The position numbers and the translations under genes were made by a program. From an uncultured Pseudodesulfovibrio sp. (GTDB taxonomy: Bacteria; Desulfobacterota; Desulfovibrionia; Desulfovibrionales; Desulfovibrionaceae): a stretch of 64,000 nucleotides of DNA. How positions within the stretch are numbered: the stretch's first letter is position 1; each line of letters opens with the position of its first letter. Shown here in pieces: positions 1 through 64,000 of the stretch. The DNA lies in contig NZ_OY761823.1 of NCBI RefSeq assembly GCF_963664965.1, positions 1,560,001 through 1,624,000 on the forward strand, in the 5' to 3' direction. The notes below the pieces were generated by a model. It was not told where the DNA came from, did not search any database, and saw only the letters and a list, made by a program, of their open reading frames with translations.

Positions 1-601
1 GGACTCCGGTAATCATCTTGCGGGCCATGGTGGAGTCGTCGGCCACAAGCGCCTTGACTTCGCGCTGCTTGATTTCCTGCTTGATGGCTTCCGGCGGTTC
101 CTGAACGGGAACTTCGTCCGGGTTGAGGTCCCGGCAGATTTTTTCCATGTCCAGAACAAAGACAATGCGGTTGGAAAACTTGATCACGCCTGTAATGGAA
201 TTGACCGTGAGGGACGAGACATACCCGGTGGGTGCCTCTACTTCACTCCAGTTGATGCGGTGGATGCGTGTGACGCCTGAAACGAGAAATGCGCTTTTTG
301 TCCGGTTGAATTCCGTTACGATAACCTTGGGGACTTCATTTTCTTTTCTGTTTTTTCCGAGCCATCCGGCCAGATCGACCAGCGGGATGATTTCGTCCCG
401 GAGATTGAACGCGCCAAGCACTGCGGGATGTGATGCCTCGGGCATGTCCGTCAGTTCGGGCATCTGGATGATTTCGAGCACCTTGGCGACATTGATGCCG
501 AAGTACCCTCTGTAGTCTGCGTCTACCCGGTCTTCATCAAGATAGAATTCAACGATTTCGAGTTCGTTGGTGCCGGATTCCAGCAGTATATTGGTTTCCA
601 T
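1..601 (-). CDS. cheV: Chemotaxis coupling protein CheV (3' end outside window)
   Basis: The minus-strand frame opens at an ATG at 601 (METNILLESG) and stays open to the window edge. About 165 residues match a CheW-like domain, with the typical stretches VAKVLEIIQMP, LGAFNLRDEIIPLVDL and the final segment around FSNRIVFVLDMEKI. After a short charged linker, a receiver domain begins (VKALVADDSTMARKMI), showing the paired acidic residues of the phosphorylation pocket. CheW plus receiver is the CheV layout; CheV couples chemoreceptors to CheA and is modulated by phosphorylation. The phosphoacceptor aspartate itself lies beyond the window. No other chemotaxis gene is adjacent here. Confidence 0.9.
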   Translation of the reverse strand, partial: METNILLESGTNELEIVEFYLDEDRVDADYRGYFGINVAKVLEIIQMPELTDMPEASHPAVLGAFNLRDEIIPLVDLAGWLGKNRKENEVPKVIVTEFNRTKSAFLVSGVTRIHRINWSEVEAPTGYVSSLTVNSITGVIKFSNRIVFVLDMEKICRDLNPDEVPVQEPPEAIKQEIKQREVKALVADDSTMARKMITGV

Positions 602-721
602 GGGGAGTTTCTCCAGTACGGTTCTCGTCAATCAGCGGCTAGTCATGATCTTTATATATATACCAATGACTTTGCCCCTTGCAAGCCTGATGAGGGGGGT
701 GAAGTGAAATAATAACGGCTA

Positions 722-2083
722 TCAGTTCTCGTTTTCCCCGATACCGTATTTCTTGATTTTGTAATGGATGGCCCTGCGGCTGATTCCGAGTTCGTCCGCA
801 GCATCTTTCTTGATGCCGTTGCAGTGGGCGAGGGCGGCGATAATGGTGTTCTTTTCGTTTTCCTCAAGCGACATCGGAAGGGCCGTTGCAGCAGGCGAAT
901 CTGCTGAAGGCGGGTCGAGTTGCAGGTCTTCCGCCTTGATGATGTCATTGTCGCAGAAGACGAGTGCCGCTTCTATGGCGTGTTTCAGTTCCCTGACATT
1001 ACCGGGCCACGGGTGGCTTGTGAGCCTGTCCATGGCTTCCGGGCTGATCGATACGATAGCTCGCCCCTGTTCCCGGCACATCCGGGCCGTGAATTTTTCG
1101 GCCAGCAGCGGGATGTCTTCGACCCGGTTGCGGAGCGGCGGAATGGTCAGGGTCACGATCTTGAGGCGGTAATACAGGTCTTCCCGAAACTGTCCGTCGC
1201 GCACCTTGTCGGCCAGATTCGCGTTGGTGGCGGCTATCACGCGGCAGGACACAGTGCGCTCCTTGGTGTCGCCGACCCGTCGGATGGTGCCTTCCTGTAG
1301 AAATCGCAGCAGTCGGGTTTGCATTTCCGTTGAAATATTGCCTATTTCATCAAGAAACAGTGTGCCGCCGTCAGCCTCTTCAATGAGGCCTTTCTTGTCT
1401 TTTACCGCGTGGGTGAACGATCCCTTGACGTGGCCGAAGAGTTCGCTTTCAAGCAGGGTGGGCTGGGTCGAGCCGCAGTCCACGACAGTGAAAGGGCCAT
1501 CGGCACGCGGGCTGTTGTCGTGCAGCAGGCGGGCGGCTTTTTCCTTGCCTGTGCCGGACTCGCCCAGCAACAGAATGCCTGCCGACGAGCGGGCCGCCCG
1601 TTCAAGACGATCCAGGAATGTCCGCATGGCCGGGGCTTCACCGCCCCATATCTCATCCTTTGTGGTGGTCGCTTTCGGAGTGACGGCCGGTTGCTCCTTG
1701 GAGATCTCCAGAACGGTCCGAATGCGCCGTACCAGTTCCTTGCCGTCAAAGGGCTTAGTCAGATAGCCTGCTGCGCCTGACTGGATGGAGTCGACTGCGT
1801 CAGGGATGGTGCCGTGGGCCGTGAGCATGATGATCGGGATGTGCGGCCAGTTTTCGAGCACTTCCCGAAGCAGCCCCTGTCCGCCCATACCGGGCATTTT
1901 CACGTCCGAGACGATGCAGTCGACCGCCTCGTCCGCGAGCATTTCGAGCGCGGTTTCCGCCCGGTCTGCCAGCAGCGGCTTCAGTCCTGAGGAAAGCAGC
2001 CGAGCTTCAAGCACCTGAAGTATGTTGTCGTCATCGTCCACGACAAGGACGGTGGGAATGGATATCGTCTTGCTCATGGTCAT
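722..2083 (-). CDS. Sigma-54 dependent response regulator, NtrC family (GlrR/QseF-like)
   Basis: A 453-residue regulator with three parts: a receiver (DDDDN near residue 17, phosphoacceptor D60 in VSDVKMP), an AAA+ sigma-54 activation domain with Walker A GESGTGKE (about 174-181) and Walker B LFLDEIG (about 243-249), and a C-terminal Fis-type helix-turn-helix ending in RRAIHYKIKKYGI. The sigma-54 contact loop reads GSFTHA (about 221-226) instead of the usual GAFTGA. The ATG at 2083 overlaps the stop of the upstream kinase by four bases (ATGA), which favours it over a longer frame beginning at 2152; an ATG at 2077 is also possible. It pairs with the kinase at 2080-3504. Receiver plus AAA+ plus Fis next to a HAMP kinase recalls GlrK/GlrR; the target genes are unknown. 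Confidence 0.93.
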   Translation of the reverse strand: MTMSKTISIPTVLVVDDDDNILQVLEARLLSSGLKPLLADRAETALEMLADEAVDCIVSDVKMPGMGGQGLLREVLENWPHIPIIMLTAHGTIPDAVDSIQSGAAGYLTKPFDGKELVRRIRTVLEISKEQPAVTPKATTTKDEIWGGEAPAMRTFLDRLERAARSSAGILLLGESGTGKEKAARLLHDNSPRADGPFTVVDCGSTQPTLLESELFGHVKGSFTHAVKDKKGLIEEADGGTLFLDEIGNISTEMQTRLLRFLQEGTIRRVGDTKERTVSCRVIAATNANLADKVRDGQFREDLYYRLKIVTLTIPPLRNRVEDIPLLAEKFTARMCREQGRAIVSISPEAMDRLTSHPWPGNVRELKHAIEAALVFCDNDIIKAEDLQLDPPSADSPAATALPMSLEENEKNTIIAALAHCNGIKKDAADELGISRRAIHYKIKKYGIGENEN

Positions 2084-3504
2084 CTCATAGCGTTGTTCGC
2101 GGGCAGGGAAAAGCAGAAAGTTGAGCCGTGGTCCGGAGTGCTTTCGATCCACAGCCGTCCATTGTGGCCGTCCACGATGCGTTTGGCAATGGACAGGCCC
2201 AGCCCTGCACCGTCCACGCTTTCACGCACACCGGGTTCCCGGTAGTATTTGTGAAAGATGCGGTCGTGTTCCTCTTCGGGGATGCCGGGGCCGTTGTCGT
2301 GAACACAAAAGGTTACAGCGGTTTCATCAGCCGAGACAGACGCTTCGACCGTGGTGCCGTCTGGAGAAAACTTGATGGCATTGCCGATGAGATTCAGCAG
2401 CACCTGCTGGATGTGTCCCGGATCGCAGGTCAGCGGCAGCGGAGTCGGGGCCTGTCTGTAATGCAGGGTGATCCGCTTGGCTTCGGCGGCAGGCTGCAAT
2501 CGTTCCAAGGTCGAGGCGACGAGTGCGGAGGCGTCGACCTGCTCCGGCGACAGTTGCAGCTCTTCCGAATCCATGCGGGAAACGGTCATGAGCCGGGAAA
2601 GTAGTTCGGACAGGCGCACGGTTTCCTTTTCCGCGATGGACAGAAAGTGCTGCTGCTTTTCGTTTACTTCCCCGAACGCGCCGGAACCGATGAGGTCCAC
2701 GGCTTCACGGATGCTGGTCAAGGGGGTGCGGATTTCATGGCTGAGCATGGCCACGAAATCGGAGCGCATGGCTTCTTCCCTTCGCAGTCGTGCGGCCATG
2801 GCGTTGAAAGCGAGGGCGAGTTCCCCGAGTTCGTCGCCGGAAAGGACACGCACGTCGCGAGGCGGTGCGCCGGTGCCCAGTTCCCGGATGCCGCGGCGTA
2901 CCTCGCCCAGTGACCGGTTGAGCAGAAAGGCGAGCGTGAGGCTGCCGCCGATTCCGAGCGTGAGACAGGCGATAAGGCCATACAGGCCGATGTCTGCCGC
3001 CCGCTGTCCGTCGTTGTGGAGCGCGGTCAGATCGATTTCCATGTCCGCCTGATTGTCGAGCAGGCTTTGTTCGAGGATGTTGGTCCACTCAAGGATGGTC
3101 AGGTCCGGGCTCAGGCGGTCATTTCCGCTTTTGTCCGGGTCGAGGGTTATTTCAAATTCCCTGTTCAGCTCTTCCCATTCTTCGGTGTATCCCGGATGCT
3201 TTTCCAGTGTTTCATTGAGGATTTCACCGAAACGGGTCAGGTCTTCGATAATGAAGGTGACGGCCTCTTCATTGCCCATGATGCGGTAGCGGCGGATGTT
3301 GTCCTGTATGCTGTAAAGTCGCTCCAGCATGCGCTGGATGGCCGAGTCTATGTCGTGGTTGACAGTGGCTATGCGGTTCGAGACTTCGGCGTCGCGCTGA
3401 ACTTGATGGAGGAGGTATGCTGTCGTGGCAAAGAAGACCGCTGTGAGCATGCCTGTCCAGATGAGCAGCTTGGCGGCGATATTCAATTTGCGGATCAAGG
3501 GCAT
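2080..3504 (-). CDS. Membrane sensor histidine kinase with HAMP domain
   Basis: A 474-residue kinase. Transmembrane helix 1 is at about residues 10-32 and helix 2 at about 172-195, enclosing a roughly 140-residue helical periplasmic region that is probably a four-helix sensor bundle. A HAMP linker follows, then a HisKA box MLSHEIRTPLTSI with the phosphoacceptor H256. The HATPase has the N box NLIGNAIKFSP, the G1 box DNGPGIP and the G2 box GAGLGLSIAKRI. It is the first gene of a pair with the NtrC-type regulator, which begins inside its stop codon (translational coupling). The ligand cannot be read from the sequence. The domain order matches GlrK/QseE-type kinases. Confidence 0.93.
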   Translation of the reverse strand: MPLIRKLNIAAKLLIWTGMLTAVFFATTAYLLHQVQRDAEVSNRIATVNHDIDSAIQRMLERLYSIQDNIRRYRIMGNEEAVTFIIEDLTRFGEILNETLEKHPGYTEEWEELNREFEITLDPDKSGNDRLSPDLTILEWTNILEQSLLDNQADMEIDLTALHNDGQRAADIGLYGLIACLTLGIGGSLTLAFLLNRSLGEVRRGIRELGTGAPPRDVRVLSGDELGELALAFNAMAARLRREEAMRSDFVAMLSHEIRTPLTSIREAVDLIGSGAFGEVNEKQQHFLSIAEKETVRLSELLSRLMTVSRMDSEELQLSPEQVDASALVASTLERLQPAAEAKRITLHYRQAPTPLPLTCDPGHIQQVLLNLIGNAIKFSPDGTTVEASVSADETAVTFCVHDNGPGIPEEEHDRIFHKYYREPGVRESVDGAGLGLSIAKRIVDGHNGRLWIESTPDHGSTFCFSLPANNAMR

Positions 3505-3542
3505 GAGTGTTGTTTAGCCTCTTTCTGTGTAAACGGCAAAGA

Positions 3543-3582
3543 CCGCTTGTCTGTCACAATGGGAAATCGTGACAGAAAGCGG
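3543..3582 (-). terminator. Strong hairpin between acylphosphatase-like gene and kinase
   Basis: An inverted repeat of about 14 pairs (CCGCTTGTCTGTCAC against GTGACAGAAAGCGG) has a ten-base loop. In the minus direction it lies just downstream of the gene at 3612-3884 and upstream of the kinase operon. The U-tract after it is short (CTTTG), so it may be a weak terminator or a transcript end stabiliser. Confidence 0.45.
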
Positions 3583-3611
3583 CCCCATTCATTGTTTTTG
3601 CGGAGAGACTG

Positions 3612-3884
3612 CTAGCCGCGGACCTCGAAATGCTCATGTACTTTGTCGTAGTCCATGGCGTTGCAACTGACGCTCTTGAGATCGGGAACCGGGGACTCCG
3701 CTTTCAGTTTTTCGCGGAATGCGCTGTAGTCCTCCACGCTTCCCTGAATCAGGATTTCGGCTTTCTGGTCGGCGATGTTGCGGACCCAGCCATTCAGGCC
3801 GAGTTGTTGGGCGGTGCTCAGAACCCATGACTGGAACTTGCCGCCGGTGACCTTTCCTTCGATAATGCAGGTATAACTCTTCAT
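3612..3884 (-). CDS. Acylphosphatase-like protein lacking the catalytic arginine
   Basis: A 90-residue protein with the size and fold signature of acylphosphatases: EGKVTGG near residues 9-15, then the well kept block LGLNGWVRNIAD, then a beta-rich second half. Acylphosphatases hydrolyse carboxyl-phosphate bonds in small molecules such as acetyl phosphate. The family's phosphate-binding arginine in the G-V-x-F-R loop is replaced here: the segment reads GGKFQSW, with Q18 at the arginine position. The catalytic asparagine (N36 in VRN) is kept. The gene is monocistronic, with a hairpin downstream. Family membership is well supported; enzyme activity is doubtful. Confidence 0.75.
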   Translation of the reverse strand: MKSYTCIIEGKVTGGKFQSWVLSTAQQLGLNGWVRNIADQKAEILIQGSVEDYSAFREKLKAESPVPDLKSVSCNAMDYDKVHEHFEVRG

Positions 3885-4086
3885 ATGACCACCTCCGTAT
3901 GAGTAAGAATTTCCACTATTAACTCAACCATACGTAAAAAACGCCGTTGTGAAAAGGGGGCTCGTAAAAAAACGTGTCATCGGGTGTTGCCCGGGAGGCA
4001 TGATTTTCAGTTGAGATTCTTCTGCGTCCGCTGTATACGGGTGATCTGCTCTGACTGCTTCATGACCGTGAAGCAGGTATATTCCC

Positions 4087-4701
4087 ATGCGTCGTTTTCT
4101 GTTCTCATTTTTGCTGTTGGCGTTCTGTGCGTTTCCCGCGCAGGCTGCCCTGCCTTATTACAATGCCGATCTTGGTTACACCATCTGGCTTGCCGAGGGA
4201 TGGACTGAGGTCCCGAATGCCGACCTTTCACGTTTTGACGGCTTTCGAGACGGTGTGTCTGCCTACATGACCGGGTGGGAAGCCGGGTACGTGATGACCG
4301 GAGAGACGCAGGCGGAACTGCTTGTGTCGGAGTTGCACGGACGTGTAATATCCAAGCAGGGTATTGCCAATTTCAACAGGTTTGTTGTCCGGGAGCTGAA
4401 AAAGGCGTCCCGGAAAGCAGGGCGTGAAGGATGCGCCCGTTTGCACAGTGCCCGTTTTGACTCGCAAAGGAATTTTCTGCGTCTGGAAATGGACTCGACC
4501 ATGTGCGGCGATGAAGCCGTGACCTCGGTTGTTTACATTGTCTACACCAGTACCGGCATGCTCAAGTTTACCGGCCTCGCTCAGGCGGGGGACACTGACG
4601 CTGTTCGGGCCATTGATGCGGCCGTGGCAACATTGTATCTGGATTATGGCCTGCGTCAGGAGTGCGAACCCAAAGAGGTTTCTCTGGTGCGGTCCTTTTG
4701 A
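4087..4701 (+). CDS. Secreted protein of unknown function
   Basis: A 204-residue protein beginning with a clear signal peptide (MRRFLFSFLLLAFCAFPAQA, cleavage after AQA), so it is probably periplasmic. The mature part is a mixed alpha/beta domain of about 180 residues with four cysteines (two near the middle, around EGCARL and TMCGDE) that could form a disulfide. No catalytic motif is recognised. It is followed after 131 bases by another small secreted protein on the same strand, and the two may be co-transcribed up to the terminator at 5078. Confidence 0.75.
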   Translation: MRRFLFSFLLLAFCAFPAQAALPYYNADLGYTIWLAEGWTEVPNADLSRFDGFRDGVSAYMTGWEAGYVMTGETQAELLVSELHGRVISKQGIANFNRFVVRELKKASRKAGREGCARLHSARFDSQRNFLRLEMDSTMCGDEAVTSVVYIVYTSTGMLKFTGLAQAGDTDAVRAIDAAVATLYLDYGLRQECEPKEVSLVRSF

Positions 4702-4832
4702 CGGAGTGGGAAAATTCGAGTTTGGCTGTGCATATTTTGTTCGTCTGCCAAAGGCAGAGCGGCCATATGGGGCCGTATGGCGTGCGTTGCAACCGGGCAT
4801 GGCATTTGCTACATGACTGGCAGAGGTTCATC

Positions 4833-5060
4833 GTGAAGATATTCGTCTTTTTTCTCGTATTCGCTTTAGGCGCACTCCCCGTATCGGCCGGTTTCTTTCC
4901 TGATTCCGGTGGGTTTGTTCAGCTTGCCTCGGCTCAGGGCGGGCAATCGAAAAAGAAGCCTTCGTCCGGCAAGGTGGTCATCCGCGGCAAGGGCGGCAAG
5001 GTGACCGGCGTGGTTCAGCAGCCAGACGGCAGAAAAAAGAACGATCAGAAAAAGAAATAG
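4833..5060 (+). CDS. Small secreted lysine-rich protein
   Basis: The frame is open further upstream, but the GTG at 4833 is chosen because a CAGAGG ribosome site lies seven bases before it and the product then begins with a signal peptide (VKIFVFFLVFALGALPVSAG). The full product is about 75 residues. The mature end is low-complexity and strongly basic (QSKKKPSSGKVVIRGKGGK ... KKNDQKKK). A basic tail like this could bind the cell wall, lipopolysaccharide or nucleic acid, but no family is recognised. A strong terminator begins 18 bases after the stop. Confidence 0.6.
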   Translation: MKIFVFFLVFALGALPVSAGFFPDSGGFVQLASAQGGQSKKKPSSGKVVIRGKGGKVTGVVQQPDGRKKNDQKKK

Positions 5061-5077
5061 TCGTAAGATATGACAAA

Positions 5078-5112
5078 GCCCCCGAGACCATGCGGTTTCG
5101 GGGGCTTTTTTT
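5078..5112. terminator. Bidirectional rho-independent terminator
   Basis: A 12-pair stem (GCCCCCGAGACC against GGTTTCGGGGGC, one G-U type mismatch, loop ATGC) is followed by eight T on the plus strand, with A-rich sequence before it. It lies between the plus-strand gene ending at 5060 and the minus-strand gene ending at 5125, so it can serve both. Confidence 0.9.
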
Positions 5113-5124
5113 TGTCCTGAAAAG

Positions 5125-5628
5125 CTATTGTTTGGTGTTGCAGGCCGGGGTGCCCGGATCGGTGCCGCTCTCAACGAGCTTGGCGCGGTACTCCTTGACT
5201 TCGTCGAGGGAATTCCATCCGTCGTACATTTCCAGCCATCCGTTGAAATTCATGTACTCTTCGTCCAGATGCTGCTCATGCATCTTGAGCCAGACATTGA
5301 AGATGTACATTTCAACCTTGAAAGTGGAGTTGTCAAAGACCTGCGGCAAAATAGTGGATTCGTATTTCTGGCCGTCAAGGCGGGCACCGACGTAGGCGCA
5401 GACGTTTTCCTGTGAACGCTTGTAGTCGGTCACGGCGTTGTTCACGAGATCGGCGAGCCTGTGCAGCTCGGGATGATCCTCGTGAATCTGGTCCAGAACC
5501 TCTTCCGGGATCTCGATCCACAGTCCGTCATTTTTTTCGACGACGAAGTAGAATCGGAGCCACTGGTCGAATTGAAATATTTCAAGGGCATCCTTGACCG
5601 CGTTTTTGATGCTGACGCTGCGTATCAT
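5125..5628 (-). CDS. Conserved-looking cytosolic protein of unknown function
   Basis: The ATG at 5628 is chosen because AAGGACAG sits about six bases upstream and the product then starts MIRSVSIKNAVKDALEIF; the upstream in-frame stretch is poor in protein-like composition. The 167-residue product is acidic, rich in aromatic residues and mostly helical, with no signal peptide or membrane helix. It resembles no enzyme family I recognise. It is monocistronic and shares the terminator at 5078-5112 with the opposite gene. Confidence 0.7.
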   Translation of the reverse strand: MIRSVSIKNAVKDALEIFQFDQWLRFYFVVEKNDGLWIEIPEEVLDQIHEDHPELHRLADLVNNAVTDYKRSQENVCAYVGARLDGQKYESTILPQVFDNSTFKVEMYIFNVWLKMHEQHLDEEYMNFNGWLEMYDGWNSLDEVKEYRAKLVESGTDPGTPACNTKQ

Positions 5629-5803
5629 TATAACTGTCCTTTCTCTTGATTGTCGTTGGACAGGGAATATGGTCATCCTGAGAAGGGGAGTCAAGTGAAA
5701 AATACACAGGTGCAGGGCTGGACAAAGCCGATGGAGTTGGTATATGAAGTGCGGCTCGCAAGAAAGAAAAGCCCCACAGGGCCGAAATATCAAGGAGACC
5801 ATT

Positions 5804-5911
5804 ATGGCACGTCACAAGAAGCACGAACGCAAGAAAGAACTCGATCGCAAACGCCATCGTCGCAAAAAAGCCATCAAGGCCGCGATCAAGGAAGCCAAAG
5901 CCAGCAAATAG
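5804..5911 (+). CDS. Very small, extremely basic protein (35 residues)
   Basis: An ATG at 5804 with an ideal ribosome site (CAAGGAGACC at 5791-5800) opens a 35-codon frame to a TAG at 5909. The product begins MARHKKHERKKELDRKRHRR and ends IKEAKASK. More than half of its residues are Lys, Arg or His, and it is predicted to be one long helix. The size and charge recall small ribosome-associated or nucleic-acid-binding proteins, but I do not recognise the family. The gene stands alone, divergent from 5125-5628. The strong Shine-Dalgarno, clean start and third-position bias (AAG, GCC, CGC) support it as a real gene. Confidence 0.75.
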   Translation: MARHKKHERKKELDRKRHRRKKAIKAAIKEAKASK

Positions 5912-6093
5912 TTCATATACGCTGTCCGCAGTGTTGACTTGAGGCGTTCAGGTTCTCGCGCAGTTGATTCGCGTTGAAACTGAATCGTTTTGTGTCGGCG
6001 GTTGGCGTATGTTGAACTGTATGCACCGCGTGCCGAGTTTTTCAAAAAAAACGGGATGCGGGGAATGTAACAACATTTTTAGAGATTTTCGTT

Positions 6094-6420
6094 ATGCCCA
6101 TCTATGAGTATCAATGTCAGGAATGCCAGACCGTTTTCGAAGACTGGCAGTCCGGGTTTGAGGATCGTGAAATGGAATGCCCCGAATGCGGCGGCAAATC
6201 CAAGCGACTCATTTCTCATTCGTCCTTTCACCTGAAAGGCGGCGGCTGGTATGCCGATGGGTACGGCGGAAAGAAATCCGGCAGCGCTCCGGGTGAGGCT
6301 GCATCGCCCGCCAAGCCAGAAAGCGTCTGTCCCGCAAAAGCGGAATCAGGCAGTACGGAAGCGGCTCCTGCCGCGAAGTCAGGATCTTCGGACTCAGCGT
6401 CCGCAGGTTCCGCATCCTAA
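6094..6420 (+). CDS. FmdB-type zinc ribbon protein
   Basis: A 108-residue protein that starts MPIYEYQCQECQTVFEDWQ and carries two CxxC knuckles (C8/C11 and C29/C32), the signature of the FmdB/CxxC_CxxC_SSSS family of putative regulators. The N-terminal 60 residues form the zinc ribbon. The C-terminal 45 residues are low-complexity Ala/Ser/Pro/Lys, as is common in this family. Its target is unknown. It is followed directly by a terminator and then purB. Confidence 0.88.
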   Translation: MPIYEYQCQECQTVFEDWQSGFEDREMECPECGGKSKRLISHSSFHLKGGGWYADGYGGKKSGSAPGEAASPAKPESVCPAKAESGSTEAAPAAKSGSSDSASAGSAS

Positions 6421-6434
6421 GTGAAGCGGAAAAA

Positions 6435-6457
6435 GGCAGCCACGGCTGCCTTTTTTT
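6435..6457 (+). terminator. Rho-independent terminator after the FmdB gene
   Basis: The stem GGCAGCC/GGCTGCC is followed by seven T. It sits between the FmdB gene stop and the purB ribosome site, separating the two units. Confidence 0.85.
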
Positions 6458-6501
6458 ATGGTAGTGATTCACACATCCAATTCTTTACCGAGAGAGAGAA
6501 C

Positions 6502-7800
6502 ATGCTTGAGAGATATTCCCGACCTGAGATGAGAGAGTTGTGGACCTTGGAAAACAAGTTCCGGGTCTGGCTGGAAGTCGAACTGGCCGTTACCAAGGGC
6601 TGGACTGAAATGGGTGAAGTGCCCCGGGAAGCCTGTGATGAAATCCATGAAAAGGCGGACTTCGAGCTCGACCGCATTCTCGAAATCGAAGAAACCACCA
6701 AACATGATGTCATCGCTTTTCTGACTGCCGTAGAGGAAAAGGTCGGGCCGAATTCCCGATACATCCACCTCGGCTGTACTTCCTCGGACATCGTGGATAC
6801 CGCAAACGGCGTCCTGCTTACTCGTGCCGGAGCCATCGTTGCCGAGGGCATCGACCGCATCCTTGCAGTGCTCAAGGACAAGGCGTTCACCCACAAGGGC
6901 CTGATCTGCATGGGCCGCACGCACGGCATCCATGCCGAGCCCACTACCTATGGACTCAAGTTCGCCGGTTTTTACGCCGAGTTCATGCGCCACAAGGAAC
7001 GTTTTGAAGCTGCCCGCGAGAATATCCGTGTCGGCAAGCTCTCCGGCGCAGTCGGGACGTTTGCACACCTCAGCCCCGAGCTTGAGGAACGTGCTTGCGC
7101 CATCCTTGGCCTCAAGGCTGATCCGCACTCCACCCAGATCGTGCAGCGTGACCGCTATGCCCAGTTCTTCACTTCCCTTGCCATGCTGGCGGGCGGCATC
7201 GAACGTCTCGGTCTGGAGCTTCGCCATCTGCAACGCACCGAAGTGCTGGAAGTGGAAGAAGGCTTCACCAAGGGGCAGAAAGGCTCCTCGGCCATGCCGC
7301 ACAAGAAGAACCCCATTTCCGCTGAAAATCTCTGCGGCCTTGCACGTGTCATCCGCTCCAATTCTCTGGCAGCCATGGAAAATCAGGCTCTCTGGCATGA
7401 GCGCGACATCAGCCACTCCTCTGTGGAACGTGTCATCATGCCCGACACCACCGCGCTGATCGATTACATGCTGCACCGCATGTCCGGTGTGCTTGAACGC
7501 CTCGTGGTCAAGGAAGACAATATTCAGCGGAACCTGATGGGTTCCTTCGGGCTGTTCTACTCACAGCGGATTCTCAACAAGCTGATCGCAACCGGCCTCA
7601 AGAGGCAGGCTGCTTATGAAATGGTACAGAAAGTAGCCATGCGCTGCTGGGAAGGGCGAGTGCAGTTCGAGGACGAAATTCGCAAAGATGAAGAAGTAAA
7701 TAAACATCTTGCGGCTAACGACCTTGACGAAGCCTTCGACCCCTCGTATTACAAACGATATGAAGACGTTGTTTTTGGTCGCGTCTTTGAGGGAAAATAA
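6502..7800 (+). CDS. purB: Adenylosuccinate lyase
   Basis: A 432-residue member of the fumarase/aspartase superfamily. It cleaves SAICAR to AICAR and adenylosuccinate to AMP in purine synthesis. The family signature GSSAMPHKKNP lies at about residues 261-271, with the catalytic histidine region MGRTHG and the TSSDIVDT loop present. The start at 6502 (MLERYSRPEMRELW) is the usual beginning of the family and has an AGAGAGA purine tract before it; the frame upstream runs through the terminator and is not coding. The pyrE start codon follows its TAA without a gap. Confidence 0.97.
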   Translation: MLERYSRPEMRELWTLENKFRVWLEVELAVTKGWTEMGEVPREACDEIHEKADFELDRILEIEETTKHDVIAFLTAVEEKVGPNSRYIHLGCTSSDIVDTANGVLLTRAGAIVAEGIDRILAVLKDKAFTHKGLICMGRTHGIHAEPTTYGLKFAGFYAEFMRHKERFEAARENIRVGKLSGAVGTFAHLSPELEERACAILGLKADPHSTQIVQRDRYAQFFTSLAMLAGGIERLGLELRHLQRTEVLEVEEGFTKGQKGSSAMPHKKNPISAENLCGLARVIRSNSLAAMENQALWHERDISHSSVERVIMPDTTALIDYMLHRMSGVLERLVVKEDNIQRNLMGSFGLFYSQRILNKLIATGLKRQAAYEMVQKVAMRCWEGRVQFEDEIRKDEEVNKHLAANDLDEAFDPSYYKRYEDVVFGRVFEGK

Positions 7801-8361
7801 ATGAACGAATTGAAAATCAAACTTGCCAGACTGCTTCTTGAACTCTCTTACCGCGAAGGGGATTTCACCCTGACCTCGGGCAAGAAGAGTGAGTATTACT
7901 TTGATTGCAAGCAGACTGCCCTGCATGCCGAAGGGAGCTATCTCATCGGTCGCCTGTTTGTCGAAATGCTGAAGGATTTCGACGCCAAAGGCGTGGGCGG
8001 AATGACTCTTGGAGCAGATCCGCTGGTTTCAAGCACAACAGTCGTCTCCCATCTGGAGGGACGGCCCATGCCCGGTTTCATCATCAGGAAGAAATCCAAG
8101 GGGCACGGCACCAACCAGTACCTTGAAGGGCTGGCGAATTTCAGCGAGGGCGACAAGGTCGTGCTGCTGGAAGACGTGTGCACGACCGGTGGAACGCTGA
8201 TTACGGCGGCCGAACGCGTGCGGGACGCAGGCCTCGAAATCGTCGGTGTTTTGGCGGTTCTGGATCGTGAAGAAGGCGGACGGGAGAACCTGAAAAACGC
8301 GGGTCTGGAACTCAGTTCCATTTTCACCCGTCAGGAGCTTCTGGCCGCAGGCAGGAAATAG
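7801..8361 (+). CDS. pyrE: Orotate phosphoribosyltransferase
   Basis: A 186-residue enzyme that transfers phosphoribose from PRPP to orotate, making OMP. The PRPP-binding motif VVLLEDVCTTGGTL is at about residues 118-131, and the substrate loop region KKSKGHGTNQ is present. Its ATG directly follows the purB TAA, so the two are translationally coupled. Pairing of purB with pyrE joins purine and pyrimidine synthesis in one unit. Confidence 0.97.
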   Translation: MNELKIKLARLLLELSYREGDFTLTSGKKSEYYFDCKQTALHAEGSYLIGRLFVEMLKDFDAKGVGGMTLGADPLVSSTTVVSHLEGRPMPGFIIRKKSKGHGTNQYLEGLANFSEGDKVVLLEDVCTTGGTLITAAERVRDAGLEIVGVLAVLDREEGGRENLKNAGLELSSIFTRQELLAAGRK

Positions 8362-8424
8362 CTCGCCGGGGGACGGCGGGAAATTCGGGTAGGAATCGAG
8401 GACAAGGAGTTGTTGAAGGACCTC

Positions 8425-9684
8425 ATGCGTTTACTTGCCGTTGTTCTGACATTCCTTATTTGCTCTGCCACGGCTTTTGCCGGTGGCTGGGAGCCCATGT
8501 TGTCTTCTCACGCCTATGGTCCCGAGCGGATCGTGGCTGTGGACAAGTCCTCTCAGACGCTCATCATGCTTGAGCGCAAGAGTCCCTTGCACGAAGTCCG
8601 CCGTTTCCCCTGTACCACTGGTCAGTCCGTGGGCGATAAGCTGGTCGAAGGTGACCTGCGTACCCCTGAAGGCGTGTATTTCGTCGGTCCGAAGATCAAG
8701 CGCAAGCTCGACTGGGGGCTTTACGGAAATCTTGCCTATTCACTTAATTATCCCAATCCCATAGACCGTATCAACGGAAAGACCGGCGGCGGTATCTGGA
8801 TTCATGGCCGAGGCAAGGAATTCGTGCCTCGCGACACGCTTGGGTGTGTGGCTCTCAAGGTCCCGGACATGCGTAACGTTGCTCAGGAAATCGCCTTCGG
8901 TACGCCTGTGGTGATAGCCAGCGAGCTTGCGTGGACGCAGGAGCCGGGTGAAAACGATCCCACTGCCAAACTGCTCGCAGAGGAACTCCAAGCATGGGCG
9001 TCGGATTGGGAAAAGCGCGGTGACGCATTCTTTTCCCATTACGATCAAGCGCTCATGAACTTGTCCGAAGGGCGGAGTTTCGACAGTTTTATCCGACACA
9101 AGAAGGGCATATTCGCGGCAAAGCCGTGGATTCATGTCATGGTTGACAATATCCGCGCCATTCCCGGTCCGGATTACTGGGTAACGTGGTTTGACCAGTA
9201 TTATCGCGCTCCCGGCATTGTTTCGAACACGGGTAAGCGTTTCTACTGGAAAAAGGACCCTGAAGGGAATTGGCGGATCGTTGGACGGGAATACGTTCCG
9301 GCCTCAGAAGATCTGGGCAGCAAGTATCTGGCCGCGAAATCGGCAGAAGTGCAGACTGTCATTGAAGCTTGGAAAAACGCATGGCTCGCCATGGACATCG
9401 AGGCCTACGGCCAGTTATATTCCGCCGGTGCGGTGCAGGGAAATCGCAGGGGCGCAAGGCACATAGCTGATTACAAAAAGACGTTGTGGGCAAAGACGGC
9501 TCCTGTTAAGGTCACCATTGACGATCTGAAGGTTTCGTCTCACCCGAGAGGGCTTCAGGTCGCATTCTTGCAAACGTTTGAGGATGCAGGCGGTTATTCC
9601 GATATCGGCCTGAAGACAATGATCCTGACCCCCGACGGCGGTTCATGGAAGATCGAAAGCGAGCAGTGGAGACGGGGTAGATGA
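8425..9684 (+). CDS. Secreted L,D-transpeptidase / L,D-carboxypeptidase, Csd6 type, with two NTF2-like domains
   Basis: A signal peptide (MRLLAVVLTFLICSATAFAG) leads into an ErfK/YbiS catalytic domain with the motif IHGRG ... TLGCVALK. H127 and the nucleophile C141 are present. Residues about 170-285 and about 300-419 each look like an NTF2/SnoaL-type domain (two rounds of EAW...W ... WRI or WKI). Helicobacter Csd6 has a single such domain behind the catalytic one, so the second is an addition. Csd6-type enzymes trim peptidoglycan tetrapeptides to tripeptides. The ATG at 8425 (AAGGA four bases before) is preferred over TTG codons at 8410 and 8413. The stop overlaps the next start by four bases, and an M14 carboxypeptidase follows one gene later, which supports a role in wall trimming and cell shape. 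Confidence 0.88.
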   Translation: MRLLAVVLTFLICSATAFAGGWEPMLSSHAYGPERIVAVDKSSQTLIMLERKSPLHEVRRFPCTTGQSVGDKLVEGDLRTPEGVYFVGPKIKRKLDWGLYGNLAYSLNYPNPIDRINGKTGGGIWIHGRGKEFVPRDTLGCVALKVPDMRNVAQEIAFGTPVVIASELAWTQEPGENDPTAKLLAEELQAWASDWEKRGDAFFSHYDQALMNLSEGRSFDSFIRHKKGIFAAKPWIHVMVDNIRAIPGPDYWVTWFDQYYRAPGIVSNTGKRFYWKKDPEGNWRIVGREYVPASEDLGSKYLAAKSAEVQTVIEAWKNAWLAMDIEAYGQLYSAGAVQGNRRGARHIADYKKTLWAKTAPVKVTIDDLKVSSHPRGLQVAFLQTFEDAGGYSDIGLKTMILTPDGGSWKIESEQWRRGR

Positions 9685-10385
9685 ACGATTCCAAATACAG
9701 CGTGCTATTCATGCGGGATGACCGGGACGTGACCCGGTATCGCGTGAGTCCGTTCTGGCTCAAGATGTTCATTTTCACGCAGGTGTTTCTCTTCCTGTGT
9801 GCAGCAGGCGGCATCTACATGGGCGTGCGCGGTTTCAAGGTCAACGCTGACCTTCAGTCCGAAAACAAGGGGCTTGAGCAGCGTCTTGTCGACGCAGAAG
9901 TCCGTCTTGAACGCCTTGGCAACATGGAGAAGATTCTCCAATCCTATGATCCCGCAGAACTCCAGTCCCTGCTTTCCTCCGCCACCAGTGAACTGGAAGA
10001 GGAAAAAGAGCAGATCACTGTCGATCTCAACAAGATTTTCACCCGCGTGGATACGCAGCAGGTTGGCGTGGAAAACCTTCAGGCCCGGATTGCCGGACGG
10101 AAGGTCAGTGTCAGTTTCGAACTGAATAATCTACAGGCATCCAAAGCCGTGGTCGGTCAGGCAGCCCTTTCCTTTGTCAAGAAGGGTGGGGAGTCGGTTT
10201 CGGCCAAGACCAACAGGAGCGACCTGAGTTTCCAGATTCAGCGCTTCAAACGTATCCAGACGACATTTCTCCTGCCTGACGGGCTGGAACAGAAAGATCT
10301 GTTCGGCCTGCGCCTTGAGATCAAAGGCAAGGGCGGGGATGTCATTTTTGCTGAAACATATCCATTTTACCACATACTTGCGTAG
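9681..10385 (+). CDS. Membrane-anchored coiled-coil protein in the cell-shape cluster, function unknown
   Basis: A 234-residue protein with a short cytoplasmic N-terminus (about 27 residues), one transmembrane helix at about 28-48, a coiled coil at about 52-120 (rich in Glu, Leu and Gln, e.g. ELEEEKEQITVDL), and a beta-rich C-terminal domain of about 100 residues, presumably periplasmic. It overlaps the Csd6-like gene by four bases and is followed after 36 bases by the Csd4-like gene. Its position between two peptidoglycan-trimming enzymes suggests a scaffold or localisation factor. That is inference; no known shape protein is recognised in the sequence. Confidence 0.8.
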   Translation: MNDSKYSVLFMRDDRDVTRYRVSPFWLKMFIFTQVFLFLCAAGGIYMGVRGFKVNADLQSENKGLEQRLVDAEVRLERLGNMEKILQSYDPAELQSLLSSATSELEEEKEQITVDLNKIFTRVDTQQVGVENLQARIAGRKVSVSFELNNLQASKAVVGQAALSFVKKGGESVSAKTNRSDLSFQIQRFKRIQTTFLLPDGLEQKDLFGLRLEIKGKGGDVIFAETYPFYHILA

Positions 10386-10421
10386 TAGCGGGATGCCGTC
10401 ACGGGCAGTCTGAAGGAGCCG

Positions 10422-12164
10422 ATGGTGTTGAGACGCATTTTTTCCACAACATGTTTGCTCGGTCTGACTCTCATGATGCTTGCGGTATCGCATGCCCGCG
10501 CCGCTACGTGGGAACACTCCTTCTTTTCCGGAACCCAGTATCCGCTGCGCGTCGTCTACATTGAAGGCAGCGCGCCCGGTCCGACCATCATGGTTCAGGG
10601 CGGTATTCAGGGGGACGAGACTTCCGGATTCGTTACGGCACAGCTTTTGTCGCAGGCCAAGGTCAGTCGCGGCAATCTCATAGTCCTTCCGCGGGCCAAC
10701 GTCCCCTCCATCAATCTGTGTAAACGGCAGATCAACGTAGACATGAACCGTCGGTTCGATCAGGACTACAATCGTTTTTATGAAGACCGTGTGGCCCGTG
10801 TCATTCGGTTTCTGCTCGCCCAGAGCGATGCCTTCATTCATCTGCATGAGGGAAGCGGTTTCTATAATCCTACCTACGTGGATAATTTGCGGAATCCCAA
10901 GCGCTATGGGCAGTCCATCATTGTCGACACTCTCGTGTATGACAAAATCGACCTTGCCCACACCGTGAACACGGTACTGAACGAAATCAACAGCCGCATA
11001 GGGTTGAGCGATTATCAGTTCAAGCTCTTCAATACCAAGACGTTTGACAAGGGCACCAATTATCCTGAAATGCGTAAGTCCCTGACGTGCTATGCTCTGG
11101 CCGAACATGGCATTCCCGCCATGGCTGTCGAGGTGAGCAAGGATATCCGTCAGATCGATTGGAAGGTCCGGCAGCAGCTTGCCGCCACTGTCATGCTTTT
11201 GCAGCAGTTCGGCGTGCATGTCGAAACACCTGATTTCAGCGATGCGGACGTTCGGGCGTATGCGCGCAAGGGCGTGCAGATCAGCGTGAACGGGCGTGTC
11301 ATGCACAATAATTCCACCATCAATCTTGTCCCCGGCTCGACTCTGTCGGTCAAATCGCTTGCATCCGGTCCCCGTGAGTTCGCACCGGAACTGGCCCTGT
11401 TCGCTTCGGACCGCCCCGGCGTCAATCTGATGCAGGCGCGGCGTATGGCGCTTGAGCCGTTTTCCGCGCTGGAATTGCGAAGCGACGGCAAACGCGTGGC
11501 CCGTGTCCGTGTGAACTGGTCCGGCAAGATGCCTGCTTCTCCGGGCGATGACAAAGCCGTGTTCGTGTGCTGGCTGAACGGCAACCCCGTGTTTGTGCGG
11601 GACGGCGAAACACTCAGTGCGGTGGAAGGCGATCAGCTCATCCTGGAAGGGATGTGGGGAAGTGATCGGCAGGAAGTGGTGAATCTCAAGGGGTTTGTGG
11701 CCATACCATGGGCCAACAACGGGCAGGACCTCGGGTGGGAGATCATTCTTGATCCCGGTAATTTCATGACCAAGTACAGCATGCCGACCAAGCGTCCTGG
11801 AGTCACCCGCTTCCGCGTGGTGCGGGAAACGCCGGGTGCGCCTGCTGCCAAATTTTACGTTGATATTGAACCGCGCACCGTGCTCGCCCTTCGGTTGGCT
11901 GACAAGCGCGGGCAGTCATTGCTCATTCCGTGGACTTCCGGGGGCAACTACCGGCTTCCTGAAGGGGAATACATGCTGGAAGCGGCATGGAGCAACGGTC
12001 CGGGCAGCAAGCTCATTGCTACAGCCGGAACCCGGCCGCTTGATCTGGGGGAGCATTTTACTGTGAATTATGCCAAACCCGTCGAACTGACCGTAAGACA
12101 GGCGACCACTTTCGCAGGTATTGGGTCCATGACGTTCTCTGCGGGAGGACTGGCCGAGAGATAG
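10422..12164 (+). CDS. Periplasmic M14 zinc carboxypeptidase, Csd4/Pgp1-like
   Basis: A 580-residue secreted protein: signal peptide at residues 1-28 (ending SHARA), an M14 carboxypeptidase domain at about 35-265, then about 300 residues of beta-rich modules. The zinc ligands appear to be Q63 and E66 in GGIQGDE and H142 in IHLHEG, with the catalytic glutamate E237 in MAVEVSK. In most M14 enzymes the first ligand is histidine. A glutamine there is known from Helicobacter pylori Csd4, the D,L-carboxypeptidase that trims peptidoglycan tripeptides to dipeptides and generates helical shape. The start has AAGGAG five bases upstream. With the Csd6-like gene two positions upstream, the cluster can supply both consecutive trimming steps. 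Confidence 0.88.
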
Positions 12165-12189
12165 ACGACATCAGCAAGCTGAATGTATC

Positions 12190-12219
12190 AAGGCGATGGG
12201 GTGCACCTGTCGCCTTTTT
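12190..12219 (+). terminator. Terminator of the cell-shape cluster
   Basis: The stem AAGGCGA/TCGCCTT is followed by five T, 25 bases after the Csd4-like stop codon. Confidence 0.8.
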
Positions 12220-12270
12220 GTATTGCCATATGGTGTGCTATCATCTGTCGTGAAAATGAAAGGAGGCAGC

Positions 12271-12456
12271 ATGACCATAGAACGCATACTGCGGGGCATG
12301 GCGGGATTTTTCGTCCTTGTGAGTTTGTTACTGGCTTATTTCCATTCACAAAACTGGCTGTGGTTCACTGCGTTTGTCGGATTGAACCTGTTTCAGTCTG
12401 CCTTTACGGGGTGGTGTCCGGCCATCACGATACTGAAAAAGCTGGGATTCAAGTAG
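12271..12456 (+). CDS. Small inner-membrane protein, DUF2892 (YgaP-like) family
   Basis: A 61-residue protein starting [14 protein letters not shown] and ending [13 protein letters not shown]. Two hydrophobic helices flank the conserved segment [16 protein letters not shown]. This matches the DUF2892 family, found alone or fused to rhodanese domains. The ATG at 12271 has an excellent AGGAGG at 12261-12266. The single conserved Cys-Pro near the C-terminus is typical. Its function is not established. It converges with the PAP2 gene, with only three bases between the stops. Confidence 0.88.
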
Positions 12457-12459
12457 TTG

Positions 12460-13101
12460 TCAGCGTCGTCCATAAGGGTAGATTATCCGCCAGCCCCAGA
12501 CCGCGACGGTGATGCCTATGAACGCTCCGAACAGCACGTCCGAGGGATAGTGCTTGAGGGCGACGATGCGGGATATCCCTACCAGTATGGCGATTGCAAG
12601 CGCAGGGAAGCGCACGCGCGGCAGGGCGAAGCCGAGTGCGGTCATGGTTGAAAAGATGCGGAGCGTGTGTCCTGAAGGAAAGGAATGGTGAAGATAGTCG
12701 CCGGCCAGCGGGAAGAAGCCGTATATTCCCTTTTCAAACAGCAGCGCCGGTCTGGCCCGTCCGAAGAGTTCCTTGAGAACGTCACCAACAGTCATGGCAA
12801 CGGCCACGGTGACGCACATGTACAGAATGCATTTGGAGCGGTGGCTCAGACCGTTCTTGAGGGCATCACACGCACTGACGATGAGTCCCGTCTCGACAAG
12901 GGACTTGATGAACATGCCGTTGGCGGCCAGCGATATGTATTTTGCCAGCGCGTGCCATATGGTCGGCTTCAGAATGAGTGCCGCTTCAGAGATTTGGCGG
13001 TCCAGAAAAAGATATGCCGCCACGATGAGCAGAGCAGTAGCCGTGGCGGCAGTGGCTGTTTTCAGCAAGGTCCGGTTCATGAGCCCGTTCATGCCGGTCA
13101 A
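12460..13101 (-). CDS. PAP2 family membrane phosphatase
   Basis: A 213-residue multi-pass protein with the three phosphatase motifs in order: KELFGRARP, SFPSGHT and SRIVALKHYPSD. These correspond to the KxxxxxxRP, PSGH and SRxxxxxHxxxD motifs of lipid phosphate phosphatases such as undecaprenyl-pyrophosphate or phosphatidylglycerophosphate phosphatases. The substrate cannot be told from the sequence. Its ATG overlaps the stop of the upstream zinc-ribbon gene by four bases, so the two form a small operon. Confidence 0.92.
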   Translation of the reverse strand: MTGMNGLMNRTLLKTATAATATALLIVAAYLFLDRQISEAALILKPTIWHALAKYISLAANGMFIKSLVETGLIVSACDALKNGLSHRSKCILYMCVTVAVAMTVGDVLKELFGRARPALLFEKGIYGFFPLAGDYLHHSFPSGHTLRIFSTMTALGFALPRVRFPALAIAILVGISRIVALKHYPSDVLFGAFIGITVAVWGWRIIYPYGRR

Positions 13102-13349
13102 CTCATTTTCTTGCCGACGAGGACCAGCAGAATGCCGAGGACAAATGAAATGCCTCCCATGACGTACATGCCGTAGAGGAGCATGATGAGTCCGAGAAAG
13201 GCCAGCAGGCCGCCTGCGACGAGTGACACACCGGCGTTCATGGTCATCTTGCTTGCCATCTTGTCACTTTTGCGAACCAGTTTCGTTCCGCAGTATTTGC
13301 AGGAACGCTGTGTCGCCTTGATCGTTTTTCCGCATTTTGGACATTTCAT
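13098..13349 (-). CDS. Small zinc-ribbon membrane protein
   Basis: The ATG at 13349 gives an 83-residue product beginning MKCPKCGKTIKATQRSCKYC, a four-cysteine zinc ribbon (CxxC twice), followed by a basic linker and two hydrophobic helices at about residues 38-80, ending GKKMS. The longer in-frame extension upstream is rejected because it runs through an A/T-rich stretch. It overlaps the PAP2 gene start. The function is unknown; zinc ribbon plus two helices is common in small bacterial membrane proteins. Confidence 0.82.
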   Translation of the reverse strand: MKCPKCGKTIKATQRSCKYCGTKLVRKSDKMASKMTMNAGVSLVAGGLLAFLGLIMLLYGMYVMGGISFVLGILLVLVGKKMS

Positions 13350-13591
13350 GATGTCCCAAGTTACCAAAAAAAAAGATGGGGGGGTAGCCTGAAAATGCAA
13401 TATATAATGAAGATGCGTTATTTTCTTATTGTTTGACGAGGCAACTTGGTTGTCTGTATTGCCCTGTTTCATTTTGGCACGAAGTGAATCTCGTCCCCGT
13501 CACCTGTATGAAGATCGATTCGCGGTCAAGAAAATGTCGCTGTGATGCGGCTGTGTGATTGAGGGGTAAAGGAGGGAGTTTTGTGGGCACG

Positions 13592-13625
13592 AAAAAGGCC
13601 CATGCAGGCATTACCTGCATGGGCC
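13592..13625 (-). terminator. Terminator after tRNA-Arg copy 1
   Basis: A perfect 12-pair stem (GGCCCATGCAGG/CCTGCATGGGCC, loop TAATG on the minus strand) is followed by five T in the minus direction, about 12 bases beyond the tRNA 3' end. Confidence 0.9.
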
Positions 13626-13636
13626 GTATTTTCTGA

Positions 13637-13713
13637 TGGCGCGCCCGGCACGATTCGAACGTGCGACCTTTCGGTTCGTAGCCGAATGCTCTATCCAGCT
13701 GAGCCACGGGCGC
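13637..13713 (-). tRNA. tRNA-Arg (anticodon ACG), copy 1
   Basis: A 77-base cloverleaf including an encoded CCA. The acceptor stem is GCGCCCG/CGGGCGC, the D arm GGCTCAGCTGGATAGAGC, the anticodon stem TTCGG/CCGAA with loop CTACGAA (anticodon ACG, read as ICG after deamination), and the T arm GCACG/CGTGC with loop TTCGAAT. It is identical to the copy at 13848-13924. Confidence 0.97.
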
Positions 13714-13800
13714 GTTGAAAGAGTGTTTAAAGGCAACGGGCCTTCCCGTCAAGTAATATGATGATTCTCTTGCCGGAATGTTTGGATTATCGTTTGGGCA

Positions 13801-13837
13801 AAGAAAAAGGGACCTGAATTTTCATTCAAGTCCCTTT
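13801..13837 (-). terminator. Terminator after tRNA-Arg copy 2
   Basis: The imperfect stem AAAGGGACTTGAAT/ATTCAGGTCCCTTT around a TTTC/GAAA loop is followed by a T-rich run in the minus direction, just downstream of the second tRNA. Confidence 0.75.
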
Positions 13838-13847
13838 GCTGCCTTAA

Positions 13848-13924
13848 TGGCGCGCCCGGCACGATTCGAACGTGCGACCTTTCGGTTCGTAGCCGAATGC
13901 TCTATCCAGCTGAGCCACGGGCGC
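13848..13924 (-). tRNA. tRNA-Arg (anticodon ACG), copy 2
   Basis: Same 77-base sequence and cloverleaf as the copy at 13637-13713, with encoded CCA and anticodon ACG. The 5' flank (GAAAGAGTGT just before the tRNA on both) is also similar, which suggests a tandem duplication that included the leader. Each copy has its own downstream terminator. Confidence 0.97.
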
Positions 13925-13973
13925 GCGGTGAAAGAGTGTCTATGTCGAAGCCGCTTTTCCGTCAAGCACTTTT

Positions 13974-14429
13974 TTATGAATTCTTGAATTTTGTTGAAAA
14001 TTCATCTTCCAACCCGCACACGAGTTGCCCGCTTTTGGCCTTGATCCGAATGAGTTCTGTGTCGGGATGGGCCGCGAACTCCTCCATGTCAGGGTATTTG
14101 GCGAGGAAATGCTTGGTGATCGCCTTGATGGTCTGCGGCTTGTTGATGGGCGCGTAGACCCCCTGAATGGTCAGGGCCATGGCCTTGTCACGATTGTCAG
14201 GCAAGTGCTCTTCGCGGGTGTCGATGAGGATGCTCACATGCGGACATTTCTTTATGTTCTGGCTTTTGTGCGAATTCTTCCGCGACAGGAAATAGAATTT
14301 CATCGCTGCGTGATCCACCAGGAAGGCCATGAGTGAAACATGCGGGTTTCTGCCGTCGGATGTGCCGAGTACGCAGATATCCTTGCCAAGGACGAGGTCG
14401 TCGATAATTTGCAATTTGTTTTTGCTCAT
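13974..14429 (-). CDS. Pyridoxamine 5'-phosphate oxidase-like flavin-binding protein
   Basis: A 151-residue split-barrel protein. It has the features of the PNPOx-like superfamily: LGTSDGRNPHVSLMAF near the N-terminus, KFYFLSRKNSHKSQNI, then HVSILIDTREE. Members bind FMN, F420 or haem, and many have no known substrate. No additional domain is present. It is transcribed divergently from the APS-reductase-like gene, with 57 bases between the starts. Confidence 0.85.
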   Translation of the reverse strand: MSKNKLQIIDDLVLGKDICVLGTSDGRNPHVSLMAFLVDHAAMKFYFLSRKNSHKSQNIKKCPHVSILIDTREEHLPDNRDKAMALTIQGVYAPINKPQTIKAITKHFLAKYPDMEEFAAHPDTELIRIKAKSGQLVCGLEDEFSTKFKNS

Positions 14430-14486
14430 GAGACTCCTTAGCTCACAATTACGTCGTCCTCAATTATAACAATATATAGGTGCGTC

Positions 14487-15170
14487 ATGCCGTCGGCTTC
14501 GCTGGATGAAAAAATCAATTGCACGGAAACCGAACTGACCGGACTGCTGGACACCGCGTCATCGGATGCTGTTCGAGTGGCATGGACCGGAGGCAAGGAT
14601 TCCACTGTCGTCCTGTTTATCTGGAAGGCTCTGCTTGATCATCACGGTCTCGGTCCGGTCCGGGCCATCAATCTGGACACGGGGTGCAAATTCCCCGAAG
14701 TGCTTGCCTTTCGTGACAGGCTGACGCGGGAGTGGGGCGTGGACCTGCATGTGGCGCGCCCCGGCGTCGAACTGGCCGGGTATCCCGTGGCGCAGGATGT
14801 CATGACCTGCTGCCACGATCTGAAGGTGAAGCCGCTTAAGGCAGCCATCCGGGAAACTGGGGCGACCCACCTGCTGACAGGCATTCGACATGACGAGCAC
14901 CCGGACAGAGCCGGCAGGGAAGTGCGTGAGCAGCGCGATGATCCGCCGCATATCCTGCTCAACCCGCTTCTCGACTGGACCGAAACCGATATCTGGGCCT
15001 TTCATGCCCGTTTCAACCTGCCTCACTGCGAACTGTACGATCAGGGATACCGTTCATTGGGCTGCGTGCCGTGCACTTCCAAATCCGGAGTCGGAAATGG
15101 AGAACGAAGTGGCCGTGATCAGTCCAAGGAAAGCGTGCTCGAATCGCTCACCAGTCTCGGATATTTTTAG
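14487..15170 (+). CDS. APS/PAPS reductase-like PP-loop protein lacking the catalytic C-terminus
   Basis: A 227-residue protein of the adenosine-phosphosulfate reductase family. The PP-loop WTGGKDSTVVL (about 33-43) binds the nucleotide. The Cys-Cys pair C108/C109 in MTCCHDLKVKPL and C193/C196 in LGCVPCT match the ligands of the [4Fe-4S] cluster in APS-type reductases. The family's final ECGLH motif with the nucleophilic cysteine is absent: after GERSGRD the protein ends in SKESVLESLTSLGYF. It is therefore unlikely to perform the normal reductase step. It could bind APS or act in another sulfur or thiolation reaction. No sulfur-assimilation gene is adjacent. Confidence 0.85.
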   Translation: MPSASLDEKINCTETELTGLLDTASSDAVRVAWTGGKDSTVVLFIWKALLDHHGLGPVRAINLDTGCKFPEVLAFRDRLTREWGVDLHVARPGVELAGYPVAQDVMTCCHDLKVKPLKAAIRETGATHLLTGIRHDEHPDRAGREVREQRDDPPHILLNPLLDWTETDIWAFHARFNLPHCELYDQGYRSLGCVPCTSKSGVGNGERSGRDQSKESVLESLTSLGYF

Positions 15171-15505
15171 TCCATTTTCAGAAAATTATTTTTTTTTAAA
15201 TTGAGGGTCGCAACCTGTTTTTTAGGTTGGGAATCTTTTCACATAATTCTATCCCTTTTTGTGCCGGAATTACGGGGGTTCCCGGATGGCAAGTCTTTTT
15301 TACAAAAAAGTAGAGGCGGTTAGCTGGTGTCAATTTGGTGGCAAGTTTAATCGTAGGGGGTCTTGACCTAAGGGAAGACTTCCCCTAATAGCCCTTGGTT
15401 ACTAGGCTAAGGGTAAGGTGCATTCGCACGCGGATTCCGGTTGGAGGTGAACCGGGAATCCGGTGTCAGTTGTACTCGTATTCAATCTTCTGAAACGAGG
15501 TCATC
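15171..15505 (+). promoter_or_regulatory. Hairpin-rich leader of the ech operon
   Basis: No gene is seen in these 335 bases. They contain six inverted repeats in a row: 15211-15229 (CAACCT/AGGTTG), 15264-15285 (CCGGAA/TTCCCGG), 15295-15310 (CTTTTTT/AAAAAAG), 15354-15387 (TAGGGG-GTCTT/AAGAC-TT-CCCCTA), 15389-15415 (TAGCCCTT/AAGGGTA) and 15432-15461 (GGATTCCGGTT/AACCGGGAATCC with GGAGGTG in the loop). The first may terminate the upstream gene. TTGACC at 15363 with TAATAG about 18 bases later could be a promoter, but it lies within one of the hairpins. The rest looks like a structured 5' untranslated region. Confidence 0.55.
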
Positions 15506-17407
15506 ATGTCGAATCTGCTTCTGCTTCTCATTCTCCTGCCTGTGGCTGCAGCGCTGGTCTGCTATTTCGTTCGGTCAAGTGCCGTTCGTTCGCTGACCGT
15601 TCTCGCCACAGGAGCCATTCTGGCGGCTGCGTCGCTGGGATTGCTCTTGCAGGGGGCATTTGATCCGATTGCGGTCGGGTCATTTCTTGGCATCAGCAGC
15701 GATTTTCTGGTTACGGTACTGGATTTCGCTCTGTTGGGTGTCATTTTCTTCTACGGTCTCAAACACAAGAATCTGCTTATCCAGGGCTTCACCTTGGCCC
15801 AGGCAGTATTGCTCGCTTGGTTTGAATTGGTTGTCGTCGAACACGTGGACGTTCCCGCGTTGGTCGGCGATCAGCTCGCTCTCATCATGGTGCTGATCAT
15901 TTCCATCATCGGCTCCCTGATCTGTATCTTTGCCATTCCTTATATGAAGGAACACGAAGAGCATCTGCATCTGAACAAGTCTCGCCAGCCGCGTTTCTTC
16001 TTCTTCATGCTTCTCTTCCTCGGCGCCATGAACGGTCTGGTACTCGCCAATAACGTTCTCTGGCTCTATTTCTTCTTTGAAGTCACGACACTGTGCTCTT
16101 TCATGCTCATCGGTCACGATGCCACTGAAATTGCCACCAAGAATTCCGTCCGCGCATTGTGGATGAACTCTCTGGGCGGTCTGGCTTTCGTTATCGGCAT
16201 GATGCTGATGTACGCAAAGACCGGCACCCTCGACATCGCCGCCATTTTGGCCGCCGGCCCGCAGGGCGCGCTGATGGTCACCGGTATCGGTTTCATCTGT
16301 CTCGCCGGTTTCACCAAGGCTGCACAGGTTCCGTTCCAGAGCTGGCTGCTCGGTGCCATGGTCGCACCGACTCCGGTTTCCGCTCTGCTGCATTCGTCCA
16401 CCATGGTCAAGGCCGGTGTGTACGTTGTGCTGCGGTTCGCTCCCGCTTACGTGGGTACGCTCCTTTCCGATGGCGTCGCCATCTGTGGTGCGTTCACCTT
16501 CGTGGCGTGTGCCGCTCTGGCTATCGGCCAGTCCAACGGTAAGAAGATTCTGGCCTACTCCACGGTTTCCAACCTCGGCCTCATCATCTGCTGCGCGGGC
16601 ATCAATACCCCGCTCGCCATTACGGCCGCAGTCATGCTGATCATCTTCCACGCCATCTCCAAGTCTCTGCTCTTCCTGTGCGTCGGCACCATCGAGCAGG
16701 CTATCGGTTCCCGTGACATCGAGGACATGCGCGGCCTGTACGCCAAGTACCCCCGCACCGCGATGCTCACCATCATCGGCATCCTGACCATGCTGCTGCC
16801 GCCTTTCGGCGTGCTCATGGGCAAGTGGATGGCCATGGAAGCCGGTGCTTCCAACATCTATGTTATCATCATGCTGGCCATGGGCTCTGCCCTGACCGTC
16901 GTGTACTGGGCCCGCTGGGGCGGTTCCCTGATGGCTACCCGCAAGGAAGGCGCAGCTCCTGAGTCTCAGGCCATGCTGACCCGTCTCCCGCTGGTGACAC
17001 TGTGTACCGGTGCCGTGGTTCTGTCCCTGGCTGCTCCGTGGATTTACAATTCCATGCTGGCACCCATGTTCGATGCTGCTCCGTTCACCATGAGCTTCGG
17101 CTCTCTTGATGCTGCAACCGGCTCTTTTGCCGCTGTTCCGCTGTTCATCGTTCTGGGGCTGGGCGTGCTGTTCGCAGCCAAAGCCGCTTCCGGCTTCCGC
17201 AAGACCAGGGTCATGCCTCCGTACGTCAGTGGCGCCAACATCTCAGGCGATACCGATGGTACCTACATTGGCCCGATGAACGGAGACGTCCCGTTCGCTG
17301 CCGGTAACATGTACCTCGGCGAACTCTTCGCCGAAGGCAAACTCACACCCGTCTTCAACGCTCTGGCGGTCGCTCTGATCGTGCTTATGCTGGGAGGGGC
17401 CCTCTAA
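15506..17407 (+). CDS. echA: Ech hydrogenase subunit A (NuoL/antiporter-like)
   Basis: A 633-residue polytopic membrane protein of the NuoL/MrpA family with about 14-16 helices. The antiporter core signature is visible in QVPFQSWLLGAMVAPTPVSA, followed by LLHSSTMVKAGVYVVLR with the key histidine and lysines of the proton channel. It forms the proton- or sodium-translocating arm of the energy-converting hydrogenase. It is the first gene of echABCDEF, and its stop overlaps the echB start by one base. The start at 15506 follows a purine-rich CGAGG site. Length and motifs agree with EchA rather than MrpD because the next five genes are the remaining Ech subunits. Confidence 0.95.
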   Translation: MSNLLLLLILLPVAAALVCYFVRSSAVRSLTVLATGAILAAASLGLLLQGAFDPIAVGSFLGISSDFLVTVLDFALLGVIFFYGLKHKNLLIQGFTLAQAVLLAWFELVVVEHVDVPALVGDQLALIMVLIISIIGSLICIFAIPYMKEHEEHLHLNKSRQPRFFFFMLLFLGAMNGLVLANNVLWLYFFFEVTTLCSFMLIGHDATEIATKNSVRALWMNSLGGLAFVIGMMLMYAKTGTLDIAAILAAGPQGALMVTGIGFICLAGFTKAAQVPFQSWLLGAMVAPTPVSALLHSSTMVKAGVYVVLRFAPAYVGTLLSDGVAICGAFTFVACAALAIGQSNGKKILAYSTVSNLGLIICCAGINTPLAITAAVMLIIFHAISKSLLFLCVGTIEQAIGSRDIEDMRGLYAKYPRTAMLTIIGILTMLLPPFGVLMGKWMAMEAGASNIYVIIMLAMGSALTVVYWARWGGSLMATRKEGAAPESQAMLTRLPLVTLCTGAVVLSLAAPWIYNSMLAPMFDAAPFTMSFGSLDAATGSFAAVPLFIVLGLGVLFAAKAASGFRKTRVMPPYVSGANISGDTDGTYIGPMNGDVPFAAGNMYLGELFAEGKLTPVFNALAVALIVLMLGGAL

Positions 17408-18255
17408 TGGATACTCTTATTCTCGTTATCATCGGCATTGTGGTCGGTCCGATTCTCGGCGGTCTCATCGCCGGTCTCGACCGTCGCGTCACCGCTTGGT
17501 TCCAGTCTCGCCAGGGTCCGCCGATCATGCAGGCCTTCTACGATGTCGCCAAGCTGTTCGGTAAGGAAAAAATGGTCGTCAACCAGTGGCAGATTCTCTG
17601 CGCCTGGGTGTACATGATCGCTGCTGCCGTCTCGGTGGGGCTGTTCTTCGCACAGGGCGACCTGCTGCTCATCTTCTTCGTGCAGGCTGTGGGCGCGGTC
17701 TTCCTCGTCATGGGTGCCATGTCCGCCAAGTCCCCCTATTCCCAGGTGGGTGCTCAGCGCGAACTGATGCAGATCCTGGCTTACGAGCCGGTCCTCATCC
17801 TGGTGTTCGTCGGTTTCTATCTGGTTACCGGCAGCTTCTCCGTTGAAGCCGTTTGGCAGCTGGATCAGCCGCTGCTCGCCAAGATGCCGCTGCTCTATCT
17901 GGCTCTGGGTTACGCCCTGACCATCAAGCTGAGGAAGTCGCCTTTCGACTTCTCCACTTCCCATCACGGCCATCAGGAACTGGTCAAAGGTGTGCTCACC
18001 GAGTACTCCGGCCCGTACCTCGGTCTGGTTGAAGTGGCTCACTGGTACGAAACCGTTCTGGTGCTCGGTCTGTGTTCGCTCTTCTGGAGCACTAACGTGC
18101 TGTGGATGGCCGTTCTGCTGATCTGTACTTATATGCTCGAAATCCTGGTGGACAACACCATGGCCCGCATGACCTGGCGTTGGATGCTTAAGCGCGTCTG
18201 GCTGCTCGGCATGGGTATGTCCGTCGTTAACCTCATCTGGCTGTACGCGGGGTAA
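17407..18255 (+). CDS. echB: Ech hydrogenase subunit B (NuoH-like)
   Basis: A 282-residue membrane protein of the NuoH/HycD family with about eight helices. Visible family segments are the cytosolic loop GLDRRVTAWFQSRQGPP, AKSPYSQVGAQRELMQ and KSPFDFSTSHHGHQELV. It links the hydrogenase core to the ion-pumping subunit. Its ATG lies across the echA stop codon. Confidence 0.95.
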   Translation: MDTLILVIIGIVVGPILGGLIAGLDRRVTAWFQSRQGPPIMQAFYDVAKLFGKEKMVVNQWQILCAWVYMIAAAVSVGLFFAQGDLLLIFFVQAVGAVFLVMGAMSAKSPYSQVGAQRELMQILAYEPVLILVFVGFYLVTGSFSVEAVWQLDQPLLAKMPLLYLALGYALTIKLRKSPFDFSTSHHGHQELVKGVLTEYSGPYLGLVEVAHWYETVLVLGLCSLFWSTNVLWMAVLLICTYMLEILVDNTMARMTWRWMLKRVWLLGMGMSVVNLIWLYAG

Positions 18256-18258
18256 GTC

Positions 18259-18702
18259 ATGTTCGGATCATTCATTAAGAAATCTCGCGCCAAATCTCCG
18301 TGGATCATGCATTTTGACTGCGGTAGCTGTAACGGCTGCGATATTGAGGTTCTGGCCTGCCTGACGCCCCTCTACGACGTGGAGCGCTTCGGCATCATCA
18401 ACGTCGGCAACCCCAAGCACGCTGACGTGCTGCTGGTTACCGGCACCGTCAACCACCGGAACAAGAAGGTGCTCAAGAACATCTACGATCAGATGCCCGA
18501 GCCCAAGGCCGTCATCGCCATCGGCGCATGCGGCAACACCGGCGGTGTCTTCCGCGAAGCCTACAACGTCGTCGGCGGCGTGGACAAGGTCATCCCGGTC
18601 GACGTTTACGTCCCCGGCTGTCCGGCCAAGCCCGAAGCCATCATCGACGGTGTCGTTGCAGGTCTGGCCAAGTTCGCTCAAAAAGTGGAAGAAGCCGAGT
18701 AG
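18259..18702 (+). CDS. echC: Ech hydrogenase small subunit (NuoB-like)
   Basis: A 147-residue electron-transfer subunit carrying one [4Fe-4S] cluster next to the [NiFe] site. C24 and C27 in CGSCNGCDIE, C91 in GACGNTGG and C121 in PGCPAKPE are the expected ligands. It has no twin-arginine signal, as expected for a cytoplasmically facing Ech enzyme. The gene begins three bases after echB. Confidence 0.96.
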   Translation: MFGSFIKKSRAKSPWIMHFDCGSCNGCDIEVLACLTPLYDVERFGIINVGNPKHADVLLVTGTVNHRNKKVLKNIYDQMPEPKAVIAIGACGNTGGVFREAYNVVGGVDKVIPVDVYVPGCPAKPEAIIDGVVAGLAKFAQKVEEAE

Positions 18703-18720
18703 CTTCGCACGAGGTAAAAC

Positions 18721-19089
18721 ATGCAAGGTAAAGTAATAGACGTGACCATCGACAACATTGTCGGCGAGGTCATGAACATGAAGAACGATGGACAGAGGTT
18801 CGTCACGTTCTCCACCTACCAAGAGGCGGAGGGCAAGCTCGGCATTCTGTACCACTTCGATAAAGATCTGGAAAACACCCACCTCAGGCTCGTCGCTGAT
18901 ATGGACAAGCCCATTCCCAGCGTCTCTGGCGTCTTCTTCGCCGCGCTGCTGGTGGAAAACGAAATCCGCGACCAGTGGGACGTCGAATTCGACGGTCTGG
19001 TCCTTGACTTCAACCGTACGCTCTATCTTGATCCCGAGGTCACCCAGGTTCCCCTGGTTTCCAACGTCAAGATCGAGCCGAAAAAATAG
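18721..19089 (+). CDS. echD: Ech hydrogenase subunit D (NuoC-like)
   Basis: A 122-residue soluble subunit related to the 30-kDa NuoC domain (FVTFSTYQEAEG, GILYHFDKDLEN, then FDGLVLDFNRTLYL). It has no cofactor motif. It helps to assemble the peripheral arm. Its place between the small and large subunits is the usual Ech order. Confidence 0.92.
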   Translation: MQGKVIDVTIDNIVGEVMNMKNDGQRFVTFSTYQEAEGKLGILYHFDKDLENTHLRLVADMDKPIPSVSGVFFAALLVENEIRDQWDVEFDGLVLDFNRTLYLDPEVTQVPLVSNVKIEPKK

Positions 19090-19098
19090 GGGGCTGAA

Positions 19099-20181
19099 AT
19101 GGCTACTACCGTAATTCCCTTCGGCCCGCAGCATCCCGTACTTCCCGAGCCGGTCCATCTGACCCTCAAAGTGGAAGACGAGATCGTCAAAGAGGCTATC
19201 CCCGCATTGGGCTACGTCCATCGCGGTCTGGAAAAACTCGCTGACATTCGCGACTACCACCAGATGATTACCGTCTGTGAACGCGTGTGCGGCATCTGCT
19301 CCATGATCCACGGCACCTGCTACTCGCAGTGCGTCGAGGAAGCCATGGGCATCGAAGTCACTGACCGCGCCAAGATGCTCCGCGTCATCTGGTCGGAGCT
19401 GCATCGCATGCACTCCCACCTGCTCTGGCTCGGCCTCTTTGCCGATGCATTCGGCTTCGAGTCCCTGTTCATGCAGTTCTGGAAAGTCCGTGAGCGCATC
19501 ATGGACATCAACGAAGCCACCGCAGGCAGCCGCGTCATCGTGTCTGTCAACGTTATCGGCGGCGTTCGTGCCGACCTCTCTCCGGATCAGCTCCGCTGGA
19601 TTCTTTCCGAGCTGGACATTGCCGAGAAAGAGATCAAGGAGATGCAGGACACCATCATGAACGACTACACCGTCAAGACCCGCACCTGCGGTGTCGGTGT
19701 CCTGTCCTACGATCAGGCTTACGAGCTTGGCGCAGCAGGCCCGACCCTGCGCGGTTCCGGTGTTGCTTCGGACATGCGTGTGAGCGGTTACGGCGCATAC
19801 GGCGAGCTTGATTTCGAACCCGTCATTGAGACCGCCGGTGACTGTTGGGCACGTTCCACGGTCCGTTTCCGTGAGACGTTGCAGTCCATCGACCTCGTTC
19901 GCCAGGCCATCAGCAAGCTCCCCGAGGGTGAGATTGCCGTCAAGGTCAAGGGCAATCCCCCGGCAGGCAAGGAAGTCTATGCCCGTGTCGAGCAGCCCCG
20001 CGGTGAATGCGTGTACTACATCAAGGGTAACGGCACCAAGCATCTGGACCGCCTGCGTATCCGTACGCCTACCTTTGCCAATATCCCGCCGCTTCTGGCC
20101 ATGCTGCCGGAATGCGAGCTGGCGGACGTTCCCGTCATCGTTTTGTCCATCGATCCGTGCATCAGCTGCACGGAACGCTAA
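19099..20181 (+). CDS. echE: Ech hydrogenase large subunit ([NiFe] catalytic subunit)
   Basis: A 360-residue catalytic subunit. The four nickel-binding cysteines are in the N-terminal motif RVCGIC (C64, C67) and the C-terminal motif DPCISC (C354, C357). This shows it is a true hydrogenase and not the complex I homologue NuoD, which lacks them. The chain ends only three residues after the last cysteine (TER), so there is no C-terminal extension for a maturation protease to remove; this is a known trait of Ech enzymes. The complex couples ferredoxin oxidation and proton reduction to ion translocation. Confidence 0.97.
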   Translation: MATTVIPFGPQHPVLPEPVHLTLKVEDEIVKEAIPALGYVHRGLEKLADIRDYHQMITVCERVCGICSMIHGTCYSQCVEEAMGIEVTDRAKMLRVIWSELHRMHSHLLWLGLFADAFGFESLFMQFWKVRERIMDINEATAGSRVIVSVNVIGGVRADLSPDQLRWILSELDIAEKEIKEMQDTIMNDYTVKTRTCGVGVLSYDQAYELGAAGPTLRGSGVASDMRVSGYGAYGELDFEPVIETAGDCWARSTVRFRETLQSIDLVRQAISKLPEGEIAVKVKGNPPAGKEVYARVEQPRGECVYYIKGNGTKHLDRLRIRTPTFANIPPLLAMLPECELADVPVIVLSIDPCISCTER

Positions 20182-20193
20182 GGAGGATCTGAC

Positions 20194-20631
20194 ATGCTGT
20201 TTACACCCACAGTCGTCAAGAACCTGCTGAAGAAACCTGCCACGCGCAAGTACCCCTTCGAGGTTCGCGAACCGTTCCCGAACTTCCGTGGTGAACTTGT
20301 CATCGACATCGACAGCTGCATCTTCTGCGGCATGTGCGTACGCAAGTGCCCGTGCCAGTGCATCACTGTCGACAAGCAGGCAGGCACCTGGACCTGCGAC
20401 CTGCACGAATGCATCTCTTGTGGTTACTGCCGGGATCATTGCCCGACCAAGTGCCTGACCATGAAAGATACGCACCGCAAGCCGCTGCTTGAGAAAACCG
20501 CTTGGGTTGAGCAGGGTACCCCGCCCAAACCCAAGAAAAAAGCTGCCGCCAAAAAGGAAGCCGCTCCTGCCGAGGCTGAAAAGTCCGCCAAAAAGGAAGC
20601 CGCTCCCAAGAAGAAAGCAGACAAGAAATAA
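20194..20631 (+). CDS. echF: Ech hydrogenase ferredoxin-like subunit with Lys/Ala-rich tail
   Basis: A 145-residue protein with two [4Fe-4S] motifs: C42/C45/C48/C52 (CIFCGMCVRKC) and C73/C76/C79/C83 (CISCGYCRDHC). It passes electrons between soluble ferredoxin and EchC. The last 35 residues, from PKPKKKAAAKKEAAP to KKADKK, are low-complexity lysine/alanine repeats not expected in a typical EchF. The frame is intact through the tail and stops just before a terminator. AGGAGG lies six bases before the start. Confidence 0.95.
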   Translation: MLFTPTVVKNLLKKPATRKYPFEVREPFPNFRGELVIDIDSCIFCGMCVRKCPCQCITVDKQAGTWTCDLHECISCGYCRDHCPTKCLTMKDTHRKPLLEKTAWVEQGTPPKPKKKAAAKKEAAPAEAEKSAKKEAAPKKKADKK

Positions 20632-20653
20632 TACTTCCCCGTGAAGTCAGATA

Positions 20654-20684
20654 AAGCCCCGGCTCGCGAGAGTCGGGGCTTTTA
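20654..20684 (+). terminator. Terminator of the ech operon
   Basis: The stem AAGCCCCGGCT/AGTCGGGGCTT (one mismatch) around CGCGAG runs into a short T run. It separates ech from the convergent minus-strand gene ending at 20695. Confidence 0.85.
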
Positions 20685-20694
20685 TTTTGGTTTT

Positions 20695-21396
20695 TCAGTC
20701 GCAGGCGGGGTACTGTTCAAGCAGTTTTTCCAATAGCCGGAGTCTTTTCATGTTTTCGGGGGAGTCCCTGAATGCGATTACGAGTGGCTTTTCCTCAAGC
20801 ACCTTAAGTGTTCTGATGTTTGTTATGTTTTCTTTTTTGGCAAGGTAGTGCATGACGGTGGGGCTTGTGATGGCCCGCCTGAAGCGCCCCTCGGACAGCT
20901 TTCGCAACAGTGTCAGCTCGTTGGGAGTCGGGTCGACGTTATTGGGCTTCGCCCGGGCCAGCTTCGTGATGTTGTCCGGATATACATAGCTTGAGACAAG
21001 CCCCAGACGTTCATCAAAGACATCTTCAATTGAGGTCCATTTCGTTCCAGAACCCTGATAGGTCATCACTCCGAAATCAGACCAATCAACAGGCGGTGAA
21101 GCGGTGAACCCTTGAACGACCTCTTCCGGCCATGCCGGGAAATACCCGACATACCCGTTCTGTCTGGCGGTCTCGCGAGCGCGCGACCAAGGGTAGAACT
21201 CAACGCGCAATTCAATATTTTCGCGTTTGAGGAGTGTGCGGAGTTTGTGAATGGAGAGGCCTTGTTGCGGGGACCTGCTGTCGGAATAGGGCTGCCAGTC
21301 GAGAGAAGTTATCACCCATACCTCCCCTGCGGACGCAAAGGTCGTGCATGTCAAAACAAGAAACAGGATACGCAGGGCCGTCAGTAGATGCTTCAT
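20695..21396 (-). CDS. Periplasmic solute-binding-like protein (ABC amino-acid binding fold)
   Basis: The start at 21396 gives 233 residues with a signal peptide (MKHLLTALRILFLVLTC, cleavage near ASA-GE). The mature chain has the order typical of family-3 solute-binding domains: an early W-P-P/Y segment (SLDWQPYSDS), FYPWSRARETARQNGY in the middle, then GLVSSYVYPD and a final domain-1 return (PLVIAFRDSPEN). Such single-domain proteins without an adjacent permease are common in this group and are often sensors or orphan binding proteins. The ligand is unknown. The gene appears monocistronic. Confidence 0.8.
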   Translation of the reverse strand: MKHLLTALRILFLVLTCTTFASAGEVWVITSLDWQPYSDSRSPQQGLSIHKLRTLLKRENIELRVEFYPWSRARETARQNGYVGYFPAWPEEVVQGFTASPPVDWSDFGVMTYQGSGTKWTSIEDVFDERLGLVSSYVYPDNITKLARAKPNNVDPTPNELTLLRKLSEGRFRRAITSPTVMHYLAKKENITNIRTLKVLEEKPLVIAFRDSPENMKRLRLLEKLLEQYPACD

Positions 21397-21546
21397 TGCA
21401 GGCGCTTGGGTTGGGGAACTGTTGTAAAATTGGAAAACCATTCCACTTGTCACCAAGTTGTCGGGTTAACGAAGAGGCGTCAACAGAGATGGGTAAACTA
21501 TAATGACTCAAGCGGTTGAGGTTTATCGTGTTCAACCGAACCCTTT

Positions 21547-22713
21547 TCAATTATTGTCCTGAGCTGTTTCATTCAACCGGACGCCATAGAGTTTCTCCGC
21601 GTTCTTGTAGGCGATTTTTTCTGCCACCTCACGTGGGAGTTGTCCGAGAATACGTCGTTGATCAGATACGATTTTGCCATACTTGTTCCAAAGTTTTTTC
21701 ATGTGTGGGTCGGTCCCGAAGAGGATGCGGTCCTGATATTTGATCAAGAGCGATTTCCAGTCAGGGCGGAGGACGCCGTCTTCAAGCATGGAAGGGCCGA
21801 TCAATGCCTTCTTCGCGGGATCGGAGAAATTGTCCATGAGGCGTTCCTTTTTGGATGTGAGCGCATGGAGGTTGGGGTGCATGGACATGAAGTCGTCGAT
21901 GGTTTCGGCGGTGGCAAAGCCCATGTGCGGAAGAATGAACACTTGATTCGGCCATGCGGCGTACAGGGCATGAAAACGAGGGAAATCGCGTTTCGGTGCA
22001 TAGGGTTCCCAGTGGACCATGACCGGAAGCTTCAAGGGGGCAAGCGCCTCCATGAGCCGAGCCGTGCCGGGAAGCGAGGGGTCTATGTAGCGTTCGCCGC
22101 GAGCGTACTGTTTGCCGGTACTCTTGTCGCCATGGGTGTAGAGTATTTCTCCAATGAATTTGTAGCCGTGTTTTCTGATGCCCTCGACTGTGGAATCAAT
22201 ATAGGCGTGGGAGATGTCGTCCGAGAGGCGAAAGTATTTGGGTGCACCGAGAATGATGAGGTCGGTGTTGCGTGCCGCGAGATCAAGCACGGCCTGTTCA
22301 TTCTGGTGAAGGCGTTTTCGGCTGCGAGCGAAAAGGGCGAGTTTCGTGACGCCTGCGGCACGGACATTGCGGATGGCCTGATCCATGTCGACCATCTCAT
22401 CTATTTGAGACATGGCATCGAAAAGAGGCCCGTCGTAGGTGGGATTGTCGCGACTTGTCCCTGCGGCGGCAAGACACATTTCGTACGTTGTTCTGATAGC
22501 TTTTCTTGTCCGTTTGTCCTTTGGTCGTTGTCCGCTATGGACATATTCCATTTTTCCCGTATCAAGCTTTTCCTTCATGCACTGATGCATTTCCGGTGGT
22601 GCAGAAGGGAGAGTGGAATAATCAAAGGCGGCGACCTGCCCTGCGAAAAGCAGGAGCAGTGTCGCCGCCATGAGTTGTATAACGGTCTGGTTAGAAGCGT
22701 TCAAAGCCTTCAT
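21547..22713 (-). CDS. Secreted amidohydrolase-2-like protein, degenerate metal site
   Basis: A 388-residue protein with a signal sequence (hydrophobic stretch [16 protein letters not shown]) and an amidohydrolase-2 TIM-barrel pattern: [17 protein letters not shown] and ILFGTDPH carry the later metal and catalytic His/Asp residues. The N-terminal HxH expected at the start of the barrel is missing; the equivalent place reads [11 protein letters not shown]. The start at 22713 has GAGG six bases upstream and overlaps the 3' end of the chemoreceptor gene by 23 bases. Its substrate is unknown. Coupling to a chemoreceptor is unusual. Confidence 0.75.
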
Positions 22714-24685
22714 CGGAGGCCTCATTCATGTCAAGCGCAATGCCGGACTGCGTGCTGGCGGCCTGTGTTGGTGCGCCTGCCGGAAGAGACTGGCCGGGGT
22801 GAGTGCGGGCCACAGTCACCTGTGAGTACGCGGTCTGCCGTTTTCCCGTGTTGACCCTGAAGAAGGAGATGATCTGCTGGAGGCCGTGGGCCTGACTTGC
22901 CAGATCGCTTGATGTGGACGCCATTTCTTCGGATGCGGCAGCGTTTTGCTGTACCACATGGTCGAGCTGCTGAAGGGCCGTGTTGATCTGTTCGGCGCCG
23001 GAATTCTGTTCGTTGCTTGCTACCGTTATCTCCTGAATGAGTTCGGCTGTCTTTTCGATGTCAGGGACCATTTCCTTGAGTAGTTCGCCCGCTTTGACAG
23101 CGACCTCGACGCTGGAGGATGACAGCTCACTGATTTCGGCGGCTGCGTTTCCGCTTCTTTCTGCCAGTTGGCGGACTTCGGCGGCAACAACGGCGAATCC
23201 CTTGCCGTGTTCTCCTGCACGTGCTGCTTCGATGGCGGCGTTCAACGCGAGCAGGTTGGTCTGCCGTGCGATGTCTTCGATGATGGATATCTTTTCAGCG
23301 ATCTGCTGCATGGCTCCGACAGTTTCCTGAACCGCATCCCCGCCGGTACGGGCGTTGTCCGCTGCCTTGGACGCGATGGATTCGGTCTCATTGGCGTTGT
23401 TCGCGTTGGCTTTGATGTTGGCAGCCATTTCTTCCATGGAAGAGGAAACCTCTTCAAGGGAAGCGGCCTGTTCCGTGGCTCCCTGCGAGAGCGCTTGCGA
23501 GGTTGCGGAAAGTTCTTCACTGCCGGATGCTACGCGCGCGCTGCCGTCCATGACTTCCGTGACCACATTGGTCAGTTTGGTGGACATGGTTCGCATGGCC
23601 TGCTGGATATCGCCGATTTCATCTTTCCGGTCCACCGTGACCTGTCCCGTGTAATCGCCTTCGGCAGTCTTCTCGAGGTAATTAACCACGCCGAGCAGAG
23701 GGGTGCTGATCTGGCGGTTCATGAAGAACCAGATGCCGATTGCGATGACCAACAGGGCTCCGAGCGAGAGGGAGATGATTCCGACGGCGCTGGCCCACAC
23801 GGGAGCCATAATTTCGGACATCTCGATGAGTGCGATGAACTTCCACTTGAGCGCGGGGGAAGTTCGCACGACAGCCATGTATTTAACGCCCTGAATGGTC
23901 GCTTCCAGATCACCCGAGTCCAGCGCGAATATGTCGGCGTAGGATTTATCCGGCAGTTCGCGGATTTTCTTGAAATTGTTGTCCTGAAATTTCGGGTCGG
24001 CTATAATGACGCCGTCATCCTGCACCATCATGACGTAGCCGGTTTTCCCGAGCTTGATGCCATTGATGATCTTGGTCAATGCGCCGAGGGAAATGTCCAT
24101 GCCCGCAACGCCGTATACCGTGCCGCCGTCGGTGACCGAGTTGACCGTGGAAACCATGGCCTCACCGGTGGTGGAGACATATGCCTTGGACAGGACCGGC
24201 TTGCCGCCGCCCGCTGCGCCTTCCTTGTACCATGGACGGACGCGGGGATCGTATCCTCCGGGGAGCGGGTCGTTGCCGCCGATGATGAATGCTCCGTTGC
24301 TTGTGCCGATGTAACAGTCCTTGTAGCTGGGATGGGATGACAGCACCATGCGGTACAAGCCGCGGATTTCCTGTCCCAGAGTATCCTCGGGCCATGGGGT
24401 GACGTCGATTTTGTCGCCCGTCTTGTCCATGTACGACGTCAGGATTTCATCCACACGCCGCACCCGTGGATCCTCGGCCAGCAGTGCAGTGTTGTTCAGG
24501 GCCTCCCTGATGAACATGCTGATGGTGCCGTCGATGTGTTCCAGCTGGCCGGAAGCGGACGATGAGCTTCTTTGGATGGAGTCGTTGTATGTCGTTGTGA
24601 GACTTACAGCGAGAATCGCAATACAGAGCAGAAGCAGTGAGCCTGTAATCGCGGAAATCATTTTTGCTCGTATGGAAAGAGTCAT
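22691..24685 (-). CDS. Methyl-accepting chemotaxis protein with dCache sensor
   Basis: A 664-residue chemoreceptor: transmembrane helix 1 at about 8-30, a periplasmic double-Cache domain of about 250 residues (with the ligand-pocket-like segment [11 protein letters not shown]), helix 2 at about 297-320, HAMP at about 320-375, and a signalling domain whose tip reads [20 protein letters not shown]. No CheR-binding pentapeptide is seen at the C-terminus (it ends SDEGFERF). dCache receptors usually bind amino acids, amines or carboxylates. It overlaps the amidohydrolase-like gene downstream and is divergent from ispG. Confidence 0.95.
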
Positions 24686-24837
24686 AAGGCCTCCATGGTG
24701 CTTGGCATCATTTCAGGTGTGAGTGATAATTTTTACCATACTCCTGTCGGGTATCTTGCTGAATTATATTTTTCGTCGGCCAAGCGGATGGAGTCCTGCT
24801 TGGCTTGTGGGAAGAAATTGGGTACTATCCTCCCCTT

Positions 24838-25908
24838 ATGCAACGGAAACATACACGAACCGTGGACATAGGCGGAGTGGGCATCGGTGGCGACAATCCG
24901 GTGCGCGTCCAGTCCATGTGCAATACCGATACCCGCGATGTCCTGAGCACGGTCACACAAATCAATTCTCTGGCTGAAGCCGGGTGCGAGATTGTGCGCC
25001 TTGCCGTGCCTGATGATGCGGCGGCCGCAAAGCTGAAGGAAATTCGGGAGCAGTCCCCTGTCCCGCTTATCGCGGATATCCATTTCGATCACAGGCTGGC
25101 GCTTTCCGCTCTTGAGGCCGGAATCGAGGGGTTGCGTATCAATCCCGGCAATATCGGTGACGAGAGCAAGGTGGACACCGTGGTGCGTGCCGCCATGGAG
25201 CATGGTGCGCCCATCCGTATCGGCGTTAACGGCGGGTCGCTGGAAAAAGATCTGCTGCGCCGGTTCGGCGGCCCCACGCCCGAGGCCATGGTCGAATCCG
25301 GCCTGCGCCATGTGTCCATGCTCGAAAAGCGCGGCTTTCACGATATCAAGATTTCGCTCAAGACGTCATCGGTCCTGAATACAGTGGCGGCTTACCGGCT
25401 CATGTCCGGGAAGGTGGATTATCCGCTGCATATCGGCATCACCGAAGCCGGGACGCTCGTGCGTGGCGCGGTCAAGTCGGCGGTCGGTCTCGGCATCCTG
25501 CTTTCAGAGGGCATCGGCGACACCATGCGTGTCTCGCTGACCCACGATCCCGTGGCCGAGATCGGCGTGGCCTATGAAATCCTGCGTTCTCTGGGCTTGC
25601 GTGAACGCGGCCCCGAGATTATATCCTGCCCCACCTGCGGACGGACCGAGATCAACCTGATCGATCTGGCGGAGAAGGTCGAGGAGGCGTTGCGGGGTGT
25701 CGAGGAAGTGTTCACTGTCGCGGTCATGGGCTGTGTGGTCAACGGTCCCGGCGAAGCGAAAGAGGCGGACATCGGTATTGCCGGAGGTCGCGGTCTCGGC
25801 ATAATTTTCAAGAAGGGCGAAGTCGTTCGCAAGGTCAAGGGCGACGAGAATCTGCTGCCCGAATTCATGAAGGAAATCGAAGCGTTTTTACGCGAAAGGA
25901 GATCATAA
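24838..25908 (+). CDS. ispG: 4-hydroxy-3-methylbut-2-enyl diphosphate synthase
   Basis: A 356-residue MEP-pathway enzyme that reduces the cyclic diphosphate MEcPP to HMBPP with a [4Fe-4S] cluster. The cluster cysteines are C264/C267 in CPTCGRTE and C299 in GCVVNGPGE, where the fourth ligand glutamate follows. The start at 24838 (MQRKHTRTVDIGG) fits the family; no good ribosome site precedes it, and a TTG at 24805 is possible. It is followed after three bases by proS. Confidence 0.96.
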   Translation: MQRKHTRTVDIGGVGIGGDNPVRVQSMCNTDTRDVLSTVTQINSLAEAGCEIVRLAVPDDAAAAKLKEIREQSPVPLIADIHFDHRLALSALEAGIEGLRINPGNIGDESKVDTVVRAAMEHGAPIRIGVNGGSLEKDLLRRFGGPTPEAMVESGLRHVSMLEKRGFHDIKISLKTSSVLNTVAAYRLMSGKVDYPLHIGITEAGTLVRGAVKSAVGLGILLSEGIGDTMRVSLTHDPVAEIGVAYEILRSLGLRERGPEIISCPTCGRTEINLIDLAEKVEEALRGVEEVFTVAVMGCVVNGPGEAKEADIGIAGGRGLGIIFKKGEVVRKVKGDENLLPEFMKEIEAFLRERRS

Positions 25909-25911
25909 TAC

Positions 25912-27651
25912 ATGCGTCTTTCACGCTATTACATTCCCACTCTCAAGGAAGATCCGGCTGACGCCGAGGTTGTTTCCCACAAACTGCTGATGCGTGCGGG
26001 CATGATCCGCAAGCTGACCAGCGGCATCTACAATTACCTGCCGCTCGGTCTGCGTTCCATCAACAAGGTCTCCAAGATCGTGCGCGAGGAAATGGACCGC
26101 GCCGGTGCCATGGAAGTGCTCATGCCCATGGTGCAGCCCGCCGACCTCTGGCGCGAGACCGGACGTTGGGATTTCTACGGCAAGGAGCTTCTGCGCCTGA
26201 ACGACCGCAACGGCCGTGACTACTGCCTCGGACCCACGCACGAAGAAGTCATCACCGACCTTGTGCGCGGAGAGATCAAGTCCTACAAGCAACTGCCAGT
26301 CAACCTGTACCAGATTCAGACCAAATTCCGCGATGAAATTCGTCCCCGCTTCGGCCTGATGCGCGGCCGCGAATTCATCATGAAGGATGCCTATTCCTTT
26401 GATAAGGACGAGGAAGGTGCAGAAAAGTCCTACTTTGAGATGTTCGAAGCATACAAGGCGACCTTTTCCCGCATCGGCCTGCGCTTCAAGCCGGTTCAGG
26501 CTGACTCCGGCCAGATCGGCGGTGATTTTTCCCACGAATTCATGGTGCTTGCCGAGACCGGTGAAGACACCATCGCGTCCTGCAAATCCTGCGATTTCGC
26601 CGCGAACCTTGAGAAAGCCAAGGTGGCCGCGCCCACCGGCGACGACATGACCGGGGCCGACTGTCCGGCCCTTGAGGAAGTCGCCACCCCCGGCGCGCAC
26701 ACCGTGGAAGAAGTCTGCGAATTTCTCGGCATCTCCGCTGACAAGCTCGTCAAGACACTTCTTTTTGTGATCGATGAAAAGCCTGTGGCTGCGCTTGTGC
26801 GCGGTGACCGTGAGATCAACGACGTCAAGCTCCGCAACATTGTCGGCGGCAACGATATCGAGCTGGCCGACGAAGAAACGGTCAAGAAGCTGACCAACGC
26901 GCCTGTCGGTTTTGCCGGTCCCGCCGGACTCGACAAGGATGTGCCCATCTACGCCGATCATGAGTTGCTCGCTGCGACCGACTGGGTTGCCGGGGCCAAC
27001 AAGGGCGACACCCATGTTCGTCATCTTTCCCTTGGCCGTGACTGCAAGGTCGAGGCATTCGCCGACCTGCGTGTCATCGAGCCGACCGACGTCTGTCCGG
27101 AGTGCGGCGGCGAGATCGAGTTCACCAAGGGCATCGAGGTCGGCCATGTCTTCAAGCTGGGCCAGAAGTATTCCGAGAAGATGGAAGCCACGTTCCTCGA
27201 CGAAAACGGCAAGGCCAAACCCATGGTCATGGGCTGTTACGGCATCGGCGTGTCCCGCATCGTTGCTTCCGCCATCGAGCAGAACCACGATGAGAACGGC
27301 TGTTGTTTCCCGCCGTCCATCGCTCCTTTCGAGGTCTGTCTCATTTCCCTCGGCGGCAAGGATCAGGCAGTGGCCGACAAGGCCGAGGAACTGTATTCCG
27401 AGATCATGGGACTCGGTGTGGACGCTGCGTACGACGACCGCAAAGAACGTCCCGGCGTCAAGTTCGCCGAAGCCGATCTCATCGGTTACCCCATGCAGCT
27501 CGTGCTGGGTGGCAAGGGACTCAAGAACGGTATCGTCGAAGCCAAGGACCGCAAGTCCGGCGAGAAGATCGAACTGCCGCTCGACGGTTTTGCTGAAGCC
27601 TTCGCTGCATGGCGCAAGGAAATCTGGGCCAAGTGGGGACTGGAAGCGTAA
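25912..27651 (+). CDS. proS: Prolyl-tRNA synthetase, bacterial type with editing domain
   Basis: A 579-residue class II synthetase. Motif 2 is visible in [19 protein letters not shown] and motif 3 in [11 protein letters not shown]. An insertion domain of about 180 residues (around 220-400) that deacylates Ala-tRNA-Pro lies between motifs 2 and 3, as in the E. coli-type enzyme. The C-terminal anticodon-binding domain follows. The start has AAGGAGAT about seven bases upstream. It is cotranscribed with ispG. Confidence 0.97.
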
Positions 27652-27660
27652 GCCTGAAGG

Positions 27661-27750
27661 GGATGCGCCGTTGGCGCGTTGTCGGATGATTTCGTCTCCG
27701 ACGGCTTAAGGCCGAGGGCCTTAAGAATCCCAGCTGCGCTTTCAGCGCGA
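27661..27750. repeat. Compound-hairpin intergenic element A
   Basis: Four hairpins lie end to end after proS: GCGCC/GGCGC (27665-27677), GTCGG/CCGAC (27681-27702), CTTAAGGCC/GGCCTTAAG with loop GAG (27705-27725), and GCGC/GCGC (27736-27748). No reading frame is supported. The layout resembles REP/BIME-type dispersed repeats. I believe similar elements are common in Desulfovibrionaceae genomes, but that is from memory, and only one copy is in this window. Confidence 0.5.
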
Positions 27751-27780
27751 ATCGAAAGCCTCACATAGTCAATAAGAGAC

Positions 27781-27814
27781 GGCGCACCCTGTTGATGCGG
27801 GGTGCGCCTTTTTC
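27781..27814 (+). terminator. Terminator of ispG-proS
   Basis: A perfect nine-pair stem GGCGCACCC/GGGTGCGCC with a ten-base loop is followed by five T. Confidence 0.88.
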
Positions 27815-27893
27815 GGTTAATTACGGTTGTGCGGCGTGGGGCGGAAATGGTACGTTGCCTACGATTCATAACGTTATCTGACCGGAGAATGAC

Positions 27894-28508
27894 ATGACCG
27901 TCGAAAGCGCTGTGGCGTTGATTGTCGCCACTTTCATATTCGCCTCGATTCCCGGACCGGGGATCGCGGCCATGGTTGTACAGGCCGTGGCGCGAGGGTT
28001 CAAGACCGGTGCCGGGTTTGCGCTGGGGCTGGTCTGCGGCGATTTCGTGTATCTGCTTCTGGCCCTGCTGGGCATGGGGTGGATCGCTCCGAAGATCGGT
28101 CCGTGGTTCATGGTCCTCAAATGGGCCGGGGCCGCGTACCTTGTCTACATCGGCGTGAAATACTGGATTGCCAAGCCGCCCGCTGAACTGGATGCGGTCA
28201 CGGTGAAGCCGCAGAGCGTGGCCCGCACGTATCTGGGCGGTCTGTGCGTTTCCCTCGGCAACCCCAAGGTGATTGCTTTTTACTGCGGTTTCCTACCCGG
28301 CTTCGTGAATATCCCCGAACTGTCGGGTACGGATATCATCATGGTCATTTCCATGATGCTGCCCACGGTACTCGTCGTGCTGCTCACCTACGCATGGTTC
28401 GCGTCCAGAGGTCGACGTCTCATGCATTCGGAGAAGGCATGGAAAATTGGTTCCCGGACCGCAGGCACCGCCATGATCGGAGCCGGAATGGCCGTGGTTG
28501 CGGAATAA
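27894..28508 (+). CDS. LysE/RhtB family amino-acid exporter
   Basis: A 204-residue membrane protein with about five or six helices and the family signature near the N-terminus (FASIPGPGIAAMVVQAVARG) and middle (GGLCVSLGNPKVIAFY). LysE/RhtB proteins export amino acids such as lysine, homoserine or threonine; the substrate cannot be predicted. It is a single gene between a terminator and a repeat element, with GGAG at 27884-27887. Confidence 0.92.
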   Translation: MTVESAVALIVATFIFASIPGPGIAAMVVQAVARGFKTGAGFALGLVCGDFVYLLLALLGMGWIAPKIGPWFMVLKWAGAAYLVYIGVKYWIAKPPAELDAVTVKPQSVARTYLGGLCVSLGNPKVIAFYCGFLPGFVNIPELSGTDIIMVISMMLPTVLVVLLTYAWFASRGRRLMHSEKAWKIGSRTAGTAMIGAGMAVVAE

Positions 28509-28551
28509 CATATTTTATTTGCTGATACCCCGCGCGAAGCGCATACAAAAA

Positions 28552-28618
28552 GTTTAGGAGAGTCCAGAGAACCCTTTTCAAAGGGTTCTTTGGTCCCCGA
28601 AGGGCCGCCGGAGGCATC
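28552..28618. repeat. Compound-hairpin intergenic element B, supplying the xseA ribosome site
   Basis: After the LysE-type gene lies a perfect inverted repeat GAACCCTTT/AAAGGGTTC (28569-28588), then GGTCCC/GGGCC (28592-28606) and GCC/GGC around GCCGGA, ending in GGAGGCATCC. The final GGAGG lies seven bases before the xseA TTG start. Similar segments with CCGCCGGAGGCATC are, to my memory, dispersed in Desulfovibrio genomes. The first hairpin followed by TTTGG may also act as a terminator of the upstream gene. Confidence 0.5.
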
Positions 28619-28620
28619 CT

Positions 28621-30045
28621 TTGTCCGCAATTTTTTCAGTCTCGGAACTCACCCGTTCAGTCAAGAACCTGCTTGAGGCGGAATTCCCGTTCGTATGGGT
28701 TCGCGGGCAGGTCACCAACCTTGCGCGGCCTGCGAGCGGGCACTTGTACTTTACGTTGACAGACGGCGATGCCGCGCTGTCCGTGGTCTGGTTTCGCGGG
28801 GCGCAGGCTTCGGCAAAACCGGTCAGTCAGGGCGGCGAGAAGATCAATCCGCTGACGGGTGAGGTCGAGGAAGAAACGGGCGGCACTGCGCTGACCGGGG
28901 CGGCCCTTGAGGACGGCATGGAAGTGCTGTGCGCCGGACGGCTGAACGTGTTTGAGCCGCGCGGGCAGTACCAGCTTGTGGCCGAACTGGTGCAGGATCA
29001 GGGCGTGGGCGACCTTTCCGTGGCGTTCGAGGCGCTCAAGAAGAAGCTTGCTGAAAAGGGATATTTCGACGAGGACCGCAAGATTTCACTGCCGCGTGAC
29101 CCCGCGCGGGTGGCGGTGATTACCTCGCCATCGGGCGCGGCGATCAGGGATTTTCTGCGAATTGCGAAAACTCGTGGCACCGGGTCGGAGATTCGGATTT
29201 ATCCGTCGCTGGTGCAGGGCGATCAGGCTCCGGAACAGATCGCGGCGGCGCTGGATATGGTGGACGCTGACGACTGGGCAGAGGTTGCGGTGCTCATTCG
29301 CGGCGGCGGGTCGCTTGAGGACTTGTGGGCGTTCAATACCGAGCCCGTGGCGGATGCGATTTACCGGGCGCGGGTTCCGGTGGTGTCCGGCATCGGGCAT
29401 GAACCGGACGTGTCCATCGCCGATTTCGTGGCTGACAAGCGGGTTGCCACGCCGAGTCATGCGGCACAGGAACTGTGGCCCCGGCGCGAGACGCTTTCCC
29501 AAGGGCTGGATGTCGTTGATATGGCCATGCGGCGGGCGTATACGAACTGGCTGCATAGCAAGGGCGCGGCATTCGAGCATTTGAGAAAAGGGCTTGCGTG
29601 GCTGTCTCCGGAGCGCAAGCTGGAGCGGATGACGGATCATTTTTCTTCCCTTGCCGTTCGGCTCGATAACGCTGGGCAGGATCATTTCTCTGATCGGCAT
29701 CGCGATGCACAAGGGTATGCACAACGGCTTGACCGGGTGTTTGGTCCGGGGCGGATGGACAGTGCCGCGCGGGAGGCTGCTTCGCTGGCCGCACGCATGG
29801 AACGGGCCATGACGCGGTGTGTCGAGACTGCGGATAATGAATTTGAACTGGCATCGACGACGTTGCGCTCCCTTGATCCCGAGGCTCCGCTTGAGCGCGG
29901 ATATTCGTTGGTGCGGGTTGAGCGCACAGGCGCGTTCCTTCGTGACCCGAAAGAGGTGACGTCAGGCGATGCTCTTGATATCAGGGTGAAGAACGGCCGG
30001 GTCGCCGCCGTCGTGAAAAGTGATTCCACAGACACTCAGGAGTGA
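28621..30045 (+). CDS. xseA: Exodeoxyribonuclease VII large subunit
   Basis: A 474-residue subunit with an N-terminal OB fold (IFSVSELTRSVKNLLE, then VWVRGQVTNLARPASGHLYF), the catalytic core (VAVITSPSGAAIRDFL, RGGGSLEDLWAFN, SGIGHEPDVSIADFVAD) and a helical C-terminal region. The start is a TTG at 28621: the family's IFSVSELT block lies only three residues in, and GGAGG precedes it at the right distance. The enzyme degrades single-stranded DNA with XseB, whose gene is four loci downstream rather than adjacent. Confidence 0.95.
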   Translation: MSAIFSVSELTRSVKNLLEAEFPFVWVRGQVTNLARPASGHLYFTLTDGDAALSVVWFRGAQASAKPVSQGGEKINPLTGEVEEETGGTALTGAALEDGMEVLCAGRLNVFEPRGQYQLVAELVQDQGVGDLSVAFEALKKKLAEKGYFDEDRKISLPRDPARVAVITSPSGAAIRDFLRIAKTRGTGSEIRIYPSLVQGDQAPEQIAAALDMVDADDWAEVAVLIRGGGSLEDLWAFNTEPVADAIYRARVPVVSGIGHEPDVSIADFVADKRVATPSHAAQELWPRRETLSQGLDVVDMAMRRAYTNWLHSKGAAFEHLRKGLAWLSPERKLERMTDHFSSLAVRLDNAGQDHFSDRHRDAQGYAQRLDRVFGPGRMDSAAREAASLAARMERAMTRCVETADNEFELASTTLRSLDPEAPLERGYSLVRVERTGAFLRDPKEVTSGDALDIRVKNGRVAAVVKSDSTDTQE

Positions 30046-30047
30046 GA

Positions 30048-31040
30048 ATGAAACGGTTTTTGTTGTTGATATTTCTGGTCACGGCCCTGACCTTGCCAAT
30101 GGTTCCGGTCTCGGTCCCGGCGCAGGGATTCGGGCTTGAAGAAGGCGACGACGTCGGGTTTGTCCTGCCCGGTGATGCCGAGGCGGCTGAAGCCGAAGCC
30201 GCAATAAAGCCGTCTTCCGGCACCGCGCTGGTGCTTGCTGCGCCATCCCGCGTTGGCGAAGGACAGCCGTTTCTCGTTCGTCTGACTTCGGACCAGCCGC
30301 TTGATTCCGTGTCCGTTCACTGGCTGGGCAAAGAGGTCATACCGTCCATCTCGGTCTGGAATAACCGGCATGTGGCGCTTGCCATGCTCGGAACCGACGT
30401 GCTCAACGCGAAAATGGGCAAGGATGAGCTGACGGTGATTGCCTCCATCGACGGCAAGGAAAACACATTTCGCCGTACCGTACAGATCACATCGGTGGAT
30501 TATCCGAAGCAGGAACTGACCCTGCCGAAAAAGATGGTGACCCCGCCGACAGAGGTCTATGACCGTATCAAGGCGGATCGTGCCGAGGTTGCCAAGGCGT
30601 TGGCTCTGGTTACGCCACAGCGCAACTGGCACCTGCCTTTCGAACGTCCGGTCACGGGCAAGGTCACCAGCCTGTATGGCCTGAGGCGTATCCTCAACGG
30701 CAAGCCCAAGAACCCGCATCGCGGTCTGGATTTTCGCTCTCCCATGGGCAATCCGGTCAAATGCACGGCCGACGGTACGGTTGTCCTCGTGGGCGATCAT
30801 TACTACGCGGGCAATTCCGTGTACGTGGATCATGGGAACGGCGTGGTCTCGATGTATTTCCATCTGTCCAAGCCCATAGTGAAGGTGGGGGACAAGGTGC
30901 AGCGCGGGCAGGCTGTCGGTCTTTCCGGCATGTCAGGGCGCGCGACCGGGCCGCACCTGCATTTTTCCGTGGCCGTACTCGGCAAGCTCGTTGACCCTGA
31001 GCCACTGTTCAAGAACAGTGCGGATGCGTTGCTGAAATAG
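30048..31040 (+). CDS. Secreted M23 (LytM) peptidase, paralogue 1
   Basis: A 330-residue periplasmic protein: signal peptide at 1-25, a beta-sandwich-like N-terminal domain (about 55-150) and an M23 endopeptidase domain at about 195-320. The zinc and catalytic residues are all present: H224 and D228 in HRGLDF, H303 and H305 in GPHLHF. Such enzymes cut peptidoglycan cross-bridges or act as amidase activators. The ATG at 30048 follows AGGAG by about five bases and lies two bases after the xseA TGA. It is closely similar in layout to the gene at 31727-32623. Confidence 0.9.
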   Translation: MKRFLLLIFLVTALTLPMVPVSVPAQGFGLEEGDDVGFVLPGDAEAAEAEAAIKPSSGTALVLAAPSRVGEGQPFLVRLTSDQPLDSVSVHWLGKEVIPSISVWNNRHVALAMLGTDVLNAKMGKDELTVIASIDGKENTFRRTVQITSVDYPKQELTLPKKMVTPPTEVYDRIKADRAEVAKALALVTPQRNWHLPFERPVTGKVTSLYGLRRILNGKPKNPHRGLDFRSPMGNPVKCTADGTVVLVGDHYYAGNSVYVDHGNGVVSMYFHLSKPIVKVGDKVQRGQAVGLSGMSGRATGPHLHFSVAVLGKLVDPEPLFKNSADALLK

Positions 31041-31048
31041 AGGGTGGT

Positions 31049-31630
31049 GTGGCTCATTTCCCTGTGAACAGGATGCTCGTCGGGGCCGTGGCTCCAGTCG
31101 TTCTGTATTATGTCTGCCGGAGGCTCGGGTTTGCTTTTGAGGGGGCTGTCGCGGCCTCGCTCTGGAGTATGGGCGTTCTCGGGTGGCACTATGTTCGGGA
31201 GCGTTGTTTTGACGGGTTTTCCGGCATTGCTGCCGCCTATGCCGTTTCAGAGCTGGTCGGACTCATTGTGACTCACGATCCGGATTGGTATTTACTGTCT
31301 CCCATCTTTTCCGATTGTGTGATGGGAGCGGTTTTTATCCTGTCGCTGCTTTTGCCCCGATCATTGATACAGGTGCTGGCTGAACAGTCACATGGTGAAG
31401 CGATCGGAACGCCGCAAGACAGTGTTTTGTGGTTCAGGCTCAGCCTGCTTTGGGGTGGGGCGTATGTGGGCAAAGGGATGCTGGCCTTGGCAATCCTCAA
31501 GTTTTCGACGGTCGAGGCGTATTTGACCGCAGGAGCGGTATTCGGTTGGCCGCTTGTCGCTGGATTGATCGCTTTCAGTGTCTGGTATCCCCGAAAATAC
31601 TTCGCCATGAAGACAGTGAATGACAATTGA
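31049..31630 (+). CDS. Polytopic membrane protein (VC0807/septation-protein-A-like)
   Basis: A 193-residue protein with five or six hydrophobic helices and few charged residues, starting with a GTG at 31049 shortly after AGAGGG. The helix pattern, the short cytoplasmic arginine loops (VCRRLGF, WHYVRER) and the length resemble VC0807-type proteins related to intracellular septation protein A. This identification is tentative. It lies between two LytM peptidases, which would fit a cell-envelope role. Confidence 0.65.
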   Translation: MAHFPVNRMLVGAVAPVVLYYVCRRLGFAFEGAVAASLWSMGVLGWHYVRERCFDGFSGIAAAYAVSELVGLIVTHDPDWYLLSPIFSDCVMGAVFILSLLLPRSLIQVLAEQSHGEAIGTPQDSVLWFRLSLLWGGAYVGKGMLALAILKFSTVEAYLTAGAVFGWPLVAGLIAFSVWYPRKYFAMKTVNDN

Positions 31631-31726
31631 TTTTTATTCGGACATTTTGCCTCCTATTGTTGGCGGTGAGTGGCCCTGCCATTGTTGGCTGGGAATATGT
31701 CCCTTGATTACAAGGAGAAGACCCTT

Positions 31727-32623
31727 TTGTTTCGTTTGATGAAATTTCATGTTGCTCTCCAGTTGCTTTGCCTTTTCCTGCTGTCTTTTCCGGTTGCCGC
31801 GGCTACATCCGAAATGGTGGAAATTGCGACTCCTCATGAGGTTGGAGTCGGAAAGGCCTTTTTTGCCCGCATCACTTCCTGGTATCCGTTGGAAGACCTG
31901 ACTGTTTCGTGGAACGGCAAAACCGTGAAGCCGTCCGTGAAGGAAGACAAGGGGAAATACAGCGCGGATGTCCTGCTCGGAATCGGGCTGCGGCAGGAAA
32001 CCGGCGTGTATCATCTTGGCGTGAGCGCCAGTGTATGGGGGCATGTGCGGCAATTCGGCACGTCCGTCAAAGTGGTCGAGACGGAGTTCCAGAAGGAAAC
32101 ACTGACTGTCGAGCCGAAGATGGTGATTCCTCCCGAAGAAGTGCTGGAACGCATCAAGCAGGAGCGGGCAGTTATTCTTGAGGCCTTGAATATCGTTTCT
32201 CCCCGGCAGCGTTGGGAATTCCCTTTTTCCCGGCCTGTCAAAGGCAAGATGCTGAGCCGATTCGGTCTGTACCGGACCTTCAACGGTCATACCAAGGGAC
32301 GGCATACCGGCCTTGATTTTCGCGCATGGCTGGGCACGCCGATTCATTCCATGGCATCCGGTGCTGTTGTCCTCGTGGGGAACTTCTACTATGGTGGAAA
32401 TTGTGCCTTCATTGACCATGGCAACGGCTTTATCTCCATGTATGCCCACATGTCCAAGGTGTTCGTGAAGCAAGGAGATGAAGTGGCTTCCGGGCAGAAG
32501 GTCGGCCTGTCAGGTGCGACCGGGCGAGTGACTGGAGCGCATCTGCACCTCGCTACGTTCGTACTGGGAAAGGTTGTGGATCCGGAGCCGTTTTTCGATG
32601 GTCAGCTAAGATTGAATGAATAA
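31727..32623 (+). CDS. Secreted M23 (LytM) peptidase, paralogue 2
   Basis: A 298-residue protein with the same plan as 30048-31040: signal peptide, an N-terminal sandwich domain (MVEIATPHEVGVGKAFFARI), then an M23 domain with H193 and D197 in RHTGLDF and H272 and H274 in GAHLHL. The TTG at 31727 is chosen because AAGGAG is about nine bases upstream; the ATG at 31739 has no ribosome site at a usable distance. Similarity across both domains implies a gene duplication. The active site is intact. Confidence 0.88.
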   Translation: MFRLMKFHVALQLLCLFLLSFPVAAATSEMVEIATPHEVGVGKAFFARITSWYPLEDLTVSWNGKTVKPSVKEDKGKYSADVLLGIGLRQETGVYHLGVSASVWGHVRQFGTSVKVVETEFQKETLTVEPKMVIPPEEVLERIKQERAVILEALNIVSPRQRWEFPFSRPVKGKMLSRFGLYRTFNGHTKGRHTGLDFRAWLGTPIHSMASGAVVLVGNFYYGGNCAFIDHGNGFISMYAHMSKVFVKQGDEVASGQKVGLSGATGRVTGAHLHLATFVLGKVVDPEPFFDGQLRLNE

Positions 32624-32688
32624 TGAAAGTATAATGATATAAATAGTTTTTGATCGTGTGGAATTAATTAAACACATTGGATTCAGAT

Positions 32689-32931
32689 ATGGGCAAGGAA
32701 ACATTTGAAGATCGTCTTGAGCGGTTGAAGAGTATCGTCGAACGTCTTGAGCGCGGAGAACTTCCGCTTGAGGAAGGCGTGACACTGTACAAGGAAGGCG
32801 TCAAGCTCGTGCAGACGTGCGGCAAACAGCTGGACAGTGCCCGCCATGAAGTCAAGATAGTGAGCGAAGGACTGGTCAGGGAATTCGAGCATCTGGAAAG
32901 TCTCGGTGCGGAGGATTCCAATGACGGTTAA
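32689..32931 (+). CDS. xseB: Exodeoxyribonuclease VII small subunit
   Basis: An 80-residue helical protein with the XseB pattern: ETFEDRLERLKSIVERLERG, then LPLEEGVTLYKEGVKL. It forms the many-copy partner of XseA. The ATG at 32689 is preferred over the TTG at 32677. Its 3' end overlaps the ispA start by 11 bases, giving the common xseB-ispA-dxs arrangement. Confidence 0.93.
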   Translation: MGKETFEDRLERLKSIVERLERGELPLEEGVTLYKEGVKLVQTCGKQLDSARHEVKIVSEGLVREFEHLESLGAEDSNDG

Positions 32932-33814
32932 GCAGAAACTGGCCGAGCGTGCTGCCGGAGTGGAAGGGTATCTCGAAACGTGTCTGCATGACCGGGGAAT
33001 TCCGGCCCGGTTGCTGGCTTCCATGGAATATTCACTGCTTGCGGGCGGGAAGCGGCTTCGGCCCGTGCTGACGCTGTCCTGGGCCCGGATGCTGGGCGGG
33101 GACGCAGAGGCGGTCATGTCGTTCGCAGCCAGCCTTGAGTGTATTCACACGTATTCGCTTATTCATGATGATCTTCCGGCCATGGATGATGACGATCTGC
33201 GACGCGGCAAGCCTTCCAATCACAAGCAATTTGATGAAGCGACTGCCATTCTCGCGGGGGATGGGTTGCTGACCGAAGCCTTCGGGCTGATGAGCGCCGC
33301 ATCCATCGTGAAAGGGCTTCCGGCGGACCGGGTGCTGCGGGCAATCGCCGTACTGGCTGCCGCCGCAGGCAGCGGCGGAATGGTCGGCGGTCAGGCCGTG
33401 GACATGGAATTTACCGGACGCGACAATGTTCCGCTTGAGGAACTGCGCGAGATGCACGCCATGAAAACGGGCGCGCTGATTACCGCGGCCTGTGAGTGCG
33501 GGGCCATTCTGGCTGGCGCGAAAGAGACGGACATTGAAAATGCCCGCGAATTCGGTCGGGCCGTTGGCGTGGCGTTTCAGATAGTTGACGACGTGCTTGA
33601 CGTGGTCAGCGATACCGAAACCCTCGGTAAGCCCGCGGGAAGTGACGAGGAAATGGGAAAATCCACCTATCCGTCACTTATCGGTCTGGATAGGAGCCGG
33701 GAGCTTGCCGGGGAATATGTGGACAGTGCCGTGGAGCGGCTGGCTGCTTACGAAGGCGACGAAAAGGACTTTTTGTCAGCTCTTGCCCGGTACATAGTGG
33801 ACAGGGTTTCATGA
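32921..33814 (+). CDS. ispA: Farnesyl/geranyl diphosphate synthase
   Basis: A 297-residue all-helical prenyl synthase that condenses IPP with DMAPP and GPP. The first aspartate-rich motif is DDLPAMDDDD (from D83), the second is QIVDDVLD, and GGKRLRP near residue 42 is present. The start at 32921 has GGAGG about six bases upstream. It lies within the xseB-ispA-dxs unit, so chain elongation is expressed with the first MEP enzyme. Confidence 0.95.
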   Translation: MTVKQKLAERAAGVEGYLETCLHDRGIPARLLASMEYSLLAGGKRLRPVLTLSWARMLGGDAEAVMSFAASLECIHTYSLIHDDLPAMDDDDLRRGKPSNHKQFDEATAILAGDGLLTEAFGLMSAASIVKGLPADRVLRAIAVLAAAAGSGGMVGGQAVDMEFTGRDNVPLEELREMHAMKTGALITAACECGAILAGAKETDIENAREFGRAVGVAFQIVDDVLDVVSDTETLGKPAGSDEEMGKSTYPSLIGLDRSRELAGEYVDSAVERLAAYEGDEKDFLSALARYIVDRVS

Positions 33815-33865
33815 TTGTCTTACTGTTCCCCGCTCGTAAACAAAGAATCGGTTATTGGATGTAAT

Positions 33866-35755
33866 ATGAATGAGTCGCCCACCATACTGTCGCGAATAAA
33901 GAAACCTGCTGACATCAAGCTGCTGTCCATTGACGAGCTTGAGGTTTTGGCGCAGGAGCTTCGCGATACAATCATTGAAGAAGTGTCCGGTCATGGCGGC
34001 CACCTCGCTCCGTCGCTCGGTGTGATCGAGTTGACGCTGGCCCTATTCAAGTCTTTTGACATGGAAGAGGACAAGCTCGTCTGGGACGTCGGGCATCAGG
34101 CCTACGCCCACAAACTGCTCACCGGGCGGGCCGACAGATTTCATACGTTGCGCCAGAAAGACGGCATCAGCGGTTTTCCGCGCATTTCCGAATCTCCGTA
34201 TGACCACTTCGGCGTGGGGCATTCCTCCACTTCCATTTCCGCTGCGCTGGGCATGGCCATGGCGCGTGATCTCAAGGGCGAGGACAATGAAGTCATCGCG
34301 GTCATCGGCGATGGCTCGCTGACCGCAGGCATGGCGTTCGAGGGGCTGAATCAGGCGGGTGACCTCGGCCGCAAGATGGTGGTCGTGCTCAACGACAATG
34401 AAATGTCCATTTCCCGCAATGTGGGCGCGCTTTCCCAGTTCCTCAGCCGCAAGATGACCACGCCGTTTTTGCAGCGCCTGAAAAGTGATGTTGAAGGACT
34501 CCTCGGCACCATCCCGAAGATCGGTGACGATCTGGCCGGATATGCCAAGCGCTACGGTGATTCCGTGAAGAGCTTTTTCACGCCCGGTATGCTGTTTGAA
34601 GCCTTTCATTTCACCTACGTCGGTCCCATTGACGGGCATAACACCGCGCAGATGATCAAGGTTTTCGATGAAATAAAGCAGCTCGACAAACCCGCTCTCG
34701 TTCACGTCATGACGACCAAGGGCAAAGGTTACGAGCCTGCCGAGTCCGACCCGACCCACTTTCACGGTGTGGGCAAGTTCATTCCCGAGACCGGCCTTGC
34801 CCGCAAGTTTTCCGGTTCCGGCCTGCCGTCCTATACGTCCATTTTTGGTTCCACTCTCTGCAATCTGGCCGAGCGTGACGAAACCATCATGGCTATTACC
34901 GCCGCCATGCCCGAAGGGACCGGCACGGAATGCTTCCGCAAGAATTTCCCCGAGCGTTTTGTTGATGTCGGTATCTGCGAACAGCACGCCGTCACCTTTG
35001 CCGCCGGACTGGCCACGCAGGGATACAAACCCGCTGTGGCAATTTATTCCACCTTCCTGCAACGCGCATACGATCAGGTGGTCCATGATGTCTGCCTGCA
35101 AAATCTCAATGTGAATTTCTTCCTGGATCGCGGCGGACTGGTCGGCGAGGACGGAGCCACCCATCACGGTGTCTTCGATTTCAGCTACCTGCGCCATATT
35201 CCGAACCTTGTCTGCATGGCTCCCAAGGATGAGGCCGAACTCGCGCAGATGATGGCCACTGCTTTTGCTTACGACGGTCCGTGCGCCATGCGGTATCCGC
35301 GCGGTACGGGCGTCGGGGCCAAGGTGTCCAAGACGCCTCGAAAGATCGCCATAGGCAAGGGCGAACTTGTCCGTGAAGGCAAGGACGCCGTCATCATTAC
35401 CCTTGGTTCCCGCGTCTACCCGGCCCTTGAGGCTGCCATGGATTTGGAAAAGGAAGGGATGGACGTGGCGGTTTTCAACACCCGATTTATCAAGCCGCTA
35501 CCGAAAAAACAGCTTCTTGAACTGGCTGCCGATTTCCAAAAGATACTGTTTGTCGAGGAAAATGCTCTCGCGGGCGGGTTCGGTTCTGCTGTTCTTGAGA
35601 TGTTTGTCGAGGAAGAGGTGCTGAACGGGCATGACATCAAACTGCTTGGTGTTCCGGATGAATTCATCGAACATGGTACGCAGACAGAATTGCGAGCCAT
35701 GTTGGGGATTGATTCCACCGGCATGAAGAAGGTCTTGAAGGAAATGCTGAATTAA
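33866..35755 (+). CDS. dxs: 1-deoxy-D-xylulose-5-phosphate synthase
   Basis: A 629-residue thiamine-diphosphate enzyme that joins pyruvate and glyceraldehyde-3-phosphate, the first step of the MEP pathway. The ThDP signature is seen in VIGDGSLTAGMAFEGLNQAG, with HGGHLAPSLG at the N-terminus and the transketolase pyrimidine and C-terminal domains in order. The ATG at 33866 (MNESPTILSRIKKPADIK) is 51 bases after ispA. Confidence 0.97.
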   Translation: MNESPTILSRIKKPADIKLLSIDELEVLAQELRDTIIEEVSGHGGHLAPSLGVIELTLALFKSFDMEEDKLVWDVGHQAYAHKLLTGRADRFHTLRQKDGISGFPRISESPYDHFGVGHSSTSISAALGMAMARDLKGEDNEVIAVIGDGSLTAGMAFEGLNQAGDLGRKMVVVLNDNEMSISRNVGALSQFLSRKMTTPFLQRLKSDVEGLLGTIPKIGDDLAGYAKRYGDSVKSFFTPGMLFEAFHFTYVGPIDGHNTAQMIKVFDEIKQLDKPALVHVMTTKGKGYEPAESDPTHFHGVGKFIPETGLARKFSGSGLPSYTSIFGSTLCNLAERDETIMAITAAMPEGTGTECFRKNFPERFVDVGICEQHAVTFAAGLATQGYKPAVAIYSTFLQRAYDQVVHDVCLQNLNVNFFLDRGGLVGEDGATHHGVFDFSYLRHIPNLVCMAPKDEAELAQMMATAFAYDGPCAMRYPRGTGVGAKVSKTPRKIAIGKGELVREGKDAVIITLGSRVYPALEAAMDLEKEGMDVAVFNTRFIKPLPKKQLLELAADFQKILFVEENALAGGFGSAVLEMFVEEEVLNGHDIKLLGVPDEFIEHGTQTELRAMLGIDSTGMKKVLKEMLN

Positions 35756-35782
35756 GACCGGTTTTGATAATGAATTGAAAAA

Positions 35783-35817
35783 AGGCTGCCTCCATCAAGT
35801 ATGGAGACAGCCTTTTT
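35783..35817. terminator. Bidirectional terminator between dxs and the YchJ gene
   Basis: The stem AGGCTGCCTCCAT/ATGGAGACAGCCT (one mismatch) is flanked by A-rich sequence on the left and five T on the right, between convergent genes. Confidence 0.88.
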
Positions 35818-35835
35818 CTGTTCAGTCGGGCTGGG

Positions 35836-36324
35836 CTATCTGCCGCAGCACTTCTTGTACTTTTTGCCGGACCCGCAGGGGCAGGGCTCGTTGCGGCCGA
35901 TCTTCTTTTCCTTTTTGATGGGCGGGCCGGAAACCATCTGGCCCTCGACATAGCGCCAGTTGTCGTCGATACGACGAAAGTACGAGCGTTCACGGTGTGT
36001 GCATTCTTCACCGTCGATGGAGTATTTCGCGGAGAATTCGACAATGCCTTCTTCCTCGCCTTCGCCACCGGCCCAGGTGTCGTGAACTTCGAGTCCCAGC
36101 CATTCAGCCTTCTCGGCCCAGGCCTTGACGGATTCCTCGTCATGGTCCTTGAGTGCCTCGGGTGCGAGGGATTCGTTCAGGTAGGGCAGGGACTTTTCCA
36201 CGTAGGCGGAATAGCGGGCACGCATGAGCGCTTCGGCCGTGGGGGCCGGTTTCTTGCCGGAAATGTATGGTTCGCAGCAGTCGATGTGTTCCTTTCCGGA
36301 ACCGCAGGGACATGGTTTGGTCAT
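35836..36324 (-). CDS. YchJ-family protein with two SEC-C zinc motifs
   Basis: A 162-residue protein starting [17 protein letters not shown] and ending [17 protein letters not shown], i.e. a CPCGSG SEC-C knuckle at both ends around the YchJ middle domain ([19 protein letters not shown]). SEC-C motifs bind zinc and often mediate contact with SecB or ribosomes. The ATG at 36324 has AAGGATG upstream. The function of YchJ proteins is not established. Confidence 0.92.
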
Positions 36325-36434
36325 AATGACATCCTTTGTATGAGTTTGTGCGGGGATTGTATAGAAAGGGCGGGCTGTGTCAATTATGTTGTGCAGGGGT
36401 TGCATGGAAATGAAAGGCGTGGCAGACAGCGGGG

Positions 36435-36863
36435 ATGTTGCGTATCACCGAGAAAGTTATCATTCCGTATGAGGAAATACGATTCATTACGTCGCGGAGT
36501 TCCGGGCCGGGAGGCCAGCATGTGAATACCGCTGACACGCGTGTGACGCTGTTGTTCAACGTGGACAAGAGCCGGAGCCTGACACAGCTGCAAAAGGTGG
36601 CGGTAAAGGGAAAACTGCGGCGTCGTATCGACAAGCGCGGTGTGTTTCGCGTGACATCGCAGCGGTTTCGCAGCCAGAAGTCGAACAAGGATTCAGCCAT
36701 TGAACGGTTTGTCGAGCTGATGCAATGGGCTTTGAAGCCGGTGACGCCGCGCAGGGAGACAGCCGTTCCCAGAAGTTCCAAGCGTAAACGGCTGGACCGC
36801 AAGAAACGGACGAGTGACCGCAAACGCATGCGGAAAACGCCTGACGTGAGCAAGGAATATTAG
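36435..36863 (+). CDS. arfB: Peptidyl-tRNA hydrolase ArfB (YaeJ-type ribosome rescue factor)
   Basis: A 142-residue class-I release-factor-like protein: the GGQ motif lies in [17 protein letters not shown], and the basic tail [21 protein letters not shown] inserts into the empty mRNA channel of stalled ribosomes. There is no codon-recognition domain, which separates ArfB from RF1/RF2. The gene is monocistronic and converges with the glycosyltransferase gene. Confidence 0.93.
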
Positions 36864-36895
36864 TTGTTCTTGTGAGTTCGGGCCGGAGACGGCGT

Positions 36896-37891
36896 TTATC
36901 TTTGCTTGGCTGCCTTCAGATATCTCAATCCGAGTTCGCTTTCGCCCAGCGCCTCTGCCCAGTGGAGGTAGACGAGCCGGAGATATTTTGCCCGGATAAC
37001 GGATGCACGTTTGAGGCGTCCCTGAACCGTTGTGTCGTCAAGCGTATCTATGGCATCGAAAAGCGTTGCAGCACGGTGGACGGCGCGATGGCGGGCGTTG
37101 ATTTCCGCATGCCCCGCCTCTGCGATGGCATCACGCCGTTCCGGGTTTTCCAGAAGCTCGCAGACTGTTTCGACAAGGCGGGCGATGTCGTCCGGCGGAT
37201 AGGTGACCAAATGCTTACCGTCCGTGAAGAGACGGGACTGGCCGTGCCCCAGTTCCGGGGTGACAAGACAGGCGCGTGTGGCGAGAGCTTCGAAAACGCG
37301 GAAGTTGAGATCGCCGCGTTCCGCTATGTTGAGAACGACACGGGCGCGTGGAAAAAGTTCTGAGAAGACGCCTTTTTGTACTTCCAGATTCGGGAACCGC
37401 GCTTTCAGTTCCTTGAGAAATGCATATCGTTCCGGCGTGGTTTCCTTGTCCACATTTCCCACGAAAAGCAGGTCCCATTCCTTTTCCGGCGGTATTTCCG
37501 GTGGATACTCGTTACGCAGGGGGTAGGGCGGCAGCCATATGACGTGATCGTGATCAAGGCGCTGCCGGAAGCGGGGCATGTGGTCGCGCAGGCTGACGGC
37601 CACAAGGTCGAATCCCTGTGCATACATGGGGAGCCATGAGTGGATGTGGGAATCTATGGCATAGAAAATCGTGGGGCAGGGGAAATTTTCGATTCCGATC
37701 AGCGGCGGCGGCAGGCTGCGATCCATGTAGATGACGTAATCCGGCTCCTTGCCGCATTTCTCTACAAGATCGTCCCACGTCAGGACACCCGGCTTTTCCA
37801 TGGGAAAATGGACCACGGTAAAGCCGCGTTGTTCGAAAAGGCTGTCGTTGAAGTAGTACCCGCCCACTCTGGCTATGAGGCCTGATGACAC
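36896..37891 (-). CDS. CgeB-like glycosyltransferase
   Basis: A 331-residue protein with a GT-B type pattern. [20 protein letters not shown] marks the start of the second domain, and [19 protein letters not shown] with a later [11 protein letters not shown] marks the nucleotide-sugar site, as in CgeB/DUF3880-type glycosyltransferases. The GTG at 37891 is chosen for its AGGGGA ribosome site; the frame extends to a GTG at 37954 that has no such site. The acceptor is unknown. It may be cotranscribed with the exonuclease gene upstream. Confidence 0.82.
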
Positions 37892-37976
37892 TGTGATTCC
37901 CCTGTTGTCAGTCGAGATTTTCCGGTCTTCCTGAAAATGCAGATTGCATGCCACTGACCGTCATGTGCGGACAGGG

Positions 37977-38603
37977 CTAGTGGACGGCGTCGGGTGTAAG
38001 GCCCAGTTCCCGGAGTGCGACGTACAGTTCGCGGCTGACCCACGCATCCGTGGCAGCGTAGTTCACCTGCTGGGGAGTGAGTTTTTCCTTGGCCCAGTTG
38101 GAGCACTGCGCTGATTTGGAAATTCGGAAGCCGAGCAGATTGGCGGCCATGTTGCGTAATCCATGGGTCTGCATCTTGGCCTTTGCGGAAATGTCGGACA
38201 GATCGATGAATCCGGCTGGAGTGAAATCCGCAAGCCGTTGCAGGCCGAGGATGTCGTCGCGTACGGCAACGCCTGTCTTGATGACGGATTTGTCGGCAAG
38301 CAGATCGCAGAGACCATTGCACATGGGGAGCAGGTTGATCTGGAAAACGTAGGCGTGTGTCTCGGTGGCGAGCTGAACCAGAGACGGCGGTCCGGGTTTG
38401 CGTCCTTTCTTGAATACCGGCCGGGTTTCGGTATCGAAGCCGAGCAGAGGTTCCCCTTCCATCTCCTTGAGCGCTTTGGTGCGTTGTTTTTCCGTGCGGA
38501 CAACCGTCACCGGCCCTTCATAGCGGCGAAGGGGCATGGCGTTGATGTCGTCCTTGGTAAAGGACTTGAGATATTGAGCGGGTATGTCGGGAACCTTTGT
38601 CAT
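37977..38603 (-). CDS. DEDDy 3'-5' exonuclease (RNase D-like)
   Basis: A 208-residue protein with the three exonuclease motifs: LGFDTETRP (Asp and Glu), TGVAVRDDILGLQ (second Asp) and NYAATDAWVSREL (Tyr and Asp). This is the catalytic domain of RNase D without the HRDC domains, a common stand-alone form. It probably trims RNA 3' ends; a DNA substrate is not excluded. The ATG at 38603 is preferred, although it has no strong ribosome site. Confidence 0.88.
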   Translation of the reverse strand: MTKVPDIPAQYLKSFTKDDINAMPLRRYEGPVTVVRTEKQRTKALKEMEGEPLLGFDTETRPVFKKGRKPGPPSLVQLATETHAYVFQINLLPMCNGLCDLLADKSVIKTGVAVRDDILGLQRLADFTPAGFIDLSDISAKAKMQTHGLRNMAANLLGFRISKSAQCSNWAKEKLTPQQVNYAATDAWVSRELYVALRELGLTPDAVH

Positions 38604-38725
38604 GCGGTAAAATCTGTCTCTTTTTGGGCGTTCGCCCGTGAAAGTGGACGGATGGTTGTATATTTCCACCCGGTTCGTCAAGTCTGATGTGAAAAAAAGG
38701 TGTTTTGAAGCGTTTTCCGCGCTGT

Positions 38726-39382
38726 TTATCTATAATCCACTCGGTTTTTTTCACACGGAGCCTTGTTGTAACGCCACCAGTATCTGCCGCTGCATCGTTC
38801 TATCGGTGTGTTTGAATCCTGCCCGAAATTGATGTTTCTGAGCGTCTGTGCAAGGGCTGCCTTTTCAATGGCCGCGGCAGCATCCGTAAGTGAGCCGTTC
38901 TCCATCTCCAGTTCATTAACCTGGTTGGATACTTCGGTAGACAGAAGCGGTTGTGCCGGACTGGCTTTCAGAAAAGCTTGGAATTGCACAAGTGTCTTTG
39001 CCTTGTTGTCGAGGCGGGCGTAGGAAAGGCCCGAATAAAGAAAGGCTTCCCACAACCGGTCATCTTTTTCTGCGGCTTTTGCCATGGTGTCGATGCTTTC
39101 CTGATACCGGCCAGCGTAGTAAAACGACATTCCTGCCTTGGCCAGATTGGAAGCGAACATGGTCGAGCGGGCCGGTGGGGTCTGTGCCAGTCCTTCTGCA
39201 AAGCTGGCTGCTGCTGCGGTGAAATACTGTTTTGCCGCTTCCGGGCGTTTGTATGTATATGCGGACCATGCCCGCTGAAAATTTCTTTCACCGATACGCG
39301 TGGACTGCCATGCAAGGGCGGAAGTGGCGAGGAGTGCGGTGACGAGTAAGCTGGTCAATACTGTAATGGATGTTTTTTTCAT
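38726..39382 (-). CDS. Secreted TPR-like protein of unknown function
   Basis: A 218-residue protein with a signal peptide (MKKTSITVLTSLLVTALLAT, cleavage near ALA-WQ) followed by a helical repeat region (about 30-150) of tetratricopeptide type: AGMSFYYAGRYQESIDTMAKA is one clear repeat. The C-terminal 30 residues contain two cysteines (ERCSGRYWWRYNKAPCEK) that may form a disulfide. No enzyme motif is present. It is 15 bases downstream of 39398-40144 on the same strand and likely cotranscribed with it. Confidence 0.75.
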   Translation of the reverse strand: MKKTSITVLTSLLVTALLATSALAWQSTRIGERNFQRAWSAYTYKRPEAAKQYFTAAAASFAEGLAQTPPARSTMFASNLAKAGMSFYYAGRYQESIDTMAKAAEKDDRLWEAFLYSGLSYARLDNKAKTLVQFQAFLKASPAQPLLSTEVSNQVNELEMENGSLTDAAAAIEKAALAQTLRNINFGQDSNTPIERCSGRYWWRYNKAPCEKNRVDYR

Positions 39383-39397
39383 AGTGACCTCGGAAGG

Positions 39398-40144
39398 TTA
39401 TGGCATGTAAGCCCGTGCAATTCGAAACACGTCATCGTAGGCGAATTTATCGCGGATGGCTAGGGCCATTTCCAGAGCCATGTCCATTTTGCGGCTGGTT
39501 TCAATGACGTTTCTGTCACGGATTCCTTCCAGATGGTTGGCAAGGAAGTCCGCTTCGAAATTATCTATGGCCAGAGAGATTCCTTCGGCAAAGAAGTGGG
39601 AACCGAGGTGGGGAATGAAGCGTTCAAGTTTGTCCTTGCCTTCGCGTCGGGCGAACATGACAAAGAAAAGCAGTTTGACGAGAAGCCGGTCCGTGGCGAT
39701 CTTGTGATTGACCGAGAGCAGGATGTCGAGGTCCACCCCTTTGGGCTTGATGGCATCGAACATGGCGGTTGCCATCTCGAACGCCCTGACTTCACTCATG
39801 AGCGGTTGGGAAAATTTGGAATCCATGCGGACAAGGGTGATGCGTGGGTTTTCACCCGAAGCAATGGCGTAGACAGCCTGTCGCATGAGGTCTATCTTGC
39901 GTTCATAATCTTCCAGCTGGATGTCTTTTTTCACGCGGGCCAAGCGCCGGACCATATTCCGGCTCAGGGATGAGAAGGCGGTTTCCAGAAGGTGAATGAT
40001 GTATGGTTCCTTGGTGTGTGCGATTTCCTCGTCGATGATGGCACGCCCTTTTTTGGTGTCCATGATCTTCTTGATCGACAGCCAGTAGGCTGCCAGCCCT
40101 TCGGTGGGCATTTCGAGGATATCGATCTCTTGCGGCTTCTCCAT
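39398..40144 (-). CDS. Helical cytosolic protein of unknown function
   Basis: A 248-residue protein rich in helix-forming and charged residues, with no signal peptide or membrane helix. Segments such as GLAAYWLSIKKIMDTKKG and FAYDDVFRIARAYMP at the ends look conserved in style, but no family is recognised. The ATG at 40144 begins MEKPQEIDILEMPTEG. It is divergent from lgt, with 115 bases between the starts. Confidence 0.7.
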   Translation of the reverse strand: MEKPQEIDILEMPTEGLAAYWLSIKKIMDTKKGRAIIDEEIAHTKEPYIIHLLETAFSSLSRNMVRRLARVKKDIQLEDYERKIDLMRQAVYAIASGENPRITLVRMDSKFSQPLMSEVRAFEMATAMFDAIKPKGVDLDILLSVNHKIATDRLLVKLLFFVMFARREGKDKLERFIPHLGSHFFAEGISLAIDNFEADFLANHLEGIRDRNVIETSRKMDMALEMALAIRDKFAYDDVFRIARAYMP

Positions 40145-40259
40145 GTTCAGTCGGTCCCGGGGTTGACGTGGCAAACAAAAAATAACACTTTGTGCGTGAT
40201 ACGGCAGTATAGCCGAATTCCAAAAGAAAACAAAGACAACCGTCAGGTTGCAGAATCAT

Positions 40260-41048
40260 ATGCTCACTTACCCCCAATTTGATCCGAACATGATTTCCAT
40301 TGGTCCGCTTCATCTGCGCTGGTACGGCATGATGTACGTTTTCGGCGTGGCGTCCGGCTGGCTGCTCGGAAGATACCGGGCGAGCAAGCCGTGGAACAAC
40401 TGGACCAAACCGCAGATGGACGATTTCATCACTTGGGCCATTGTGGGCGTGGTGGCGGGTGGCCGGTTGGGCTACGTCTTTTTTTACAATGCAGAATATT
40501 ACCTGTCGGAACCGCTCAAGATTTTTGCCGTATGGGAAGGAGGCATGTCGTTTCACGGCGGCCTGCTCGGTGTGATTCTCGCCTGCCTGCTGTTCGGGCG
40601 GGTCAGTAAAAAGAGTCTCACGGAGGTCGGTGATTTCATCGCTCCGCTTGTGCCTCCCGGACTGTTTTTCGGTCGTCTTGGCAATTTCATCAATGCCGAA
40701 CTCTGGGGCCGGTATACTGACGGGCCGTGGGGCATGATCTTTCCCGGTGCCGGAACCATGCCCCGTCACCCCTCGCAGCTGTATGAAGCCGCGCTTGAAG
40801 GCGTGGTCCTGTTTGTCCTGCTCTGGTGGTATTCCTCGAAACCGCGTCCCAAGGGATGCGTCAGCGGTTTGTTCCTGTTGGGATACGGCGTTTTCCGGTT
40901 TATCGTCGAATTTGCCCGTCAGCCGGATGCTCAGCTCGGATTTGTCGCTCTTGACTGGATGTCCATGGGGCAGATTCTCTGTCTGCCCATGATCGCACTG
41001 GGGGCGTTCCTGATCTGGCGGGGGTATGCGCGCGAGAGGCTGGCCTAG
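40260..41048 (+). CDS. lgt: Prolipoprotein diacylglyceryl transferase
   Basis: A 262-residue seven-helix membrane enzyme that transfers diacylglyceryl from phosphatidylglycerol to the lipobox cysteine. Family residues are visible in HLRWYGMMY, GGRLGYVFFY, GGMSFHGGLLG and FFGRLGNFINAELWGR, which holds the essential arginine and Asn-Phe-Ile-Asn block. The ATG at 40260 is chosen; a TTG 12 bases earlier is possible. A predicted lipoprotein is encoded at 56655-57878. Confidence 0.96.
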   Translation: MLTYPQFDPNMISIGPLHLRWYGMMYVFGVASGWLLGRYRASKPWNNWTKPQMDDFITWAIVGVVAGGRLGYVFFYNAEYYLSEPLKIFAVWEGGMSFHGGLLGVILACLLFGRVSKKSLTEVGDFIAPLVPPGLFFGRLGNFINAELWGRYTDGPWGMIFPGAGTMPRHPSQLYEAALEGVVLFVLLWWYSSKPRPKGCVSGLFLLGYGVFRFIVEFARQPDAQLGFVALDWMSMGQILCLPMIALGAFLIWRGYARERLA

Positions 41049-41102
41049 CTGATTGGTCTGGAAGGGACGTGCCGGATTGGAAATACGGCAGCGCGACGTT
41101 GG

Positions 41103-41957
41103 CTACTGTTTCTGCGGATTCGTAGCCGGAACAAGTTCTTCCGAAACAGGCTGTCGCCACAACACCTCGTCCACTGTGACGACAAACAGCTTGTCCCAGT
41201 GTTTTCCCGTCACGAACAGGCGGCCTGATTTTTCATCATACGCAATGCCGTTGGCGACCCCGGCTTCCGGGGAAATCCGTTCTCTGAGCGGAGAGAGGTC
41301 GATCCACGCCTTCACGGTTCCCGAATTCGGGTCGATCACGGCTATGCGGTCGGTTTTCCAGATATTGGCGAGCACCATGCCGCCGACGTATTCCAGTTCG
41401 TTGAGCAGTCGGATCGGTTTGCCCCCGTCGTGGACTGTGACGGAGCCGATGCGGGCAAAGTCTTCCGGACGGTAAAAGCGCAGTCGGTTCGAGCCGGAGC
41501 TGAGGATGAAGCGACTGCCATCGTAAATAAGTCCCCAACCTTCGGTTTTTTCACTGTCCAGCCGGTAGGCGAAGCTTGTCAGGAGTTCGAGTGTGTCGAG
41601 GCTGTGAATGTAGCCGGTTCCCGAAAGCCACGTCAGCATGAAAATCTTGTTTTTGTAGAGCGTGATGCCCTCGGCAAATCGTTTTCTGTCAATTTGAACG
41701 CTGCGGACGTGACGCCCTGTGTCGGGTTCGGACATGACGAGAAAGGATTTGCCGAAGCCGCCTGACGATTCATAGAGGTGCCCGTTGAGATAGAAGAGGC
41801 CCTGTGTCGAGACATCGGTGTCATGGGGAAATTCGGCATGTATCCGGCAGGGATATGTCGGAGCCATGAGCTTTTCCTGTGCGCCGGACGCGAGGGGCAG
41901 GAGAAGGTAGAAAGCGAATGAAATGATGAAAATGAGGCGGGGTGTACGCGCTGTCAT
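41103..41957 (-). CDS. Secreted glutaminyl-peptide cyclotransferase (plant-type beta-propeller)
   Basis: A 284-residue protein with a signal peptide (ends LASGAQ) and the features of five-bladed propeller glutaminyl cyclases: DVSTQGLFYLNGHLYESSG near the N-terminus, then FAEGITLYKNKIFMLTW, LLNELEYVGGMVLANIW and GVANGIAYDEKSGRLFVTGK. These enzymes convert N-terminal glutamine to pyroglutamate in the periplasm or outside the cell. It converges with lgt and is single. Confidence 0.9.
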   Translation of the reverse strand: MTARTPRLIFIISFAFYLLLPLASGAQEKLMAPTYPCRIHAEFPHDTDVSTQGLFYLNGHLYESSGGFGKSFLVMSEPDTGRHVRSVQIDRKRFAEGITLYKNKIFMLTWLSGTGYIHSLDTLELLTSFAYRLDSEKTEGWGLIYDGSRFILSSGSNRLRFYRPEDFARIGSVTVHDGGKPIRLLNELEYVGGMVLANIWKTDRIAVIDPNSGTVKAWIDLSPLRERISPEAGVANGIAYDEKSGRLFVTGKHWDKLFVVTVDEVLWRQPVSEELVPATNPQKQ

Positions 41958-41979
41958 CTGAGTCTCCCTGAAATCGCAG

Positions 41980-42015
41980 GGCGGGATGACACATCAGGGG
42001 ATGCGTCATCCCGCC
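41980..42015 (-). repeat. Long near-perfect hairpin between tetR-type and cyclase genes
   Basis: A 16-pair stem with a four-base loop: GGCGGGATGACACATC (41980-41995) and GATGCGTCATCCCGCC (42000-42015). As minus-strand RNA the only irregularity is one G-U pair; as plus-strand RNA it is an A-C mismatch, so it is built for minus-strand transcripts. There is no T-run, so it is not a standard terminator; it could be a REP-like repeat or an mRNA processing or protection signal. Confidence 0.55.
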
Positions 42016-42089
42016 ACTGGGAGAAGGTCGCAGGAAACCGGGGTGTGGTCAAGGGAGGGTGATCCCGGTCATCCGGCAAAGCGGTCCGG

Positions 42090-42725
42090 CTAACCTTGCT
42101 TGTCCCTTTTGAGGGCTTCCAGTCCTCCAAGGGAAAATCGTGCTGCGTGATCCACAAAAGCGTCGAGATTGGTCTGTACTGGAGGACGTTTCGGCGTCAG
42201 CCTGTCGAGAACGGGCTGTGTCAGCAGATGGTCAAGCATCAGCGCCCATATGTTCGAACTGGCGTACTCCATGGTCAGCCTGTCTGTCTCCGGTCCGAGA
42301 ATGTCGGCGATGATGTCCCGCAGTTCATCGGCGCGCGGCTGGATGCTGCGCTTGGCGATCATGTCCAGATTCTTGCTGGGCTTGGCCATTTCGCGCAGAA
42401 AGATGGCCCATCGCTGAGTGATTTTTTCATTGCCGCGTTCATAGATTTCTCCGGCCAGATCGCGCAGAAAACCATGCAGCCGTTTCTCCGGCGCAATGGT
42501 CGTGTCTACGCTGACCGTGTATTCCCCTTTGGGAAAGACTTCTTCAAGGACTGCCACATACAGGGCTTCCTTGCCGCCGAAGTGGTAGTTGACAGCTGCG
42601 ACATTGGCTTTGGCTTTGCCACAGATGTCACGCACTGTCGCCGCATCGAAACCCTTGTCCGCGAAAACTTCTATGGCCGAGGCCAGAAGTGCATCTTTTG
42701 TGTTGACGTCCTGTTTTTCGTTCAT
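42090..42725 (-). CDS. TetR family transcriptional regulator (CerR-type C-terminus)
   Basis: A 211-residue regulator. The TetR helix-turn-helix is at about residues 8-55 (FADKGFDAATVRDICGKAKANVAAVNYHFGGKEALY). The C-terminal ligand domain has the CerR/DUF1956 pattern around IFLREMAKPSKNLDMI. It is divergent from ispH with 145 bases between the starts; that gap holds nested inverted repeats at 42752-42772 that are candidates for its operator. The ligand is unknown. Confidence 0.9.
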   Translation of the reverse strand: MNEKQDVNTKDALLASAIEVFADKGFDAATVRDICGKAKANVAAVNYHFGGKEALYVAVLEEVFPKGEYTVSVDTTIAPEKRLHGFLRDLAGEIYERGNEKITQRWAIFLREMAKPSKNLDMIAKRSIQPRADELRDIIADILGPETDRLTMEYASSNIWALMLDHLLTQPVLDRLTPKRPPVQTNLDAFVDHAARFSLGGLEALKRDKQG

Positions 42726-42751
42726 AATGATAGTAGTTGCTTTGTTTGGAT

Positions 42752-42772
42752 AACAGTTTGAAACATCTGTTT
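42752..42772. promoter_or_regulatory. Candidate TetR operator in the ispH intergenic region
   Basis: Two overlapping inverted repeats: AACAG (42752-42756) with CTGTT (42767-42771), and AAACA with TGTTT around TC (42761-42772). They lie 27 bases upstream of the regulator's start codon, where an autoregulatory operator would be expected. They could also affect ispH, whose ATG is about 100 bases away. Confidence 0.4.
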
Positions 42773-42870
42773 AAATTTAGTTTATTCCCAATGACGCTGT
42801 TAAAGTCAAGGATTATTTCCGAAGGCACGCCAGCCTTTCGGCTTTTGATTCCTGAAAAAGGAGTTTCGAT

Positions 42871-43719
42871 ATGGAAGTTGTTCTCGCTGAAACCGCTGGT
42901 TTCTGCATGGGGGTCGATCTCGCCCTGCGGCGGCTCGACAAGCTCGTGATCGCAGCCGCGGGGCAGCCGTTGTACAATCTTGGGCCGATCATCCATAACC
43001 CGCAGGTGCTCAAGAAATATGCCGAGCAAGGCGTCATTATCGTGGATGCGCCGGAGGATGTGCCGGACGGTGCCTGTGTGGTCATTCGCGCTCACGGTAT
43101 CACACGTCAGGTCGAGGCTTCCCTTCGGGCACGGAATGTTGTCATCAAGGATGCCACCTGTCCCCGCGTGAAAAAGGCGCAACTGCTTATCGGCCGCCAT
43201 ACTCAGGACGGGCAGGAGCTGCTGCTCTACGGGGAAGAGGATCATCCCGAGGTCAAAGGGCTGGTCAGCTATGCCGGGAACGGGCATTTCGTTTTCGGTT
43301 CAGAGGAAGAACTGGACGGATACGAGCTGTCCAAAGACAAGTCATATGTCCTTGCGGCCCAGACAACGCAGGATCGCGTGTTGTTCGATGTCATGGCGAA
43401 GCGGCTGTCTGATGATCCTGAACTGGATGTGACGGTGCTTGAAACCATCTGTGATGCCACCAAGCTACGCCAGAAAGAAGCGAGCGAACTGGCGGATGAA
43501 GTGGATTTCATGATCGTGATCGGTGGTTACAATAGCGGCAATACGCGTCGTCTGGCGCAGGTGGTGGCCGAACGGGGCACACCGTGTTGCCATGTGGAAA
43601 CCGTTGCGGAGCTTTCCTTGTCTGATTTGGCTCAGTATCGGAAAATCGGGGTGACTGCCGGAGCGTCCACGCCGCGGATTCTCATTGATGAAGTGCTTGA
43701 CGCCCTCAAGGGATTGTAG
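42871..43719 (+). CDS. ispH: 4-hydroxy-3-methylbut-2-enyl diphosphate reductase
   Basis: A 282-residue [4Fe-4S] enzyme, the last MEP step, converting HMBPP to IPP and DMAPP. The cluster ligands are C12 in AGFCMGV, C97 in DATCPRV and C194 in ETICDAT; substrate residues include H42 in IHNPQV, H75 in RAHG and the QTT turn near residue 164. The start at 42871 has AAAGGAG about nine bases upstream. It stands alone, followed by the structured leader of moaE. Confidence 0.97.
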   Translation: MEVVLAETAGFCMGVDLALRRLDKLVIAAAGQPLYNLGPIIHNPQVLKKYAEQGVIIVDAPEDVPDGACVVIRAHGITRQVEASLRARNVVIKDATCPRVKKAQLLIGRHTQDGQELLLYGEEDHPEVKGLVSYAGNGHFVFGSEEELDGYELSKDKSYVLAAQTTQDRVLFDVMAKRLSDDPELDVTVLETICDATKLRQKEASELADEVDFMIVIGGYNSGNTRRLAQVVAERGTPCCHVETVAELSLSDLAQYRKIGVTAGASTPRILIDEVLDALKGL

Positions 43720-43727
43720 GTAGCAGA

Positions 43728-43914
43728 CGCCGCAGGTTCTCTGAATCAGGCAGGGACCAGGCGGTTCCGGAGATTACCGGAAGCTGACCCTGGCCCCATG
43801 CAGGACGTCCCCGCGACGTCGCATCGCCTGTGCGGGCCGCTTCAGCCGGGACAGTGGAGGGCGTCGGCTTTGCGGCAGGCGACTATTCTGGCCCTTATGG
43901 CGATGTCTGCGGCG
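43728..43914 (+). ncRNA. Candidate branched structured RNA upstream of moaE-moaA (possible Moco/Tuco-type riboswitch)
   Basis: The segment closes on itself with a perfect eight-pair stem CGCCGCAG (43728-43735) / CTGCGGCG (43907-43914). Inside are AGGG-A-CCAG (43752-43760) / CTGG-CCCT (43888-43895), a hairpin TTCCGG/CCGGAA (43765-43782), a hairpin GACGTC/GACGTC (43804-43820), and a long bulged arm GCCTG-CCGC-AGCCG/CGGCT-GCGG-CAGGC (43826-43880). CAGGG at 43751-43755 can alternatively pair with CCCTG at 43788-43792, which would break the second stem. There is no reading frame. Position before molybdenum-cofactor genes and the multi-branch design fit a Moco or Tuco riboswitch, but I could not match a consensus from memory. 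Confidence 0.5.
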
Positions 43915-44052
43915 AACATCAACCGGGAGAGAGTGTCGTTTCAACGGTGCTTTTCCACCGTGTGATTCAAGTATAGCGCAGGTTTCAGTGTTTGGTATTA
44001 TATTCGTCTAAAAAAAAGTCCGGCATCATTTCCCTGTTATCTGTGTCACAAC

Positions 44053-44137
44053 GGGGGGAAAAGAAGCGTGCTTGCCTCCCCTTGTCATGATGCTTACCTG
44101 TAGAGAACATCAATTTTAATCGACTCCTGCAAGGAGG
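44053..44137 (+). promoter_or_regulatory. Candidate translational switch sequestering the moaE ribosome site
   Basis: CCTCCCC (44075-44081) can pair either with GGGGGG (44053-44058) upstream or with the moaE Shine-Dalgarno AAGGAGG (44131-44137) downstream. The two pairings exclude each other, as in an anti-anti-SD/anti-SD platform. The SD is also in a local hairpin CTCCT/AGGAG. Spacing is long enough that either fold is plausible; only the sequence complementarity is observed. Confidence 0.4.
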
Positions 44138-44143
44138 TTTGCC

Positions 44144-44506
44144 ATGGATATGCACAAAGCTCTTGCCGATCTGAAAAAGGAACCGGGATTCAGTGACAAC
44201 GTGGGCATGATTCTGGTCCACAACGGCATCGTGCGCGGGTGGTCCCGTGCGGACCGTTCCGAAGTTACGGCCATTGAGATTTCTTCCGACCTCGATAAAA
44301 TCGAAGGGATCAGAAAGGATATTGAAGCGTATGAAGGCATCTACCGTGCCGTGGCGCTTGCACGATCCGGCGCATTGAAGCCCGGTGACGACGTCCTCTA
44401 TCTCATTGTCGCAGGTGATATTCGTGAGAACGTCAAGCCTGCCCTGTCCGACTTTCTTGACCGCGTGAAGGCCGAAGCCGTGACCAAACGGGAAATCTTC
44501 GCGTAG
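44144..44506 (+). CDS. moaE: Molybdopterin synthase catalytic subunit-like protein
   Basis: A 120-residue MoaE-family protein: VGMILVHNGIVRGWSRADR matches the family's first block (G-x-V-R), and PGDDVLYLIVAGDIRENV matches the later strand. MoaE with MoaD inserts sulfur into precursor Z to make molybdopterin. The usual C-terminal catalytic stretch (K-x6-K with PxWK) is altered: here it reads DRVKAEAVTKREIFA, with a lysine pair six apart and no tryptophan. It has an excellent AAGGAGG and lies eight bases before moaA. Function in the pathway is likely from context; full catalytic competence is unproven. Confidence 0.8.
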   Translation: MDMHKALADLKKEPGFSDNVGMILVHNGIVRGWSRADRSEVTAIEISSDLDKIEGIRKDIEAYEGIYRAVALARSGALKPGDDVLYLIVAGDIRENVKPALSDFLDRVKAEAVTKREIFA

Positions 44507-44514
44507 GGAAAATC

Positions 44515-45516
44515 ATGCATAAACCACTTCTTGACGAGCATGGCCGCAAGGCCAGCTACATGCGTGTCAGTGTGACTGACCGCTGCAATCTGAGCTGTAC
44601 CTATTGTGCGGGCGAGGGACAGAAGTTCATTCCGCACCCTGATATTCTGCGTTACGAGGAAATTCTCGAACTCATGGAGCTGGCAGTGAAACTCGGGGTG
44701 GAAAAAGTCCGGTTCACTGGCGGAGAACCGTTTGTCCGCAAAGGGTTTGCCGATTTCATGGTCGCAGCGGCGGGGCGCTTTCCCGATGTGGATCTGTGCG
44801 TGACCACCAACGGCGTGCTTATCGGCAAGCATGTTGAAGGATTGGCCAAAGCCGGAATCCGCAGGGTGAACATCTCTCTGGATACGCTTGACCCCGTGCG
44901 GTTCAAGTCCATCACCGGGCACGATCATTTTCATACGGTGCGCGAAAACATCGAGCGTTGCGTCGATGCGGGCATGACCGTCAAGGTCAATGCCGTTGCC
45001 ATGAAAGGCGTCAACGACGATGAAATGCCGGACTTTATCGAATTTGCCCGGTCAATGCCGTTGGACATGCGTTTTATCGAGTTCATGCCGGTAGGACTTG
45101 AAACGGGCTGGGACGATTCTCTGGTCTGGGGCTGTGAAGATATTTTGAATGAAGCACGGACGCTGGCCGAGTTGACGCCTTGCACAGAAGAAGAGAAACA
45201 GCATGGTCCGGCGCGCATGTACTCCATTGAAGGCGGCAAAGGCCGTATCGGTCTGATTTCACCGTATACCAATCATTTCTGTGCAACTTGCAATCGGTTG
45301 AGGCTGACTTCGAACGGCAACCTGCGTACTTGTCTTTTTTCTGACAAGGTCTACCGCCTGAGGCCGATCCTGCGTCATCCCCGGTTGGGCATGGAAGCCA
45401 TCGAGCGCGTGCTTTTGCGGGCCAGCAGGCATAAACCTATCGGGCATGACCTTCTCAAGTGTATGCCTGCCGGACAGGGGGTCTGCCAGACCCGAATGGC
45501 TTCTATCGGCGGATAG
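44515..45516 (+). CDS. moaA: GTP 3',8-cyclase (molybdenum cofactor, radical SAM)
   Basis: A 333-residue radical SAM enzyme making the first pterin intermediate from GTP. The N-terminal cluster is C24/C28/C31 in DRCNLSCTYC, and the second cluster uses the cysteines in FCATCNRLRL and LRTCLF. The C-terminus ends in the GG pair (ASIGG) needed for activity. It is cotranscribed with moaE and ends before a terminator at 45597. Confidence 0.96.
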   Translation: MHKPLLDEHGRKASYMRVSVTDRCNLSCTYCAGEGQKFIPHPDILRYEEILELMELAVKLGVEKVRFTGGEPFVRKGFADFMVAAAGRFPDVDLCVTTNGVLIGKHVEGLAKAGIRRVNISLDTLDPVRFKSITGHDHFHTVRENIERCVDAGMTVKVNAVAMKGVNDDEMPDFIEFARSMPLDMRFIEFMPVGLETGWDDSLVWGCEDILNEARTLAELTPCTEEEKQHGPARMYSIEGGKGRIGLISPYTNHFCATCNRLRLTSNGNLRTCLFSDKVYRLRPILRHPRLGMEAIERVLLRASRHKPIGHDLLKCMPAGQGVCQTRMASIGG

Positions 45517-45596
45517 GCGGCGTTCGATTCATGCGAATTTTGATTCTCCGTTGGCTGAGCTGCTTTTATTTTTTAATATTATCCTTTTCAAATTGA

Positions 45597-45639
45597 GCAG
45601 GTGTCGTTACCGTTAATGGGTATGGCACCTGCTTTTTTT
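45597..45639 (+). terminator. Terminator of moaE-moaA
   Basis: The seven-pair stem GCAGGTG/CACCTGC with an imperfect inner helix is followed by seven T, 80 bases after the moaA stop. It may also attenuate transcription into the next gene. Confidence 0.8.
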
Positions 45640-45674
45640 CAAACATCCGTTTTTTTAGGTGAGGAGTCGCTAGC

Positions 45675-48551
45675 ATGATGAATATGTTGAGAAATCTGCG
45701 TGTTCGTCATCGTCTGCTGCTTTGGTATTCCGTCCTGTTTGTCTTGATTCTGGCGGTATCCGGAGGGGTGCTTTACAATCGCGTGCAAGGGTGGCTGGAA
45801 TCCCATGTCGACACTGAGTTGCGGACTTCTGCGGACGGATTGTCCGCCATGGTCGAAACCGCAGTCAGGGTTTCCGTGCGAAATCGTCTGCGGGCCATTG
45901 CCGAAAAGAATATCGACATATTGAAACGACTTGAGCAGGAGGTCCGGGCGGGGGTACTGAGTGAAGCCAGTGCCAGAAGGGCCGCGGAAAATCTGCTGCT
46001 GAGCCAGTCGGTCGGGAAAAGCGGGTATATCTATACAATTACTGTGGACGGGGTGGTCGGTATCCATCCCAATCGTGATCTGCGGGGCCGTAACCTTTCC
46101 GGCGTCGAACCCATCCCTGAACAACTGCGCCGTCGGAGCGGTTACCTTGAATACGAGTGGGCCAATCCGGGTGAGGAGAAGACACGGCCCAAGGCGCTGT
46201 ACATGGAATATTTCGCGCCATGGGACTGGATTGTTTCCGTCTCCGCCTATCGCAACGAATTTTCCGGATTGGTCGATATTGACGACTTCCGTTCCGAGCT
46301 TGGCGCATTCGGGGTCGGAAAATCCGGCTACGTGTTTGTCCTTACCGGTAAAGGGGAAGCCATTCATCATCCCTGGCTCGAAGGGGATGTCTCCGATCTG
46401 AAAACCGCAGACGGTATCCCTCTCGTCAGCAGGATGCTTGCCGATCAGAGTGGCGAGATGAAGTATATGTGGAATGATCCGGATACTGACACGCCTTATA
46501 TGAAATGGGTGTATTACAGGTATATTCCGGAAATGGACTGGATTGTCGGTTCCACCAGCCGCTTTGATGAAATTTACGCGCCCCTTGCACAGTTGCAGTT
46601 TCTGTTTTTTACCACAGCCATTCTGGCTCTTCTGCTGTTGCTCCCGCTCAGTTCGTATCTCGGGGCAAACATCACCCGGCCTTTGTCCCTGCTCATGAAT
46701 AAAATGCGAAAGGCCCAGCAGGGGGAATTGAACGTACGGGCCGATGTCGACGCCGGTGGCGAGATGGGCGAACTCGCTACTCATTTCAATCAGTACATGG
46801 ACCGTATCGAGGAATTTCGTGACGGACTTCGGGCGGAAATCGCTGATCGGGTTCAGGCGGAATTGCGTCTTCAGCTGTACGAGAAGGTTTTTGAGAACGC
46901 GCTGGAAGGTATCTCCATTACTGACGGGGAAGGAAATATTCTGGCTGTGAATCCAGCATTTTCCGTTATTACCGGATATAGCCGGGAAGAAGTTCTGGGG
47001 CAGAATACCCGTCTTCTCAAGTCGGACAGGCATGAGGCCGATTTTTATGCCGAAATGTGGGGATCTCTCAAGGAACGGGGCGTCTGGCATGGGGAAATCT
47101 GGAATCGACGCAAGAATGGTGAGCCATATCCCGAAATCCTCAGTATCAGTGCCATTCGTGACGAAGATGGGACTGTGGTCAATTATGTTGCCGTGTTTCA
47201 TGATATTTCCGATCTCAAATTGAAGGATCAGGAGCTTGAGTACCATTATTCTCATGACGCCCTGACAGAACTGCCCAACCGGACGCTTGCCATGGACCGT
47301 TTGGGGGTCGCCATTTCCCATGCCAAGCGGGAAGGTGGACGGGTAGCGGTTTTTTCCCTTGATATAGATGATTTCAAACGGGTTAATGATTCCTTGGGCC
47401 ATGCCCACGGTGATCTGCTGCTTCAGGCCGTGGGCAAACGTCTGGTCGAGGCGTTTCGTGCCGATGATACGGTAGCCCGAGTGGGCGGGGATGAATTTCT
47501 TGTCTCGGTTGAGCACTGTGACGATGAGCGCGAAATCGTGGATATGGCCGAAGAGGTACTTCGTTCCTTCGAGCAGCCGTTTTTCATCAAGGAGCATGAG
47601 CTGCATGTAACGCCCAGTATCGGTGTGGCCCTGTATCCGGAGGACGGTGACGATCCCGGCGTTCTTGTCCAGAATGCTGATCTGGCCATGCATCTGTCCA
47701 AACAGCGTAGCCGGAATTCGTACAACCTGTTTACCCAAAAGATGAATGAGCGGATATCCCGCCGTATCCGTCTGGAACAGGGGATGCGGGACGCTCTCAG
47801 GGATCGTCATTTCACGGTGTATTTCCAGCCGAAGGTGGACCTCGCCACGGAAACCGTCTGCGGCATGGAGGCGTTGGTTCGCTGGGAAAAACCCGATGGC
47901 TCCATTGTCAGTCCGGCTGATTTCATTCCGCTTGCCGAGGAAACAGGTCTCATCGTTCCCCTTGGTGAGTTCGTGCTTGAGGCTTCGTGCCGTGCCATGC
48001 AGGTGCTGGACGGAATGGGATGTGCCGGTCTCAAGGTGTCGGTGAACCTTTCTCCGGAACAGTTCAGCCAGAGCGATCTGGTGGAAATGGTGGAGGCGAA
48101 TCTGGAAAAGAACGGGTTGCCGCCCGCCCGTCTGGAGCTGGAGATTACGGAATCGACTCTCATGACTGATGTAGAGTCATCCATTGCCAAGCTTGATGAA
48201 TTGGTGGAAAAGGGGATTTCCATTTCCATTGACGATTTCGGCACCGGGTATTCCTCGCTGTACTACCTGAAAAACTTCCCCATTGACGTGCTCAAGATAG
48301 ACCAGTCCTTTGTGCGTGACATAACCACTGACGACTCTGACGCCCAGATTGTGGAAACGGTCATCCTCATGGCGCGCAACCTTGGTATCGGTGTTGTGGC
48401 CGAAGGGGTTGAAACCCGTGAACAGCTTGAGGTTCTCAAGAGGTTCAATTGCGAAAAGGTACAGGGATTCTACTACAGCAAGCCATTGCCTCTTGAGAAA
48501 CTGGTTGAGTTTCTTCAGAAGAGCGAGCGGTCTTGCAGCCCATGGGATTAA
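45675..48551 (+). CDS. Cyclic-di-GMP protein: double Cache, HAMP, PAS, GGDEF and EAL domains
   Basis: A 958-residue membrane protein. Helix 1 is at about 12-32. Two successive Cache_2-type domains follow, each with the same hallmark (SVGKSGYIYTITVDG and GVGKSGYVFVLTGKG). Helix 2 (about 310-330), HAMP, PAS (about 395-515), GGDEF (about 520-690; ARVGGDEF intact near 604) and EAL (about 700-950; MEALVRW near 731 and SIDDFGTGYSS) complete it. Both active-site motifs look competent, so it may make or break cyclic-di-GMP depending on the signal. Its stop codon abuts the stop of the convergent HD-GYP regulator without a single base between. Confidence 0.95.
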   Translation: MMNMLRNLRVRHRLLLWYSVLFVLILAVSGGVLYNRVQGWLESHVDTELRTSADGLSAMVETAVRVSVRNRLRAIAEKNIDILKRLEQEVRAGVLSEASARRAAENLLLSQSVGKSGYIYTITVDGVVGIHPNRDLRGRNLSGVEPIPEQLRRRSGYLEYEWANPGEEKTRPKALYMEYFAPWDWIVSVSAYRNEFSGLVDIDDFRSELGAFGVGKSGYVFVLTGKGEAIHHPWLEGDVSDLKTADGIPLVSRMLADQSGEMKYMWNDPDTDTPYMKWVYYRYIPEMDWIVGSTSRFDEIYAPLAQLQFLFFTTAILALLLLLPLSSYLGANITRPLSLLMNKMRKAQQGELNVRADVDAGGEMGELATHFNQYMDRIEEFRDGLRAEIADRVQAELRLQLYEKVFENALEGISITDGEGNILAVNPAFSVITGYSREEVLGQNTRLLKSDRHEADFYAEMWGSLKERGVWHGEIWNRRKNGEPYPEILSISAIRDEDGTVVNYVAVFHDISDLKLKDQELEYHYSHDALTELPNRTLAMDRLGVAISHAKREGGRVAVFSLDIDDFKRVNDSLGHAHGDLLLQAVGKRLVEAFRADDTVARVGGDEFLVSVEHCDDEREIVDMAEEVLRSFEQPFFIKEHELHVTPSIGVALYPEDGDDPGVLVQNADLAMHLSKQRSRNSYNLFTQKMNERISRRIRLEQGMRDALRDRHFTVYFQPKVDLATETVCGMEALVRWEKPDGSIVSPADFIPLAEETGLIVPLGEFVLEASCRAMQVLDGMGCAGLKVSVNLSPEQFSQSDLVEMVEANLEKNGLPPARLELEITESTLMTDVESSIAKLDELVEKGISISIDDFGTGYSSLYYLKNFPIDVLKIDQSFVRDITTDDSDAQIVETVILMARNLGIGVVAEGVETREQLEVLKRFNCEKVQGFYYSKPLPLEKLVEFLQKSERSCSPWD

Positions 48552-50105
48552 TCAGTTCTCATCCGGCAGGCTGTTTTTGATTTCCAGAAATTCATCAAGG
48601 TTTTCCATGAACAGGGTGACAAGGGCCGGGTCGAACATGGTTCCCTTGTTTTCCTCTATGAAGTTGAGGATGTCGCTTGTGAGCCATGCCTGCTTGTAGA
48701 TCCGTTTGGAGCCGAGAGCGTCAAAGACATCCGCAAGTATGGTGATGCGTCCCGCCAGTGAAATGGCTTCACCGCTCAGGCCGTTCGGATAACCCGTTCC
48801 ATCCCACCGTTCATGGTGCTCCAGAGCCACTGTCGCGGCCATTTGCATGATCGGGCGGCTGGAGCCTTTAAGTACTTCGTAACCGATGGTCGTATGTTTT
48901 TTTATCTGTTCGAATTCGTCCTTGTCGAGCTTGGACGGTTTGAGCAGGATAGCGTCGGGGATGCCTATCTTGCCGACATCATGCATCGGCGATGCCATCC
49001 GCAGGCGATTTGCCTCTTCTTCGCTCATCCCGGCATGCTTACCCAGAATATAGGAATACTCTGCTACGCGTCGCACATGGTTCGCGGTTTCCGAGGAGCG
49101 TGTTTCCACGACTTCTCCCAGAGTAAAAAGCAATTCTTTCTGCGTATCGGTAATGGTGCGGTTGAGGTCTATGTTGTCGAACGCCACGGAGATGTTTGAC
49201 GAAAAGATTTCGATAAGCTCTCGATCAGCCTCTTCAAGCGGCTGTGCTCCCCTCAGGTAGATGACGTTCTCCGAGCCTCCAGACGTCTGGTAGTAGCCCA
49301 CAAAGGCGTCTCCCGAGAAGAAACTATCCTGATCCCGGACAGCCTGCTCAATGTGTCTGACGGCTTCCGGATCTCTAAGAAGCGATACTTCCTGTCCCCG
49401 GTTCGGCGTGAATTTTCCAGTGGAAGCGATGACCTTGAGAGCGTCTTCATGTTTCGCTATCGCCAGTCCCGAGGATCGGGCCATGAGCGAGTCGTCTTCC
49501 AGACAGATTGTGGAAGAGAGTTGCGTCAGTACGCCTGAGGCGAAATCCCCGAGTGACTGTGATTTGAATATCGTGGGAGAGGCTGCGACGATTTGTGCCA
49601 GTCCACGCCGGTTGCGTTCGATGGTGCGGATATCCCGGTAAGAACGGATCGCCGAGGTTATCGTGGTGTAGAGCTTCTGCGATGTCAGTTCGGATTTTTC
49701 CTTGTAGTCGTTGATGTCGTACTTGAAGATGACTTCCTGCTCCGGCGCTTCACCCGGCTGGCCTGTTCGCAGGATGATGCGCGTCATCCTGTTTTTCAGT
49801 TCGTCGCGAATCCATGCGGCCATGTTCAGCCCCGCGTGCGCCGTTTCCATGACCACGTCGAGCAGGATGACGGCGATGTCGGAGTGTTTCTTCATGGCCT
49901 CCATGCCTTCCTTGGCCGAGTAGGCTGTGAGGATGTCCAGTCCACGCCCTTCGAATTCGTAATCACGCAAAACCATGTCCGTGACCTTGTGAACGAAGTC
50001 GTCGTCATCCACGACCAACAGTTTCCAGTGGGCCGTATCGGGCGAGGCTGTGATGTCCTGCGCGTCTTCGTTTTCCTCTGCAAAAACAAGTTCATCTGTG
50101 GTCAT
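48552..50105 (-). CDS. Response regulator with DUF3369 and HD-GYP domain
   Basis: A 517-residue protein: a receiver (DDDDF at about 33-37, phosphoacceptor D83 in LLDVVME), a middle DUF3369 region (about 160-320) and a C-terminal HD-GYP phosphodiesterase with HDVGKIGIPD and HHERWDGTGYPNGL. All HD and GYP residues are present, so it should hydrolyse cyclic-di-GMP. Its ATG overlaps the stop of the sensor kinase by four bases, so the two form a two-component system that outputs to second-messenger turnover rather than to transcription. Confidence 0.95.
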   Translation of the reverse strand: MTTDELVFAEENEDAQDITASPDTAHWKLLVVDDDDFVHKVTDMVLRDYEFEGRGLDILTAYSAKEGMEAMKKHSDIAVILLDVVMETAHAGLNMAAWIRDELKNRMTRIILRTGQPGEAPEQEVIFKYDINDYKEKSELTSQKLYTTITSAIRSYRDIRTIERNRRGLAQIVAASPTIFKSQSLGDFASGVLTQLSSTICLEDDSLMARSSGLAIAKHEDALKVIASTGKFTPNRGQEVSLLRDPEAVRHIEQAVRDQDSFFSGDAFVGYYQTSGGSENVIYLRGAQPLEEADRELIEIFSSNISVAFDNIDLNRTITDTQKELLFTLGEVVETRSSETANHVRRVAEYSYILGKHAGMSEEEANRLRMASPMHDVGKIGIPDAILLKPSKLDKDEFEQIKKHTTIGYEVLKGSSRPIMQMAATVALEHHERWDGTGYPNGLSGEAISLAGRITILADVFDALGSKRIYKQAWLTSDILNFIEENKGTMFDPALVTLFMENLDEFLEIKNSLPDEN

Positions 50106-52879
50106 AGCTGGTCCGTGTCGTTGTTTTCCGGATTTGTATCTACGGGGAGTTGTATGGTGAAGGTAGTGCCTTCGCCGGGAGCGCTGGTGAACCGGATGGT
50201 TCCGCCCAGGGTCTGGGTAACAGTGTTGAACACGATGTGCAGTCCGAGGCCGGTGCCTCCCTTTCCTCTCTTCGTGGTATAGAATGGTTCGAAAACCTTG
50301 TCCATGATCTGGGGCGGAATGCCCATGCCGTCGTCGCTGTAGGTAAACATCAGGCTGTCGTCTTCAACCTTGCCGCTGATAGTGATGTGACCGGCTTCGT
50401 TCTCCTCGAACGCATGGGTCAGGGAGTTGACCAGCAGGTTGGTGACGATTTGCATGAACGCGCCCGGGTAGCTGAATATTGTTACGTCAGGACAGGTGTT
50501 TTCAATGGTGTGATTGGTACGTTTGTATTTGGGTCGCAGGCTGAGCAGCACTTCGTCGATGTACTCCCTCAGATTGAAGGTGCGGGGGATTTCGGAAGAC
50601 TGGTCCGCTGCAACCTGCTTGAAGCTCCTGATGAGCTCGGCCGCCCTGTTCAGGTTCGTGAGGATGCTGGATGTGGATTCGGTGCCTGTGGCGATGAATT
50701 TTTCCAGATCAGAACGTTTGAGACTGCCCTCGTCGAACTTTCGGTTCAGTTTGACCATGCTCTCCTGCAAGAATGAACTTGCGGTGACGCCAATGCCCAG
50801 TGGGGTGTTTATTTCGTGCGCCACCCCTGCGACCAACCCGCCAAGGGCTGCCAGCTTTTCTGAAAGGATCAGTTCTTCCTGCATTTTGTGCAGTTCATTC
50901 AGCGAGTTTTCCAGTTCCCGCTTGGCTTCTTCAAGGTTGCGTGTGCGTTCGGATACACGGTGCTCAAGTTCTTCGTTGAGCTGCCTGAGTTCCTCTTCTG
51001 TCTTTTTCAAGGCCGTGATGTCGCGTCCTTCCGGAATGAGGAAGAGTATTTCGCCGTTTTCGTCTATGGCGGGCTTGATGGAGAAGTCCAGATTCAGCCG
51101 GCTTCCATCCGGGAGAACATGTATGGTTTCCTCACGTATGATTTCGCCTTCACTTGCCCGTTTGATAATGCTGTTGATCCAATCCTGGGTTTTGTCGTCC
51201 TGTTCCCACCAGCCAGATTGGCAGAACGGTTTGCCGACCACTTCAGTGCGTGTGAGGCTGAATATTTTCAGCGCAGAATCGTTGACCTGAACCAGAATGC
51301 CGTCGAGGTCCACGATGCCGGTGAACTGGTATGTCTGATTGAAGATGGCGCGGAACCGTTCCTCGCTGTTCTTGAGGGCCTCGTCGGCCAGCTTGCGGTT
51401 GGTGATGTCTACGGACAGGCCGAGGACTGCCACTTCTCCCGTACTGAGTGAGGTATATGGGAGCTTGGTCGTTTGGAGCCAACGGGTACTGCCGTCCCGA
51501 TGATGGAACGGTTCTTCTAGAACGACCTTGGGGAAGCCTGTGTCGAGTACTTCAAGGTCTTCAGCAATCAGCCGCTGCGCTTCTGCCTGATTGTAGACGT
51601 CAGTCAGTTTCTTTCCAGTCAGCTCGTTCACCGTGAAGCCGTGGTAATCTGCCGCAGCCCGGTTGGCGAGAAGGAAGAGGCCTTCCCTGTTCGTGACATA
51701 AACCATGTCCGGAACGAGATCGATGACCTGTCGCAGGCTTTGGCGGCTGTTTTCGAGTTCTCGTGTTCGCCGCTCGATTCCGTTTTTCAGGCGGCGGTTG
51801 AAGAACAGCAGAGTCAAGGTCATCAGAGCGGCTACCAGGCCTGTCGGGAGCAGATATGGCGACCATCTCTTGAGCCATTCCACCTTGCGCTCCGAACGGG
51901 AAACATAGATGAAATCATCCAGCGGGCGTTCATTGCTCGTCAGGCCTATGTCGCGGTATACGTCCGCGATATGCTCCCAGCGGTTATGCGTCATGCTGCC
52001 GGTTTGCACCAGTTTCGGCAGGAGCAGCCCCCGCATGGCCTTGGCTTCGAATACCAGAGCGCTCCATGAACGGTTGGTGACATATTTGGAATAGATGACC
52101 CCGATGATTTCATTGGAGTGAGCCATGGCATAGTCCCACCCCTTGAGGCTCGCACGGGTGAATGCTTCGACCAGTGCCGGATCTTTTTTTGCCAGACGCT
52201 CCGATGTAAACAGGCAATCGCCGTAGAAGTCTATGCCGTATGATATGGGGCGCATGGAACTGATGGGGATTCCTGCCTGTCGTAACGCAAAGGGATGTTC
52301 GGTCTGTCGACCGACGATGGCGTCGGCGGAACCGTTGATGATGTCGCCCACGGTTGGTGGAGATGCCTCCGTCATGAAGGTCTGAGGATCGACTCCCTGT
52401 GTCTTGAGCATGCCGAGGATGGCTGGCGGGGTTGATCTGTCGATGGTGAACCGTTTGCCGCGCAGATAGGGAGGGCCGTTGATCCCGGCATCGTCTCTTG
52501 AAATGATGATGTCCGGTGAATGCTGAAAAATGGCAGCCAACACGCGGATAGGTGCGCCTTCAAAGTAGTCGAGCAGTATCTTTGGGCCGTTCACCCCGAA
52601 ATCGGCGCGGCCATCGATGACTTCGGTGGTTGCATCCATTTTCGGACTGCGCTCGATAAGGGACACCTCTAGCCCTTCCTGACGGTAGAACCCTTTTTCC
52701 AATGCGGCGTAATAGCCTGCGAACTGAAATTGGTGCGGTCCGCTGAGTTGCAGTGTGATTTGGCTTTGCTGCTCGGCCGCACTGGATGACGAACACGGGA
52801 CAACACCAAGTACAGCCAGAAACATGACGATGATGGTGGCGCCCAGCGCCTTTGGTAACCGGCTGGAATGTTGCGTCAT
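50102..52879 (-). CDS. Hybrid sensor: NMT1/THI5-type binding domain fused to PAS-PAS histidine kinase
   Basis: A 925-residue protein. After a signal/anchor (about 12-35) comes a periplasmic NMT1/THI5-like solute-binding domain (about 40-275: LSGPHQFQFAGYYAALEKGF, GRADFGVNGPKILLDYFEG), then a transmembrane helix at about 347-365, two PAS domains (about 385-500 and 510-630), a coiled coil, HisKA (GLVAGVAHEINTPLG, H near 686) and HATPase (DDGMGIP, GKGGTGLGLHIVFN). The binding domain belongs to the family that recognises thiamine precursors, alkanesulfonates or other small compounds. Direct fusion makes the ligand signal go to the HD-GYP partner. Confidence 0.93.
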   Translation of the reverse strand: MTQHSSRLPKALGATIIVMFLAVLGVVPCSSSSAAEQQSQITLQLSGPHQFQFAGYYAALEKGFYRQEGLEVSLIERSPKMDATTEVIDGRADFGVNGPKILLDYFEGAPIRVLAAIFQHSPDIIISRDDAGINGPPYLRGKRFTIDRSTPPAILGMLKTQGVDPQTFMTEASPPTVGDIINGSADAIVGRQTEHPFALRQAGIPISSMRPISYGIDFYGDCLFTSERLAKKDPALVEAFTRASLKGWDYAMAHSNEIIGVIYSKYVTNRSWSALVFEAKAMRGLLLPKLVQTGSMTHNRWEHIADVYRDIGLTSNERPLDDFIYVSRSERKVEWLKRWSPYLLPTGLVAALMTLTLLFFNRRLKNGIERRTRELENSRQSLRQVIDLVPDMVYVTNREGLFLLANRAAADYHGFTVNELTGKKLTDVYNQAEAQRLIAEDLEVLDTGFPKVVLEEPFHHRDGSTRWLQTTKLPYTSLSTGEVAVLGLSVDITNRKLADEALKNSEERFRAIFNQTYQFTGIVDLDGILVQVNDSALKIFSLTRTEVVGKPFCQSGWWEQDDKTQDWINSIIKRASEGEIIREETIHVLPDGSRLNLDFSIKPAIDENGEILFLIPEGRDITALKKTEEELRQLNEELEHRVSERTRNLEEAKRELENSLNELHKMQEELILSEKLAALGGLVAGVAHEINTPLGIGVTASSFLQESMVKLNRKFDEGSLKRSDLEKFIATGTESTSSILTNLNRAAELIRSFKQVAADQSSEIPRTFNLREYIDEVLLSLRPKYKRTNHTIENTCPDVTIFSYPGAFMQIVTNLLVNSLTHAFEENEAGHITISGKVEDDSLMFTYSDDGMGIPPQIMDKVFEPFYTTKRGKGGTGLGLHIVFNTVTQTLGGTIRFTSAPGEGTTFTIQLPVDTNPENNDTDQL

Positions 52880-52903
52880 GTTGCTTGCGTTTTGCGGTCC
52901 TTG

Positions 52904-55900
52904 TTACTTGATGCCGAGATCAGCCCTGTGATTGGGAATGCCGCCCTTGACCTTTTTGGTCTTGCGTCTGTCGAGGAGAAAGACCCGGTTCGTCAGGGAC
53001 GGTTCCCGTGAAAGGATATGCTCCTTGACTGTCGTTGCCCGACGCAGGGCCAGCTCATTCAAATCATTTTCCGTGACGGTGATGCGGTCAATGATAAATT
53101 TCTCCATGACATCCGAGGGTTGCCGGTCAACCATGAACAGCGTGGTCGGGCGTATGCCCTCTTCGTCTGGTTCCTCCTTGTATGCCTGAAAGAGGATTTC
53201 CTCATATTCACCGGGTTCTATGACCATGGCGTCGACCGTGGTCTCCGACCGTTCCTTGCGGGATAGGGATTTGAACTTCTGTTGTTTGAGTTTGTTCTCG
53301 AAAATGACGGCAATCAGGCCTGCGCTGTCGGATTCCGGGTCGATAACGCCGTCCACTTCGAGTTTGAGCCTGTCCCGTTCCTTGAGCACCTTGATGGTGG
53401 TTTCGAGTTTTCTCAGTCCTGCCGCATCCAGATTATGCCGTCCGGGAGAGAAGAGCACAAAGTCCATATTCTCGCTGCCGCCGCCGAAAATGGACCCGAT
53501 CAGCGAGAAGGGCGAGGCCAGCGCCTTGACGAAGAGACTGGCAATGGCTTTGAAGACGATGCCCCCGATATGGAAGTTCGGATCATCGAGCCGTCCCCGA
53601 ATGGGGAGGTTCAGTTCCATGTTGCCGTCGCCGTCCTGAAGAAGGGCGAGACCGAAGGCGACAGGAACATTCGGTGCGCCGGGGCGTTTGTCCTTGGGCC
53701 CCAGCACCAGTTGTTCGACATAGAATTTATTGTCAGCCTTGAGTACCCAGTCCTCGGTGTGAAATTTGACATCCGCATACAGGCGCCCCTTTTCGATCGG
53801 GTAGGCCAGATGTTTTATGGTGTACGGAGACAGGGGAACCAGTTCCATGCCGTTCACCGCAATGAGCAGATTGGAATACATGGGGGTGATGACCGGATTG
53901 ATCGCGCCGGTTACGGAGATAGGTGTGGGACCGATCTTGGCGTGAAAGTCCAGCTTCGGGCGTACGTTTTTATCCTGACGAATATCGATGAGACCAAGCC
54001 GGATGTCCGTGAATTCCGTGAAATAGGTCGGCTTGACGCTGGCGTCACGGTAGATGAGTTTTCCGTCCTTCATGGTGACGCGATTGATGGTCAGACTGTC
54101 GAAGAAAGGTTTTTCCTGTGGTGGTGCGGAGGGCTTGACCGTGTCTTCCGCCGAAGCCTTGTCATCCGTTTTCTTTTGCGTTTGCTGCGGAGCGGGTGGA
54201 ATACGCAAGGCGCGGTGAATGTTGGAATACCCGTTTTCATCGAAATTGACGGAGGCCTTGGGGCTGTTAAGGTGAACTTCACCTATTTTCAGCCGGTAAG
54301 GTTCGTTGGAAAATTTGATGCCTGATACCTGAAATGCCTTGATGGCCGCCAGTTCCCCGTGGCCGTTGCTGTCCTTGAGCTGTACCGCGTTGAGCGATGA
54401 GTTGCCGGAGATGGAAAAGCGCGGCTTGTCCTTGTTCGAGAAGTCGTATGAAACATCTGCGTTGGCTGTGCCACTGGCAAACAGCAGGTCGGAAAAATCT
54501 GCGAGATAGTTGTCGAATGGGCGCAGGGCGAGGTGGTTTACCTTGAGCTTGCCGTCTGCCTTGAGGGGAGACAGGGTCGCTGTGCCGTCAAGAGCGAGTG
54601 CGCCTTTTTTTCCCCATTTCGCCTGTGCGGAATAGTTGAGCTTTTCCCCTTTTCTGGTGCTGAGTCCGTCTGCGGTCACCGTGAGGTCATGGAGTGAGAT
54701 GGTGGCTGGGTGTTTGATGGATTCGTCCCGGAAGGAAAAGCTTCCGTCCGTCAGTTTCATATGCCTGATGGCGGCGGACCACTCGGCAGCGGGTGCTTTT
54801 GCCGGTGCCTGTTGTTTCGTGGGGGCTGTGGTTGGAGGCGTATCGGAAGACTGCGAGGCAAAGAGACGAACCATGTCTATCTGTCCGTCTTTTTCCTTGA
54901 CCAAGCGTCCGACTGGTTCGTTCAGGCGCAGTTCACCCACGGAAACAGCCTGTTTTTGAAGGTCGAAGGAGACGTCTGAAAGTGCGAACTGTTTCAGCGT
55001 GAGGGTGGGGTCTTTGGCTTCCGGTTTGCTGATTTTTACTCCGGATAAGCTGAATGTTCCCTTGTTGACGGTCAGTTCCGGAGTCGTGCCTGTCATCCGA
55101 AAGTGGATGTCGCCGCCTGCTTGGGCAACTCCCGCATCCACATTTACGGGCAGGATCAGGTTCAGGTAGGGGGTGTGCAGGGGGAGTTTGAAATTGGAAG
55201 CGTCGACCGTTGCGTTGACACTCAGCGGGGTGATGCTCAGATTGCCCTCCGCCTTGACGACGCCTTTTGTGCCGATGCCTGCCGTGAATGTGCCCAGTTT
55301 TCCCTGTCGGTTGGTGAAGTTTGAGCATTTGAGGTTGAATCCGTTGTAGATGTGCTTGAATCCGGTCGGAACGGCCCGGTCATCCCAATCGAGGACACCG
55401 TCAGCCACTTCCACGCTCTGGATGTCGATCAGCAGGGGGGCGGATTTGTCGTCTGTCTGTACCTTGGCCCCTTCCTGAGTGATCTCCGATCCGGGGAAGT
55501 ACTGTGCCCAGTTTATGCCGTTGTTTCGGCGGATAAGTTTGAAATAGGGCTTGTTCAGTTGAATTTTTTTGAGGCTCAGGGAGTGCTCGCCAAGGGAATA
55601 CTTTTCCATTTCGAATTTCAATTCGTCGAGGGCGAGCACCTTGCCGTCATCGGGGACAGACAGTTCAAGGTCTGCAAGCTGTCCGCCACCGCCGATAAAG
55701 AGTTTGAGACGCTGTCCGTCAAGGCGTTCGAAATAGAGGGAAATATCTGATGTGAATTTCCCTTTGACGAGTTCAAGCGGGGTATTCACGGGCAGGTAGT
55801 CCCAGTACCGGTTCAGGTCGATTTCCACCGCGCCCAGTTCGAACTTTGTGAGCAGAGTCTTGTCGAAAGGCAGGGTTTTTCCCTTGAGGTCAATGGGGTC

Positions 55901-56542
55901 GCCGTTGAATACCGCGGAAAATGTCGGCTGGGTAAATTCTTTGCGTAGATCGAGAAAACTCGATGTGAACGGGACCATGAGGTCCATTTTTTCAAGCGTG
56001 TGCTTCTTGTCGTGCGGGCGGTCATTGAACACGATGGTGGCATTCGTCATTTCAAACCCGTAGAGCGCGAATGGAAAGACGTATTCGGTGTCTTCTTCTT
56101 TCTTCTCCTGCGCCTCTTCGGAGCGGGAGCCGATCAGGTCGGAGAAGGAGTACTTGCCGTCACCGAAGAAAGTGACATCAAGCTTGAGATCGCGCAGATG
56201 CAGGTAGGATATGACCGGCGCGAGTTTCCAGATGGAGGACAGACTCGGGGAGGCGTCCAACTCGCGTACAGCAACGAAACTGCCTTCCCCATTGAGTTTG
56301 TTCACGGCGAGTTCATGTACTTCAAGACGCAGGGTCAGAGGGTTGAAGTAGACTTTTTCTATGGATGTCTGACGGTTGAGTGCCGTCGTGCACTGGTCTA
56401 TGATAATGGATTCGATCACTGGCGGGACAATGAAAAAACCAACGATGACATAAAGAAGGAAGGCCGTGAGTCCCCAGAATCCGAGGCGTCGGATTTTGGG
56501 GGAACCGAATGGAATCTTGTCGAGAAATACCAGCATATTCAT
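52904..56542 (-). CDS. Large DUF748 (AsmA-like) envelope protein
   Basis: A 1212-residue protein with one N-terminal transmembrane helix (about 22-42) and a very long beta-rich region with repeated DUF748 units (for example the segments around DNYLADFSDLLF and HLAYPIEKGRLYADVKF). The C-terminal part is an OmpA-like stretch (FSPGRHNLDAAGLRKLETTI). DUF748 belongs to the AsmA/TamB-like group now thought to move phospholipids or lipoproteins between membranes. Low-complexity linkers (PAKAPAAEW, TDDKASAEDTV) separate the blocks. It lies directly upstream of the kinase gene (24 bases), possibly in the same transcript. Confidence 0.88.
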   Translation of the reverse strand: MNMLVFLDKIPFGSPKIRRLGFWGLTAFLLYVIVGFFIVPPVIESIIIDQCTTALNRQTSIEKVYFNPLTLRLEVHELAVNKLNGEGSFVAVRELDASPSLSSIWKLAPVISYLHLRDLKLDVTFFGDGKYSFSDLIGSRSEEAQEKKEEDTEYVFPFALYGFEMTNATIVFNDRPHDKKHTLEKMDLMVPFTSSFLDLRKEFTQPTFSAVFNGDPIDLKGKTLPFDKTLLTKFELGAVEIDLNRYWDYLPVNTPLELVKGKFTSDISLYFERLDGQRLKLFIGGGGQLADLELSVPDDGKVLALDELKFEMEKYSLGEHSLSLKKIQLNKPYFKLIRRNNGINWAQYFPGSEITQEGAKVQTDDKSAPLLIDIQSVEVADGVLDWDDRAVPTGFKHIYNGFNLKCSNFTNRQGKLGTFTAGIGTKGVVKAEGNLSITPLSVNATVDASNFKLPLHTPYLNLILPVNVDAGVAQAGGDIHFRMTGTTPELTVNKGTFSLSGVKISKPEAKDPTLTLKQFALSDVSFDLQKQAVSVGELRLNEPVGRLVKEKDGQIDMVRLFASQSSDTPPTTAPTKQQAPAKAPAAEWSAAIRHMKLTDGSFSFRDESIKHPATISLHDLTVTADGLSTRKGEKLNYSAQAKWGKKGALALDGTATLSPLKADGKLKVNHLALRPFDNYLADFSDLLFASGTANADVSYDFSNKDKPRFSISGNSSLNAVQLKDSNGHGELAAIKAFQVSGIKFSNEPYRLKIGEVHLNSPKASVNFDENGYSNIHRALRIPPAPQQTQKKTDDKASAEDTVKPSAPPQEKPFFDSLTINRVTMKDGKLIYRDASVKPTYFTEFTDIRLGLIDIRQDKNVRPKLDFHAKIGPTPISVTGAINPVITPMYSNLLIAVNGMELVPLSPYTIKHLAYPIEKGRLYADVKFHTEDWVLKADNKFYVEQLVLGPKDKRPGAPNVPVAFGLALLQDGDGNMELNLPIRGRLDDPNFHIGGIVFKAIASLFVKALASPFSLIGSIFGGGSENMDFVLFSPGRHNLDAAGLRKLETTIKVLKERDRLKLEVDGVIDPESDSAGLIAVIFENKLKQQKFKSLSRKERSETTVDAMVIEPGEYEEILFQAYKEEPDEEGIRPTTLFMVDRQPSDVMEKFIIDRITVTENDLNELALRRATTVKEHILSREPSLTNRVFLLDRRKTKKVKGGIPNHRADLGIK

Positions 56543-56654
56543 CCTGCCGCAGGTCTGAGAGTGGATACTACTTCTTCTGAATAGCCGATTTTCTTATGCA
56601 GTTCCAGAAGGCAGATGTGATAAATAAATGAATTTTCTTCGAAAGGGGTTGTCG

Positions 56655-57878
56655 TCAGGATTTCTTCATGGGCCTGATGACAAAGATTTTGAACAGGGTC
56701 AGGGCCGCAAAGAAGACGATGATGAGCAGGACGCCGAGTCCGAAGGCATGGTTGAGGCTTTCCTCCACCTTGCTGCCGCTTTGGTCGACGATGCTTTCTA
56801 TCAGGGTATGAAGTTCCTTCTGTTGCGTCACCAATCCGGCCAAGGCCTGATTGATGGCTGCCTCGCGTTCCTGCGAGACTTCACTCATGATGCCTTTGAT
56901 GGTCTGTGCCTGCCAGACCGTCATCCCGGAAAGAATGTCGGTGATTGCCTTTTCCCGGTTATGTTCAAGATTCGCAAAAACCTGATTCACCAGTTTTGAC
57001 GTTTCCTGTCCGAATTCCCGTGGCAGTTTTTCTGCGATTTCCGCGTACCTTTTGGTTATGTCGTTCATGTGTTCGGCCTGAGTGATGATCCCATCCGTTT
57101 CCGGTTGGAACATGATCTCCAGATAGGCGAGTTTGACCTGAAAATTGACCACAAGCTGCATTCTGGACATGAGATAGAAGGCACGGTCTATGGCGACTTT
57201 CATGTCCTGTGCCACCATGGTCGCCTGCTTGACGCTGGCGAACAGCCCGCCGGGAACCGTCAATTGCTGCATGGACGGCTTGAGTCCCAGTTCGCCGAAC
57301 TCGGCAAATCGAATGTAGTTGATGCCAACCACCTTGGGATTCCTTTTTCGCCAGCGAAGGATTGTCTGCGCCATTTCATCCAGTTGGCTTTGAGTCATGA
57401 TTTTTGCCGCGATTTCCCATATTTCGGCTTCGTTCTCTTTGATGAATTCCAGCGCAGACATTGCTTCGGGGCCGAACTTGGGGACCCAGAACTCTTCCCA
57501 TACCATGCGTTTGAGAGACGTGAGCACCATGAGATCAAGCAGGGCGATGCCGGGGTATGGCCCGGAGGCGATTTCCACGTAAGAGGCGACGTCAAAAACC
57601 ATCATGCGAGCGGCGGTCAGGCGTGCCTGGGGCGTGCCGATCTTTTCAAGCACGTTGGCGGCTTCAAAAATACGGGAGATGGTGGTGTCCGCATGGCTCA
57701 TGACGGCTGCTTGAAGTTCCGTCGGGGTCAAGTTCGCTTTTATGGGCGTCTGTCTCGAGGAAACATTGGTGGGGACGAATGCGGATTGTGTCTTGGTCGG
57801 GCGGGATGAACCTCCGCCGACGCAGGCGGTGAGAAGCATGAAGGCGAAAAGAAGTATGGCGATTACGGGATATCTCAT
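56655..57878 (-). CDS. Lipoprotein with C-terminal membrane helix, function unknown
   Basis: A 407-residue protein with a lipobox (MLLTAC, lipidated C19) and a long helical region, including ILSGMTVWQAQTIKGIMSEV and SIVDQSGSKVEESL, ending in a hydrophobic helix (about 380-400) and KKS. A lipid anchor at one end and a membrane helix at the other suggest it may span the periplasm between the membranes, which is inference. No enzyme motif is recognised. It precedes the DUF748 gene on the same strand. Confidence 0.75.
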   Translation of the reverse strand: MRYPVIAILLFAFMLLTACVGGGSSRPTKTQSAFVPTNVSSRQTPIKANLTPTELQAAVMSHADTTISRIFEAANVLEKIGTPQARLTAARMMVFDVASYVEIASGPYPGIALLDLMVLTSLKRMVWEEFWVPKFGPEAMSALEFIKENEAEIWEIAAKIMTQSQLDEMAQTILRWRKRNPKVVGINYIRFAEFGELGLKPSMQQLTVPGGLFASVKQATMVAQDMKVAIDRAFYLMSRMQLVVNFQVKLAYLEIMFQPETDGIITQAEHMNDITKRYAEIAEKLPREFGQETSKLVNQVFANLEHNREKAITDILSGMTVWQAQTIKGIMSEVSQEREAAINQALAGLVTQQKELHTLIESIVDQSGSKVEESLNHAFGLGVLLIIVFFAALTLFKIFVIRPMKKS

Positions 57879-57986
57879 GGAGCTACTCGCTTTTCAGGAT
57901 TTGGGTGCCATACTACCCGCCTTTTCTGAAAAGAATCAAGTTTGGTATATTTTCAATGACAGCACGCTACGTATTGTTCTCGTCAT

Positions 57987-58017
57987 AAAAAAGGGAGCGC
58001 CCCGAAGAGCGCTCCCT
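57987..58017 (-). terminator. Terminator of the glycerol transporter operon
   Basis: A perfect nine-pair stem AGGGAGCGC/GCGCTCCCT with an eight-base loop is followed by six T in the minus direction, 26 bases after the glpV stop. Confidence 0.9.
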
Positions 58018-58043
58018 GATGTTTGATGCAGTGGAATGCGAGT

Positions 58044-59771
58044 TTACTTGACCTTGCCGGCCTTCCAGGCCTTGAGGAGCTGGTCGTAATCCACGGTTTC
58101 GCCCTTGGGCTTTTCGTTGGCAAGCTTGGCCTTCGGAGAACCGGGCTTCTTCAGCCAGACGGATTCGTCCACGGGCTTGTTCAGCTTGGGACCGCATTCG
58201 CCGAGGATACCGGCACGCTCAAGGCGCATCAGGATCTTGTCCTGTTCCTTGGCGAGGTTGTCCATGGCGGTGGAAACGGTCACTTCACCGGCAACGGCTT
58301 CACCGATGTTCTGCCACCAGAGCTGAGCCAGCTTGGGGTAATCGGGAACGTTGGTGCCGGTGGGAGTCCATGCGACGCGAGCCGGGGAACGGTAGAATTC
58401 CACCAGGCCGCCCAGCTTGGGAGCGCGCTCAGTGAAAGACTTGTCGCGGATATCCGAATCACGGATCGGGGTGAGGCCGACGTGAGTCTTCTTCAGGGAA
58501 ACGGTCTTGGCGACGCAGAACTGTGCGAACAGCCATGCGGCCTGACGGCGTTTGATCGGGGTGGACTTCAGCAGGGTCCAGGAACCGCAGTCCTGATAAC
58601 CGAGCTTCTGGCCTTCTTCCCAGTAGGGACCGTGCGGGGACGGAGCCATGCGCCACTTGGGAGTACCGTCTGCGTTCACGACCGGAGTACCTTCCTTGAC
58701 CATGGAGGCGGTGAAGGCGGTGTACCAGAATATCTGCTGAGCGACGTTACCCTTGGCGAGGTACGGCAGGGACTGGTAGAAGTCCATGCCCAGAGCACCC
58801 GGAGGGGCGTACTTGCGGAGCCATTCCATGTACTTACGCAGGGCGTACTTGGCAGCGGGGCCGTTGGTTGCGCCACCACGGGCAACGGAGGAACCGACAG
58901 GGCGGCAACCGTCTACGCGGATGCCCCATTCGTCGACGGGCTTGCCGTTGGGCAGACCCTTGTCACCGGCACCGGCCATGGAGAGCCATGCATCGGTGAA
59001 GCGCCAGCCGAGGTCCGGAGCTTTCTTGCCGTAATCCATGTGGCCGTAAATGGCCTTGCCGTCGATTTCTTTCACTTCGTTGGTGAAGAATTCGGCGATA
59101 TCTTCGTAGGCGGACCAGTTGACAGGAACGCCGAGTTCGTAGCCGTACTTGGCCTTGAAGGCCTTTTTCAGCTCAGGTTTCTGGAACCAGTCGTAACGGA
59201 ACCAGTACAGGTTCGCGAACTGTTGGTCAGGCAGCTGGTAGAGCTTGCCGTCGGGACCGGTGGTGAAGGACTTGCCCATGAAGTCATCAATGTCGAGAGT
59301 CGGCAGAGTGACGGACTTGCCTTCGCCGTTCATCCAGTCGGTCAGGTTGACTGCATGGCCGGAACGGAAGTGGGTGCCGATGAGGTCGGAGTCATTGATG
59401 TAGGCATCAAAGACGTTTTCGCCGGACTGGACCTGCACCTGCAATTTTTCGATGACGTCACCTTCCTGGATCAGGTCATGGGTGACCTTGATGCCGGTGA
59501 TTTCATAGAAGGCTTTGGCGAGTACCTTGGATTCGTACTCATGAGTGGGGATGGTCTCGGAAACGACTTTGATTTCCATGCCTTTGAAGGGGGCAGCGGC
59601 TTTCATGAACCACTCCATTTCCTTCATCTGTTCCGCCTTGCTCAAAGTGGACGGCTGGAATTCGGTGTCGACCCATTTCTTCGCAGCTTTCATATCGGCC
59701 ATGCCGATACTTGCCACGCCGAGGAATGCCAGAGTCAGCATTCCCGTCATCAATAGACGCCGCAACTTCAT
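58044..59771 (-). CDS. glpV: Glycerol ABC transporter, substrate-binding protein
   Basis: A 575-residue periplasmic binding protein with a signal peptide (cleavage near SIGMA-DM). The length and segments (EYESKVLAKAFYEITGIKV, DCGSWTLLKSTPIKRRQAAW) match GlpV of the glycerol transporter first described in Rhizobium, larger than usual sugar-binding proteins. The ATG has GGAGG six bases before it. A 98-base gap to glpU contains a GCCC/GGGC hairpin with a UUCG loop on the minus strand (59842-59853), which may allow higher expression of the binding protein. It is the last gene of glpSTPQUV. Confidence 0.92.
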   Translation of the reverse strand: MKLRRLLMTGMLTLAFLGVASIGMADMKAAKKWVDTEFQPSTLSKAEQMKEMEWFMKAAAPFKGMEIKVVSETIPTHEYESKVLAKAFYEITGIKVTHDLIQEGDVIEKLQVQVQSGENVFDAYINDSDLIGTHFRSGHAVNLTDWMNGEGKSVTLPTLDIDDFMGKSFTTGPDGKLYQLPDQQFANLYWFRYDWFQKPELKKAFKAKYGYELGVPVNWSAYEDIAEFFTNEVKEIDGKAIYGHMDYGKKAPDLGWRFTDAWLSMAGAGDKGLPNGKPVDEWGIRVDGCRPVGSSVARGGATNGPAAKYALRKYMEWLRKYAPPGALGMDFYQSLPYLAKGNVAQQIFWYTAFTASMVKEGTPVVNADGTPKWRMAPSPHGPYWEEGQKLGYQDCGSWTLLKSTPIKRRQAAWLFAQFCVAKTVSLKKTHVGLTPIRDSDIRDKSFTERAPKLGGLVEFYRSPARVAWTPTGTNVPDYPKLAQLWWQNIGEAVAGEVTVSTAMDNLAKEQDKILMRLERAGILGECGPKLNKPVDESVWLKKPGSPKAKLANEKPKGETVDYDQLLKAWKAGKVK

Positions 59772-59869
59772 ACGTACCTCCGTATGCTGATTAAAATAAA
59801 TACCTCAACCTCAATAAACGTACCGTCCGTCTGTCGTCTCGGCCCCGAAGGGCTTACGTCACGCCGTTC

Positions 59870-60148
59870 TTAGCCCCAGCGCATGATGACGGCGAGAAAG
59901 CAGACGGATATTACCGTTGCGATCCAGACCTTGAATTCCGTCAGACCGACCCAGCACAAGTGAATGTATGCGCTGCCGAGCAGACCGATGAAGAGCCGGT
60001 CGCCGCGGGTGGTGGTCAGCGGAAGAAATCCTCTGCGTTTGACGCAGGGGGATTTGATTTCCCAGATAGTCATTCCGATGAGGATGACGACGATGGTGAT
60101 GAAGAACCCGGCGGTAACCGGAGTCCATGCCATCCATTCGAGATTCAT
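59870..60148 (-). CDS. glpU: Glycerol transporter accessory membrane protein, DUF2160
   Basis: A 92-residue protein with two or three hydrophobic helices, starting MNLEWMAWTPVTAGFF. This N-terminus (MAWT-P-TA-FF) and the short SPCVKRRGFLPL loop identify DUF2160, which is found almost only between the permease and binding-protein genes of glpSTPQUV operons. The exact role is unknown. It starts 17 bases after glpQ. Confidence 0.9.
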   Translation of the reverse strand: MNLEWMAWTPVTAGFFITIVVILIGMTIWEIKSPCVKRRGFLPLTTTRGDRLFIGLLGSAYIHLCWVGLTEFKVWIATVISVCFLAVIMRWG

Positions 60149-60165
60149 ATTCGTATCCTCTCAGT

Positions 60166-60969
60166 TTACACGCGGCCCATGGCAAAGCCCTTGGCCAGGT
60201 GGTTGCGGACAAAGTAGATGACCAGTGCACCGGGCACGATGGTCAGAATGCCGGCTGCCGCGAGCAGGCCCCAGTCGAGACCTGTGGCGGAGACGGTGCG
60301 TGTCATGGTCGCCGCGATGGGCTTGGCTGCCGTGGTGGTCAGCGTGCGGGCGAGCAGCAGTTCGACCCAGCTGAACATGAAGCAGAAGAACGCGGTGACA
60401 CCGATGCCTGCGCGGATCAGCGGGATGAAGACCCGGATGAAGAAGCGCGGGAAGGAGTACCCGTCGATAAAGGCGGTTTCATCGATCTCGCGCGGGACGC
60501 CGGACATGAAGCCTTCCAGAATCCAGACCGCAAGCGGCACGTTGAACAGGCAGTGGGACAGGGCCACCGCGATGTGCGTGTCGATGAGGTTGAATGTGGA
60601 GTAGAGCTGGAAGAAGGGCAGCAGGAAAACTGCCGGGGGAGCCATGCGGTTGGTCAGCAGCCAGAAGAATATCTGGCTGTCGCCGATGAAGTGGTAGCGC
60701 GAAAAGGCGTAGGCAGCCGGGAGCGCGGTCAGCAGCGAGATGACCGTATTGATGGTCACGTAGATGATGGAGTTGATGTATCCCGAGTACCATGAAGGAT
60801 CGCCGAAGATCTTCGCATAGTTGTCAAAGGTGATGTTCGTCGGGATTATCTGGAAATTGGACATGATGTCTGCGTTGTAGCGCAGGGACATGTTCAGCAT
60901 CCAGTAAATCGGCAGGAAGAGCAGGAACAGGTAAAAGACAAGCAGGACGTGTCGTTTTTTTATGGTCAT
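60166..60969 (-). CDS. glpQ: Glycerol ABC transporter permease 2
   Basis: A 267-residue inner-membrane permease with about six helices. The EAA loop is visible near the middle-to-end (VPREIDETAFIDGYSFPRFF). It is the second permease of the heterodimer and overlaps the glpP stop by four bases (ATGA). The name is used in the transporter sense, not for the phosphodiesterase also called GlpQ. Confidence 0.92.
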   Translation of the reverse strand: MTIKKRHVLLVFYLFLLFLPIYWMLNMSLRYNADIMSNFQIIPTNITFDNYAKIFGDPSWYSGYINSIIYVTINTVISLLTALPAAYAFSRYHFIGDSQIFFWLLTNRMAPPAVFLLPFFQLYSTFNLIDTHIAVALSHCLFNVPLAVWILEGFMSGVPREIDETAFIDGYSFPRFFIRVFIPLIRAGIGVTAFFCFMFSWVELLLARTLTTTAAKPIAATMTRTVSATGLDWGLLAAAGILTIVPGALVIYFVRNHLAKGFAMGRV

Positions 60970-61838
60970 GATTTATCTCCCGTACCCGCGGCTTGCAGGG
61001 CGTTGTAGAACAGCCAGCAGAACAGCAGGACAATAAGGAAGTAGATAAGCGAGAATGCGGCAGCCGGACCGAGGTCGAACTGACCGACAGCGATTTTTAC
61101 AAGGTAAATGGACAGGAAGGTGGTCGAGTTGCCGGGGCCGCCGCCGGTAAGGACGAACGGTTCGGCGTAAATTAGGAACGAGTCCATGAACCTGAGCAGC
61201 AGGGCGATGGTCATGACCCCGCGCAGCTTGGGTAGCTGAATGTATTTGAAGATGGCCCACGAGGACGCGCCGTCGATCTTGGCGGCCTGATAGAAAGCCT
61301 CGGGAATGGCGCGCAGTCCGGCATAGGCGAGCAGCGCGACCAGCGGTGTCCAGTGCCAGACTTCCATGAGCATCAGGGTAATCCACGCATCCACGCCGCT
61401 TGCGGTGTGGTCGAAGGGGATGCCCGTAGCATTGATGAATGCCCCGAACAGGCCGATGTCCGGGCGGGTGAAGATGATCCAGATGGTGCCGATGACGTTC
61501 CACGGGATCAGCAGCGGCAGGGCGAGGATGACCAGACAGGCGGACGAGGTCCACCCCTTCTTGGGCATCATCAGGCCGATGCCGATGCCAAGCGGCATCT
61601 CGATCAGCAGGACCAGCATGGAGAAGCAGAGTTGCTTGAACAGCGCGTCATGCAGTCGTTCGTCCAGAAGCACCTCGCGGAACCACTCCACGCCCACGAA
61701 GAAGCGCTGGCCCGGTCCGAAGATGTCCTGCACGGAGTAGTTGACAACGGTCATGAGCGGGATGATGGCGGAGAAGGCCACGATCGCAAAGACCGGGAGA
61801 ACCAGGAACCACGCCTTGTTGTTTTCCCATTTATTCAT
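60966..61838 (-). CDS. glpP: Glycerol ABC transporter permease 1
   Basis: A 290-residue permease with about six helices. The EAA loop reads RAIPEAFYQAAKIDGASSWA, close to the sugar-transporter consensus for contact with the ATPase. It overlaps the glpT stop by eight bases and glpQ by four, so the core genes are translationally coupled. Confidence 0.93.
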   Translation of the reverse strand: MNKWENNKAWFLVLPVFAIVAFSAIIPLMTVVNYSVQDIFGPGQRFFVGVEWFREVLLDERLHDALFKQLCFSMLVLLIEMPLGIGIGLMMPKKGWTSSACLVILALPLLIPWNVIGTIWIIFTRPDIGLFGAFINATGIPFDHTASGVDAWITLMLMEVWHWTPLVALLAYAGLRAIPEAFYQAAKIDGASSWAIFKYIQLPKLRGVMTIALLLRFMDSFLIYAEPFVLTGGGPGNSTTFLSIYLVKIAVGQFDLGPAAAFSLIYFLIVLLFCWLFYNALQAAGTGDKS

Positions 61839-62934
61839 TGTCGCCCCCTGTTCTTACCAGACGCTCGTTGCTGTACAACTTGGTCTTGTCTTTGGGGAAG
61901 GTCAGCCAGCAGGTGTCTGTCGGAATTTTCCGGTTATCCTTGATTCTGGCCTTGATCTCGCTGCCGTTGAATTTGCAGGTGATGATCTTGCAATATCCCT
62001 GATCCTCGACGTTGGTGACTTCGGCCGGGACGCCGTTTTCCACGTTTTCGTCATGCACGCCCACATACATGGGGCGGATTCCGAGCTTGAGATTGCCGCC
62101 TGCGGCTTTGGCTTTGTCCGCGGTAATCTGATCCAGCGGGACGATCGCGTCACCGATTTTAGCGGACGCACCGTCCACGGTACACTCAAAGAAGTTCATG
62201 CCCGGGCTGCCTATGAAGTACCCTACAAAGGTGTGCTCGGGTTCCTCGAACAGCTCTTCGGGGGTGCCCATCTGGACGATCTCGCCTTCATACATGACCA
62301 CAATCTTGTCGGCAAAGGTCATTGCCTCGACCTGATCGTGGGTGACGTAGATCATGGTGATCTTGAATTCTTTATGGATTTCCTTGAGCTTGCGCCGCAG
62401 TTCCCACTTGAGGTGCGGGTCGATGACTGTCAGCGGTTCGTCAAAGAGAATCGCCGCGACATCGCTTCGCACCAGTCCGCGCCCGAGCGAGATTTTCTGC
62501 TTGGCGTCGGCGGACAGGTTGGCCGCGCGTTTGCCCAGATCGTCGGTCAGGTCGAGGGCGTCCGCGATTTCGCGCACCCGGCTGTCCACATCCGTCTTGT
62601 TGACACCCCGGTTCCTGAGCGGGAACGCGAGATTGTCGTAAACGGTCATGGTGTCGTACAGGACCGGGAACTGGAAGACCTGCGCGATGTTGCGTTCTTC
62701 CGGCTGCATGTCGGAGACATCCACCCCGTCGTAATGGATGGAGCCGTGTGACGGCTTGAGCAGACCGGAGATGATGTTGAGCATCGTGGTCTTGCCGCAG
62801 CCCGAGGGACCGAGGAGCGCGTACGCGCCGCCGTCTTCCCATACCGTGTGAATCCGTTTGAGGGCGAAGTCGTCCTCACTGGTCGGATTCGGCCGGTAGC
62901 TGTGTTTGATTTCGTTCAGATCGATACGAGCCAT
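61831..62934 (-). CDS. glpT: Glycerol ABC transporter ATPase with degenerate signature motif
   Basis: A 367-residue ABC ATPase. Walker A is LGPSGCGKTTML and Walker B ILFDEPLTVID, with the H-loop in IYVTHDQVEAM, and a C-terminal regulatory TOBE-like domain follows. The expected LSGGQ signature is replaced by NLSADAKQKISLG, so one of the two composite ATP sites lacks a normal signature. The partner GlpS has a normal LSGGQQQR. Such asymmetry is known in heterodimeric ABC transporters and seems typical of GlpT. It starts 12 bases after glpS. Confidence 0.93.
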   Translation of the reverse strand: MARIDLNEIKHSYRPNPTSEDDFALKRIHTVWEDGGAYALLGPSGCGKTTMLNIISGLLKPSHGSIHYDGVDVSDMQPEERNIAQVFQFPVLYDTMTVYDNLAFPLRNRGVNKTDVDSRVREIADALDLTDDLGKRAANLSADAKQKISLGRGLVRSDVAAILFDEPLTVIDPHLKWELRRKLKEIHKEFKITMIYVTHDQVEAMTFADKIVVMYEGEIVQMGTPEELFEEPEHTFVGYFIGSPGMNFFECTVDGASAKIGDAIVPLDQITADKAKAAGGNLKLGIRPMYVGVHDENVENGVPAEVTNVEDQGYCKIITCKFNGSEIKARIKDNRKIPTDTCWLTFPKDKTKLYSNERLVRTGGDNE

Positions 62935-62946
62935 GGAAACTCCCGG

Positions 62947-64000
62947 CTAGTCAGTGGCGGGCGAAACGCAGAGTTCGCCCGTCGTGTTGAAAATGTAGAG
63001 GTTGTCCGGGTTGACGTACACGGATACCTGATTGCCGACCTCATGGCTGTGAACACCCTCGCGTTGAACGACAAGCGTCTGCTCGCCGAACGTGAAGTGG
63101 ATGAAGGTTTCGGAACCGTTGATTTCGGAGAGGGTGACCTCCCCGGTGATACAGGCGTGCTGCTCGGTGCGCTGGTGCAGGCGGAACTGGCTGGACCGCA
63201 CGCCGAATATGTATTCGCCGGACGTCAGCCCCTTCATGTGGTCCGTCACAGGGAAGGACAGTGCGTCGCCCAGATGGACTTTGCCGTCGGAAACCGAGCC
63301 TTCGATGAAGTTGATGGGCGGATCGCTGAACACTTCCGCAACTTTCATGTTCGCGGGCTTCAGGAAGACTTCGGCCGTGGGGCCGACCTGAAGGACGCGA
63401 CCTTCGTGCATGACAATGATGTTGCCGCCCAGCATGAGTGCTTCGGTCGGTTCCGTTGTCGTATACACGACGACGGAATCGCGTTCCTTGAAGATCTTTT
63501 GCAGTTCGTCCCGCAGTTCTTCGCGCAGCTTGTAGTCGAGGTTGACGAGTGGTTCGTCAAGCAGAAGCAGGTCCACGTCCTTGACCAGAGCGCGGGCAAT
63601 AGCCGTGCGCTGCTGCTGGCCGCCGGAAAGCTCGGCAGGCAGCCGGTCGAGCATGCCCTCGATGTGGAGCATTTTCGCCGCTTTCATAACCTTCTTGTCG
63701 ACTTCAGCCTTGGCTTCCCCTGCGATGATCAGGGGAGAGGCGATGTTTTCGTAAATAGTTTGGGATGGATAGTTGATGAATTGCTGGTACACCATGGCAA
63801 TGCTGCGTTTCCGAACAGAGACGCCGGTCACGTCCTGACCGTCCGCTTCCAGTGTGCCCGATGTGGGCCGGTCAAGACCGGCCATGACTCTGAGGAGTGA
63901 AGTTTTGCCCGCAAGGGTTCTTCCGAGAACCACGTAACGGGAGCCTGACTCGAACTCCAGGTTGATGTCTTTCAGGTGGACTTCCTGCCCGACCAGTTTG
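62947..64000 (-). CDS. glpS: Glycerol ABC transporter ATPase (5' end outside window)
   Basis: The frame runs to the window edge; the visible 350 residues include Walker [13 protein letters not shown], the signature [16 protein letters not shown], Walker [13 protein letters not shown], the H-loop region [13 protein letters not shown] (where threonine/glutamate replace the usual histidine) and a C-terminal regulatory domain. The TLAGKTS form of Walker A is typical of GlpS. A GTG at 63933 is internal, because coding continues upstream as [17 protein letters not shown] to the edge. It is the first visible gene of the operon. Confidence 0.92.

Follow-up and report, generated by a model that had tools for sequence, protein, structure and literature searches.

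A three-gene csd6-M99 cluster in Pseudodesulfovibrio encodes a putative transmembrane adaptor between bactofilin and peptidoglycan trimming

How can a bactofilin, which lies inside the cell, steer the trimming of the wall outside the membrane? This question is raised by three adjacent genes in a window of 64,000 nucleotides from an uncultured Pseudodesulfovibrio sp. As far as the text available to us goes, Csd4, Csd6, Pgp1, Pgp2 and Bd1075 are required for helical or curved cell shape, and double mutants of C. jejuni suggested that Pgp2 and bactofilin act in different pathways (PMC10151779, available part). The genes were found as the preliminary description had given them, in their position and in the four-base overlap, which reads ATGA (Table 1); the single-pass coiled coil described for the middle protein agrees with the single long helix that AF2 predicts after a short N-terminus. 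The overlap makes it likely that genes 1 and 2 are translationally coupled. The zinc-ribbon, purB and pyrE-like genes are context and not part of the function of the cluster; this stretch (6094-8361) is the conserved usual site of the cluster in the order.

Table 1. Features of the csd6-M99 locus, in positions of the window.
Feature	Position	Strand	Length	Remark
Zinc-ribbon gene (fmdB-like)	6094-6420	+		upstream context
purB	6421-7800	+		upstream context
pyrE-like gene	7801-8361	+		upstream context
Gene 1, csd6-type	8425-9684	+	419 aa	ATG start
Stop/start overlap, genes 1 and 2	9681-9684	+		ATGA
Gene 2, middle gene	9681-10385	+	234 aa	putative bactofilin-Csd6 adaptor
Gene 3, M99 (Csd4/Pgp1-type)	10422-12164	+	580 aa	further marked residue: E237
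Terminator-like hairpin	12190-12216	+		just 3' of the M99 stop; the scan gave no more sites of this kind than expected by chance

Judged by its sequence, gene 1 encodes a Csd6/Pgp2/Bd1075-type protein that is L,D-carboxypeptidase-like. Its YkuD domain (PF03734; aa 35-164, E 3.9e-18) and a Cds6_C NTF2 domain (PF24125; aa 184-286, E 4e-25) both passed the Pfam cut-off. Its relatives in the PDB were Bd1075, Pgp2 and Csd6, and the named Csd6 proteins most alike were those of Pseudodesulfovibrio. The N-terminus is hydrophobic and is probably a signal peptide. The catalytic pair, H127 and C141, was invariant in 25/25 aligned homologues. Two residues after the cysteine stands A143, in a column of A, S, V or T in all 25 rows, and not the Arg that is usual there in transpeptidases according to the available text of PMC8938487. 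Gene 1 shares the YkuD and NTF2 architecture, the catalytic residues and the missing Arg with its three relatives, but it has two NTF2-like domains (some genera apparently have more), and the last of these ends in a Trp described as Bdellovibrio-specific. This second stretch (aa 308-416) stayed under the Pfam cut-off and aligned with the NTF2 domain of Bd1075 at 31 bits. The terminal W415 aligned to the targeting Trp of Bd1075, which is W303 in the paper and W298 in the chain, the offset of 5 being taken from C156 of the paper, which is C151 in the chain. In this alignment column W was found in 20 of the 25 Csd6 rows, the exceptions being three Desulfomicrobium rows, the D. retbaense row and one row from family f5. 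Bd1075 is reported to reach the convex face of Bdellovibrio via its NTF2 domain including W303, and its authors write, in the part of the paper available, that no mechanistic basis is known for directing a protein to one side wall (PMC8938487). This precedent and the aligned W415 speak for an explanation in which Csd6 locates itself by its own NTF2 domains and the middle protein is an activator or stabiliser of Csd6, or a peptidoglycan tether, with no bactofilin contact.

Gene 3 is, by the same kind of evidence, an M99 (Csd4/Pgp1) protein with the glutamine ligand of this family. Pfam Peptidase_M99 passed its cut-off at E 5.2e-32, and five Csd4 entries were the top Foldseek matches of the model (E 3e-26 to 3e-25); overlaid as a whole chain, the model fitted Csd4 poorly, with a TM of 0.43 by query and an rmsd of 16.5. 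The AF2 alignment had been thinned to 22 of 31 listed loci, after earlier removal of short, broken and repeated copies. Q63, E66 and H142, the metal site by alignment, were invariant in 20/20 rows of one alignment (A2) and 23/23 rows of another (A6). Q63 was aligned with Gln46 of Csd4, a position that is His in PDB 4wcm, the 'Gln46His variant' of Csd4. The alignment supports Q63 as a Csd4-type first zinc ligand; this assignment and the two enzyme families had been proposed in the preliminary description. Gene 3 differs from Csd4 and Pgp1 in a longer C-terminal beta-rich part and in that csd6 and the middle gene lie in the same cluster. The pairing of csd6 and M99 genes as such is not new, as pgp1 and pgp2 were found within 300 bp of each other (STRING) in Nitratiruptor, Nautilia, a Desulfococcus and Persephonella (PMC3961634, 2014); the available text of that paper mentions neither a middle gene nor a link to bactofilin.

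The middle protein is predicted to be single-pass, with a cytoplasmic hairpin and a periplasmic coiled coil. Its AF2 model (pLDDT 89.1, pTM 0.56) consists of a beta-hairpin at aa 6-22 (strands 6-10 and 18-22), one long helix at 24-88 that comprises the membrane span and the coiled coil, and a beta-sandwich at about aa 128-232. The underlying alignment had been thinned to 51 of 61 listed loci, with short, broken and repeated copies likewise removed beforehand. Pfam and NCBIfam matched no family and gave sub-threshold noise only. The Pfam M23 domain was not matched, the C-terminal body being the predicted beta-sandwich, and a fold search with this sandwich returned nothing informative (TMq 0.24-0.36). 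The protein is laid out like Csd5 of Helicobacter pylori, with a single pass and a short N-terminus in the cytoplasm; in Csd5 this N-terminus is the part that binds the bactofilin CcmA. However, Csd5, compared here by layout, ends in an SH3 domain, whereas no Pfam SH3 family was listed for 52 middle-protein members.

The hairpin-membrane part of the middle protein resembles the N-terminus of M23 peptidases. With hhalign, its first 60 residues gave 95.7% against an M23 peptidase conserved in the order and 72.9% against eight bactofilin-adjacent M23s, as compared to 0.5-6.4% for PBP2 and MreC controls over all sets. The hairpin alone reached 91% in profile comparison, and 0.03% when reversed. 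Against four bactofilin-adjacent M23s it gave 4.7% (34 residues) and 12% (26 residues), and against the eight, of which three are near-identical, from one genus and trimmed 18 residues by eye, 61-73%; we regard the direct match to bactofilin-adjacent M23s as moderate. The middle-protein HMM also picked up an M23 peptidase at E 1.7e-8. On single ORFs the M23-hairpin HMM found 70/123 middle proteins (a set that includes repeats of the same genes) and 144/7109 other ORFs at E<100, and one middle protein of the 123 at E<1. The reverse test with the middle-protein hairpin HMM was weak, with 8/60 M23s and 126/7109 other ORFs at E<100 and none of the 60 M23s under E=1. The N-terminal region of the M23 peptidase LmdC is the part by which it binds bactofilin, and the LmdC hairpin is required for its bactofilin-dependent enrichment (PMC10945521, available text). 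The middle protein is like LmdC of the LmdC-BacA module (Hyphomonas, Rhodospirillum) in its short cytoplasmic beta-hairpin, membrane helix and coiled coil, and at some loci of other families relatives of its gene are linked with bactofilin. It differs in carrying a beta-sandwich in place of the M23 domain and in accompanying csd6 and M99 genes.

Adjacent csd6 and middle genes were seen in 75 of the 118 genomes covered in the order, and all three genes side by side in 54, an arrangement far above chance that agrees with the earlier claim of one cluster and shows it to be conserved. Genome and locus counts are not phylogenetically independent, and in the tallies of order loci the named loci are partly the same as G loci (e.g. 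L066/L033, L132/L032, L123/L044). Four families break the pattern: f3, with csd6-M99 and no middle gene in 5/11; f4, with csd6 alone in 10/14; f5, where M99 was absent and the middle gene stood away from csd6 in 8/8; and f6, with csd6 alone in 1/1. None of the three genes was found in g37 and g45 of f3, g43 of f4, g6 and g26 of f1 and some further genera.

The middle gene was present in 84 of the 118 genomes, and bactofilin in 84/84 of those; in the bactofilin-negative genomes the middle gene was not found (18/18). Two bactofilins are present in the genome of the window. Neither in the window nor in the order loci read did a bactofilin stand next to the cluster; its place in the order, where read, is after rodA in the mre operon (mreB, rodA, purB and others were named by eye with one example each checked in Pfam, and at other loci by similarity search or by eye). 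The preliminary description had taken the middle protein for a localisation or scaffold factor, which is probable, and had it replace the Csd5/CcmA system. The predicted single pass and short N-terminus, a Csd5-like layout, would suit such a replacement, but we give it hardly any credence and reject it, because the genome has two bactofilins, none of the 118 genomes was found to have the middle gene and lack bactofilin, and in other families the cluster and a bactofilin gene are neighbours. A role in place of Csd5 alone is conceivable.

Elsewhere in the phylum the csd6-middle-M99 order was found at 25 loci in 12 other families. Of the 37 genomes in which csd6 lies close to M99, 34 are represented among the 44 loci read (G241, G299 and G323 being left out). 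Seven of these loci (L279, L282-L286, L292) had been picked for a bactofilin already noticed nearby. At the 37 loci not picked in this way, bactofilin adjoined the cluster in 15, from 7 of 16 families, with 8 of the 15 from a single family (f21) in which the bactofilins are shorter. With the seven included the count was 22/44, and all 22 observed bactofilins passed the Pfam cut-off. The order pyrE-csd6-mid-M99-M23-bactofilin was seen in two genomes of one genus. At three loci from two families (L267, L270 and L279) the beta-sandwich is fused to the C-terminus of Csd6 (i-E 3e-31 to 4e-34). At L264 and L280-L282, outside the order, csd6 and M99 were present and the middle gene was not found. Bactofilin accompanied csd6 in 57/60 genomes, a list that leaves out nine genomes with weak or partial csd6 matches, and in 62/69 with these nine added. 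The M99 list of this survey includes two genomes under the family cut-off, and bactofilin adjacency in it is to be read as 'at least'; in one list of 61 genomes with the middle gene, some entries are short N-terminal matches or M23 peptidases (L262).

Self-location of Csd6 by its NTF2 domains is further consistent with the five f3 genomes that have csd6-M99 and no middle gene. It leaves the M23-like hairpin, the bactofilin co-occurrence and the gene linkage without explanation, and we consider it rather unlikely. We favour, by a modest degree, a shape module in which the middle protein is a transmembrane adaptor that places trimming under the control of bactofilin.

Desulfomicrobium offers a natural comparison, with the enzyme kept and the localisation parts not found. 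Here csd6 was present in 10/11 genomes, at the same locus as elsewhere in the order; the middle gene, M99 and bactofilin were found in 0/11, as was a full-length LmdC-like M23 among the matches listed. These bacteria are rods, as far as described. The comparison of curved with straight relatives, by which the preliminary description had meant to connect the cluster with curvature, favours the module weakly, as it concerns one clade and few sampled genomes with established shape. That the rod-shaped Desulfomicrobium retains csd6 also fits a role in general wall turnover or stress unrelated to shape, as do the location of the cluster after purB and pyrE-like genes and the fact that no phenotype was found reported for it in the order. 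Against such a role stand the shape requirement of the homologues cited at the outset and the linkage of the cluster to bactofilin and M23 genes, and we think it distinctly improbable. In R. rubrum, curvature increases on loss of bactofilin or LmdC (PMC10945521, available text); therefore the sign of a shape effect is not predictable.

In the adaptor reading, and by analogy with the characterised enzymes, Csd6 would convert wall tetrapeptides to tripeptides and the M99 protein tripeptides to dipeptides. The cytoplasmic hairpin common to the middle protein and LmdC-like M23 peptidases would dock on bactofilin, the coiled coil would extend into the periplasm, and the beta-sandwich would hold or position Csd6, perhaps also M99. 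Trimming would then be located where bactofilin lies, and curvature may be the end result.

In the open literature we found the middle protein named nowhere and no paper coupling bactofilin with the csd6-M99 cluster; as far as we could find, the adaptor family has no earlier description. For the Desulfobacterota as a whole we regard it as close to an even call that Csd6/Csd4 trimming and the bactofilin-M23 pathway form one machine, joined by an adaptor that re-uses the LmdC hairpin on a non-enzymatic, Csd6-binding body. It speaks against this that in C. jejuni the L,D-carboxypeptidase and bactofilin were placed in separate pathways; the middle protein looks like a link between the enzymes and the filament. 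The family joins an LmdC-type docking hairpin to a domain that occurs in nature as a fusion with Csd6, and it makes the question of how bactofilin may steer wall trimming directly testable in non-pathogenic sulfate reducers.

The preliminary description had taken gene 1 (csd6) for a Csd6-type enzyme and gene 3 for a Csd4-type enzyme with a glutamine ligand, and both assignments were upheld. In gene 1 the YkuD and Cds6_C domains both exceeded the Pfam domain cut-offs, and the best solved-structure relatives of its product were Bd1075 (7o21), Pgp2 and Csd6. By sequence it is a Csd6/Pgp2/Bd1075-type protein of putative activity, and it was the sole YkuD match found in the genome. The gene 3 product is likewise an M99 peptidase of putative activity. 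Its top five structural matches were all Csd4 entries, with a poor whole-chain overlay (TM 0.43 by query length, rmsd 16.5). Q63 aligned with Csd4 Gln46, a position that is His in entry 4wcm, and Q63, E66, H142 and E237 were invariant in 20/20 and 23/23 aligned rows. The pairing of the two enzyme genes is already known, as pgp1 and pgp2 were described at most 300 bp apart in four other bacteria, one of them a deltaproteobacterium (Frirdich et al., 2014, PMC3961634). For the middle gene and its gene company no description was found in the open literature searched. At five loci (L072, L075, L078, L080, L087), four of them from Solidesulfovibrio, the Csd6 protein is long (720-823 aa) and seems to carry additional NTF2-like domains.

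Coordinates of the cluster and of related features in this and other loci
Feature	Position	Strand	Remark
Gene 1, Csd6/Pgp2/Bd1075-type	8425-9684	+	YkuD + Cds6_C domains
Gene 2, middle gene	9681-10385	+	
Gene 3, M99 peptidase	10422-12164	+	Pfam match
M23 peptidase	30042-31040	+	hydrophobic N-terminus
M23 peptidase	31670-32623	+	hydrophobic N-terminus
Order-conserved, LmdC-like M23, same genome	L167:901-1806		
Bactofilin, same genome	L147:6496-6783		
Bactofilin beside csd6-M99	L282:5560-6255	-	

No Pfam family reached its cut-off for the middle protein, and 52 homologues gave no consistent Pfam match at E 0.01. The AF2 model (52 sequences; pLDDT 89, pTM 0.56) has strands at residues 6-10 and 18-22, a helix at 24-88 and a beta-sandwich from 128, with residues 102-111 poorly resolved; Foldseek returned generic beta-sandwiches and nothing else. 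In profile comparisons the first 60 residues matched the N-terminus of the order-conserved M23 peptidase with 95.7% probability and those of eight bactofilin-adjacent M23s with 72.9%, and the PBP2 and MreC controls stayed at 0.5-6.4% across all sets. The hairpin alone gave 91% (reversed control 0.03%) and 5-12% against just four bactofilin-adjacent M23s; the reverse single-sequence test, with the middle-protein HMM against M23s, gave a weak result. The resemblance matters because the cytoplasmic region of the M23 peptidase LmdC is reported to bind bactofilin with a KD of about 15 μM, and in R. rubrum an LmdC with exchanges in its beta-hairpin is no longer enriched at the inner curve (Pohl et al., 2024, PMC10945521). 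The LmdC-like M23 gene of this genome closely precedes a FliR-type export gene and is not near bactofilin. The two M23 peptidases of the window, with a small membrane-protein ORF between their genes, were judged by eye not to be of the LmdC type.

Among 118 genomes of the order (50 genera, 6 families; E <= 0.001), csd6 was matched in 103, the middle gene in 84, M99 relatives in 75 and bactofilin in 100. The middle gene adjoined csd6 in 75 genomes, and all three genes were adjacent in 54. The common locus reads zinc-ribbon-purB-pyrE-csd6-mid-M99, M99 often being missing; five genera read whose cluster is without M99 carry a shorter paralogue, with LHDG replacing LHEG, elsewhere (L046-L049, L060). 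Second middle-protein homologues were seen at L051 and L052 with no csd6 match alongside. In genome G078 (family f5) the middle gene stands alone at purB-pyrE (L039), and a csd6-like gene lies at a separate site beside flagellar-looking genes.

The middle gene was never found without bactofilin (84 genomes with both, 0 middle only, 16 bactofilin only, 18 neither; by genus 36, 0, 9 and 5), these counts being non-independent events given the kinship among genomes. For full-length LmdC-like M23 and bactofilin the numbers, among the matches listed and likewise non-independent, were 87 both, 1 M23 only, 13 bactofilin only and 17 neither. This genome has two bactofilins, one of which follows MreB, MreC, PBP2 and RodA matches, as in G018 of the same genus; G078 has the same mre-operon gene order. 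At L147 and L149 the bactofilin gene is directly 3' of rodA, which hints that bactofilin and the elongasome may be linked. In Thermodesulfobacteriota the bactofilin N-termini are described as unlike their counterparts in most other phyla and as possible binding sites for non-membrane factors (2025, PMC12448750).

The wider sample held 297 genomes. In the 286 outside the window's family csd6 was counted in 60 and M99 in 47, and the two lay near each other in 37 genomes, 35 of them with bactofilin. Bactofilin was present in 57/60 genomes with csd6 versus 123/226 without it, and in 40/47 with M99; the p-values for co-occurrence, in this sample as in the order, take no account of kinship. Of 44 loci read outside the order, 25 from 12 families had csd6-mid-M99 in this order with the middle gene found by HMM; at L273, L276 and L278 a membrane protein that the HMM missed fills the csd6-M99 gap. 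No middle gene was found at L264 and L280-L282, such absence calls being profile searches that diverged copies can escape, as the three loci with an HMM-missed protein illustrate, in a sample with several incomplete genomes. Bactofilin adjoined the cluster in 22/44 loci, all 22 passing the Pfam cut-off, and in 15/37 loci not selected for it (7/16 families), one family supplying 8 of the 15. An M23 gene also lies inside the cluster in three genomes of one genus, two reading pyrE-csd6-mid-M99-M23-bactofilin and the third without M99. In two families (L267, L270; L279) the beta-sandwich of the middle protein is fused to the Csd6 C-terminus, which points to Csd6 as its partner; L267 has a separate middle gene besides. 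The bactofilin at L282 stands beside csd6-M99 with a C-terminal CarboxypepD_reg-like domain.

Genus g46 is very probably Desulfomicrobium, the Csd6 of its genome G105 being 66% identical to that on a named Desulfomicrobium contig. It kept csd6 in 10/11 genomes, at purB-pyrE in 3/3 read; profile searches found the middle gene, M99 and bactofilin in 0/11, and among the matches listed full-length M23 in 0/11. Its Csd6 lacks the terminal Trp (3/3 aligned rows), in the column of Bd1075 W303, which matters for outer-curve targeting (PMC8938487). Within Desulfomicrobium, D. baculatum is described as 'short rods with rounded ends' (PMC3035215); D. retbaense is described as 'straight to slightly curved rods' (PMC3035252). 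In D. retbaense (G074) csd6 is present and bactofilin adjoins an M23; the middle gene and M99 were not found by profile searches. These gene sets fit a curvature module, in one or two clades only. The direction of a shape effect is not predictable, because R. rubrum becomes more curved when it lacks bactofilin or LmdC (PMC10945521).

We consider it somewhat probable that the middle protein is a transmembrane adaptor placing trimming under bactofilin control, with putative binding, activity and shape role; it would recruit Csd6, and perhaps also M99, to bactofilin. In C. jejuni, Pgp2 and bactofilin were viewed from double mutants as acting in different pathways (PMC10151779), and work on H. pylori describes Csd5-MurF-CcmA (CcmA being the bactofilin) and Csd7-Csd1-Csd2 as two complexes (PMC9507126; see also PMC9448923). 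Here the genes adjoin in many genomes, with a protein bearing an LmdC-type hairpin between them. We hold both the adaptor and a single machine slightly less strongly because the reverse hairpin test was weak and one family dominates the bactofilin-linked loci. The evidence joins two systems, the Csd6/M99 trimming genes and bactofilin, and with nearly even chances the Csd6/Csd4 trimming and bactofilin-M23 pathways may be one machine in Desulfobacterota, joined by this adaptor.
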